Shown: positions 1 through 36,147 of the stretch, piece after piece | Layout: each line of letters begins with the position of its first letter | How positions within the stretch are numbered: position 1 is the stretch's first letter | Assembly: GCA_018822665.1 (NCBI GenBank) | Contig: JAHJJX010000034.1 | Location: 1-36,147, forward strand | Source of the DNA: a bacterium | GTDB taxonomy: Bacteria; Campylobacterota; Campylobacteria; Campylobacterales; Sulfurimonadaceae | DNA length: 36,147 bases | Direction of reading: 5' to 3' | Translations under genes and position numbers: made by a program | The notes under the pieces: model-generated | What the model was told of the DNA's origin: nothing | The model's input: the letters and a program-made list of their open reading frames with translations, nothing else | The model's database searches: none

Positions 1-1037
1 AGTATTTTGGAGTTGTTTTTAAGATATAAGTTTTTATACCCGTGAGGGTTTTGTGATTGCCAGCGCCAACTGTCTTCGCACATCTGTTGTATCCCTCTTT
101 GTGCCTCCCAGCCTAAAATCTTTTTAGCATAGCTCGGGTCTGCAAAACATTTCGCTACATCGCCGTTGCGGCGGGGTGCAATTTTATAAGGTATTTTTTT
201 ACCCGAAGCCTGCTCAAACGCTTTTACCATATCTAAAACAGAATACCCGTTCCCCGTACCAAGATTTACCGTCATTACCTCTTGGATGTTATGGAGTTTT
301 TGCAGAGCTTTTACATGCCCGAGTGCAAGGTCAACGACATGAATATAGTCTCTTACTCCCGTACCGTCATGCGTGTCATAATCATCCCCGAATACACTTA
401 AAAATTCCCGCTTTTGTACTGCTGTTTGAGAAATAAAAGGCATTAAATTATTGGGTATGCCATTTGGGTCTTCACCGATAAGACCGGATTCATGTGCACC
501 TACGGGATTGAAATAGCGCAGTAAAACAATTTTCCATGTATTGTCCGAAACAAAGAGGTCACGTAAAATCTCTTCTATAAAAAGTTTACTTCTGCCATAA
601 GGATTTGTAGCCGATAAAGGAAAATTTTCTTGTATGGGAGTGGTGTGCGGGTCTCCGTATACGGTTGCCGAGGAGCTAAATACAATCTGTTTGCAATCAT
701 ATTCTTTCATCACTTCACAGAGCACTAAAGTTCCGTAAATATTGTTATCATAATAGCTTAGAGGTTCTTGCACCGATTCGCCAACAGCTTTGAGTCCTGC
801 AAAATGTATCACCGCTTCAATTTTGTAGTTGCTAAACACTTTTTGCAAATCTGATTTGCTTCGGATGTCGCCCTCTTGTAAGATGATTTTTTGATTGACA
901 ATTTTTTCAACCCTTGCGATGCTCTCTTTTGAAGAGTTTGAAAAATTATCAAAAACAACAACCTGATATCCCGCTTTTATAAGCTCTATACAGGTGTGTG
1001 AACCGATATATCCGGCTCCGCCAGTTACTAATATCAT
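1..1037 (-). CDS. galE: UDP-glucose 4-epimerase, 3' end off the window
   Basis: Interconverts UDP-glucose and UDP-galactose for surface polysaccharide precursors; cytoplasmic, NAD-dependent. Reading the minus strand from ATG at 1037 gives 345 open codons to the window edge with no stop. The N-terminus carries the Rossmann motif GGAGYIGSH, followed by VIHFAGLKAVGES, then SSSATVYG and the catalytic pair in NPYGRSK (YxxxK). The C-terminal part has GTGVRDYIHVVDLA and LGTGNGYSVL, typical of GalE. Family members are about 330-345 residues, so only the last few codons should be missing. The ribosome binding site AAGGA lies about 7 bases before the ATG. It is divergent from the PPIase gene. Close relatives (UDP-glucuronate or GalNAc epimerases) are possible, but the match to GalE is strong. 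Confidence 0.93.
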   Translation of the reverse strand, partial: MILVTGGAGYIGSHTCIELIKAGYQVVVFDNFSNSSKESIARVEKIVNQKIILQEGDIRSKSDLQKVFSNYKIEAVIHFAGLKAVGESVQEPLSYYDNNIYGTLVLCEVMKEYDCKQIVFSSSATVYGDPHTTPIQENFPLSATNPYGRSKLFIEEILRDLFVSDNTWKIVLLRYFNPVGAHESGLIGEDPNGIPNNLMPFISQTAVQKREFLSVFGDDYDTHDGTGVRDYIHVVDLALGHVKALQKLHNIQEVMTVNLGTGNGYSVLDMVKAFEQASGKKIPYKIAPRRNGDVAKCFADPSYAKKILGWEAQRGIQQMCEDSWRWQSQNPHGYKNLYLKNNSKI

Positions 1038-1054
1038 TTGAAGTTCCTTGATAC

Positions 1055-1071
1055 ATTATAAATATATTATA
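1055..1071 (-). promoter_or_regulatory. possible galE -10 elements
   Basis: Two copies of TATAAT are read on the minus strand at 1060-1055 and 1071-1066, 18 and 29 bases before the galE start. No convincing -35 box is visible, which is usual for Campylobacterota sigma-70 promoters. The 1038-1166 gap also holds GTACTTTTGTAC (4-bp arms) at 1087-1098 and a plus-strand TACAAT at 1140-1145 that could serve the PPIase gene. Confidence 0.3.
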
Positions 1072-1166
1072 ACTTTTAATAGGATTGTACTTTTGTACGT
1101 ATTCAATGCGGCTTAATATTTCTGGTGTAATTTATTTTGTACAATATTGGACAAGGATTACAGGGG

Positions 1167-2000
1167 ATGTGCGTGTCAAGATTGATAAAAAAAATACTAT
1201 TAGAGCCTTTTATACATTTTTTAATTTTGGGCGGCTTGTTATATATTTATTATGAAAGCGTCACTCAAATCGAAGGTGACAAAAAAGAGCTGATAACAAT
1301 TTCTAATTATGAAATTCTTCAGATGAAAGCTGAATATAAAAAACGGTGGAACAAAGAGATGAGTGATACTGCACTTGAGAGTTTGATTCAAAAAAAATAT
1401 TATGAAAAAATATTGCTCCGTGAAGCTTTTGCCCTTGGCCTTGAAAAAAAAGATAAGCAAATAAGCGACAGACTTCTTGAGCAGATGCAGTTTATTTTGG
1501 CAAATGCGTCTGCCTCTCATGAGCCAAGCGAAGAGGAGCTTCATAGCTATTATCTAAAGAATATAAGAGATTATTCAGAACTTCAAACCATCTCATTTGC
1601 ACATATTTATTTTGAAAATGCAGAGGCACAAGAGTTTGAAGAGGTTCTTGGATTGTTAAAAATCGCAGATGTCAAGGCTCAAAACGCAAAGAAATTTGGA
1701 GATAGTTTTTCTGCTTCAAACAGCATTAATAACTTAGATTTTGAAAGTGTTGCAAAAATATTCGGAAAATATTTTGCATCCAAAGTATTTCAACTCAAAC
1801 AAGGGAGATGGCATGGACCTTTGTATTCTCAATCCGGTTTGCATCTGGTGTATATTACAGATAAAAACACCTCCAATCCATACGAGTTTGATGAAGTCCA
1901 GGAGAGAGTGTATTTGGATTATATAAACACGGATAAAAAAAACAAATTTGAAAATGCATATAAAAAAATAGCTGCGCAATACAATTTGAGAGTAGAATAA
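1167..2000 (+). CDS. membrane-anchored parvulin-type peptidyl-prolyl isomerase
   Basis: Probable periplasmic cis-trans prolyl isomerase (PpiC/SurA type). After a short basic N-terminus there is one hydrophobic segment (about residues 10-28 from ATG 1167), then a charged helical region and a rotamase-like segment in the C-terminal half with LQTISFAHIYF, then VFQLKQGRWHGPLYSQSG and LHLVYI, the usual strand-loop pattern of the PPIC domain. An in-frame TTG at 1137 is possible, but ATG 1167 has AAGGA upstream and places the membrane anchor at the N-terminus; GTG 1173 is a third option. The HupE/UreJ gene follows after 2 bases, so the two are probably cotranscribed, and the isomerase may help fold the partner's extracytoplasmic domain (inference). 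Family call firm, substrate unknown. Confidence 0.75.
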   Translation: MCVSRLIKKILLEPFIHFLILGGLLYIYYESVTQIEGDKKELITISNYEILQMKAEYKKRWNKEMSDTALESLIQKKYYEKILLREAFALGLEKKDKQISDRLLEQMQFILANASASHEPSEEELHSYYLKNIRDYSELQTISFAHIYFENAEAQEFEEVLGLLKIADVKAQNAKKFGDSFSASNSINNLDFESVAKIFGKYFASKVFQLKQGRWHGPLYSQSGLHLVYITDKNTSNPYEFDEVQERVYLDYINTDKKNKFENAYKKIAAQYNLRVE

Positions 2001-2002
2001 AA

Positions 2003-2977
2003 GTGTTACATTTTAGAATATTTGTCTTCTTGTTTTTTTGTGTACTTTCATTATCGGCACATCAATCAGGTCTTTCTTATGTAGAGATACAAGAGGATGA
2101 GAATAAAAATATTGATGTTATCTATAAAAAACCGATTGAAGATTCTAAAGCAAAAGATATCTTTATTAACTTTGGAACACATTGTATGAAAGTTGAAGTT
2201 GCAGCAACTGCAATTGCAGATGGCTTTGTAACTGAAAAATTTTCACTTTGGTGTGGTGAAGATGGACTGAAAAACTCCCGTATCTGGGTTGAAGGTTTGG
2301 TTTCATCCGACAGAGGAGTTTTGATTCGATATGCAAATGATTCCCTTGTGGAAAAAGCACTTCTTTTGTCGAGTACTCCCTTTATGCGCATAAGTCATAC
2401 AGATTCAAAGTATAAAGTTTTTGCAGATTATGTTAAACTCGGAATCATTCATATTTTAATGGGGTTTGACCACCTTTTGTTTGTATTGTCTTTGATTTTA
2501 TTGGTAAAAAATTTAAAAATACTTCTCTATACTATTACTGCGTTTACCCTTTCGCATTCCATTACTTTGGCTGTGGGCATATTTGGTTTTGTAAACATAG
2601 CACCGTTGTACATTGAAGCGATGATTGCTCTAAGTATCGTATTTTTGGCAAGAGAGCTTCTTGTCGGCGCAAGTGATTCATTTACAAAAAGAAAATTGGG
2701 ATTCGTTTCCTTTGTTTTTGGTTTGTTGCACGGCTTTGGTTTTTCCGGTGTCTTATCAAACATAGGCTTGCCGCAGAATGAAATTCCCCTCTCCCTGTTT
2801 TCATTTAACGTCGGTATTGAAATCGGTCAATTGATTTTTATTATTTTTGTAGGAATCTTATTTTATTTGCAAAAACGATTCGCCTCCAATATTATCGACA
2901 AAAACAGCAAAATCATCCCCTATAGCATTGGCACTCTATCTGCATTTTGGCTGATAGAGAGGCTTGTGTCTTTTTAG
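2003..2977 (+). CDS. HupE/UreJ family membrane protein
   Basis: A 324-residue protein with a signal peptide (about residues 1-19, ending near SLSAHQSG), an extracytoplasmic domain to about residue 145, and a C-terminal bundle of about six or seven membrane segments. The membrane part has the HupE/UreJ histidine motif HILMGFDHLLFVLSL, then LSHSITLAVG and GLLHGFGFSG, whose histidines are thought to bind nickel or cobalt in the family. It starts with GTG two bases after the PPIase stop. No hydrogenase or urease gene lies nearby, so a role in metal uptake for a distant enzyme, or an unrelated transport role, is inference. This two-domain architecture is the HupE_UreJ_2 type rather than short HupE. 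Confidence 0.8.
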   Translation: MLHFRIFVFLFFCVLSLSAHQSGLSYVEIQEDENKNIDVIYKKPIEDSKAKDIFINFGTHCMKVEVAATAIADGFVTEKFSLWCGEDGLKNSRIWVEGLVSSDRGVLIRYANDSLVEKALLLSSTPFMRISHTDSKYKVFADYVKLGIIHILMGFDHLLFVLSLILLVKNLKILLYTITAFTLSHSITLAVGIFGFVNIAPLYIEAMIALSIVFLARELLVGASDSFTKRKLGFVSFVFGLLHGFGFSGVLSNIGLPQNEIPLSLFSFNVGIEIGQLIFIIFVGILFYLQKRFASNIIDKNSKIIPYSIGTLSAFWLIERLVSF

Positions 2978-2987
2978 TTTCAACCGC

Positions 2988-3021
2988 TATAATCAAAGTG
3001 ACATCTTAAAAAAGATACAAT
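2988..3021 (+). promoter_or_regulatory. possible maeB promoter(s)
   Basis: In the 74-base gap before the malic enzyme gene there are TATAAT at 2988-2993 and TACAAT at 3016-3021. Neither has a clear -35 box. The second would start transcription near 3028, leaving a short leader with GAGG about 10 bases before the ATG. Confidence 0.35.
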
Positions 3022-3051
3022 CACGAAAAAATTATTGAGGGATGAAAACCA

Positions 3052-4317
3052 ATGGCGAAGATATCAGTAACAGACCAAGAAGCACTCGATTATCATGAAT
3101 TTCCACAACCGGGAAAGATTTCAGTTGAAACGACAAAGCTTGTAAAAACACAAAAAGATTTGAGTCTTGCTTATACGCCCGGCGTTGCTGTTCCTTGTTT
3201 GGCGATAGAGAAAAATCCCGAAGATGCTTACAGATATACGGCAAAAAGCAACTTGGTTGCTGTTATTTCAAACGGGACGGCAGTTTTAGGTTTGGGAAAT
3301 ATCGGCGCGCTTGCTTCAAAGCCTGTTATGGAAGGGAAGGGGGTTTTGTTTAAAAGCTTTTCTGGACTTGACAGTTTTGACATCGAAGTGGATACGGAGA
3401 GTATAGACAGATTTTGCAGTGTTGTCTCTGCAATCGCTCCGACTTTTGGCGGGATTAATTTAGAAGACATAAAAGCTCCGGAGTGTTTTGAGATAGAAAG
3501 ACGACTCGTAGAAGAGCTTAATATTCCCGTTATGCATGATGACCAGCATGGAACGGCGGTTATCTCCGCGGCAGGAATTATTAACGCCTGTAAAATTACA
3601 CACAGAAAAATAGAGAACCTCAAAATAGTGGTAGTCGGTGCAGGAGCCGCTGCCATCTCTTGCGCGAGGCTGTATCGTCATCTTGGTGTCAAAACTATAT
3701 ATATGTTGGACTCCAAGGGTGTGATTCATAGCGGCAGAAGCGATTTAAATGACTTTAAGAGAGAATTCTGCGCCGTGAAATATATGACGCATTCAGAAGT
3801 TTTTGTGGGTGCGGATGTTGTTGTTGGTCTTTCGAGTCCCGGTTCTTTTTGTATTGCAGACATAAAGCTTATGGCAGAAAATCCTATTATTTTTACTTTG
3901 GCAAATCCTACACCGGAAATTTTTCCAAATGATGTAAGAGAAGCAAGACCCGATGCAATCATAGCAACCGGAAGAAGCGATTTTGACAATCAGGTGAATA
4001 ACGTTTTAGGTTTTCCTTTTATTTTTAGGGGTGCAATGGATGTTCGTGCCAAAAAGATAAACATAGAGATGAAAGTCGCAGCGGCCAAGGCTTTGGCAGA
4101 ATTGGCAAAAAAAGAGGTTCCTGAATATTTAAATGAACTTTACGGCAAAAAAATCAAGTTTGGAAAAGATTATATTATTCCAAAGCCTTTTGACAAAAGA
4201 CTTGTCGTTGAAATTTCAAGTGCAGTGGCACTTGCGGCCATAGAGAGCGGCTCGTCCGATAAAAAAGATTTTGATATAGATGCCTATAAAGAAGAGTTGA
4301 AAAAAAGAATTAAATAA
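3052..4317 (+). CDS. maeB: NAD(P)-dependent malic enzyme
   Basis: Oxidatively decarboxylates malate to pyruvate and CO2, linking the (reductive) TCA cycle to pyruvate. The 421 residues match the short bacterial malic enzymes without the phosphotransacetylase extension. Motifs in order: LAYTPGVAVPC with the catalytic tyrosine, SNLVAVISNGTAVLGLGNIG, EDIKAPECFEIE and VMHDDQHGTAVI with metal-binding acids, the Rossmann segment IVVVGAGAAAISCARL, and FTLANPTPEIFP. ATG 3052 has GAGG upstream. The stop overlaps the convergent GGDEF/EAL stop by 8 bases, so the two transcripts must overlap. The gene looks intact; cofactor preference cannot be decided here. Confidence 0.93.
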   Translation: MAKISVTDQEALDYHEFPQPGKISVETTKLVKTQKDLSLAYTPGVAVPCLAIEKNPEDAYRYTAKSNLVAVISNGTAVLGLGNIGALASKPVMEGKGVLFKSFSGLDSFDIEVDTESIDRFCSVVSAIAPTFGGINLEDIKAPECFEIERRLVEELNIPVMHDDQHGTAVISAAGIINACKITHRKIENLKIVVVGAGAAAISCARLYRHLGVKTIYMLDSKGVIHSGRSDLNDFKREFCAVKYMTHSEVFVGADVVVGLSSPGSFCIADIKLMAENPIIFTLANPTPEIFPNDVREARPDAIIATGRSDFDNQVNNVLGFPFIFRGAMDVRAKKINIEMKVAAAKALAELAKKEVPEYLNELYGKKIKFGKDYIIPKPFDKRLVVEISSAVALAAIESGSSDKKDFDIDAYKEELKKRIK

Positions 4318-6397
4318 TTATTTCATCACTCTCTAGCGGTTTTTCAAGAGGTTTTCCGCAATAATATCCTTGCCCATACTCGACGCCAAGCTCTCTTAAG
4401 AGCAAGGCTGTTTCTTTTGTTTCAACAAATTCTGCAATGCTTTGCATCCCCATGCCTTGAGAAAATTGGTACATGCTTGTGAGCATGTGGAGTTTTCTCT
4501 CATTCGTCGTGATTTCATTTACAATAGAACCGTCAATTTTCACCATATCAACATTTAAATCTGAAAAATATGAAAAATTTGAATATCCCGAACCAAAATC
4601 ATCTATAAGAATTTTACAGCCAAATTTTTTAACCTCTTCTATAAAGTTTTGCACTTTAGATATATTTTGCAAGTTCTCCGATTCAAGCAGTTCTATGTCA
4701 AGTCTGGATGAGGTCGGTGCATTGTCTTTGAGTTTTTTAAGGAGCATATTGACTATTTCTTCATCTAAAATATCAATCATAGACATGTTGATGGAAAATC
4801 TAAGAGAAGGGTGCTCTTTTAACTCTTTGAGAACTTTCTCCACCATAATTGTGGTTATTTCACGGTAATACGGAGTTTTTTTGGATGTTTCCAAAAATTT
4901 ATAGGGTGCTAAAAAAGTTCCGTCTTGAAGTTTGAGACGAACAAGTGCTTCATATTTTTCAATTTTCAATGTTTGAAGATTGATTATTGGCTGGTAAAAA
5001 GGGACTATTCTGTCATTTGCTATGGCATTTTTGATTTTTTCTACGGTATCGAGATTTTCTTGAACGCTTTTTTTAAGATTTAAGCTCTCTTTGTACTCTA
5101 AAAATCTTTTTGCATGGTCTTTTTTTAAGAGTTTAAGCGCTAAATCTGCATTTTCCAAGATAGGAAAAGTGTTATTGCTCACAACACTTACCAAGAGATG
5201 AAGTTCTAGCGTTTGAATCATAAAATCTTTTTGTGATATTTCTTCGATGAGCGAATGTGCAAAGCTTAAGACTTTTTGTCTTGGTGTATCATGAAATAAA
5301 ATCCCAAATTCATCTCCGCCCAAACGGTAAGCCTTGGCATGTCGAACATGCATCACTTTGGCGCTTATAAGATTTGCAAGTTCCTGAAGCAGTCTATTGC
5401 CGATGCCATTTCCGTAGATATCATTGATATGCTTAAACCCATCGATGTTAATAACGAGGATATAAGGGTCGCCAAGAGATTTCAACTCCGTTTCAAGAGC
5501 GTTTCTATTTCCAAGGTTTGTCAAAATATCATATTTGAGCGAGTATTCAAGCGATTCTTTTGTTTTGAGTAAATTTTTGTTTTCTTTTATATATTTTAAA
5601 AACAGGGTCACTATAATCAAAAGTGCAAAAATGAAGACACTAAAAAGAATGGACGCAAAAATATCAAGTGCTTTAAAATCATTTATGGAAATATAAGAGA
5701 AAGTTTTTCTTGTATGGTGTATGGTCATACGAATATCGTTATTAAGCACTTTTTTTGTGATAGTAACAAATAAGGGGTATTTTTGTGTGAGATAGTCGGA
5801 ATGGTTGTTGAAATTATGTATAAATTTTTTTGTTTCGTTATTGTTGGATGTTAGGTCGAGTAAAAAACTACTTTTTTGCAAATAGTCCAAGTCTTGCATT
5901 CTCTTAGCATCATGAAACTGCTTAAGAATCTGGTTCGCTTTGATATAAATATCTTTATCCTCTTTTTGCAAGAAAGAAGCATTGTCCACATGCCTTGTCA
6001 AAAAAACAATAGAGTTTTTTATTTCAGCATTGAGCATAAGGTAGTTTTCTATATCTTGCAAGTACGCTGTGAGCATTTGTTCTAATTGCATGAGTTCATT
6101 TTTTATTTGTGCGTATGAATCATCTTTTAAAATATTTGAGTTTTGTAAATGATTGAACTCCAAGGTGAAGGAGTTGATTGTATCGGCAATCTCATCTTGA
6201 TTATGATAAGCATAAACAGAACTTTGCAAAATTAAGTAAGTTAAGCGGTTTTGAGTATTTTCGAGTTTATTTATCGAAAGCAGGAATTCTCTGTGGTTTT
6301 GGCTGAATTCTCTTTGTATGAAATAAAAGTAGACGATAGCCACCGATGAAGTTATGCCGACAATCAATACAAAAGAGAGTAAGCGGCCTAATTTCAT
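4310..6397 (-). CDS. membrane GGDEF/EAL cyclic-di-GMP protein
   Basis: Likely makes and/or degrades cyclic di-GMP. The N-terminus has one membrane segment (about residues 5-27), a periplasmic helical sensor region to about 250, a second membrane segment near 250-275, a GGDEF domain (YRLGGDEFGILF near residue 360) and an EAL domain (YEALVRL near 484, SINMS, IDDFGSGYSNF near 599, VKIDGS, IAEFVET and GQGYYCGKPL). The active-site signatures of both domains look intact. The ATG overlaps the cytochrome c peroxidase stop by 4 bases, implying coupled translation, so the periplasmic sensor may respond to the respiratory or peroxide state (inference). A copy of the CCACATGCC motif lies in the sensor region. 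Confidence 0.92.
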   Translation of the reverse strand: MKLGRLLSFVLIVGITSSVAIVYFYFIQREFSQNHREFLLSINKLENTQNRLTYLILQSSVYAYHNQDEIADTINSFTLEFNHLQNSNILKDDSYAQIKNELMQLEQMLTAYLQDIENYLMLNAEIKNSIVFLTRHVDNASFLQKEDKDIYIKANQILKQFHDAKRMQDLDYLQKSSFLLDLTSNNNETKKFIHNFNNHSDYLTQKYPLFVTITKKVLNNDIRMTIHHTRKTFSYISINDFKALDIFASILFSVFIFALLIIVTLFLKYIKENKNLLKTKESLEYSLKYDILTNLGNRNALETELKSLGDPYILVINIDGFKHINDIYGNGIGNRLLQELANLISAKVMHVRHAKAYRLGGDEFGILFHDTPRQKVLSFAHSLIEEISQKDFMIQTLELHLLVSVVSNNTFPILENADLALKLLKKDHAKRFLEYKESLNLKKSVQENLDTVEKIKNAIANDRIVPFYQPIINLQTLKIEKYEALVRLKLQDGTFLAPYKFLETSKKTPYYREITTIMVEKVLKELKEHPSLRFSINMSMIDILDEEIVNMLLKKLKDNAPTSSRLDIELLESENLQNISKVQNFIEEVKKFGCKILIDDFGSGYSNFSYFSDLNVDMVKIDGSIVNEITTNERKLHMLTSMYQFSQGMGMQSIAEFVETKETALLLRELGVEYGQGYYCGKPLEKPLESDEIII
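5985..5994 (+). repeat. CCACATGCC motif copy 1
   Basis: TCCACATGCC, 10 of the 11 bases of the recurring motif, inside the GGDEF/EAL gene, where the coding strand reads R-H-V-D. Confidence 0.75.
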
Positions 6398-7320
6398 TTC
6401 TCATCCAATATTTTTGGTTTTTCACCTGTGAGCGTATCTAAAAATAAAATAAGAAGTTCGGTTTCTTTTTCTGTGAGTTCCATCCCAAGATTATGCTGGG
6501 ACATGCTTTTTAAGGCTTGTTTCAATGTTTTAGCACTGCCGTCGTGAAAGTAAGGCGCGGTGAGTGCTATATTTCTAAGAGTTGGAACTTTAAAGACGTT
6601 TTTATGCATAGGATTTTTTGTTATTTCACTTCTGTCTGGATAATTATTTGTTGATTTGTATTCTAAAAATGTGCCGATTTTTTGAAAGGAATTCCCTCCG
6701 ATATTTATGCCGTTGTGGCACGTTACGCAACCGTATTGTTTGAAAATTACATATCCTTCAAGTTCTTCTTTGCTTAATTGTATTTCATTGCGTAAAAATT
6801 TGTCAAATTTTGCATTTGGGGTTGTCAAGGCATTTTCAAACTCCACGATTGCCTCCAAAACCAAAGGATACGTAATATGTGAAGAGCCGTAAATATCTTT
6901 AAACTTTTTCATATAATGCAGGGAAGTGTTCATTCTTTTTTCTATCGTCGCAGCATCCATGTTGTGTTCAACAGGATTTTTCATCGGTCCGTCTGCTTGT
7001 TCGAGCAGATTGTCGGCTCTGCCGTTCCAAAATTGTTTAAAGTTATATTTTGCATTGAAGACTGTCGGAGATTGGATATTTCCTTTTTTGTTTGCAAAAC
7101 CCGTGGAAACTATTTTTTTATCGGCACCGCCGGAAAAAACATCATGACAGCTCACGCAAGCAGTTGAGTTGTCCTTGGAAAGAATGGTGTCAAAAAACAG
7201 CTCTTTACCAAGTTTTGCTTTGTCGATATTCACATCATTTTTCAGCGGAATAGGAGAAATCGGCTCATTTGCAAAAGAAGTTACGGCAATAAAAATAAAG
7301 ATTAAAAAGGCTTTATGCAT
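6394..7320 (-). CDS. di-haem cytochrome c peroxidase
   Basis: Periplasmic enzyme of the CcpA/MauG family, reducing hydrogen peroxide with electrons from cytochromes. The 308 residues start with a signal peptide (about residues 1-17). Two c-type haem sites are visible: CVSCH at residues 55-59 and CVTCH near 198-202. Between them are FWNGRADNL and GPMKNPVEHNM, the latter with the conserved glutamate of bacterial peroxidases. The C-terminal TAPYFHDGSAKTL is also typical. It lies 18 bases after the mqnA stop and overlaps the next gene by 4 bases, suggesting one minus-strand operon. The ribosome binding site before ATG 7320 is poor. Both haem sites are intact, and a standard peroxidase is more likely than a MauG-like modifying enzyme. 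Confidence 0.92.
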   Translation of the reverse strand: MHKAFLIFIFIAVTSFANEPISPIPLKNDVNIDKAKLGKELFFDTILSKDNSTACVSCHDVFSGGADKKIVSTGFANKKGNIQSPTVFNAKYNFKQFWNGRADNLLEQADGPMKNPVEHNMDAATIEKRMNTSLHYMKKFKDIYGSSHITYPLVLEAIVEFENALTTPNAKFDKFLRNEIQLSKEELEGYVIFKQYGCVTCHNGINIGGNSFQKIGTFLEYKSTNNYPDRSEITKNPMHKNVFKVPTLRNIALTAPYFHDGSAKTLKQALKSMSQHNLGMELTEKETELLILFLDTLTGEKPKILDEK

Positions 7321-7338
7321 TTAAAGATTCTAACATAT

Positions 7339-7992
7339 TTAACTTAAAGATTTTGCTTTATTGTAAAACTTTTTGAGTCCGAGTTTAGCTTTTGTATCTA
7401 AATCGTAAGAGATATATTCTAAATAATGAAGTATTTGAGATTTGGAAATATGAGTTCTCCGAGATGCCTTCTCCAGCAGGTATTGCGGAATGTTAACTTT
7501 TCGTTTTAAAAAGTTTTTTTGAATATTTTTGTATGTATTTTTATCTTTGTGATAGCAAAGCAGGGCAAAAACAAAAGGTGTTTTGTATTGCGTATTCCAC
7601 TCTTTTGCCAGGTCGGTATGAGGTTTGTTTTCAAGGTAATACCGCAAAGCTTTATCTCCGATGAGAACTTCACCCTTTACTTTTAAAATACGGGCTAAAA
7701 CATTGGAAGTTTCAGATTCTTTATCGCTTACATCCTCGGCATGTGGAATAACCAAAACACTTTGTACCTCTTTTTTCGCAATGATTCCCAAGTCCACATG
7801 CCGATGGTTTTTCGCACGTATGCTTGAGATAAAAGCGGCATCGACTCTGCGGGCTAAAAACTTTTTATTGATAGTTGAGGGAACGCCTTTGTTGTAGTTC
7901 AGGCCCATCTTTTGTTGATTGCTTTTTGTGAAGCGTTTCATAAACACATGAAACGGCAGGAGATTAAGATACTCTATTTTTCCAAATACCAA
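7339..7992 (-). CDS. mqnA: chorismate dehydratase of the futalosine menaquinone pathway
   Basis: MqnA removes water from chorismate to give 3-enolpyruvyl-benzoate, the first committed step of the futalosine route to menaquinone, the respiratory quinone of Campylobacterota. Features are VFGKIEYLNLLPFHVF at the N-terminus, VPSTINKKFLARRVDAAFIS, and DLAKEWNTQYKTPFVFA around the substrate pocket. An upstream TTG at 8004 is in frame, but GGAG at 8002-7999 sits 6 bases before TTG 7992, and starting there puts the family's GKI-YLN-LPF motif at the very N-terminus, so 7992 is preferred (217 residues). The gene is shorter than many MqnA proteins (about 260-280), mainly from tighter loops. It is divergent from moaD. 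Two motif copies lie inside. Confidence 0.85.
   Translation of the reverse strand: MVFGKIEYLNLLPFHVFMKRFTKSNQQKMGLNYNKGVPSTINKKFLARRVDAAFISSIRAKNHRHVDLGIIAKKEVQSVLVIPHAEDVSDKESETSNVLARILKVKGEVLIGDKALRYYLENKPHTDLAKEWNTQYKTPFVFALLCYHKDKNTYKNIQKNFLKRKVNIPQYLLEKASRRTHISKSQILHYLEYISYDLDTKAKLGLKKFYNKAKSLS
7738..7748 (-). repeat. TTCCACATGCC motif copy 2
   Basis: A full 11-base copy on the minus strand inside mqnA (coding strand reads I-P-H-A). It forms an inverted pair, 10 matching bases, with the copy at 7793-7802. Confidence 0.8.
7793..7802 (+). repeat. CCACATGCC motif copy 3
   Basis: TCCACATGCC inside mqnA, opposite in orientation to copy 2 and read by the gene as R-H-V-D, a different codon phase from copy 2. 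Confidence 0.75.
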
Positions 7993-8020
7993 GCGCAGCT
8001 CCAAAAAATTAATAACTGGA

Positions 8021-8026
8021 ATTATA
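8021..8026 (-). promoter_or_regulatory. probable mqnA -10 box
   Basis: TATAAT on the minus strand, 29 bases before the preferred mqnA start, giving a leader of about 20 bases with GGAG inside it. No clear -35. It is divergent from the moaD promoter about 35 bases away. Confidence 0.4.
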
Positions 8027-8055
8027 CTGCTCTTAACTTATAAAAAAGATGAGTT

Positions 8056-8064
8056 TGATATAAT
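8056..8064 (+). promoter_or_regulatory. probable moaD extended -10
   Basis: TGATATAAT is an extended -10 element (TGn before TATAAT, which is at 8059-8064). It is followed by an AGGAG ribosome binding site at 8087-8091 and the TTG start at 8098. Confidence 0.5.
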
Positions 8065-8097
8065 CACCCAAGCAAATATATTATCGAGGAGTTCCTT

Positions 8098-8319
8098 TTG
8101 GTAAAAGTAGAATTTTTGGGTCCGATACAAAAAGAACCATTAGAATTAGAAATCAGAAATTTAAATGAGTTGGCAAATATATTAAGAGAGGACGCGCAGA
8201 TGCAAGAATGGCTTGAGAATTCTGCTGTTGCAGTGAATGACACGCTTGTAAGCTCCCTTGACGTAGATTTAAAAGATGGCGACAGAGTCTCTTTGTTACC
8301 GCCTGTTTGCGGAGGATGA
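8098..8319 (+). CDS. moaD: molybdopterin synthase small subunit
   Basis: MoaD is the ubiquitin-like sulfur carrier of molybdopterin synthase; its C-terminal Gly-Gly is thiocarboxylated and gives sulfur to precursor Z. The 73-residue product has VKVEFLGPI at the N-terminus, AVNDTLV and DGDRVSLLPPVCGG at the end, with the required terminal GG. The TTG start at 8098 is supported by AGGAG 6 bases upstream. moaE follows 3 bases after the stop and moeA overlaps moaE, so this is a three-gene molybdenum cofactor operon. The product would serve enzymes such as periplasmic nitrate reductase or formate dehydrogenase, none of which is in this window. Confidence 0.93.
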   Translation: MVKVEFLGPIQKEPLELEIRNLNELANILREDAQMQEWLENSAVAVNDTLVSSLDVDLKDGDRVSLLPPVCGG

Positions 8320-8322
8320 TAC

Positions 8323-8769
8323 GTGCTTAGCATATACGGCAGTGCATTAGATGTCCCCAATATATTAAAAGAGTGGTATGAAGAAGAAGCGCACAGCAAT
8401 TACGGAGCATTTATACCTTTTGTTGGAACGGTGAGAAGTGAGGATGGGATTGATGGTCTGAGTTTTGATATTTATGAGCCTATTTTGAATCGTTGGTTCA
8501 AATCTTGGCAGGATAAGGCGGAACTTTTAGGTGCTACAATTAAGATGGCACATAGCAAAGGTGACGTAATGCTGCACGAATCTTCCTACATAGCCGCAGT
8601 TTTTTCTCCAAAGCGTAAAGTTGCGCTCTCTCTCATCAATGAATTTGTAGAAGATTTTAAAGCTTGTGCTCCTATTTGGAAATATGATTTAAAAGAGGGA
8701 AAACGGATTTATGCGCTTGAGCGTTCCACGGCGATAAAGGGCAGTGGGATTTTAGGAGTCAAAAAGTGA
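8323..8769 (+). CDS. moaE: molybdopterin synthase catalytic subunit
   Basis: MoaE is the large subunit of molybdopterin synthase; it binds MoaD's C-terminal tail and inserts two sulfurs into cyclic pyranopterin monophosphate. The 148 residues have the family length. FIPFVGTVRSEDGIDGLSF and the region around CAPIWKYDLKEGKR, including the conserved active-site lysine after the tryptophan, are visible. The start is GTG, 3 bases after the moaD stop. The stop overlaps the moeA GTG by 4 bases, so translation is coupled. It is intact and in the expected context. Confidence 0.93.
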   Translation: MLSIYGSALDVPNILKEWYEEEAHSNYGAFIPFVGTVRSEDGIDGLSFDIYEPILNRWFKSWQDKAELLGATIKMAHSKGDVMLHESSYIAAVFSPKRKVALSLINEFVEDFKACAPIWKYDLKEGKRIYALERSTAIKGSGILGVKK

Positions 8770-9977
8770 GTCTTTTATCTTATGAAACCAGTCAAAATAT
8801 GTTGGATTTACTTCATATTGACAATGTTAAATTCCATAATGTTCCGCTGAGTGCTTCTTTGGGGAAAATCTTAGCTCAGGACATTGTGGCAAGATATAAT
8901 GACCCGCAATTTCCTACGGCTTCCATGGACGGATATGCCATTTTACATGCAGACCAAGAACTCCAAAATATAGAAATACTCGGAGTAAATCCGGCAGGAA
9001 ATAATGAAAAAAGAGTTATAAAGTCGGGAGAATGTATTAAAACATTTACGGGTTCTATGATGCCCGAGGGAAGCGACACCCTCATCCAAATAGAAAACGT
9101 TAGTGTTGCACACGGAAAAATAAGCATACATCAAGAAGTCCCAAAAGGCTCATCTGTCCGTGTAATCGGGGAGGGTTACAGAGCCGGAGATGTTCTGATA
9201 AAAAAAGGGACAAAAATAGGTTTTGCTGAGATAGGCGTGATGGCTTCGCTGAACTGCGTAATGGTAAAGGTTGCCATTGCTCCTCGTGTTGCAGTGGTTT
9301 CAACAGGAAGTGAAATTTTAGATTTAGGTCAACACAGCGACAACCCGGCACAAATCAGAAGTTCAAACAATTATACTTTATGTGCTCTTTTTGAACAAGC
9401 GGGTGCGCAAGTGATTCAACTTGGTGTTGTCGGTGATGACAAAACCTCCATTATGCAAACTTTTCAAAATGCTCTTTTATCTGCGGATATTTTAGTGAGC
9501 ACAGGCGGGGTAAGTGTCGGAGATTATGATTTTGTTAAAGATATAGTACCAAGACTAGGTGCGGAGGTTGTTTACAAGGGTGTGGCGATTAAGCCGGGTA
9601 AACATATTTTGCTTGCACAAAAAAGCGGTAAATTTATTTTGTCACTTCCGGGATTTGCTTACTCATCAACCGTTACGGCGGTACTTTATGCTCTTCCACT
9701 TATCGCAAAAATGCTAGGGCGAGAGAAGCCTTATACGATGGTAGAAGCAAAATTGAGTGAAGGTTTTAAAAAAAGAAGCACGCTTACTGAATTTACCGCA
9801 TGTAATGTTGTTGTAGAGGATGGGGAATATTTTGTTAATTTTAAAGACAAGAAAGTGGGAAGTTCCGCCATTCTTACAAATATGCTCCACAAAAGTGCTT
9901 TAATGGTCAGCGGTGAAGAAGATTATGATTTGCAAGAGGGTACTTTTGTAAATGTTATTTTGCTGGAAAATATTTAA
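8766..9977 (+). CDS. moeA: molybdopterin molybdenumtransferase
   Basis: MoeA inserts molybdate into adenylated molybdopterin to complete the cofactor. The 403 residues match the family's usual length. Visible are PTASMDGYAI near residue 55, TGSMMPEGSDTLIQIE, the MoCF-domain signatures STGSEIL and STGGVSVGDYDFV, VAIKPGKHI, and LPGFAYSS where the family usually has LPGNPVS. The GTG start sits in a GTGA overlap with the moaE stop. It is the last gene of the moa operon, 111 bases before the NIT-domain chemoreceptor. Some genomes carry two moeA copies; whether this is the only one cannot be seen here. Confidence 0.93.
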   Translation: MSLLSYETSQNMLDLLHIDNVKFHNVPLSASLGKILAQDIVARYNDPQFPTASMDGYAILHADQELQNIEILGVNPAGNNEKRVIKSGECIKTFTGSMMPEGSDTLIQIENVSVAHGKISIHQEVPKGSSVRVIGEGYRAGDVLIKKGTKIGFAEIGVMASLNCVMVKVAIAPRVAVVSTGSEILDLGQHSDNPAQIRSSNNYTLCALFEQAGAQVIQLGVVGDDKTSIMQTFQNALLSADILVSTGGVSVGDYDFVKDIVPRLGAEVVYKGVAIKPGKHILLAQKSGKFILSLPGFAYSSTVTAVLYALPLIAKMLGREKPYTMVEAKLSEGFKKRSTLTEFTACNVVVEDGEYFVNFKDKKVGSSAILTNMLHKSALMVSGEEDYDLQEGTFVNVILLENI

Positions 9978-10029
9978 TAAGTTAGCTTTATAAAGACTTT
10001 TTTGAATTGTTAAAGCGGTTGTAATTGAC

Positions 10030-10042
10030 ATTGTTTGACAAT
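10030..10042. promoter_or_regulatory. operator-like inverted repeat before chemoreceptor
   Basis: ATTGT-TTG-ACAAT is a perfect 5-bp inverted repeat with a 3-base spacer. It overlaps two TTGACA hexamers 10 bases apart (10025-10030 and 10035-10040). A possible -10, TATGAT, lies at 10052-10057, but spacing to either TTGACA (21 or 11) is wrong for a standard promoter. A regulator binding here would be well placed to control the chemoreceptor gene (inference). Confidence 0.3.
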
Positions 10043-10088
10043 ATTCAGCAGTATGATACCTCTAGATAATCTTTCCTAGGGGTTTTAT

Positions 10089-12083
10089 ATGAAAAAACTT
10101 GAAATAACCATCAAAACCAAACTCTTAATTCTCACCTTGATTCCTATATTTGCTCTGTTATATTACACGCTCAATAATACCTATAGAGAATTTTCCCGTT
10201 ACAGCCATGCTTCCTTTTTGCACGAAAGCACGCTTATGGGGGTTGTTTCCGCCAATCTCATTCACGAACTTCAAAAAGAGCGTGGATTTAGTGCAGGTTA
10301 TTTGGGAAGCAAAGGTGAGCAGTTTTCAAGAGAATTGACTATACAGCATGAAACAACAGATACACTCATTGAGAAGTTTAAAGACTCTCTCACGCGCAAC
10401 AGCTCCAAAGACACTTTCCTCCCTCTTGGCAATACGCTTGATTTGGCATTGGAAAAAATCACCATTATTACAGATATTCGCAGAAAAACAAAAGCAATGC
10501 AAATGCAAACAGCAGACACCATTGCTTATTATACTTCCATAAATACACTGCTTTTAAATATGATAACTCAGATAGCAAAACAGAGCAATGATGCACAGCT
10601 GGCAAAAGAGATGATAGCCTATAACAGTTTTTTATTATCCAAAGAACGTGCCGGAATTGAAAGAGCGGTTGGTGCTAATACTCTTGCAATGGATGGATTT
10701 GCTGAGGGGGGAAGAATTCATTTTAACAGCCTTATAGCAATGCAAAAAAGTTATATGGATATATTTTTAGCAATGACTTCCAAGAAAAATATTGATTTTT
10801 ATAATAGCAGTTTGGATATTGATGCACTAAAAACGATTCAACAGATGCGAAATACAATACTCAATACGGATACTCCCGACAGTTTTGGCATAAACGCTGA
10901 CGAGTGGTTTAGAGTGATGAGTGTGAAAATCAATGCATTAAAATCCATAGAAGAGTATGTCGGCAACGGCATTATAAGTTTAGTAGAAAAAATAAAAACA
11001 GATGCCTATTATGCACTTTTCGCCGGTGCTGTCTTATCTATTTGTATTATTGTGATGATATTGGGATTAGGCTACTTTTTAGCAAACGATATTATTTTGC
11101 GCCTTAAACGACTTCAAACAGCCTCTGCTGATTTATCTACGGGAAGAGCAGATTTGACGAAACGAATCGGCGGTATGGGATACGATGAGATGGGAGCCGT
11201 TGCCAAAGAGGTCAACAGTTTTACGAAGCGTATTTGTGAGCTTGTTCAGGAAGTAAAAATTATTTCAGAACAGAATATGGAAAAAGCGCTTATGCTTGCG
11301 AAATCGAATGTAGCTTTAAAAGAAAAAGCACAAAAGAGTAATTCACTTGTAAGTGAAATCGCCAAAAAAAGCAATGAGACAAATATACATCTTGAGCGTT
11401 CAGTGGAAAAATCAAAAATTACGCTTGAAAATATGCAAGTAGCCAGTAATAATCTTGAAAATGCATCTGACAATATTGCCCTGATGCATAGTAAAATTGA
11501 AAAAACTTCTCAAAACGAGATAGAAATTTCTTTCAAACTCTCTCAAGTTTCAGAAGATGCGGAGCAGGTCAAAGATGTGCTTAGTATTATCTCTGATATA
11601 GCCGACCAAACGAATTTACTCGCACTTAATGCCGCCATAGAAGCCGCAAGAGCAGGAGAACATGGCCGCGGTTTCGCCGTAGTTGCCGATGAGGTGCGTA
11701 AGCTGGCTGAAAAAACACAAAAGTCTCTTACGGATATTCATGCAACCGTGAATCTGGTGATACAGGCGATTAGCAGTGCAAGCGATGCGATGAACCAAAA
11801 TTCTAAAAGTGTTATTGAAGTTTCAGATATGTCGGAAAAAGTGAATCAAAACATCAGAAAAACGGTGGCAACGGTTGAAAGCAACACCGCTACGATGCAA
11901 GAGGATGTTGCTTCTATGACAGAGGATTTGAAAAATATGAAAGAGATTGTAGAATACTCTCAAGAGATTGAAATGATTTCAACTCAGGCATCGGTAATTA
12001 TGTCTGAGGTTATGATAATCTCCCAAGAGTTGGAAAGTATGTCAAATATTCTCAGCGAGAAGCTTCATGAATTTAAAACATAA
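10089..12083 (+). CDS. methyl-accepting chemotaxis protein with NIT-type sensor domain
   Basis: A 664-residue chemoreceptor. Membrane segment one is at about residues 12-28; the periplasmic sensor carries [20 protein letters not shown], the hallmark of NIT (nitrate/nitrite sensing) domains, and a second similar helix with [20 protein letters not shown]. Membrane segment two is at about 311-333, followed by HAMP and a long cytoplasmic coiled coil whose tip reads [20 protein letters not shown] then [18 protein letters not shown] (about residues 504-545). No pentapeptide for CheR tethering is seen at the C-terminus. It sits directly after the molybdenum cofactor genes, which fits nitrate as a ligand, since nitrate reductase is a molybdoenzyme, but the ligand is inference. 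Its 3' end overlaps rnhB by 19 bases, convergently. Confidence 0.9.
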
Positions 12084-12643
12084 TCAAAGAGGGTTGCTTC
12101 AAGCGCTTTAAGTTTATAGCTTCTTCTGTGTATTTTGCAATATCCGTATTGTTTTATAAGTTCCACATGCCGAGCAGTGCCGTAGCCTTTGTGCTTTTCA
12201 AACTCATACTCCGGATAATTTTTAGCTTGAAGGATTATATCCCTGTCGTGCGTTACTTTCGCCAAAATGGAAGCAGCGCTCACCTCTGCAACTTTGCCGT
12301 CTGCTTTTACCATGGTGCTGAGACCTTGAACTCCAAAAGCAGTATTTCCGTCAAATAAATAACTTCCACATGCCAGACTTTTCATAATCTCTTGCAAGCC
12401 TCTTTTGAGGCATGTGGAAATTCCAAGTTTATCAATATCTTGAGGGCTGAATTTGACTATGTGGTATTGTGAATGTTGAATGATAATCTCAAATAACAAT
12501 TCCCTTTTTTTCTCGCTGAGTTTTTTGGAATCGTTTAAACCATCAATGTGAGTATTTAAAATACATCCGGCCATAACCAAATCACCGGCTATCGGCCCTC
12601 TGCCGGCTTCGTCGATTCCGCATAATTTTTCTTGTGTAATCAT
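12065..12643 (-). CDS. rnhB: ribonuclease HII
   Basis: Cuts the RNA strand of RNA-DNA hybrids and removes single ribonucleotides from DNA. The N-terminal [19 protein letters not shown] has the catalytic Asp-Glu pair; [17 protein letters not shown] and [22 protein letters not shown] supply the other conserved acids. The 192 residues match the family length. The stop overlaps the convergent chemoreceptor gene by 19 bases; the start lies 3 bases after the DUF4143 gene's stop, so the two are likely cotranscribed. It contains three full copies of the TTCCACATGCC motif in less than 260 bases, in different codon phases. Confidence 0.95.
12161..12171 (+). repeat. TTCCACATGCC motif copy 4
   Basis: Full 11-base copy within rnhB; the gene reads R-H-V-E through it. 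Confidence 0.85.
12364..12374 (+). repeat. TTCCACATGCC motif copy 5
   Basis: Full copy within rnhB; the gene reads A-C-G-S. It is the left arm of a perfect 11-bp inverted pair with copy 6. Confidence 0.85.
12409..12419 (-). repeat. TTCCACATGCC motif copy 6
   Basis: Full copy within rnhB on the opposite strand; the gene reads S-T-C-L. It pairs with copy 5 across a 34-base loop. Confidence 0.85.
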
Positions 12644-12646
12644 TTT

Positions 12647-13711
12647 CTAATCTCCAATAGCCCAGATGTCAAAAGGAAGCATACTCACTTTTGAAAAAGG
12701 GTGCGAAATGCTCCCCTCGTGGTTCATAGTTACAGCCGTGACTTTTTTAACCTGATAGGTAAATATAAAAGCCTCAATCTGCTTTATTTTTTTAAATAAA
12801 CTTCTTTCATCGGCAAAGGGCATACAAAGGATTACCTCCGCATTTGAAGGTAAATAAAAATCAACTCCTTCATCATAGTAGCACTCTGTATTGGATTTTA
12901 AAAGCTCTAGAAATATCATATTTTCAAACAATCTTCCAAAGTTCTTATCCACTGTAAGCGCTCCCTTTAAAGATATATCGCACAGATAGAGTTTCCTTGT
13001 TGCTTTTGGATGGCTTATTTTTTGTATCTGATGTATATACTTTTTGGCTAATAAATTTTCATAAGAGAGATAGAGTTTATCTTTAGAAATCTTTCTTTTG
13101 CTTTTAAGTCTTTCATATATAGTATAAGGTGTTATTTTTTGTGACATCATTTTTGCACAAAAGCAGAGGATATCAAATTCCATTTCACTCAGAGTATATC
13201 TGAGCGTTTTTTGAATGTATATATTTTTCTCATCTGAATTTATTTTATGCATAGACGGAAAACCTCCAAGTTTAAAAAAATGGTTTAGCGCACTTGAGTC
13301 GTATTTGTGTTCATACGCTAAAAACTCCTCATAGTCTAAAGGAAAAAGCTGTATAGTTTCTAAAAAATCTATGTCATAGTGGATTTGTGAGCATAATATC
13401 AACTGCGAAACATTCACATATTTAATATCTGGAAAATAATTATCCAACACAAGGATATCGATTTTATTATTTATGCAAAATAAAGATAAATACGTATTTA
13501 ATCCATCTGTATCTATTCTGATGTCACTGCAATCTATATATAAGTAACTGTTTTTTTTGAGTGATAATAGATAATTTTTTACAAGTTTCGTTTTTCCGCT
13601 TTGAGAAATACCGTTTATTTGATAGCTTTTTTCATCGAGGTGCATTTTTCTTTGATGAAATTTATCCAAGATGATATCTGTTTTGTAAAATTCTTCCAAT
13701 AATATTTCCAT
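12647..13711 (-). CDS. AAA-type ATPase with DUF4143-like C-terminus
   Basis: A 354-residue protein of unknown role. The N-terminal half is a P-loop ATPase: Walker A is GISQSGKTKL (about residues 33-42) and Walker B is probably DILVLDNY, with D followed by N rather than E. After FPLDYEEFLAYEH and FFKLGGFPSM, as in many archaeal-type AAA_14 proteins, there is a winged-helix-like segment. The C-terminus resembles DUF4143: LFENMIFLELLKSN, then YYDEGVDFYLPSNAEVILCM, where a nuclease-like fold would carry an E-x-K that is not seen. Start ATG 13711 has GGAG upstream. It reads AT-rich and is three bases from rnhB. Such genes are often mobile or variable between strains; function not assigned. Confidence 0.72.
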   Translation of the reverse strand: MEILLEEFYKTDIILDKFHQRKMHLDEKSYQINGISQSGKTKLVKNYLLSLKKNSYLYIDCSDIRIDTDGLNTYLSLFCINNKIDILVLDNYFPDIKYVNVSQLILCSQIHYDIDFLETIQLFPLDYEEFLAYEHKYDSSALNHFFKLGGFPSMHKINSDEKNIYIQKTLRYTLSEMEFDILCFCAKMMSQKITPYTIYERLKSKRKISKDKLYLSYENLLAKKYIHQIQKISHPKATRKLYLCDISLKGALTVDKNFGRLFENMIFLELLKSNTECYYDEGVDFYLPSNAEVILCMPFADERSLFKKIKQIEAFIFTYQVKKVTAVTMNHEGSISHPFSKVSMLPFDIWAIGD

Positions 13712-13801
13712 CTTGTCTCCAATAATAAAAATACAATTCTACCATTTCCTTATTAAAAGGAAATAAATTATTTCTTTTTTCGCTTTTTACCCCCTAAAAC
13801 C

Positions 13802-13830
13802 TTGAATATCCTATTTGATTTTGCTACAAT
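13802..13830 (+). promoter_or_regulatory. S10 operon promoter
   Basis: TTGAAT at 13802-13807, a 17-base spacer, and TACAAT at 13825-13830, preceded by TGC (extended -10). This is the best promoter in the window. Transcription would start near 13837 and run into rpsJ 48 bases later. Confidence 0.7.
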
Positions 13831-13846
13831 TCCAGTCCCTTAAATA

Positions 13847-13863
13847 GTTAGGCTAGACCTGAC
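13847..13863 (+). promoter_or_regulatory. short leader hairpin before rpsJ
   Basis: GTTAGG-CTAGA-CCTGAC can form a 6-bp stem (one G-U pair) with a 5-base loop between the predicted start of transcription and the rpsJ ribosome binding site. A regulatory role is speculative. Confidence 0.3.
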
Positions 13864-13884
13864 GAGTTCTTTAGAAGGAAAAAT

Positions 13885-14196
13885 ATGGAAAAAATTCGTT
13901 TAAAATTGAAAGCTTATGATCATCGTGTTCTTGATAGATCTGTAGCGTCAATCGTTGAGGCTGTTAAGCGTACAGGCGCGGTAATTCGTGGTCCAATACC
14001 TTTACCAACAAAGATTCGTAAATATACGGTATTAAAATCTCCACACGTTAACAAAAGTTCTCGTGAGCAGTTTGAAATTCGTATGCACGCTAGAGTTATC
14101 GATATAGTATCTGCAACGCCGGAAACTGTTGATTCTCTAATGAAACTAGATCTTGCACCTGAAGTGGACGTTGAAGTTCGCTCTATGGATAAGTAA
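13885..14196 (+). CDS. rpsJ: 30S ribosomal protein S10
   Basis: S10 sits in the head of the 30S subunit and is also NusE in antitermination. The 103 residues begin [17 protein letters not shown] and contain the conserved [20 protein letters not shown] block and [16 protein letters not shown] lies 5 bases before the ATG. It is the first gene of the S10 operon and directly follows the promoter at 13802-13830, so it leads the long ribosomal transcript. Confidence 0.98.
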
Positions 14197-14206
14197 GGAG
14201 TCGGTC

Positions 14207-14782
14207 GTGGAATATATTGTTGAAAAAATCGGTATGAGCCGTACTATCACTATACCAAGTAAATCAGTTACTCTTTTAAGAGTTTTAGATGTAAAAGTAT
14301 GTGAAGTGAATGAAGGAACTGCAGTTGTAGCTTACAACAGTGGTAAAAAAATGAATAAGTCAATTGAAGGCCAACAAAAAAAATACAGCCTTTCATCTGA
14401 GTATAATCGTTTTGTTACTTTAGAAGTAGCAAATAGTGAAGCTGGTGATTTAGATTTATCTCCATTAACTGGAGCTAAAACAGTTAAAACATCATTCAAC
14501 ACTAAAGGTCGCGGTTTTACCGGTGCAATGAAGCGTTGGAATTTTAGTGGTGGTCCTGCAGAACACGGTCATAGATTTGGTCGTAGAACAGGTTCAATCG
14601 GTAATGCTGAATGGCCTGGTCGTGTTATGAAGGGTAAAAAAATGCCTGGACAATACGGTAACACAAAAAATAGTGTTAAAAATGAAATAATCTCTTACGA
14701 TGCTGAAAACAACATTCTAGTAGTGGCTGGTTCAGTTTCAGGTGCTAATGGCGCTTTAGGTCGTATAAAGGTAGCTAGATAA
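14207..14782 (+). CDS. rplC: 50S ribosomal protein L3
   Basis: L3 binds 23S rRNA near the peptidyl-transferase centre and is an early assembly protein. The product has [10 protein letters not shown] at the N-terminus and [19 protein letters not shown] with [21 protein letters not shown] longer in-frame ATG at 14153 lies inside rpsJ; GTG 14207 is chosen because AAGGAG ends 6 bases upstream and the protein then has the usual N-terminus (191 residues). The stop shares one base with the rplD start. Confidence 0.95.
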
Positions 14783-15396
14783 TGAGCGCAATTGTTCTAA
14801 ATGAAAAAATGGAAAAAGCTTCTGAGCTAGCGTTGCCAGAGAGCTTTAGCGGGATTAATCCTCATAACTTATATCTGTATGTTAAATCAGCTCAAGCAGC
14901 ACAAAGAAGTAATTCTGCTACTGCTTTGACTCGTGCAGAAGTAAGAGGTGGCGGTAAGAAACCATGGGCTCAAAAAGGCGGCGGTCGCGCTCGTGCCGGT
15001 TCTCGTCGTTCACCGGTATTTGTAGGCGGTGGTAAAGCATTTGGTCCTAGTAACAATCGTAACTATGACTTAAAAGTGAATAAAAAGCAAAAAAAACTTG
15101 CTCTGAATTTTGCTTTAAATGAGCATGCACAAAATGGTAGTCTGTTTATTGTTGATAGTATTGAAATAGCATCTGGTAAAACTAAAGATGCTGCGGCAAT
15201 GTTTAAGGCATTAAATCAAAGAGATACACTTTTTGTAAAGTCTATTTTAGATGAAAAAACGTTTTTAGCGTTTGATAACATCCGTTCTACTTTCGTAATA
15301 GAAGCGAATGAATTGAATGCTTTTTTAGCTGCAAATTATCGTTCAATTGTGATCGAAAAAGCGGTATGGACAAATCTTGTAGGTGAGGCTAAGTAA
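14782..15396 (+). CDS. rplD: 50S ribosomal protein L4
   Basis: L4 lines the exit tunnel of the 50S subunit and, in enterobacteria, represses its own operon. The 204 residues carry [20 protein letters not shown] followed by [22 protein letters not shown], the tunnel loop. Start and stop share bases with both neighbours (TAATG), so translation is coupled to rplC and rplW. Whether autoregulation by L4 occurs here is unknown; the leader has only a short hairpin. Confidence 0.97.
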
Positions 15397-15677
15397 TGGC
15401 AGATATTACAGATATTAAATCTATACTATATACAGAAAAGACACTTGCTATGCAGGAAGATGGTGTGATTGTTGTTCAAACATCTCCTCGTATGACTAAA
15501 ACAGGTCTTAAAGAGGTTTTTCGTGAGTATTTTGGAATTATTCCAACAAATATTAACTCATTAAATCAAAGCGGAAAAAGTAAAAAATTCCGTGGTGTGT
15601 CAGGTAAGCAAAACAACTTTAAAAAGTTCTATGTTAAGCTACCAGAAGGTGCACAAATAGAAAGTTTGGCGGTATAA
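15396..15677 (+). CDS. rplW: 50S ribosomal protein L23
   Basis: L23 lies at the exit of the nascent-chain tunnel and is the docking site for trigger factor and SRP. The 93 residues have [20 protein letters not shown] and VNSLNQ-like strand-loop features with a basic loop ([19 protein letters not shown]). The start overlaps the rplD stop by one base; rplB follows after a single base. Confidence 0.96.
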
Positions 15678-15678
15678 G

Positions 15679-16518
15679 ATGGGAATAAAAACTTATAAAC
15701 CAACAACGCCAAGTCGTCGTTTTTATACAAATGTTGATAGCGGTGATATTACTGCAAAAGCAAGTGTTCGTTCATTACTGATTAAACTACCTGCACATGC
15801 CGGTCGTAATTCTAATGGTCGTATTACATCTCGTCACAGAGAAGCTGGTGCTAAAAAGCTTTACCGTATTATTGACTTTAAAAGAAATAAATATGATGTA
15901 CCTGGTACTGTTAGCACAATTGAGTATGATCCGTACCGTAACTGCCGTATTGCATTAGTTACTTATGCAGATGGTGATAAAAGATATATTCTTCAACCAA
16001 AAGGTTTGAATGTAGGTGATGCAATAGCAGCTTCTGAGTCTGTTTTAGACGTTAAGCCGGGTAATGCAATGAAACTTAAAAATATTCCTATCGGTACAAT
16101 TGTTCATAATATAGAGTTAAAAATTGGCAAAGGCGCACAATTAGTTCGTTCTGCTGGTACTTCTGCTCAAATTATGGGTCGTGATGGTAAGTATGTTTCA
16201 CTTCGTATGCCTTCTTCTGAAATGCGTTTAGTTTTAGGCGAATGTATGGCTACTGTTGGAGCTGTTGGAAATGAAGAATATATCAACATTGTTATAGCAA
16301 AAGCCGGTCGTAGTCGTCACATGGGTATCCGTCCTCAAACTCGTGGTTCTGCAATGAATCCTATCGATCACCCGCATGGTGGTGGTGAAGGTAAAACGAA
16401 TTCAGGTCGTCACCCAGTGACTCCATGGGGTAAACCTACGAAGGGCGCTAAAACTCGTCGTAAGAAAGCAAGTGATAAACTTATTATTACTCGCCGTAAA
16501 TCTAATCCGAAGAGGTAG
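15679..16518 (+). CDS. rplB: 50S ribosomal protein L2
   Basis: L2 is a core 23S rRNA-binding protein needed for subunit joining and peptidyl transfer. The 279 residues match the family. [12 protein letters not shown] at the N-terminus, [20 protein letters not shown], and the C-terminal [14 protein letters not shown] with the conserved histidine near the peptidyl-transferase centre are present. The ribosome binding site is weak (GGCGG), which fits translational coupling with rplW one base upstream. Confidence 0.98.
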
Positions 16519-16522
16519 TTAA

Positions 16523-16801
16523 ATGGCAAGAAGTGTAAAAAAAGGTCCATTTATAGATGATCACTTGATGAAAAAAGTTATTGCTGCTAAGGCAGAAAGT
16601 AACAAAAAACCTATTAAAACATGGTCTCGTAGAAGCACTATTCTACCTGATATGATTGGTTTAACATTCAATGTTCATAATGGTCGCCAATTTGTTCCTG
16701 TATATGTTACAGAGAATCATGTTGGTTATAAATTAGGTGAATTTGCACCAACTCGTACATTTAAGGGCCATAAAGGTTCTGTACAGAAAAAGGTAGGTTA
16801 A
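16523..16801 (+). CDS. rpsS: 30S ribosomal protein S19
   Basis: S19 binds 16S rRNA with S13 in the 30S head. The 92 residues have the expected [18 protein letters not shown] start, [17 protein letters not shown], and the basic tail region [18 protein letters not shown] precedes the ATG, and rplV follows two bases after the stop. Confidence 0.98.
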
Positions 16802-16803
16802 TC

Positions 16804-17121
16804 ATGGCTAGAGCATTATTAAAATTTATCCGTGTTTCACCTATCAAATCTCGTCTTGTTGCTAGAGAAATTCAAGGAATGAATGCTGAAGCAGCTTTAG
16901 CAGCTTTAGAATTCACTCCAAATAAAGCAGCAAAGATTATTGCAAAAGTTGTAGCTTCTGCTGTAGCTAATAGTGGCAATGAGGCTGAAGATTGTATTAT
17001 TACATCATGTCGTGTCGATAATGGTCCGGTACTTAAGAGATTTCGTCCAAGAGCTCGTGGTATGGCATCAGGTATCAGAAAGCCGACAGCACATATATTA
17101 GTAGAAGTAGAGGGTAAATAA
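16804..17121 (+). CDS. rplV: 50S ribosomal protein L22
   Basis: L22 lines the polypeptide exit tunnel opposite L4. The 105 residues have [19 protein letters not shown] and the beta-hairpin region [20 protein letters not shown], where macrolide-resistance changes occur in other bacteria. The length is slightly below the common 110, from a short C-terminus. rpsC follows after one base. Confidence 0.97.
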
Positions 17122-17122
17122 T

Positions 17123-17842
17123 ATGGGTCAAAAAGTTAATCCTATTGGTTTACGTCTTGGTATTAACCGTAATTGGGAAAGCCGTTGGTTTCCTAATTTT
17201 AAAACTGCTCCGGCAGCTTTAGGTGAAGATTACAAGATTCGTACATATTTGAAAAAAGAGCTTTACTATGCCGGTGTTTCTAACATCATTATAGAAAGAA
17301 CAGTTAAAAGACTTCGCGTAACTATCGTTGCAGCGCGTCCTGGTATTATTATTGGTAAAAAAGGTACAGATATTGAGAAACTTAAAACTTCTCTGCAAGA
17401 TCTTATCGGCAAACCAATATCTGTAAATATTAAAGAAGAGAAAAAAGCTCAAACTTCAGCGCAACTTGTTGCTGAAAATGTAGCTACTCAACTAGAGCGT
17501 CGTGTTGCTTTTAGACGTGCGATGAAGAAAGTTATGCAAGGCGCTCAAAGATCTGGCGCTAAGGGTATCAAAGTTTCTGTATCTGGCCGTTTAGGTGGTG
17601 CAGAGATGGCACGTACTGAGTGGTATTTAGAGGGACGTGTTCCACTTCACACTCTTCGTGCAAAAATTGATTACGGTTTCGCTGAAGCAAATACTACATA
17701 CGGTATTATCGGTGTTAAAGTATGGATATTCAAAGGTGAAGTACTTGCAAAAGGTATTCCTGCTGAAGTACAAGAAGAGAAAAAAGAGACACGTCGTCCT
17801 AAGCGTGCTCCTAAACGCGAAAATAGCGGAAAGGCTGAATAA
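17123..17842 (+). CDS. rpsC: 30S ribosomal protein S3
   Basis: S3 forms part of the mRNA entry site and helicase of the 30S subunit. The 239 residues start [20 protein letters not shown], contain the KH-domain segment [17 protein letters not shown] and [20 protein letters not shown], and end in a charged tail (about residues 212-239) rich in Lys, Arg and Glu. rplP follows after two bases. Confidence 0.98.
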
Positions 17843-17844
17843 TC

Positions 17845-18270
17845 ATGTTGATGCCTAAGAGAACAAAATATCGTAAAGTAATGAAGGGCCGTAACCGTGG
17901 TTATGCTCGTAGTGGATATACATTAGCATTTGGTGATATCGCTGTTAAAGCTGTAGAAGCTGGTCGTATCAATTCTCGTCAAATTGAATCTGCTCGTATT
18001 TCTGCAACTCGTCACATTAAGCGTAATGGTAAGATTTGGATTCGTGTATTCCCTGCTAAGCCATTAACTGCAAAACCTTTAGAAACTCGTATGGGTAAGG
18101 GTAAAGGTTCAGTTGATCAATGGGTAATGAATATTAAACCAGGTCGTATAATTTTTGAAATGGCCGGTGTTCCGGAAGAGCTTGCTCGTGAAGCATTAAC
18201 TCTTGCTATTCACAAACTACCATTCAAAACTAAAATAATTACTGCGGAGATGAGCAATGAAATATTCTGA
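17845..18270 (+). CDS. rplP: 50S ribosomal protein L16
   Basis: L16 organises the tRNA A-site of the 50S subunit. The 141 residues begin [19 protein letters not shown] and include [20 protein letters not shown] and [21 protein letters not shown]. The arginine in the MGKGKG-VDQWV loop region, which other bacteria hydroxylate, cannot be judged. The gene overlaps rpmC by 14 bases. Confidence 0.97.
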
Positions 18271-18442
18271 TTTAGCAGATAAAAGTTCAGCAGAGCTTCA
18301 AGCTATGCTTAAAGAAAGAAAAACTGAGCTTTTTACTTTAAAAATTAAACAAAAGATGATGCAATTGACTAACACTAACGAAATTAGTGTTGCTAAAAAA
18401 GATATTGCAAGAATCAATACTGCACTTAGTGCAGTGAAGTAA
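18257..18442 (+). CDS. rpmC: 50S ribosomal protein L29
   Basis: L29 is a small two-helix protein next to the tunnel exit. The 61 residues have [19 protein letters not shown] and the conserved helix ending in [21 protein letters not shown] lies inside the end of rplP, with which it overlaps by 14 bases, pointing to coupled translation. Confidence 0.95.
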
Positions 18443-18451
18443 GGGCATGCA

Positions 18452-18700
18452 ATGACACATAAGCGTGAAATTCAAGGTAATGTAATTAAAATTGCAGGTG
18501 ATAAAACAGCAACTATAGTAGTTGAGCGTCGTGTTATGCACCCTCGTTACCATAAAGTTGTTAGACGTTTCAAAAAGTACTTAGTACATGATGAGCGTAA
18601 TGAGTTGAAAGTTGGTGATGAGATTGTTGCAGTTGAGTGTCGCCCACTATCTAAAACTAAATCTTATAGACTTAAGACTGTAGTATCAGGAGATAAATAA
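18452..18700 (+). CDS. rpsQ: 30S ribosomal protein S17
   Basis: S17 is a primary 16S rRNA-binding OB-fold protein. The 82 residues read [20 protein letters not shown], then [20 protein letters not shown] and [20 protein letters not shown], the family core. The ATG at 18452 follows AAGGG; an ATG at 18446 is out of frame. The stop shares one base with the rplN start. Confidence 0.97.
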
Positions 18701-19068
18701 TGATTCAAGGTTTTTCTCGTCTAAATGTAGCTGATAATACAGGTGCAAAAGAGATTATGTGTATTAAGGTACTTGGCGGTTCAAAACGTCGCTATGCAAC
18801 AGTAGGTGATGTTATCATCGCTTCTGTTAAAAAAGCTATTCCAACTGCTAAAGTTAAAAAAGGTAAAGTTGTAAAAGCTGTTATCGTTAGAACTAAAAAA
18901 GAGGTTCACCGTGAAAACGGTTCTCTTATCCGTTTTGATGACAATGCAGCTGTTATACTTGATGACAAGAGAGAGCCAATTGGTACTCGTATTTTCGGCC
19001 CTGTTGCTCGTGAAGTACGTTATTCTGGGTTTATGAAAATTGTATCTCTTGCGCCGGAGGTTGTTTAA
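18700..19068 (+). CDS. rplN: 50S ribosomal protein L14
   Basis: L14 lies at the subunit interface and contacts 16S rRNA. The 122 residues have [40 protein letters not shown] and [11 protein letters not shown] with a conserved end. The start and the stop each share one base with a neighbouring gene (TAATG). Confidence 0.98.
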
Positions 19069-19298
19069 TGGCAAAGTTTAATTTCAAAAAAGGCGATACT
19101 GTTGAAATTATCGCTGGGGATGATCGCGGTACTCAAGCAAAAGTTATAGCTGTATTACCTAAGAAAAACAAGGTAATTGTTGAAGGCTGTAAAATTGCTA
19201 AAAAAGCTATCAAACCGACAGAAGACAATACTAAAGGCGGATTTCTTAATAAAGAAATGCCAATAGATGCTTCAAATGTTCGTAAAGTGGAGGCATAA
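19068..19298 (+). CDS. rplX: 50S ribosomal protein L24
   Basis: L24 starts 50S assembly by binding the 5' end of 23S rRNA. The 76 residues hold the KOW-type motif [20 protein letters not shown] and the [14 protein letters not shown] strand. GGAGG lies just upstream of the ATG. It is slightly shorter than E. coli L24, as is common in this phylum. Confidence 0.95.
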
Positions 19299-19302
19299 TC
19301 AG

Positions 19303-19854
19303 ATGGCTCGTTTAAAAGAAAAATTTCTAGGTTTAAAATCTGAATTACAAGCTGATTTAGGAATTAAAAATCCTATGCAAGTTCCTCAAATAGATAAGAT
19401 AATTATCTCTGTAGGTGCAGGTTTTGCAATGAAAGATAATAAACTTATCAAAAATATTGAAGATACTATTACTGCAATCGCCGGTCAAAAAGCAAGTACC
19501 GTAATAGCTAAAAAATCAGTTGCTGGTTTTAAAGTTCGTGAAGGTATGCCTGTAGGTATTCGTGTAACACTTCGCGGTGAAAACATGTACAACTTTTTAG
19601 ATCGTTTAATCTCTATAGCGCTTCCACGTGTAAAAGATTTCCGTGGTGTTCCTAGAAATGGTTTTGACGGTCGCGGTAATTATAACTTTGGTTTACAAGA
19701 GCAACTCATTTTCCCAGAGATTAGCTATGATTCAATCATGCAAATTCATGGTATGAATATCACAGTTGTTACAACTGCTGATTCTGATAAGGCTGGTTTT
19801 GCTCTTTTAGAGAAAATGGGTATGCCTTTTACAAAAGGAGCAAATAATGGCTAA
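19303..19854 (+). CDS. rplE: 50S ribosomal protein L5
   Basis: L5 binds 5S rRNA and the P-site tRNA. The reading frame is open from 19267, but ATG 19303 is chosen: it follows GGAGG, lies after the rplX stop, and gives the expected [13 protein letters not shown]-terminus (183 residues). Core motifs are [36 protein letters not shown] and [19 protein letters not shown]. It overlaps rpsN by 8 bases. Confidence 0.96.
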
Positions 19855-20032
19855 AAAGTCACTGATTGTTAAAGCGAACAGAACTCCAAAGTTTGCTGTT
19901 CGTGGTTATACTCGTTGTCAGATTTGTGGTCGTCCACACTCTGTAATACGTGATTTTGGTATCTGTCGTGTTTGCTTTAGAAAAATGGCAAATGAGGGAT
20001 TAATCCCAGGCGTTAGAAAGTCAAGCTGGTAG
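19847..20032 (+). CDS. rpsN: 30S ribosomal protein S14, zinc type
   Basis: S14 in the 30S head. The 61 residues carry four cysteines in CQICGRP and CRVCFRK, making this the short zinc-binding (type Z) form rather than the long zinc-free form. It ends in [18 protein letters not shown] precedes the ATG within rplE. A 46-base spacer follows before rpsH, the largest gap among the ribosomal genes. Confidence 0.97.
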
Positions 20033-20078
20033 GCACTCGCCTCCACCTGAAACTCCTAACTGTTAACAAGGAAAATAA

Positions 20079-20474
20079 ATGATAAATGATTTAGTATCGG
20101 ATGCTTTAACTCGCGTTCGTAATGCTGGAATGAGAAGATTAAATGTTACTACTTTAGTGCATTCTAAAAGTGTTGAAGCAGTAGCAAATATTCTTGTAGA
20201 AAAAGGTTATATTGATAGTTGTAACGTTATTGAAGATGGCGTTAAAAAAACTATTAAAGTTGTATTAAAGTATGACGAAAATGGTAGAACTGTTATCAAT
20301 GAGCTTAAGAGAATATCTAAACCTGGTCGTCGTGTTTATGAAGGCAAAGAAGGTATTAAGCGTTTCAAGAATGGTTATGGAACTATTATTGTAAGTACAT
20401 CACATGGCGTTCTTGCTAATGACAAAGCTTATGAGCTTGGCATTGGTGGCGAAGTTATGTGTACAGTATGGTAG
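20079..20474 (+). CDS. rpsH: 30S ribosomal protein S8
   Basis: S8 is a primary 16S rRNA-binding protein and in E. coli the repressor of the spc operon. The 131 residues have [34 protein letters not shown], and the C-terminal [25 protein letters not shown] lies before the ATG. The spacer upstream does not show a clear promoter. Confidence 0.97.
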
Positions 20475-20483
20475 GGAGATAAC

Positions 20484-21020
20484 ATGTCAAGAATTGGTAA
20501 ATTACCTGTAGAATTTGCTGCTGATATTAATGTTAGCACAAATGGAAATGTTATTACTTTTGCTAAAGGCAAAAATAGTGTTGATTTAGATACAAGAGGA
20601 CATGTTACTTTCGCTTTAGAAGGTACAACATTGACTTTTAACACTTTGTCAGATTCTCGTGAACACAGAGCGTTTTGGGGAACTTATCGTGCATTAGCTT
20701 TAAATATCGTAACTGGTCTTACTACTGGTTATATTAAAAAGCTAGAGATTAACGGTGTTGGTTATCGTGCCGCTGCTCAGGATAAAGTACTTAAGCTTCA
20801 ACTTGGGTTTTCTCATGATATCAATTATGAATTACCAGAAGGTATTGAAGCTGGCGTTGAAAAAAATGTTATCACTCTTAGTGGTCATGACAAACAATTG
20901 CTTGGTCAAGTTGCTGCTGAAATTCGTTCTTTCCGTCCACCAGAGCCTTACAAGGGTAAAGGTGTTAAATATATTGAAGAGCATATCGTGCGTAAAGCCG
21001 GTAAAACTTCTAAGAAATAA
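20484..21020 (+). CDS. rplF: 50S ribosomal protein L6
   Basis: L6 binds 23S rRNA near the factor-binding site. The 178 residues show the two repeated domains, with MSRIGKLPVEF, GVGYRAAAQDKVLKLQLGFS, and the conserved end segment PPEPYKGKGVKYIEEHIVRK. GGGAG precedes the ATG. rplR follows 13 bases on. Confidence 0.97.
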   Translation: MSRIGKLPVEFAADINVSTNGNVITFAKGKNSVDLDTRGHVTFALEGTTLTFNTLSDSREHRAFWGTYRALALNIVTGLTTGYIKKLEINGVGYRAAAQDKVLKLQLGFSHDINYELPEGIEAGVEKNVITLSGHDKQLLGQVAAEIRSFRPPEPYKGKGVKYIEEHIVRKAGKTSKK

Positions 21021-21033
21021 GGGAGGAAAATAG

Positions 21034-21390
21034 ATGAATGCAAGAGTATTAAAAAGCAAAGTTGCTAATCGCCTAAAGCGTAAGCGCCGTGTTCGTTCGA
21101 AAATATCTGGTAGTGCTTCACTTCCTCGTGTTTCTGTGTTTCGTTCAAATCGTTATTTGAGTGTACAAGCTATTGATGATGCAACAGCAACAACATTGGC
21201 TGCAATTCACTCAAAGTCGACTGGTCATAAATCAAACAAAGACGGAGCTACAGCTTTAGGTGAGGCATTTGCTGCTAAACTAAAAGAAGCTGGAATTTCA
21301 AAAATTGTATTTGATCGTAATGGTTACCAATACCACGGCGTTATCGCTGCGTTTGGTGAATCACTTCGTGCTAACGAAATTAAGTTCTAG
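21034..21390 (+). CDS. rplR: 50S ribosomal protein L18
   Basis: L18 carries 5S rRNA to the 50S subunit. The 118 residues have [20 protein letters not shown] then [17 protein letters not shown], and [20 protein letters not shown] near the end. GGGAGGA lies before the ATG. The rpsE ATG is 8 bases after the stop. Confidence 0.97.
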
Positions 21391-21398
21391 GGGCTGTG

Positions 21399-21839
21399 AT
21401 GGAAATCAATAGAGAAGAATTTGAAGAATCAATAGTTAATATTGGTCGTGTAACAAAAGTTGTAAAAGGTGGTAGACGCTTTCGTTTTACTGCACTTATC
21501 GTAGTCGGTAACAAAAACGGTACCGTAGGATATGGTGTAGGTAAAGCTAAAGAGGTTCCAGATGCAATTCGTAAAGCGGTTGATGAGGCGTTTAAAAACT
21601 TAACAACAATTAAGATTAAAGGTTCAACAATTGCACATGATATTGAGCATAAATATAATGCAAGTCGTATTTTGTTAAAGCCGGCATCAGAAGGTACGGG
21701 TGTTATCGCGGGTGGAGCTGCTCGTCCTGTTCTTGAGCTTTCGGGTATAAAAGATGTACTTACTAAATCAATCGGCTCAAACAATCCAAACACACTTGTT
21801 CGTGCTACAATTGAAGCACTTTCAAGAATTAAAGGATAG
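21399..21839 (+). CDS. rpsE: 30S ribosomal protein S5
   Basis: S5 helps decoding accuracy at the back of the 30S subunit. An in-frame GTG at 21396 directly precedes ATG 21399; the ATG, 5 bases after TAGGGG, is the likelier start (146 residues). Motifs are [39 protein letters not shown] and [19 protein letters not shown]. rplO starts 3 bases after the stop, with no rpmD (L30) between them, unlike E. coli. Confidence 0.97.
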
Positions 21840-21842
21840 AAA

Positions 21843-22241
21843 ATGGGTATTGAAAATTTAACACCTGCTGAAGGTTCAACAGCTTCTCGTAAGCGTGTTG
21901 GACGTGGACAAGGTTCTGGAACCGGTAAGACTGCTGCTCGTGGTCAAAAAGGTCAGAAATCTCGTACAGGTTATAAAAGAAAAAGAAACTTTGAGGGTGG
22001 ACAACAGCCACTTGCAAAACGTTTACCAAAAATCGGTTTTACTTCTCGTGTAATTAAACCGTATGTAATTAATGTTGAAAAAATTACGGCAGTAGCTGAA
22101 TTACAAGAGATTACAATGGAGAGTATCCGCTCTGTTCATAAAGTAGCTTTATCAGTTGCTAAAGTTAAGTTGGTTGGTGCTAATGCAAAAGAATTAGCAT
22201 CAAAGATAAAAGACGAAAACATTACTACTACAGGTAAATAA
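21843..22241 (+). CDS. rplO: 50S ribosomal protein L15
   Basis: L15 is a late 50S assembly protein. The 132 residues start with a glycine- and arginine-rich extension, [20 protein letters not shown], and end in [27 protein letters not shown] precedes the ATG; secY begins two bases after the stop, so secretion and ribosome genes are coupled. Confidence 0.97.
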
Positions 22242-22243
22242 TT

Positions 22244-23506
22244 GTGAATAAAAATCTACTTAATAAGATACTTATTACGATAGGGTTTTTATTTATTTAC
22301 CGCCTGCTGGCATACGTGCCAGTTCCAGGCGTTGATACTTCTGTTATAGCTTCATTTTTTGACTCACACCAAGCGGATGCACTGGGACTGTTTAACATGT
22401 TCAGTGGAAATGCTGTGGAAAGATTATCAATTATTTCACTTGGCATTATGCCTTACATTACTGCTTCTATTATCATGGAACTTCTCGCTGCTACATTTCC
22501 TACATTGGGTCAAATGAAAAAAGAGCGTGACGGAATGGTTAAGTATATGCAAATTATTCGTTATGCGACGATTGTAATAACTATCATTCAAGCAATTGGC
22601 GTAAGTGTTGGACTTCAGAGTTTAACCGGTCCAAGTGGAAACAGCGCTATATTAGCTGACCATACTACATTTATTATACTTTCTGCGGTATCAATGCTGG
22701 CGGGAACTATGCTTTTAATGTGGATAGGTGAGCAAATTACTCAAAGTGGTATAGGTAATGGTATATCACTCATTATTTTTGCGGGGATAGTTTCTGCAAT
22801 ACCAAGTGCTATAGGTCAAACTATAACTATGGTAAATACAGGAGCAATGAGTTTTATAACCGTGCTTGCAATTCTAGCTCTTATTTTAGGTACTGTAGCA
22901 GTAATTATATATGTAGAGCTGGGTGAGCGTCGTATAGGGATTACTTATGCTAAAAAAACTATGATGCAAAATCAAAATAAAAGAGTAATGAATTACATTC
23001 CTATCAAAGTAAATTTATCTGGGGTTATTCCAGTTATTTTTGCAAGTGCGATATTGATGTTCCCTATGACAGTATTATCAAGTAGTACTAACCCTACTAT
23101 TCAAGCGATAGCGGATTTTTTAAATCCAAACGGTTACTTTTTTAACTTTTTAACATTTCTTTTTGTAGTATTCTTCGCATTCTTTTATGCTTCGATTACA
23201 TTTAATGCAAAAGATATATCAGAAAATTTAAAAAGACAGGGTGGATTTATTCCTGGTATTCGCCAGGGTCTTTCTACGAAAGATTATCTTAATGAAGTTG
23301 CCGGAAGACTAACTATTACCGGTGCTCTTTATCTTGGATTAGTTGCTACATTGCCTTTTATGATTATAAAAGGGATGGGTGTTCCATTTTTCTTTGGTGG
23401 CACAGCGGTATTAATCGTTGTTCAGGTAGCACTCGATACTATGAGAAAAATAGAAGCTCAATTATATATGAGCAAATATGAAACATTAAGTGCAGTTGGT
23501 TTATAG
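22244..23506 (+). CDS. secY: protein translocase channel SecY
   Basis: Channel of the SecYEG translocon in the inner membrane. The 420 residues have about ten membrane segments, with LLAYVPVPGVDTSVI after segment one, FSGNAVERLSIISLGIMPYI, EQITQSGIGNGISLIIFAG, and the cytoplasmic loops QNKRVMNYIPIKVN and GFIPGIRQGLSTKDYL. The start is GTG, two bases after the rplO stop. The sequence appears intact, and map follows 2 bases later. Confidence 0.97.
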   Translation: MNKNLLNKILITIGFLFIYRLLAYVPVPGVDTSVIASFFDSHQADALGLFNMFSGNAVERLSIISLGIMPYITASIIMELLAATFPTLGQMKKERDGMVKYMQIIRYATIVITIIQAIGVSVGLQSLTGPSGNSAILADHTTFIILSAVSMLAGTMLLMWIGEQITQSGIGNGISLIIFAGIVSAIPSAIGQTITMVNTGAMSFITVLAILALILGTVAVIIYVELGERRIGITYAKKTMMQNQNKRVMNYIPIKVNLSGVIPVIFASAILMFPMTVLSSSTNPTIQAIADFLNPNGYFFNFLTFLFVVFFAFFYASITFNAKDISENLKRQGGFIPGIRQGLSTKDYLNEVAGRLTITGALYLGLVATLPFMIIKGMGVPFFFGGTAVLIVVQVALDTMRKIEAQLYMSKYETLSAVGL

Positions 23507-23508
23507 TA

Positions 23509-24267
23509 ATGGCCATTGCGCTTAGAAAACCTGATGAAATTGAAAAATTAAGGGCCGCTAACAAGATTGTTGGCGGTGCATTAGAACTACTCCGTGCCAA
23601 CACAAAGGCTGGAACTTCTTTAAAAGAACTTGATGCTATGGCTGAAGACTATGTTTTAAGTCATGGCGCTAAGCCTTCTTTTAAAGGGCTTTACGGTTTT
23701 CCCAATGCTGTTTGTACATCTCTCAATCAAGTAATAATTCACGGCATCCCGACAGATTATAAACTTCAAGAGGGGGATGTTATAGGTTATGACATTGGAA
23801 CTGAGCTTGATGGATATTTTGGCGATGCTGCTATTACGGTAGCAGTAGGCAAAATTACTCAAATAGATGAAGATTTAATTGCGTGCGCCAAAGATACTTT
23901 GTATCATGCAATTTCTGAAATAAGAGACGGTATGAGATTTAAAGAGCTTTCTTTATTGATGGAGGAGTTTATTAAATCTCGCGGTTTTGTTCCGCTTCAT
24001 AGTTTTTGTGGTCATGGGATAGGTAAAAAGCCTCATGAAGAGCCGGAAATACCAAACTATTTAGATGGAATAAATGCTAAAGCGGGTCCAAAAATTAAGA
24101 ATGGAATGGTTTTTTGTTTAGAGCCTATGATTTGTCAAAAAGATTCAAAACCAATTATTTTAGAAAATAAGTGGGATGTTGTTAGTGCCGATGGTTTACG
24201 CGGTTCACACTATGAGCATACTGTTGCAGTAATCAACGGTAAAGCTGAAATTTTATCTCTGGCTTGA
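23509..24267 (+). CDS. map: methionine aminopeptidase, type I
   Basis: Removes N-terminal methionine from nascent proteins. The 252 residues contain the five metal ligands of the pita-bread fold: two Asp in [19 protein letters not shown], His in [15 protein letters not shown], Glu in MVFCLEPMI, and Glu in HYEHTVAV. It follows secY directly and precedes infA by 16 bases, the order seen in many bacteria. Confidence 0.97.
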
Positions 24268-24283
24268 GAAAAAAAGGATTAAA

Positions 24284-24502
24284 ATGGCTAAATCGGATGT
24301 TATCGAAGTAGATGGCAAGATTATAGAGGCTTTGCCAAATGCAACATTTCGTGTTGAATTAGAAAATGGGCATATTATTTTATGTCATATCGCAGGAAAA
24401 ATGCGTATGCACTATATTAAAATATTACCTGGTGACCGCGTTAAGTTAGAGTTAACACCCTATTCACTCGACAAAGGTCGTATAACTTATCGCTATAAAT
24501 AA
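24284..24502 (+). CDS. infA: translation initiation factor IF-1
   Basis: IF-1 blocks the ribosomal A-site during initiation. The 72 residues have the family length and OB-fold motifs [39 protein letters not shown] and RGRITYR-like KGRITYRYK at the end. AAGGA precedes the ATG. It is the last gene of the operon; a hairpin follows at once, so rpmJ, rpsM, rpsK, rpsD, rpoA and rplQ must lie elsewhere. Confidence 0.97.
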
Positions 24503-24503
24503 A

Positions 24504-24530
24504 AGAAAAAGAGATATTTTCTCTTTTTCT
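24504..24530. terminator. hairpin terminator after infA
   Basis: AGAAAAAGAG pairs exactly with CTCTTTTTCT around a loop of ATATTTT (10 bp, 11 with the closing A-T). The right arm is T-rich on the plus strand and A-rich on the minus strand, so it may serve both infA and the convergent rhodanese gene. The stem is AT-rich, so its strength is uncertain. Confidence 0.65.
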
Positions 24531-24545
24531 ACTCTTCTTTAAATG

Positions 24546-25418
24546 TTATTCCCACTTAAATTTTATTACTTGCAATTGAGGATTGTTTCCCCATTCTAAA
24601 AATGAATTTTCATATATTTTTGTATTTGTAAAGCCCATTTTTTTGTATAAAATAAACCAATTCATGGATGCTGTAAAAATATTCTCCGCATAGATTATGA
24701 TTTCATCTTCTTTGTTAAGTTCATGTCCATGAATGAAAATGTCATCAAGCTCCTTTTGTTCTCTTAAAGTTTGATCTGTTAAAAACTTATCATTATAGTA
24801 ACTGCTCATGGCATGTGGAATATGTCCCAACGCTTCAATTGCATTTGATTTTTTTATTCCATAATATTCTTGAGGAGATCTGGAGTCAAGCATTTTAACT
24901 TTTCTTATATTATTTTGTACATATTCTAAGTCGGCAAGCAAATTGTAGTTGGGTTTGATTGTAAAATTTCCGCTATCTTTTTTATTTCTTTTAATTGAAA
25001 TGAGCAATTCATTTTCAAAAACCCATGCCATGTATCCGCCATCTAAAATACTCACATTCTCAAAACCATGGGAAATGAGAATAAATGCCAAATAGCTAGT
25101 ATTTAAGATCCCGCTTTCAGTATTATGGGAATAAATTACAACTTTTGAGTTTGTATTTATCCCTAGTTTTTGAATCTGTTTTTGAATAATTTCAGGCGAA
25201 TGCATATTAGAATACTTTGATTTTTTATCTATAAATAAAGTCACATCAGAGTGTATTGCACTCAGGATATGGCTTTTTCTATATAAGTCCACAGAATCCG
25301 CATCTATAAGGATGAGATTTTCATTAGAGAGAGATTTTCTTAAGTCAGCCGGTTTTATGAAAGCGTCAAACGAATAGGAGAATGAGAAAAAAATAAATAA
25401 AATCAGTAAGTATTTCAT
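24546..25418 (-). CDS. secreted tandem rhodanese-like protein without cysteine
   Basis: A 290-residue protein with a signal peptide (about residues 1-17) and two rhodanese domains. The first carries VVIYSHNTESGILNTSYLAF and VSILDGGYMAW; the second KMLDSRSPQEYYG, ALGHIPHAMSS, then IIIYAENIFTASMNWFILY, where active sulfurtransferases have a catalytic cysteine after the tyrosine; here it is alanine, near residue 243. There is no cysteine in the entire protein. Normal persulfide chemistry is thus not possible, though a binding or structural role could remain (inference). The gene is 7 bases downstream of the chorismate mutase and may be cotranscribed with it. One motif copy lies in the second domain. 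Confidence 0.82.
   Translation of the reverse strand: MKYLLILFIFFSFSYSFDAFIKPADLRKSLSNENLILIDADSVDLYRKSHILSAIHSDVTLFIDKKSKYSNMHSPEIIQKQIQKLGINTNSKVVIYSHNTESGILNTSYLAFILISHGFENVSILDGGYMAWVFENELLISIKRNKKDSGNFTIKPNYNLLADLEYVQNNIRKVKMLDSRSPQEYYGIKKSNAIEALGHIPHAMSSYYNDKFLTDQTLREQKELDDIFIHGHELNKEDEIIIYAENIFTASMNWFILYKKMGFTNTKIYENSFLEWGNNPQLQVIKFKWE
24810..24820 (-). repeat. TTCCACATGCC motif copy 7
   Basis: Full 11-base copy inside the rhodanese-like gene, read as I-P-H-A. Confidence 0.85.
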
Positions 25419-25425
25419 AGCGCTC

Positions 25426-25719
25426 TTAAAATGCTTCTTGATTTCTAAATTCTGATATTTCTGTTTCTACCATTTCATTTATCATGATTGTAAAAAGATC
25501 AGATATCATATTGGGTGATACATCCAACTCTATCGCTTTGTGGCGGATTTTTTGTAATATGAAATCTATTCTGTCTTTTGCTTTAACTTCATCTACGCTA
25601 TTTTTAAAACCGGCAGCTTGGCGAATAAGATGGCTTCTTTGAGAGATTAACTCAACAATTTTATCATCTAAAATATCGATTTCTTCTCTTACTTCTTGGA
25701 GTGAATTACATTTTTTCAT
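25426..25719 (-). CDS. chorismate mutase, type II (AroQ)-like
   Basis: A 97-residue all-helical protein resembling the chorismate mutase domain that converts chorismate to prephenate, or the related isochorismate-pyruvate lyases. The N-terminal helix has VREEIDILDDKIVELISQRS, the usual charged start with its active-site arginine, followed by KAKDRIDFILQKIRHKA. It stands alone, not fused to prephenate dehydratase. Chorismate is also the MqnA substrate, but the genes are 17 kb apart, so no direct link is claimed. Start is ATG 25719 on the minus strand. Confidence 0.75.
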   Translation of the reverse strand: MKKCNSLQEVREEIDILDDKIVELISQRSHLIRQAAGFKNSVDEVKAKDRIDFILQKIRHKAIELDVSPNMISDLFTIMINEMVETEISEFRNQEAF

Positions 25720-25782
25720 AATAGTTTCCTATGATTTATTTTTATAAGTTGAGATAACACTATACTATGATTTTAGAAATTT

Positions 25783-26208
25783 TTATAAAGCTTGCGATAA
25801 AAATGGGCTATCAGCTATTTCTATAGCTTTTCTTCCCTCTTTTGAAACTTTTTCAAACTCATGAAGGAGATATGCCGCTTCATGCAGTTTGGAGGCTATC
25901 TCTTTGTCTGCTTTTTCCAGATTGTAATTGTATTTTAATCCGAGTTCATCTTCTTTTAACTCAAAAATCTCTTTTAGAGAGTGGTGAAGCGATACTATTT
26001 TTTCCATCAGTGACAAGCTTTTATTTCTGGCATGTAAAAAAGTTGGAGATTTTTGTATATATTCCTTCATATCATCCGGAGATATGGAAGCCATTTGGTT
26101 AAATAAGTTTTCATATTCCTCACATCTGGCTGCAAAGTTTTGAGACATAATAAAGTTCGCCGTCTTGAGCTGGAATTTTACATAATCTTTTGAAAATTGT
26201 TCTTTCAT
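25783..26208 (-). CDS. hypothetical helical protein
   Basis: I do not recognise this 141-residue protein. It has no signal peptide or membrane segment, is rich in charged residues, and reads as several amphipathic helices (for example KSLSLMEKIVSLHHSLKEIF and EIASKLHEAAYLLHEFEK), with a single cysteine near residue 29. ATG 26208 is preceded by the weak CAGGT. The gap to the chorismate mutase is 63 bases, so it may have its own promoter; a minus-strand TACTAT at 26241-26236 is a weak -10 candidate. The reading frame is open along its length and matches the region's composition, so it is probably real. Confidence 0.6.
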   Translation of the reverse strand: MKEQFSKDYVKFQLKTANFIMSQNFAARCEEYENLFNQMASISPDDMKEYIQKSPTFLHARNKSLSLMEKIVSLHHSLKEIFELKEDELGLKYNYNLEKADKEIASKLHEAAYLLHEFEKVSKEGRKAIEIADSPFLSQAL

Positions 26209-26347
26209 AATTTACCTGTATTTTTTATTTAAAGCATAGTAACAAAAAAGAGATAAAACTCTGTTAACACTTTAGTAACTAATTCAATATATACTTTTAT
26301 TACGATTCTCGATATGTGGTCTTTTGCTGACTTGAAAGATTATGTTT

Positions 26348-26373
26348 ACATCCCCAACCAAAAATGGGGATGT
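26348..26373. terminator. GC-rich hairpin after the MCE operon
   Basis: ACATCCCC (26348-26355) pairs with GGGGATGT (26366-26373) across a 10-base loop, directly after the stop of the 40-residue peptide gene. On the minus strand no U-run follows, so it may act as a 3' stabiliser or a weak terminator. 26209-26347 otherwise holds only small palindromes. Confidence 0.45.
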
Positions 26374-26496
26374 TTATCTTTGAATATCTTTATTCTTATA
26401 CGCCAAATACCCGACAATTACTGCCAGAATACTGAACATACTTATCCAAATGAACATATCCCCTCCGCCACTTGCCTGTACAATATTTTCTTTCAC
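26374..26496 (-). CDS. small single-pass membrane peptide
   Basis: A reading frame of 40 codons starts with GTG 26496 eight bases after the lipoprotein stop. The product has a short polar N-terminus with SGGGD, a hydrophobic run of about 18 residues (FIWISMFSILAVIVGYLAY) and a basic end KNKDIQR, a typical single membrane-spanning peptide. AGG lies upstream of the GTG; an internal ATG at 26457 has GGAGGGG just before it and would give a 27-residue version. A GC-rich hairpin follows immediately after the stop. Its place as the last gene of the MCE operon suggests an accessory subunit (inference). No known family recognised. Confidence 0.55.
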   Translation of the reverse strand: MKENIVQASGGGDMFIWISMFSILAVIVGYLAYKNKDIQR

Positions 26497-26504
26497 TGTT
26501 GCGC

Positions 26505-27161
26505 CTATATTTTAGATTCTAAGATTGATATTTTTTTTAAAATATTTTTTTTCTCGTTTGTATTTACTTCCTTTTGCATCTCCTCTTTTAACCAAAACAA
26601 TACGGCTTTTTTAAAGCCGTGATAAGAAGCAATTTCTATAATGATTGTTCTTTGTTTTTTATCGAGAGTTTCTTTTATTAAAGCAAATGAGAGAAGTTTT
26701 GATGTTGGCACATCCATTTTTAAAATAGTATCACTCGCGCTGATAAAGTTTTTATTTTCCACATGCCAAGCAAAATCTTTATATATTTTTGGTAAATGTT
26801 GAATTTGCTCTTTTTGAAGATTTGAAGTTATAAAGCTGTAGTAAGCATTGAGTGCTTCATTGTTGAGCATATCTTGAATATCAGCAAATTCAGCACATGT
26901 ATCTTTGATGCCTACAGAGATATTTAGTGCACATTTTCCCAAATAGATACGCGCAAGTGGGCTTAAATCAGCACTGACTTTGGCATGACTGATTGCTCTG
27001 TGTAAATCATTTTTGGCCAAAGTGTCATTGGAGCTTAGAAAATTATTTACATACAAGTCGAAGGCTGCTGTGCTTTTATACTGCCATTCATTGGGTGGAG
27101 TTTGAAATGAGCAGGCACTCAGTAGAAAAATAAAAAGAGAAGAGATGATTAAATTTGTCAT
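26505..27161 (-). CDS. lipoprotein of the MCE transport operon
   Basis: A 218-residue protein with a lipoprotein signal: a hydrophobic N-terminus ending in the lipobox LLSAC (cysteine at about residue 16). The rest is helical and charged with no known motif; a histidine-tryptophan segment and two further cysteines are present. ATG 27161 overlaps the MCE stop by 4 bases, so it is translationally coupled. In this phylum the iam-type operon also ends with a lipoprotein gene, and Mla systems use an outer-membrane lipoprotein to pass lipids, so a similar role is likely but inferred. Confidence 0.7.
   Translation of the reverse strand: MTNLIISSLFIFLLSACSFQTPPNEWQYKSTAAFDLYVNNFLSSNDTLAKNDLHRAISHAKVSADLSPLARIYLGKCALNISVGIKDTCAEFADIQDMLNNEALNAYYSFITSNLQKEQIQHLPKIYKDFAWHVENKNFISASDTILKMDVPTSKLLSFALIKETLDKKQRTIIIEIASYHGFKKAVLFWLKEEMQKEVNTNEKKNILKKISILESKI
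26757..26767 (+). repeat. TTCCACATGCC motif copy 8
   Basis: Full 11-base copy inside the lipoprotein gene, read W-H-V-E. Confidence 0.85.
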
Positions 27162-28072
27162 GGTAGTATAACCTCTGATTTTTTCTCATCTTGCATAAGA
27201 GAATCTACCTTGTCCATGATTTGATTAGATTTTTGCATACCGACTGAAATCTGTTCTTTCAATTCGACGATATCTTTGTCTAAACTGCCGAGTGTTTTTA
27301 CGGCTGGGTCCAAAGAATCCAGTTTTTGTTTTATATCTTGCATAATGCCCTCAAGCTCTCTTATCGTTGATGCAGACGGATTAATTATCTCTTTATCAAG
27401 AGAAGCTGTTATTTTTTGAATATCATTTATTATTTGTGCAACCGTATTGAGAGAGTTTATTATATTGTGCGTTGATGCGTCATCACCGGTTATGCTGGTT
27501 AAAAGGGCATCATTTTTGGATAAGTTTTCACTGAATATTTTTATATTGCGCATCGTTTGTATAAGATCTGAATCCCCTTTTGCCAAGTAGGATGCAATGG
27601 TGTCAATAGAAGAAATAATATTAATTAATTTATTTACAGCCGGTTCCAGTTTTGAAATCATATCGTTTATATCATCACTCATCATAATTTCAAGAGTTGA
27701 ACCGGATTGGAGAGGTTCATTTCCAATGGCTGAATACACCTCTATATGCGCAGAGCCAATCAGAGGTTTTTTAAGAATCAGCACACTGTCTTTGCTAATC
27801 CATTTTTTATTATCCGCACTCACGGAAAATGTCATATGTACGCTTCCTTCGTCAGTTAATGCTATTTCATCTATCACACCTATTTTGAATCCGGAAAATT
27901 TAAGAGGCATGCCGACATTAAACGAGTTTGCACTCTCTGTATCAAAATAAAAGCTGTACCTTTTGTCAAACGTGCCTTTTTCATCAAGCAGCAGATACAA
28001 GAATGTACCAATTGTTATCACCAGAGTAATAACAAATATGCCGACTGCGAGTTTCATTTTACTGTATTGCAT
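27158..28072 (-). CDS. MCE-domain (MlaD-like) lipid-binding protein
   Basis: Periplasmic lipid-carrier subunit of an MCE/Mla-type transporter. One N-terminal membrane segment (about residues 7-28) anchors it; the MCE domain follows with YSFYFDTESANSFNVGMPLK, FSGFKIGVIDEIALTD and LKKPLIGSAHIEVY. The C-terminal half is helical and coiled-coil-like. GTG 28078 is in frame, but GAGGGG lies 5 bases before ATG 28072, the preferred start (304 residues). It overlaps the preceding ATPase-like gene by 19 bases and the next lipoprotein gene by 4. Partner genes fit lipid transport between membranes. Confidence 0.87.
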   Translation of the reverse strand: MQYSKMKLAVGIFVITLVITIGTFLYLLLDEKGTFDKRYSFYFDTESANSFNVGMPLKFSGFKIGVIDEIALTDEGSVHMTFSVSADNKKWISKDSVLILKKPLIGSAHIEVYSAIGNEPLQSGSTLEIMMSDDINDMISKLEPAVNKLINIISSIDTIASYLAKGDSDLIQTMRNIKIFSENLSKNDALLTSITGDDASTHNIINSLNTVAQIINDIQKITASLDKEIINPSASTIRELEGIMQDIKQKLDSLDPAVKTLGSLDKDIVELKEQISVGMQKSNQIMDKVDSLMQDEKKSEVILP

Positions 28073-28527
28073 AAACACCCCTCATAATGTATTTCGTTTG
28101 TAATGATATCGAAGATGGTAATTTCTTTGTTATTATTTAAGAGTTGCATATTTTCTAAAATTGTTTGAATACTTTTTAAATCATGAATCAAATAAAAAGG
28201 TGTCAGAATTATAATATTCATCTCTTTGCTCATAAGCGCTCGAATGAGCATAACATAAAAAATATCTGTTGGAGTGCATTGAACCAATCGGAGCAGGCCA
28301 ATATCCTCAAGAGCTATTTTTGCTAGATATTCTTGGGCAAGAGCTTCAGCTTTGCTGATTGGCATAAGTTCATGCACCTCTTTGATGAGCGCAATATTTT
28401 CTAGCATATTCAAGTTTGAAATCAGAGGCGTATCACTTGAGATAAGCGAATAATTTTCATGAGATAATAAATAGTTTTGTATATCTTTGAATTGTTCAAA
28501 GAATTTTACAGTGATTGGAGCAGTAAT
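28054..28527 (-). CDS. degenerate ABC ATPase subunit of the MCE transporter
   Basis: It sits where MCE operons encode the MlaF-like ATPase. PLISNLNMLENIALIKE matches the region around the Q-loop, and the following helices (ISKAEALAQEYLAKIALED) align with MlaF. But there is no GxxxxGK[ST] Walker A, the expected signature reads LLRLVQCTPTDIFYVMLIRA, and Walker B reads NIIILTPF instead of LLLDEP. TTG 28413 or ATG 28407 would give about 119 residues; the frame continues upstream with no stop until inside the permease. ATT 28527 has GAGGTGA just upstream, giving 157 residues and overlapping the permease by 22 bases; no ATG, GTG or TTG lies nearby. Probably a pseudo-ATPase rather than a pseudogene, since the frame is intact. 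Confidence 0.6.
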   Translation of the reverse strand: MTAPITVKFFEQFKDIQNYLLSHENYSLISSDTPLISNLNMLENIALIKEVHELMPISKAEALAQEYLAKIALEDIGLLRLVQCTPTDIFYVMLIRALMSKEMNIIILTPFYLIHDLKSIQTILENMQLLNNNKEITIFDIITNEIHYEGCLCNTVK

Positions 28528-29294
28528 GATATCACCTCGATAAAAAAGATTGCTATGAAAAGCTTTACCATTCCATTAAGCACAGAGATAGGAATAGCCG
28601 TATAGCTGTTGGCAGTTTTCAAGCCGCTGTAAATAGGGATAAGCATAGTAACAAATCCAAACGATACCCCTTTGAGCAGTAAAATAACTAAGTCCTGAAC
28701 TTCAATAGCATCGATGAGCAAATTTTTATAGGAGTGCAAATCCATATCCATATAAAAAAGAGTAAATACATAACCGCTACTAAGCATAATGAGTGCAAAA
28801 AGGATTGAAAGGGAGGTAATGCTGATAATTCCGCTGATAATTCTTGGTAAAAACAGATAATTAATTAAGTCTATTTCATACTCTTTTAGAGTGTTGAGCT
28901 CCTTATTTACTTTCATGACGGCTATCTCTGTATTTATAGCTGTTCCGGAGCGAAGCGATATAAGCAAGGCGGTAAAAAAAGGTGAGAATTCATCGATGAC
29001 AAAGGTGATGATTATGGAACCGATTCGGTCTTGAAGATTATATTCCGTAGCTAAAACGATAACAACCCCGATAATTACCGAACCAAAAAGAAAAGCCATC
29101 ATAATAAAAAGAGGTATGATGCCAACGGCCGTAAAATAGATTTGTTTGGTAAGAACCATTCTCATAGCAGGATTATAACTTAGAGGCTGTACCATGTGAA
29201 TAAGACAAATAGCAGTAAATTTGACAGCTTCATACACCGAAGAGAGCGTATGGATAGTTTTTTCGCCAACACCTTCCACAAATCTTAAAATCAC
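28506..29294 (-). CDS. MlaE-type ABC transporter permease
   Basis: Inner-membrane permease of the MCE transport system. The 262 residues have about five or six membrane segments; the conserved MlaE core is seen in VLTKQIYFTAVGIIPLF, then FFTALLISLRSGTAINTEIA, and YEIDLINYLFLPRIISGI. It corresponds by position to iamB of Campylobacter, where the order permease, ATPase, MCE, lipoprotein is known. GTG 29294 has AGGAG 9 bases upstream. It is the first gene of the minus-strand operon and divergent from the interrupted phosphatase gene. The downstream ATPase-like gene starts inside its last codons. Confidence 0.87.
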   Translation of the reverse strand: MILRFVEGVGEKTIHTLSSVYEAVKFTAICLIHMVQPLSYNPAMRMVLTKQIYFTAVGIIPLFIMMAFLFGSVIIGVVIVLATEYNLQDRIGSIIITFVIDEFSPFFTALLISLRSGTAINTEIAVMKVNKELNTLKEYEIDLINYLFLPRIISGIISITSLSILFALIMLSSGYVFTLFYMDMDLHSYKNLLIDAIEVQDLVILLLKGVSFGFVTMLIPIYSGLKTANSYTAIPISVLNGMVKLFIAIFFIEVISLLLQSL

Positions 29295-29343
29295 TGCTAC
29301 ACACTCCTAATTTGGATTATTATCCTATAATTTGCCTTAGTAT

Positions 29344-29352
29344 TGGTATAAT
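29344..29352 (+). promoter_or_regulatory. extended -10 before phosphatase gene
   Basis: TGGTATAAT (TGn plus TATAAT at 29347-29352) lies 36 bases before the ATG at 29388. The 5' leader then holds GGAGAG directly before the start. Confidence 0.45.
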
Positions 29353-29387
29353 CTTTGACTATTAGTGTTTTAAATGTTGGAGAGTGA

Positions 29388-30176
29388 ATGAGAAATATAT
29401 ACTTGATTATTGCAAAACAAATTGTGAATGAAGCCGGAAAAATTATAAAAGAGGCCAGAGCTACAAATACTTTTGGATTTAGTTTTAAAGACAACGATAC
29501 TCCGATTACAAATATAGACAAGCAGATTCAGCAATACATCTCGAAGCGTTTAAAAGATAGTTTTGAGATACAGGTGACGGGGGAAGAGGATGACTCGTGG
29601 GTGGATAAGTCTAAACCTTATTGGTCGATAGACCCGATAGACGGAACCTGAGCCTTTATTACCCATGAAAATACATCTGCTATAAATTTATCACTCATTG
29701 ATGAAGGAGAGGTTGTCTTGGGCATAGTTTTTAACCCTTTTACGGACGAATTCTTTCATACGGAAAAAGGAAGCGAATCTTATATAGGGATGTTAAAACT
29801 TCCTCTTCGTGAAAATGAAAATGTAACGGTTGTAAACTTTAAACCCGAGAGAGAACATCCTATTGTCAATAATCTCAACCAACTTTTTAAAGAAAACAAG
29901 GTGAAAAAACTTGTTTCTATCGGGGGCTCCGTGACCTATTCTATGTGTATGGTTGCAAAAGGCGCTTTTAGTAATTATATAGCCCATTTTGATGACTATT
30001 CGAGTTCGTGGGACCTTTCTGCGGCTGTCATTATTGTAAGAAATAGCGGCGGATTTGTGACGGATTTGCAAGGAAAAGATATAGATGCAATCCACCACAA
30101 GGGGTATATCATAGCAAGTGCAAATGAAAGTGTACAAAATGAATTTTTAGACATGATGAATGCTTTTTGTGAATAA
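29388..30176 (+). pseudogene. inositol monophosphatase / CysQ-family phosphatase with in-frame TGA
   Basis: Family enzymes remove phosphate from inositol monophosphate, histidinol phosphate or PAP. The frame from ATG 29388 carries DTPITNIDKQIQ, the metal-ligand region GEEDD, and WSIDPIDGT, then TGA at 29649-29651, then AFITHENTSAINLSL in the same frame, ending with SSSWDLSAAVIIVRNSGG (C-terminal metal site). Joined, it has 262 residues, the family length. The stop sits right after the catalytic DPIDGT, where relatives often have Trp or Arg, so one base change (TGG, CGA or AGA to TGA) would explain it. A selenocysteine is unlikely: no clear stem follows the TGA. It may be a recent mutation or an error in the sequence. 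Stop ends 2 bases before the convergent small gene. Confidence 0.75.
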
Positions 30177-30178
30177 AA

Positions 30179-30427
30179 TCAGGCATCTAAATCGTCGAGT
30201 ATCTTTTTTCCTTTTTTTATTTGTATAGCTATTATCTCAAGCTCTTCAAGCAGTTCTTTCTTCTTTTTACTATTATCTGCATTCTCTTTGAGCTTTCTAT
30301 AAATTTTTGCCCGTCTGTTTCTCAGCTGTCGCAGAAGATTTTTGATAGACTTTTTTTTGCTTAACATTTTAAAGCTGTCTAAATTTAGAAACTCTATAAC
30401 ACTGTCTATAAACTTTTTTACACCCAT
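30179..30427 (-). CDS. small basic coiled-coil protein
   Basis: I do not recognise this 82-residue protein. It is strongly basic in its middle (SKKKSIKNLLRQLRNRRAKI) and then reads as a coiled coil (KKKKELLEELEIIAIQIKKG), with no membrane segment or signal peptide. The ATG shares one base with the stop of the Na/Pi cotransporter gene, so the two are translated together and probably work together; RNA binding or a regulator role is only a guess. Confidence 0.6.
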   Translation of the reverse strand: MGVKKFIDSVIEFLNLDSFKMLSKKKSIKNLLRQLRNRRAKIYRKLKENADNSKKKKELLEELEIIAIQIKKGKKILDDLDA

Positions 30428-32244
30428 TATGCGCCCTTTTTTTCTAAAATGTGTTGAATATCATCTTCATTAATAACCATGTCTTGATGCATCTCTTTTG
30501 CATCGTTATTATCATCTATAAATAAAATCTCGGACATGGCAATAAGACTTTTTCTTATATTATAGGCATAAGTGCTGTCATTCATAAGCGAAGTAGCCAT
30601 TTCGTTTGTAATAAAGTGCTCCCTTATTAAATTATCTAAAATCCCATTGGCTGTGATGTCATACTTTTGCGCGTGTATTTTAGCTTTTGAAAGTAATAGA
30701 ATGGTTTCATCCTCTTTATCAGTTTTAGCGATAGAGTTTACATCTCTAAGAAGTTCGGCCAAATCTTTTCTTATGGAGTTGTATTGGTTTTTGATGTGTA
30801 TATTTGTACTGTTGGAATATTTTAATAAGTTTTTTTGAAGATGCTTCATATTTTTTACAGCCTCAACAATATTTCTGTTGGCAAGTTTTAATTTGTAAAG
30901 TTTTTCAATGTATTGCGGAGGCATGTGGGCTTGCGCTTTTGTTGAGAAGTCTAAAATTTCTCCATAAAGATTTTTGATTTTATGATTATATAAATTATCT
31001 ATATTAAGCGGACGTTTTCCGTAGGGCTTGGCTGTTACATCTTTTAAATCCATAGAAGAGGTAATGTCTGCAGTTTTTATATTTAAAGCATTGGCAATAA
31101 TATCAAAAGCATTGTCGTACAAGTGCAGTGTTTCATTTGTAATTGCGCTGATGGAAGTTGAAGGAAACTCAAGTACGGATTCGTTAAGAAAGTTTGGTGT
31201 TACAAACTCTTCTTCTGCTTGTAAATCTTTGTCTTTGAGTATTTTTTCTAAAAAAGAGACAAGCTTATTTACAAGAGGCAGCATCACTATAACACCGATA
31301 AGATTAAAAATAGTATGAAAAACGGCAAGTTTTAAAGCATAATCATCCTTTTCAATTGCGACTAAAGTACTTATAAAATCAACGATATAAACAAGCTGGT
31401 AGATAAAAATAATGGCTATGAACCCCGTAACGGCATTAAATATTAGATGCGCTCCCGCGAGTCTTTTCCCCTGAATATTTGAACCGATAGAGCCGATAAT
31501 TGCGGTGATAGTAGTACCGATATTTGCCCCTATCGCCAGAGCCAAAGCATTTTCATAGGTGATTTGTCCCGCTGCCAATGCAGTGATAATCAGAACCAAA
31601 GTTGCATGAGAAGATTGCATAACAACCGTAGCAAAGATTCCGATTCCCGTAAATATAAAAAGACCTTTGTACCCGCTTATAGCAAAATTAGCCAAGTCAA
31701 TATTATTTTTAAACGCTTCAAAACCCTCTTTCATGTAGTGGATTCCTAAAAATAAAAACCCTAAGCCTGCAAGAATATATCCTATTCCCTTAAGGGATTT
31801 TGTTTTTTGAAATATAAGTATTATCCCAAACACAATCATCGGCATTGCATAGACTTGTATATCTACTTTTAAACCAAAGCCTGCAACCAGCCAAGCTCCT
31901 GTCGTGGTTCCGATATTTGCTCCAAAAATGATGCCAATCCCTTGGGAAAGCCCGATAAGCCCTGCGCTTAAAAAGGAGATAGTAAGTATGGAAACAAGAG
32001 AACTTGATTGCATAAAAGTGGTTGTGATTGTTCCAAAAGCTATACTTTTGTAAAGGTTTGAAGTAGATTTTTTTAAAATATTTTCCAGCATCCCGCCTGA
32101 AAACATTTTAAAACCCTCTTCCAAAGAGAGCATGCCAAATAAAAAAATTGCAACCCCCGCCGATATAGCTTTAAAATCGGGACTTATCCAAAATCCATAA
32201 GCAACAACGGTCAAAATTGTAGGTAAAAATATTTTTTTAAACAC
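30427..32244 (-). CDS. Na/Pi cotransporter family protein with PhoU-like tail
   Basis: Sodium-driven phosphate transporter of the NptA/PNaS type in the inner membrane. The 605 residues contain two repeats in the membrane half (about residues 1-330): MQSSSLVSILTISF then GANIGTTTG, and MQSSHATLVLIIT then GANIGTTIT, the paired QSS and GANIGTT signatures of the family. The C-terminal 250 residues form a helical cytoplasmic domain like PhoU, common in bacterial members. The GTG start has only a distant GGAG. The small basic gene overlaps its stop by one base. One motif copy lies in the tail. The substrate may be phosphate or another anion. Confidence 0.87.
   Translation of the reverse strand: MFKKIFLPTILTVVAYGFWISPDFKAISAGVAIFLFGMLSLEEGFKMFSGGMLENILKKSTSNLYKSIAFGTITTTFMQSSSLVSILTISFLSAGLIGLSQGIGIIFGANIGTTTGAWLVAGFGLKVDIQVYAMPMIVFGIILIFQKTKSLKGIGYILAGLGFLFLGIHYMKEGFEAFKNNIDLANFAISGYKGLFIFTGIGIFATVVMQSSHATLVLIITALAAGQITYENALALAIGANIGTTITAIIGSIGSNIQGKRLAGAHLIFNAVTGFIAIIFIYQLVYIVDFISTLVAIEKDDYALKLAVFHTIFNLIGVIVMLPLVNKLVSFLEKILKDKDLQAEEEFVTPNFLNESVLEFPSTSISAITNETLHLYDNAFDIIANALNIKTADITSSMDLKDVTAKPYGKRPLNIDNLYNHKIKNLYGEILDFSTKAQAHMPPQYIEKLYKLKLANRNIVEAVKNMKHLQKNLLKYSNSTNIHIKNQYNSIRKDLAELLRDVNSIAKTDKEDETILLLSKAKIHAQKYDITANGILDNLIREHFITNEMATSLMNDSTYAYNIRKSLIAMSEILFIDDNNDAKEMHQDMVINEDDIQHILEKKGA
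30920..30928 (-). repeat. CCACATGCC motif copy 9
   Basis: Nine-base core copy inside the Na/Pi gene (two flanking bases differ), read H-M-P. Confidence 0.7.
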
Positions 32245-32335
32245 TTTGCAATGATTCTCCGGTTTGCGTTTTTGTCTTAAAGTATATCTCTTTTATCTTG
32301 ACAAGCCCTTTATCATAAAGCATTTGGAAGAAGAT

Positions 32336-32346
32336 TTCCACATGCC
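32336..32346 (+). repeat. TTCCACATGCC motif copy 10
   Basis: Full 11-base copy, the only one outside a gene, in the 186-base gap between the Na/Pi and DnaJ-domain genes. No other strong signal was seen in this gap (32245-32430) apart from an AT-rich TTTATAAATAAT stretch near 32400. Confidence 0.85.
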
Positions 32347-32430
32347 AAGGAGCAGATGAAAAGATGCAAGTTTTACATGGAACCGATTTTGCTTAAGCTT
32401 TATAAATAATTCAAAGAAGGTAGGTAATAG

Positions 32431-33234
32431 ATGAACATTGTATTGCGCAATAATCTTATTCTAATTACTACGGGATTTGAGACTTTAAATGTTAAGTGGA
32501 TGCAAGATTTTTTAAACCACCATTCCCGCGGCATGCTGTTCTTACCAAAAGCAGTGCTTGTTTTTAGAAATGAAACTCTCCGAGGTAATCGGGAGGAATT
32601 TTTGAAGCAATTAAGTCAATACCATGCAAAAAAACATGATTTTTCTCATGAATTCTTTTTACGCTCCATGCTTAAATACGGAACACAGCCTATTAAAATT
32701 GAGCTTGAAAAACTTCAAGAAGCGGAGAATGTAAAAGTGAATCTTTACGCGTATGATAAAAATACGGTTCTCATATCTTTAGACAATCCAAATTCATGGG
32801 TACTTAATTATCTTCGTTCACAACTTGAGGTATATATAGAAAGAGGTACGGATTCATCTTTGGTTGTGGATGTTTCAGGTTTTAAAGCAAAAGCAAGGCT
32901 TGAAAGAGCACTAAACAAACGTCATATTTTGCATTATGATATCCAATACACCTATGATAATCATTTTATGAGCAAGCTGTATTCTGATTTTGCCACTTAC
33001 AGTTTTGGCGATTTATGCAAAGCGCAAAAAAAGGATGAAAATATTAGTTTTTATACCGTTTTGGAATGTCCCGTAGGAGCAAGTCAGGACGCACTTAAAA
33101 AGAGTTACAAAAAACTCACTAAAGTATACCATCCAGATAAAGTGATTCACGAAAAACCGCACATGATTCAACATTACACTCAAAAATTTCAGCTTTTGCA
33201 AGAAGCGTATACGGCACTTCGTATCGTTAGCTGA
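32431..33234 (+). CDS. DnaJ-domain co-chaperone-like protein
   Basis: A 267-residue protein whose last 65 residues form a J domain: FYTVLECPVGASQDALKKSY, then LTKVYHPDKVI with the essential HPD, and FQLLQEAYTALR. It would stimulate a DnaK-type ATPase. The first 190 residues are soluble and unlike the usual glycine/phenylalanine or zinc-finger parts of DnaJ; I do not recognise them. So it is a specialised J protein and not DnaJ itself. AAGGTAGG precedes the ATG. The 3' end overlaps the convergent DUF234 gene by 8 bases. Confidence 0.78.
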   Translation: MNIVLRNNLILITTGFETLNVKWMQDFLNHHSRGMLFLPKAVLVFRNETLRGNREEFLKQLSQYHAKKHDFSHEFFLRSMLKYGTQPIKIELEKLQEAENVKVNLYAYDKNTVLISLDNPNSWVLNYLRSQLEVYIERGTDSSLVVDVSGFKAKARLERALNKRHILHYDIQYTYDNHFMSKLYSDFATYSFGDLCKAQKKDENISFYTVLECPVGASQDALKKSYKKLTKVYHPDKVIHEKPHMIQHYTQKFQLLQEAYTALRIVS

Positions 33235-34180
33235 GAAAATTATCTATGAGCTCATCTTTTGAGCCGTTTTTTACCAATGCCGAGAAATCTTCCGCACTGT
33301 AAAGTGCCAGCTCTTTTCCCTGTTTTTGAAGTAGCTCTTTTGAAAAACCTCTTTTAGAAAAAAAGATAACTTGTGTTGGAGTAATCCCTAGTTTTTCACA
33401 TTTTTCAAGTAATTTGTGCAGCTCTTTTTTATTTACTTTGTGGTTCGTCCATTTACATTCGGCTACATAAATTCTTTCATCATGCGTAAGCGTCAATATA
33501 TCTATTTCGATGTTTCTGTCCCAGTAGCTTCCGGAGCTGAGTATTTGGGCATCTCGGAGGTTGTAGTTGAGTAAAACTTCTGAAAGCTCCTCGAAAACTA
33601 AACTTGTATAGCTGTTTTGTTTTATGCGAAAGTTTTTTATGACATTGTCAAAGTTTTTGGCTTTTATCTCTTTGGCATGTGGAACTATAAAATAAAACCA
33701 AAATCTTATAAAGGGATGGGTAAATAAAACTTTGTGGGAGATTCTTCGTTTTGCATCTTCTCTTTTGAGTTTGGCATCGGGGTTTAAATCTCGAGGGTGT
33801 TCTTCTCTGGAATATTCCAGTTGAATCAGCCCCTTTTCCTGCAGATAATTTAGCGCCCTGCCGCCGTTTCCATTGTTGAGTCCGGCTCTGTTAAAAGCTG
33901 AAAAAATTCTTCTATCACCAATAGCCAAAGCTCTTAAAAGTTTTTTGTTGCTTGTGTCAAAAAGGGTAAGCTGCTCTATTTTTTCATTGAGTTTATCGAA
34001 GTTTTGTAAGAGAAGCTCTTCTATAAGCTGCTCAATAGGGCGCATGGTATCTACTTCCCAGCCAAGCCCGCCAAATACGGCAAAGTACTCAATCTGTTTT
34101 TCCATATCATCAGGATAGTTTCTCAAATAAAATGAGCGAAATTGTTCTAATAGCATGGTATGTATTCTATCATAATTCAC
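33227..34180 (-). CDS. DUF234-type protein with PD-(D/E)xK nuclease-like domain
   Basis: A 317-residue cytoplasmic protein. The first third is helical; the middle (about 110-140) looks like a winged helix (RAGLNNGNGGRALNYLQEKG); then FIRFWFYFIVPH and the C-terminal nuclease-like core with NIEIDILTL and IYVAECKWTN, supplying D and E-x-K. This layout matches the DUF234 C-terminus of archaeal-type ATPases, but no P-loop is seen, so the ATPase half is absent. Start ATG 34180 overlaps the Y-family polymerase stop by 11 bases, suggesting a shared operon and a DNA-linked role (inference). A motif copy lies within. Confidence 0.68.
   Translation of the reverse strand: MNYDRIHTMLLEQFRSFYLRNYPDDMEKQIEYFAVFGGLGWEVDTMRPIEQLIEELLLQNFDKLNEKIEQLTLFDTSNKKLLRALAIGDRRIFSAFNRAGLNNGNGGRALNYLQEKGLIQLEYSREEHPRDLNPDAKLKREDAKRRISHKVLFTHPFIRFWFYFIVPHAKEIKAKNFDNVIKNFRIKQNSYTSLVFEELSEVLLNYNLRDAQILSSGSYWDRNIEIDILTLTHDERIYVAECKWTNHKVNKKELHKLLEKCEKLGITPTQVIFFSKRGFSKELLQKQGKELALYSAEDFSALVKNGSKDELIDNFLS
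33674..33684 (-). repeat. TTCCACATGCC motif copy 11
   Basis: Full 11-base copy inside the DUF234-type gene, read V-P-H-A. Confidence 0.85.
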
Positions 34181-35441
34181 TTCCCCATTTCAATGTATCG
34201 ATTCCATACTTTTCTCTTAGATTTTGTGAATACCCCGTGAGCTTTTTCATTTTTTGTTCATCCTCAAAACCTATGAGAGAAAGCTCCTTTTTAGAATCTC
34301 TTGTAAAGCTGGAGCAGTTTATACTGAGTCTGATTACCTTAAGCCTTCTATGGATATCTGCTTCATTAAAAAGAGCAAGACATAAAGAATCAAATTTCTT
34401 TTCTGTAAATATTTCACATAGACTTATATTTTTGTGAGATTTTTGACGCATTTCATAGTGGATGCTTAGATGATAGACGGTGGGAATAACATCAAGTTTT
34501 AATATGGCAAAGCTGAGGTGACGGGCAAGTACGTGAATTCTTCTCCTGAGTTCATTTCTCTCAAAGAGCGGGTCAAAAGTTCGAGATATCCCGATGGATT
34601 TTCTTTTTTGTGTTGTTTGGATAGGTGCATCACTCAGTCCGCTTACTCTTTTGTAAAGTTCACAAGCATACGCTCCCCAGGATTCTACAGTTCCTCTTCT
34701 TGCCCTTAAGTCTCCCAATGTATGGATTTGTACGGATTTTAGTTTTTCCTGCATACTCCGACCGATACCTGCAAAATTTTCAACCCTGATGGGATTGACA
34801 AATGTGTCAAATTCATGCGCATAAATGGTCTTGCATCCAAAAGGCTTTGCATACGTAGTTGCCAGTTTGGCAATGTAGCGCGTATGTGCGGCACCTATGG
34901 AAACAGGAAGTTTTATCTCTTTTTTTATTTCATGTCGGAGATTGTCTATAAATTGTTCTATATCTGTATCTTCCACCCAGCCGCTTAAATCCCCGTAAAA
35001 TTCATCTATGCTGGCTTGTTCGATGAGAGGAATTTTACTCTGCAAAAATTGATGCAGTTCATGGGAGAGTTTTTGATATAAAGTCATATTTGGAGCTTTT
35101 ATTATAAGCTTCGGACAAAGAGAAAGTGCTTCTTTGATGCTCATAGCAGTTTTTACTCCAAAAGAGCGGGCTTCATAACTTGAAGTTGTAAGGATTCCTC
35201 TTACTCTTCCGTCTTCATCTTTAAAAGCATCCAAATCATCATCTTTTGTTTCATACGCTTTGTAAAAAGTCGGCACAAAAGAGCCTGAATTTTCAAAGTT
35301 TACAGTCTGATTCTTTGCTTCTTTATTAAAGATTTTTGTATCACTCCTGCCTCCAACGGCGACTGCCTTATGCTCAAGCGATGGGTCTATTATTCGAGCA
35401 GCTGAGACAAAAAAACAATCAATGTCAACGTGTATTTTCAA
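34170..35441 (-). CDS. Y-family (DinB/UmuC-like) DNA polymerase
   Basis: Translesion DNA polymerase. The 423 residues start KIHVDIDCFFVSAARI (first catalytic Asp and the steric-gate region), continue with TSSYEARSFGVKTAMSIKEA and the second active site QASIDEFYGDLSG, then LPVSIGAAHTRYIAKLATTY, a helix-hairpin-helix region FAGIGRSMQEKLKS, and a little-finger domain from about 285. It is longer than E. coli DinB (351), with extra residues near 50-75 and at the C-terminus. The TTG start has AAGG 8 bases upstream. A minus-strand TATAAT at 35480-35475 is a possible -10. Cotranscribed with the DUF234-type gene. DinB is the likeliest name; UmuC cannot be excluded. Confidence 0.88.
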   Translation of the reverse strand: MKIHVDIDCFFVSAARIIDPSLEHKAVAVGGRSDTKIFNKEAKNQTVNFENSGSFVPTFYKAYETKDDDLDAFKDEDGRVRGILTTSSYEARSFGVKTAMSIKEALSLCPKLIIKAPNMTLYQKLSHELHQFLQSKIPLIEQASIDEFYGDLSGWVEDTDIEQFIDNLRHEIKKEIKLPVSIGAAHTRYIAKLATTYAKPFGCKTIYAHEFDTFVNPIRVENFAGIGRSMQEKLKSVQIHTLGDLRARRGTVESWGAYACELYKRVSGLSDAPIQTTQKRKSIGISRTFDPLFERNELRRRIHVLARHLSFAILKLDVIPTVYHLSIHYEMRQKSHKNISLCEIFTEKKFDSLCLALFNEADIHRRLKVIRLSINCSSFTRDSKKELSLIGFEDEQKMKKLTGYSQNLREKYGIDTLKWGSEL

Positions 35442-35474
35442 TTTGAGTGCCTTTTATGCAGTTGTTTTTAAAGT

Positions 35475-35480
35475 ATTATA
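35475..35480 (-). promoter_or_regulatory. possible polymerase gene -10
   Basis: TATAAT on the minus strand, 34 bases before the TTG start. No LexA-type box was recognised next to it. The rest of the 35442-35651 gap holds plus-strand TACAAT (35573-35578) and TATAAT (35609-35614) ahead of the PsiE-family gene. Confidence 0.35.
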
Positions 35481-35651
35481 ATTCATGAATTTGACGTAAT
35501 ATGATATTATGGCAAATAGACATTTTTTTGCTGGCAGAAAATGAGTAAGTGCCGGATTGTAAAAATTTAATGTACAATAGACTTACAAAATAATCAACTC
35601 TCGGGGGATATAATAATTTGTATCTCTAAAGAACTATAAAAAGGATTTATT

Positions 35652-36146
35652 GTGAAAATGGTAAATAGCAGAGATGATGCACAAAGACATGAAGAGTTAC
35701 CAACCGAACATGAAGATGCTCTGATTGCTTTTTTACATAAAGTGATTAAAATAGCCGTAAAAATTTTGGCTGTTTTAATGGTTTTGGTTATTTTTTGGGG
35801 TGTCGGTGATGTTGTTTATGTTCTTTATAATAACTTAAAAGCTCCCCCTTTTATGCTCTTGAGTATTTCCGATATTTTTAAAACTTTCGCAGCGTTTTTG
35901 GCCGTACTGATTGCAATAGAAATTTATCAAAATATTGTTTTATATCTCAGAACCGATGTTATACCGATAAAACTTGTCGTAGCCACAGCGCTTATGGCCA
36001 TCGCGAGAAAAGTCATTATCATTGATTTTGCAACAGTTACCCCTATGTATATTTTTTCAACTGCTGCGGTTGTTTTAGCCCTTGGAATCACATATTATTT
36101 GGTTGGACAACATCATAAAGAAAGGTTGATTGAGGAAAGAAAATAG
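35652..36146 (+). CDS. PsiE-family inner-membrane protein
   Basis: A 164-residue protein of the phosphate-starvation-inducible PsiE family, whose biochemical role is unknown. A charged N-terminus (about 28 residues) is followed by four membrane segments near residues 37-60, 75-97, 105-125 and 133-152. Between them lie SISDIFKTFAAFLAVLIAIE, NIVLYLRTDVIPIKLVVATA and ARKVIIIDF, typical of the family. GTG 35652 is 6 bases after AAGGA and is preferred to ATG 35658 (12 bases). No clear Pho box was seen. The stop is complete one base before the window ends. Confidence 0.82.
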   Translation: MKMVNSRDDAQRHEELPTEHEDALIAFLHKVIKIAVKILAVLMVLVIFWGVGDVVYVLYNNLKAPPFMLLSISDIFKTFAAFLAVLIAIEIYQNIVLYLRTDVIPIKLVVATALMAIARKVIIIDFATVTPMYIFSTAAVVLALGITYYLVGQHHKERLIEERK

Positions 36147-36147
36147 C

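Follow-up and report, generated by a model that had tools for sequence, protein, structure and literature searches.

A four-gene operon for an MCE-type lipid-transport system carries, in the slot of its ATPase subunit, a pseudo-ATPase: a truncated ABC domain predicted to have lost its ATP site. The operon itself, the conserved Shine-Dalgarno (SD) sequence and AUU codon at the head of the pseudo-ATPase frame, and five related operons with no ATPase gene and an eroded coupling helix in the permease are established here by sequence or prediction. That the pseudo-ATPase is a real, conserved gene family seems to us practically certain. We lean towards a complex that uses no ABC motor of its own at all, with its energetics and the transport of lipids being inferred.

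The operon and its pseudo-ATPase

The window, meaning the whole stretch of 36,147 nucleotides that was analysed, contains a minus-strand run of four genes (MlaE permease, pseudo-ATPase, MCE gene and lipoprotein gene) whose neighbours overlap. The features are as follows.

28506..29294, minus strand: MlaE-type permease, 262 residues, without a STAS domain (PF02405, 152.7 bits, cut-off 22.5)
28842..28922, minus strand: coupling-helix segment of the permease, residues 125-151, AVMKVNKELNTLKEYEIDLINYLFLPR (aligned to canonical MlaE), presumed docking site of the pseudo-ATPase
28533..28538, minus strand: SD sequence GAGGTG within the permease gene, conserved in relatives
28525..28527, minus strand: ATT, putative AUU start of the pseudo-ATPase, found in this position in all members read
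28054..28527, minus strand: pseudo-ATPase, a truncated ABC nucleotide-binding domain without ATP site (sequence, profile and model)
27158..28078, minus strand: MCE (MlaD-type) protein with a long C-terminal part (PF02470, 29.1 bits, cut-off 25.1)
26505..27161, minus strand: operon lipoprotein, all-helical model (no Pfam match at E <= 1)

The limits of the coupling-helix segment are our own choice. For the membrane protein, the only Pfam match at E <= 1 is MlaE, not the PqiA/LetA type, and lipid transport by this system is inferred from homology. The start of the MCE gene overlaps the stop of the pseudo-ATPase. The lipoprotein has a Cys17 that is invariant across 21 rows and an AlphaFold pLDDT of 93.1; a fold search with it against the PDB gave no match at E <= 0.001. 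Permease and MCE homologues are present in 21 of 21 named loci (the MCE ones by blastp) and the lipoprotein in 20. The pseudo-ATPase sits just 3' of an MlaE-type permease, and an MCE-like ORF comes next where the contig extends.

One locus, L053, is an exception to this order. In that one genome, an ORF of 451 residues with a P-loop (GKNGSGKT) is inserted directly 3' of the pseudo-ATPase, and the lipoprotein is found about 1.6 kb beyond its usual position. Elsewhere in the window, at 29388-30176 on the plus strand, a gene which we take to be inositol monophosphatase-like is broken by an in-frame TGA at 29649-29651. This position is Trp in two intact relatives (L064 and L075), and the TGA is either a nonsense mutation or an assembly error.

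The pseudo-ATPase has 157 residues, from the ATT at 28527 to the TGA at 28054-28056. The initial annotation of this DNA had described an intact frame next to an intact permease and MCE gene; the frame is open from 28575, and both neighbours match their families. An ORF search limited to ATG, GTG and TTG finds at most 119 residues, from a TTG at 28413.

The initial annotation also held that the gene lacks Walker A, the ABC signature and the acidic pair of Walker B, and the alignments agree. No ABC_tran match is found in Pfam at E <= 1, and the protein is not among the 31 ABC_tran matches of its own genome. Walker A (GxxxxGK[ST]) is absent in all 27 rows of alignment A2. At the signature (LSGGQ/M site) these rows have C or L, followed mostly by T, S, N or D and then by a variable column, and at Walker B the Asp is kept in 4 of 27 and the Glu in none. 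As for the Q-loop, said to be retained, the region is there and the glutamine is not: the aligned position is mostly K, E, S, I, V or M in the 27 relatives. Residues 34-53, just after the Q-loop, are the least variable part of the protein, with a mean entropy of 1.02 bits against 1.61-2.42 in nine other segments.

A structure prediction set against MlaF had been proposed as a check, and it returns an ABC fold. The AlphaFold model (21 sequences; pLDDT 88.9, pTM 0.86) falls on ABC nucleotide-binding domains with Foldseek and VIA-align. On E. coli MlaF (6xbd_I) it gives Z 13.5 and rmsd 2.7 over 151 residues, with model residues 2-157 on chain residues 33-217; the part before chain residue 33 is absent. 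MlaF is not singled out by the fold, because other ABC ATPases fit equally (best Z 14.2). Compared profile to profile with 19 canonical MlaF of the order, the family scores E 1.7e-5 over 107 columns; against ABC ATPases of the PDB its profile reaches a best E of 1.8e-8. Single-sequence matches are weak (E 0.012 and 0.31). In the canonical sets, permeases cover 27 of 30 loci, MlaF starts were located in 25 of 30, alignment A4 holds 19 of 27 MlaF, and L098 is not included.

Sequence and prediction thus point to a protein of ABC-fold ancestry whose ATP-site motifs have been lost; the absence of ATP binding and hydrolysis is inferred. None of the homologues read has a working ATP site. The member L061 (genome G470, family f6) is longer, with 216 residues, and has a degenerate P-loop-like stretch, ADGSRTS. 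It is not in A2, and it reads IIEP at Walker B, so the Glu may survive there. It is an apparent intermediate between MlaF-like and truncated forms.

A mixed dimer of the pseudo-ATPase with canonical MlaF, on the pattern of transporters that have one degenerate ATP site, is an alternative reading. An ABC site takes Walker A and Walker B from one subunit and the signature from the other. The remnant has none of the three, so no complete site would form. Its model covers MlaF residues 33-217 only and ends before the C-terminal extension, which links MlaF dimers according to the available part of PMC7367683. Degenerate heterodimeric ABC transporters do exist (CydDC; PMC10374445, available in part), and we nevertheless regard such a dimer here as very improbable.

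Of 135 genomes of the genus, which we take to be Sulfurimonas, 28 have a homologue, with 40-62% identity to the window's copy (itself excluded). Among good genomes (at least 90% complete, at most 5% contaminated) 18 of 79 carry the gene. The full frame is intact in 26 of the 28 members; one of the others (L016) has an N and a stop, and the second (L026) is cut by a contig end. Searching 398 genomes of the order with a profile adds 17 strong members, from other genera of the family and from families f6, f10, f20 and f21. In this search at least 189 genomes had a match, and members were accepted down to E 1.4e-17 (L061), the next match being at 8.2e-11. Two weaker matches, L062 and L063, were rejected as ordinary ABC ATPases with Walker A, and the remaining weaker ones were judged by frame length. 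In a phylum sample of 397 genomes at E <= 1e-14, all 22 matches fall inside the order; distant members could be missed.

A sequencing error or a lone pseudogene is ruled out by this distribution, since the same truncated gene recurs in 28 genomes of the genus and in other Campylobacterales families, at the same place. A full-length working ATPase in this slot, which would have marked the window's gene as a decayed copy, was found in none of the relatives read. The proposal of a family whose ATPase subunit was stripped of its ATP site is therefore supported by sequence, predicted fold and conservation, with the loss of ATP binding itself being inferred.

The gene is under purifying selection, as far as sequence comparison can tell. 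Nei-Gojobori dN/dS in the six closest pairs is 0.10, 0.17, 0.18, 0.26, 0.32 and 0.54, rough values with synonymous sites near saturation. Median pN/pS is 0.49 for the pseudo-ATPase, 0.25 for the permease and 0.39 for the MCE gene, which makes the pseudo-ATPase the most variable. Neither alignment A1 nor the dN/dS test includes L016 or L026.

The start codon of the pseudo-ATPase

The start at 28527 given by the initial annotation is the first base of a conserved ATT. This ATT stands at the same place in 45 of 45 members read (28/28 in the genus, 16/16 others, and L061), and none has an NTG there. Upstream of it, GAGGTG is found in all 28 genus members and in L061, and GAGGTG or GGAGG in 16/16 others, at a normal SD spacing. 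Both elements fall within the permease frame; in 42 of 44 sequences its stop codon starts 19 nt past the first base of ATT.

The permease codons bear the mark of these elements. In 44 sequences, 66 permease columns are at least 90% conserved (Met and Trp excluded), and four of them hold one codon in at least 95%: GAG (44/44), GTG (40/41), TCA (44/44) and TTA (42/44). These four are exactly the columns that contain the SD (GAG and GTG) and the ATT (TCA and TTA).

An in-frame stop ends 9 nt before ATT in 11 of 44, and an upstream in-frame NTG occurs in only 4 of 44 (within 20 codons in 2). Downstream, the first NTG falls within 50 codons in 41 of 44, anywhere from codon 4 (an ATG in L017, a point against the AUU reading) to codon 46 and at no shared N-terminal position; the other three have no NTG in the first 50 codons. 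A start at the preceding ATC was rejected because that codon is not conserved (ATC 39, CTC 3, GTC 2 of 44). As a control, the first in-frame NTG of canonical MlaF is ATG in 24 and TTG in 1 of 25 genes, located among 30 loci. A Walker A restored upstream by a corrected sequence, which would have undone the reading of a truncated subunit, finds no room: the frame there overlaps the permease, and the stop just described closes it in the 11 sequences.

The SD assignment rests on the anti-SD of bacteria in general, because a pattern search for the 16S 3' end in this genome found nothing. The infC gene of the same genome, considered as an AUU control, was set aside as ambiguous, since a TTG precedes an ATT in it.

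The remnant might instead be made as a permease fusion through -1 ribosomal frameshifting. The two frames overlap in the right (-1) sense, and a TTTAAAY heptamer is present in the overlap in 4 of 44. This heptamer is limited to those four and lies 54 nt upstream of ATT. Where the stop precedes ATT by 9 nt, about 30 nt are left, with no X XXY YYZ site, and the conserved codons are those of an SD and an ATT at normal spacing. We give frameshifting hardly any weight.

The loci without an ATPase gene, described below, bear on the start in two ways. The SD codon GAG has become GAA in L132, L133 and L134, as expected if the lost gene had held the SD, and is kept in L136; L137 is not included. The string TCATT, which holds the ATT, persists in L132, L133 and L134 and is lost in L136. 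The ATT thus appears less clearly released than the SD, and its conservation could partly reflect permease ancestry. For this reason, the persistence of TCATT in three of four loci, our confidence was lowered by a small step. We remain highly confident, from comparative evidence and without initiation data, that translation of the pseudo-ATPase would start at AUU, probably at a low level, as we infer.

The AUU is probably kept owing to frame geometry. An NTG start is hard to reach, because the overlapping permease codon, in the last helix, would become TGN (Cys, Trp or stop). With ATT, this codon is TTN (Leu or Phe) instead.

The accessible parts of two papers list AUU or AUA starts in infC, pcnB and the staphylococcal cvfC1 and ccpN (PMC13009471, PMC1780047), and the first states that such starts behind extended SDs yield about 10% of AUG. 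A point against the present reading is that another proposed AUU start, in the Borrelia nicotinamidase, has since been reported to be an annotation error (PMC13398362, partial text). The present gene shares with the listed genes a conserved non-canonical start and a strong SD, which were demonstrated for the staphylococcal genes in the text available. It differs in that the start is fixed within the coding frame of another gene and belongs to a transporter subunit, and it has no experimental proof.

Operons without an ATPase and the coupling helix

A search of the 135 genus genomes with the window's permease found 28 close type-2 permeases (65-100%) and five at 40-46%. The 28 all belong to the 28 genomes with a pseudo-ATPase. 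In the five (G037, G117, G018, G109 and G127) MCE comes directly after the permease and the lipoprotein after MCE, and no gene for an ATPase intervenes. The genus thus yielded 33 type-2 systems: 28 with a pseudo-ATPase and 5 without an ATPase gene. In a tree, 44 type-2 permeases stand on one side of a fully supported branch (100/100) and 27 canonical ones on the other; within the type-2 group a long-branch warning applies to L053, L060 and L058.

The G109 locus is split over two contigs, permease included. In L136 (G127) the permease, at about 1750-2430, has a frame break that reflects either genuine decay or an indel of the assembly. Among genomes without a pseudo-ATPase, G018, G037, G085, G090, G109, G117 and G127 each have two or three matches to MlaE; in all of these except G085 and G090 they include the ATPase-free permeases.

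Three ATPase-free permeases that were tested still match PF02405 (92, 34 and 90 bits). In E. coli MlaE, the coupling helix links TM2 and TM3 and contacts MlaF, by the available part of PMC7790496; in canonical ABC systems a cleft of the ATPase receives this helix (PMC7367683 and PMC7790496, both in part). The ATPase-free permeases have 2-11 residues deleted in this segment. They keep few of its 13 conserved columns: 2 in L132, 1 in L133, 5 in L134, 4 in L135 and 0 in the first piece of L136. Outside it they keep 39/50, 30/50, 35/50, 22/50 and 24/32, respectively, L135 being a partial protein in this count. Nine permeases accompanied by a pseudo-ATPase keep 10-13 of the 13 columns, without gaps. 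These nine are part of the 44 and were picked mostly for divergence, and the ATPase-free permeases are distant from the window's overall, at 39-44% identity.

That subunit loss and an eroded docking helix go together is the strongest evidence we have, both for the seat of the remnant and for a permease that needs no ABC motor. From it we infer, with good though not full confidence and no data on complex formation, that the pseudo-ATPase docks on the coupling helix of the permease.

Some of the ATPase-free operons may be decaying, because there are only five, with one broken frame and one split permease. Carried over to the whole operon, the same suspicion would make the pseudo-ATPase a functionless fossil frame. 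Its patchy distribution (28/135), the five operons just described with their one broken permease, and a pN/pS above that of its neighbours would all fit. We judge this very improbable. Of the 28 genus members, 26 have an intact frame and two are limited by assembly, and intact frames also occur in further families of the order. Five of the six closest pairs have dN/dS values of 0.10-0.32, synonymous constraint holds the start site, and MCE and lipoprotein are retained.

The initial annotation left two sources of energy, a separate ATPase or passive transport, and suggested a search for an MlaF-like ATPase elsewhere in the genome. There is one. The same genome has a full canonical set: a longer permease, MlaF with an intact Walker A (GPSGCGKT) and an ISGGM signature, MCE, and a further ORF with a lipoprotein-like start. 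The canonical permease has 371 residues; judging from MpcE (PMC12436622, available in part), we interpret the roughly 110 extra ones at its N-terminus, by analogy, as a fused STAS domain. Canonical MlaF (E <= 1e-50) accompanies the pseudo-ATPase in 39 of 45 carriers, or in 30 of 32 when only good genomes are counted. Two good carriers have no such match: G219, which has a further MlaE (231 bits), and G371, where the type-2 MlaE is the only one found.

In mycobacteria, a single unlinked ATPase, MceG, serves the Mce systems. The cell's canonical MlaF could likewise drive the permease in trans, with the pseudo-ATPase as a placeholder or regulator that gives way to it, and both the intact MlaF of this genome and its presence in most carriers would suit this. 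The co-occurrence says little and is expected anyway, since some kind of MlaE is found in 129 of 135 genus genomes. The remnant has retained the surface with which it would compete for the coupling helix, and the helix itself differs (canonical TMGFDP-type, ykID-type here). The five ATPase-free permeases have eroded this helix, with more of the rest kept. The missing STAS domain is only weak evidence against MlaF docking, as Veillonella has MlaEFD without MlaB in the portion of PMC10665443 at hand. Supply in trans is not excluded, and we consider it unlikely. A separate ATPase is thus disfavoured by the five genomes without an ATPase gene in the operon and by their eroded docking helix, and of the two options the passive one is favoured, as an inference.

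A proposed motor-free MCE system and its relatives

We propose that the four proteins would form a second, accessory MCE lipid-transport complex whose own ABC motor is no longer used. Its ATPase subunit would have been cut down to the part that grips the permease, namely the helical subdomain plus the residues near the Q-loop, with the ATP-binding part deleted or eroded. The remnant may cap the cytoplasmic face of the permease on the coupling helices, in a structural role in assembly or gating, which is inferred. MCE protein and permease would then move or exchange lipids between the inner membrane and the MCE tunnel, either passively or with a driving force other than ATP on the complex; these steps are also inferences.

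In evolutionary terms, an MlaE-type transporter would have lost its motor, with the dead ATPase at first retained as a subunit for docking. We put only a little more than even trust in the complete history, in which a lineage of MlaE-fold permeases lost the ATP site, kept an AUU-started cap for docking or gating, and then lost cap and coupling helix to arrive at motor-free lipid transfer to an MCE conduit.

The closest known systems each share a part of this arrangement. As in MlaFEDB, the phospholipid ABC transporter of E. coli, there is an MlaE-type permease, an MCE protein and, where MlaF would be, a subunit with the ABC fold; here, however, this subunit lacks both ATP site and C-terminal extension and has a putative AUU start, the operon has no STAS domain, and some relatives lack any ABC subunit. 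Mycobacterial Mce/YrbE operons likewise combine an MlaE-like permease with MCE genes and lack a working ATPase. There the working ATPase, MceG, is unlinked and acts in trans, whereas the present operon encodes a dead one.

The four-gene layout resembles that of Brucella Mpc (STAS-MlaE, MlaF, MCE and lipoprotein; PMC12436622, partial text), which is comparable to the canonical paralogue of this genome with its intact MlaF. The present operon differs in its dead or missing motor, its permease without STAS and its helical lipoprotein without Pfam match. Finally, PqiABC and LetAB are MCE systems whose membrane protein has no ATPase domain, according to the available part of the same paper. The present system may also work without an ATPase subunit in MCE-based lipid transport, but with an MlaE ABC permease (PF02405) instead of PqiA/LetA and with a retained remnant of an ABC domain.

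Among the open-licence PMC papers searched, judged by title and abstract opening, no MCE system with a pseudo-ATPase is reported, MlaE that is naturally without MlaF is not described, and nothing appears on MlaE in Sulfurimonas. One survey, in the part available, mentions MlaDE clusters and calls MlaF annotations uncertain (PMC10665443).

The gene also offers a clean case of a conserved, putative AUU start, and a search restricted to ATG, GTG and TTG misses its inferred N-terminus. More broadly, our results suggest that a pump-like lipid machine in some Campylobacterales works without an ATP motor of its own. The role of ATP in MCE lipid transport and the direction of lipid flow are debated, and the natural series within one genus, from a working through a dead to a missing motor on the same permease fold, makes this debate directly testable.
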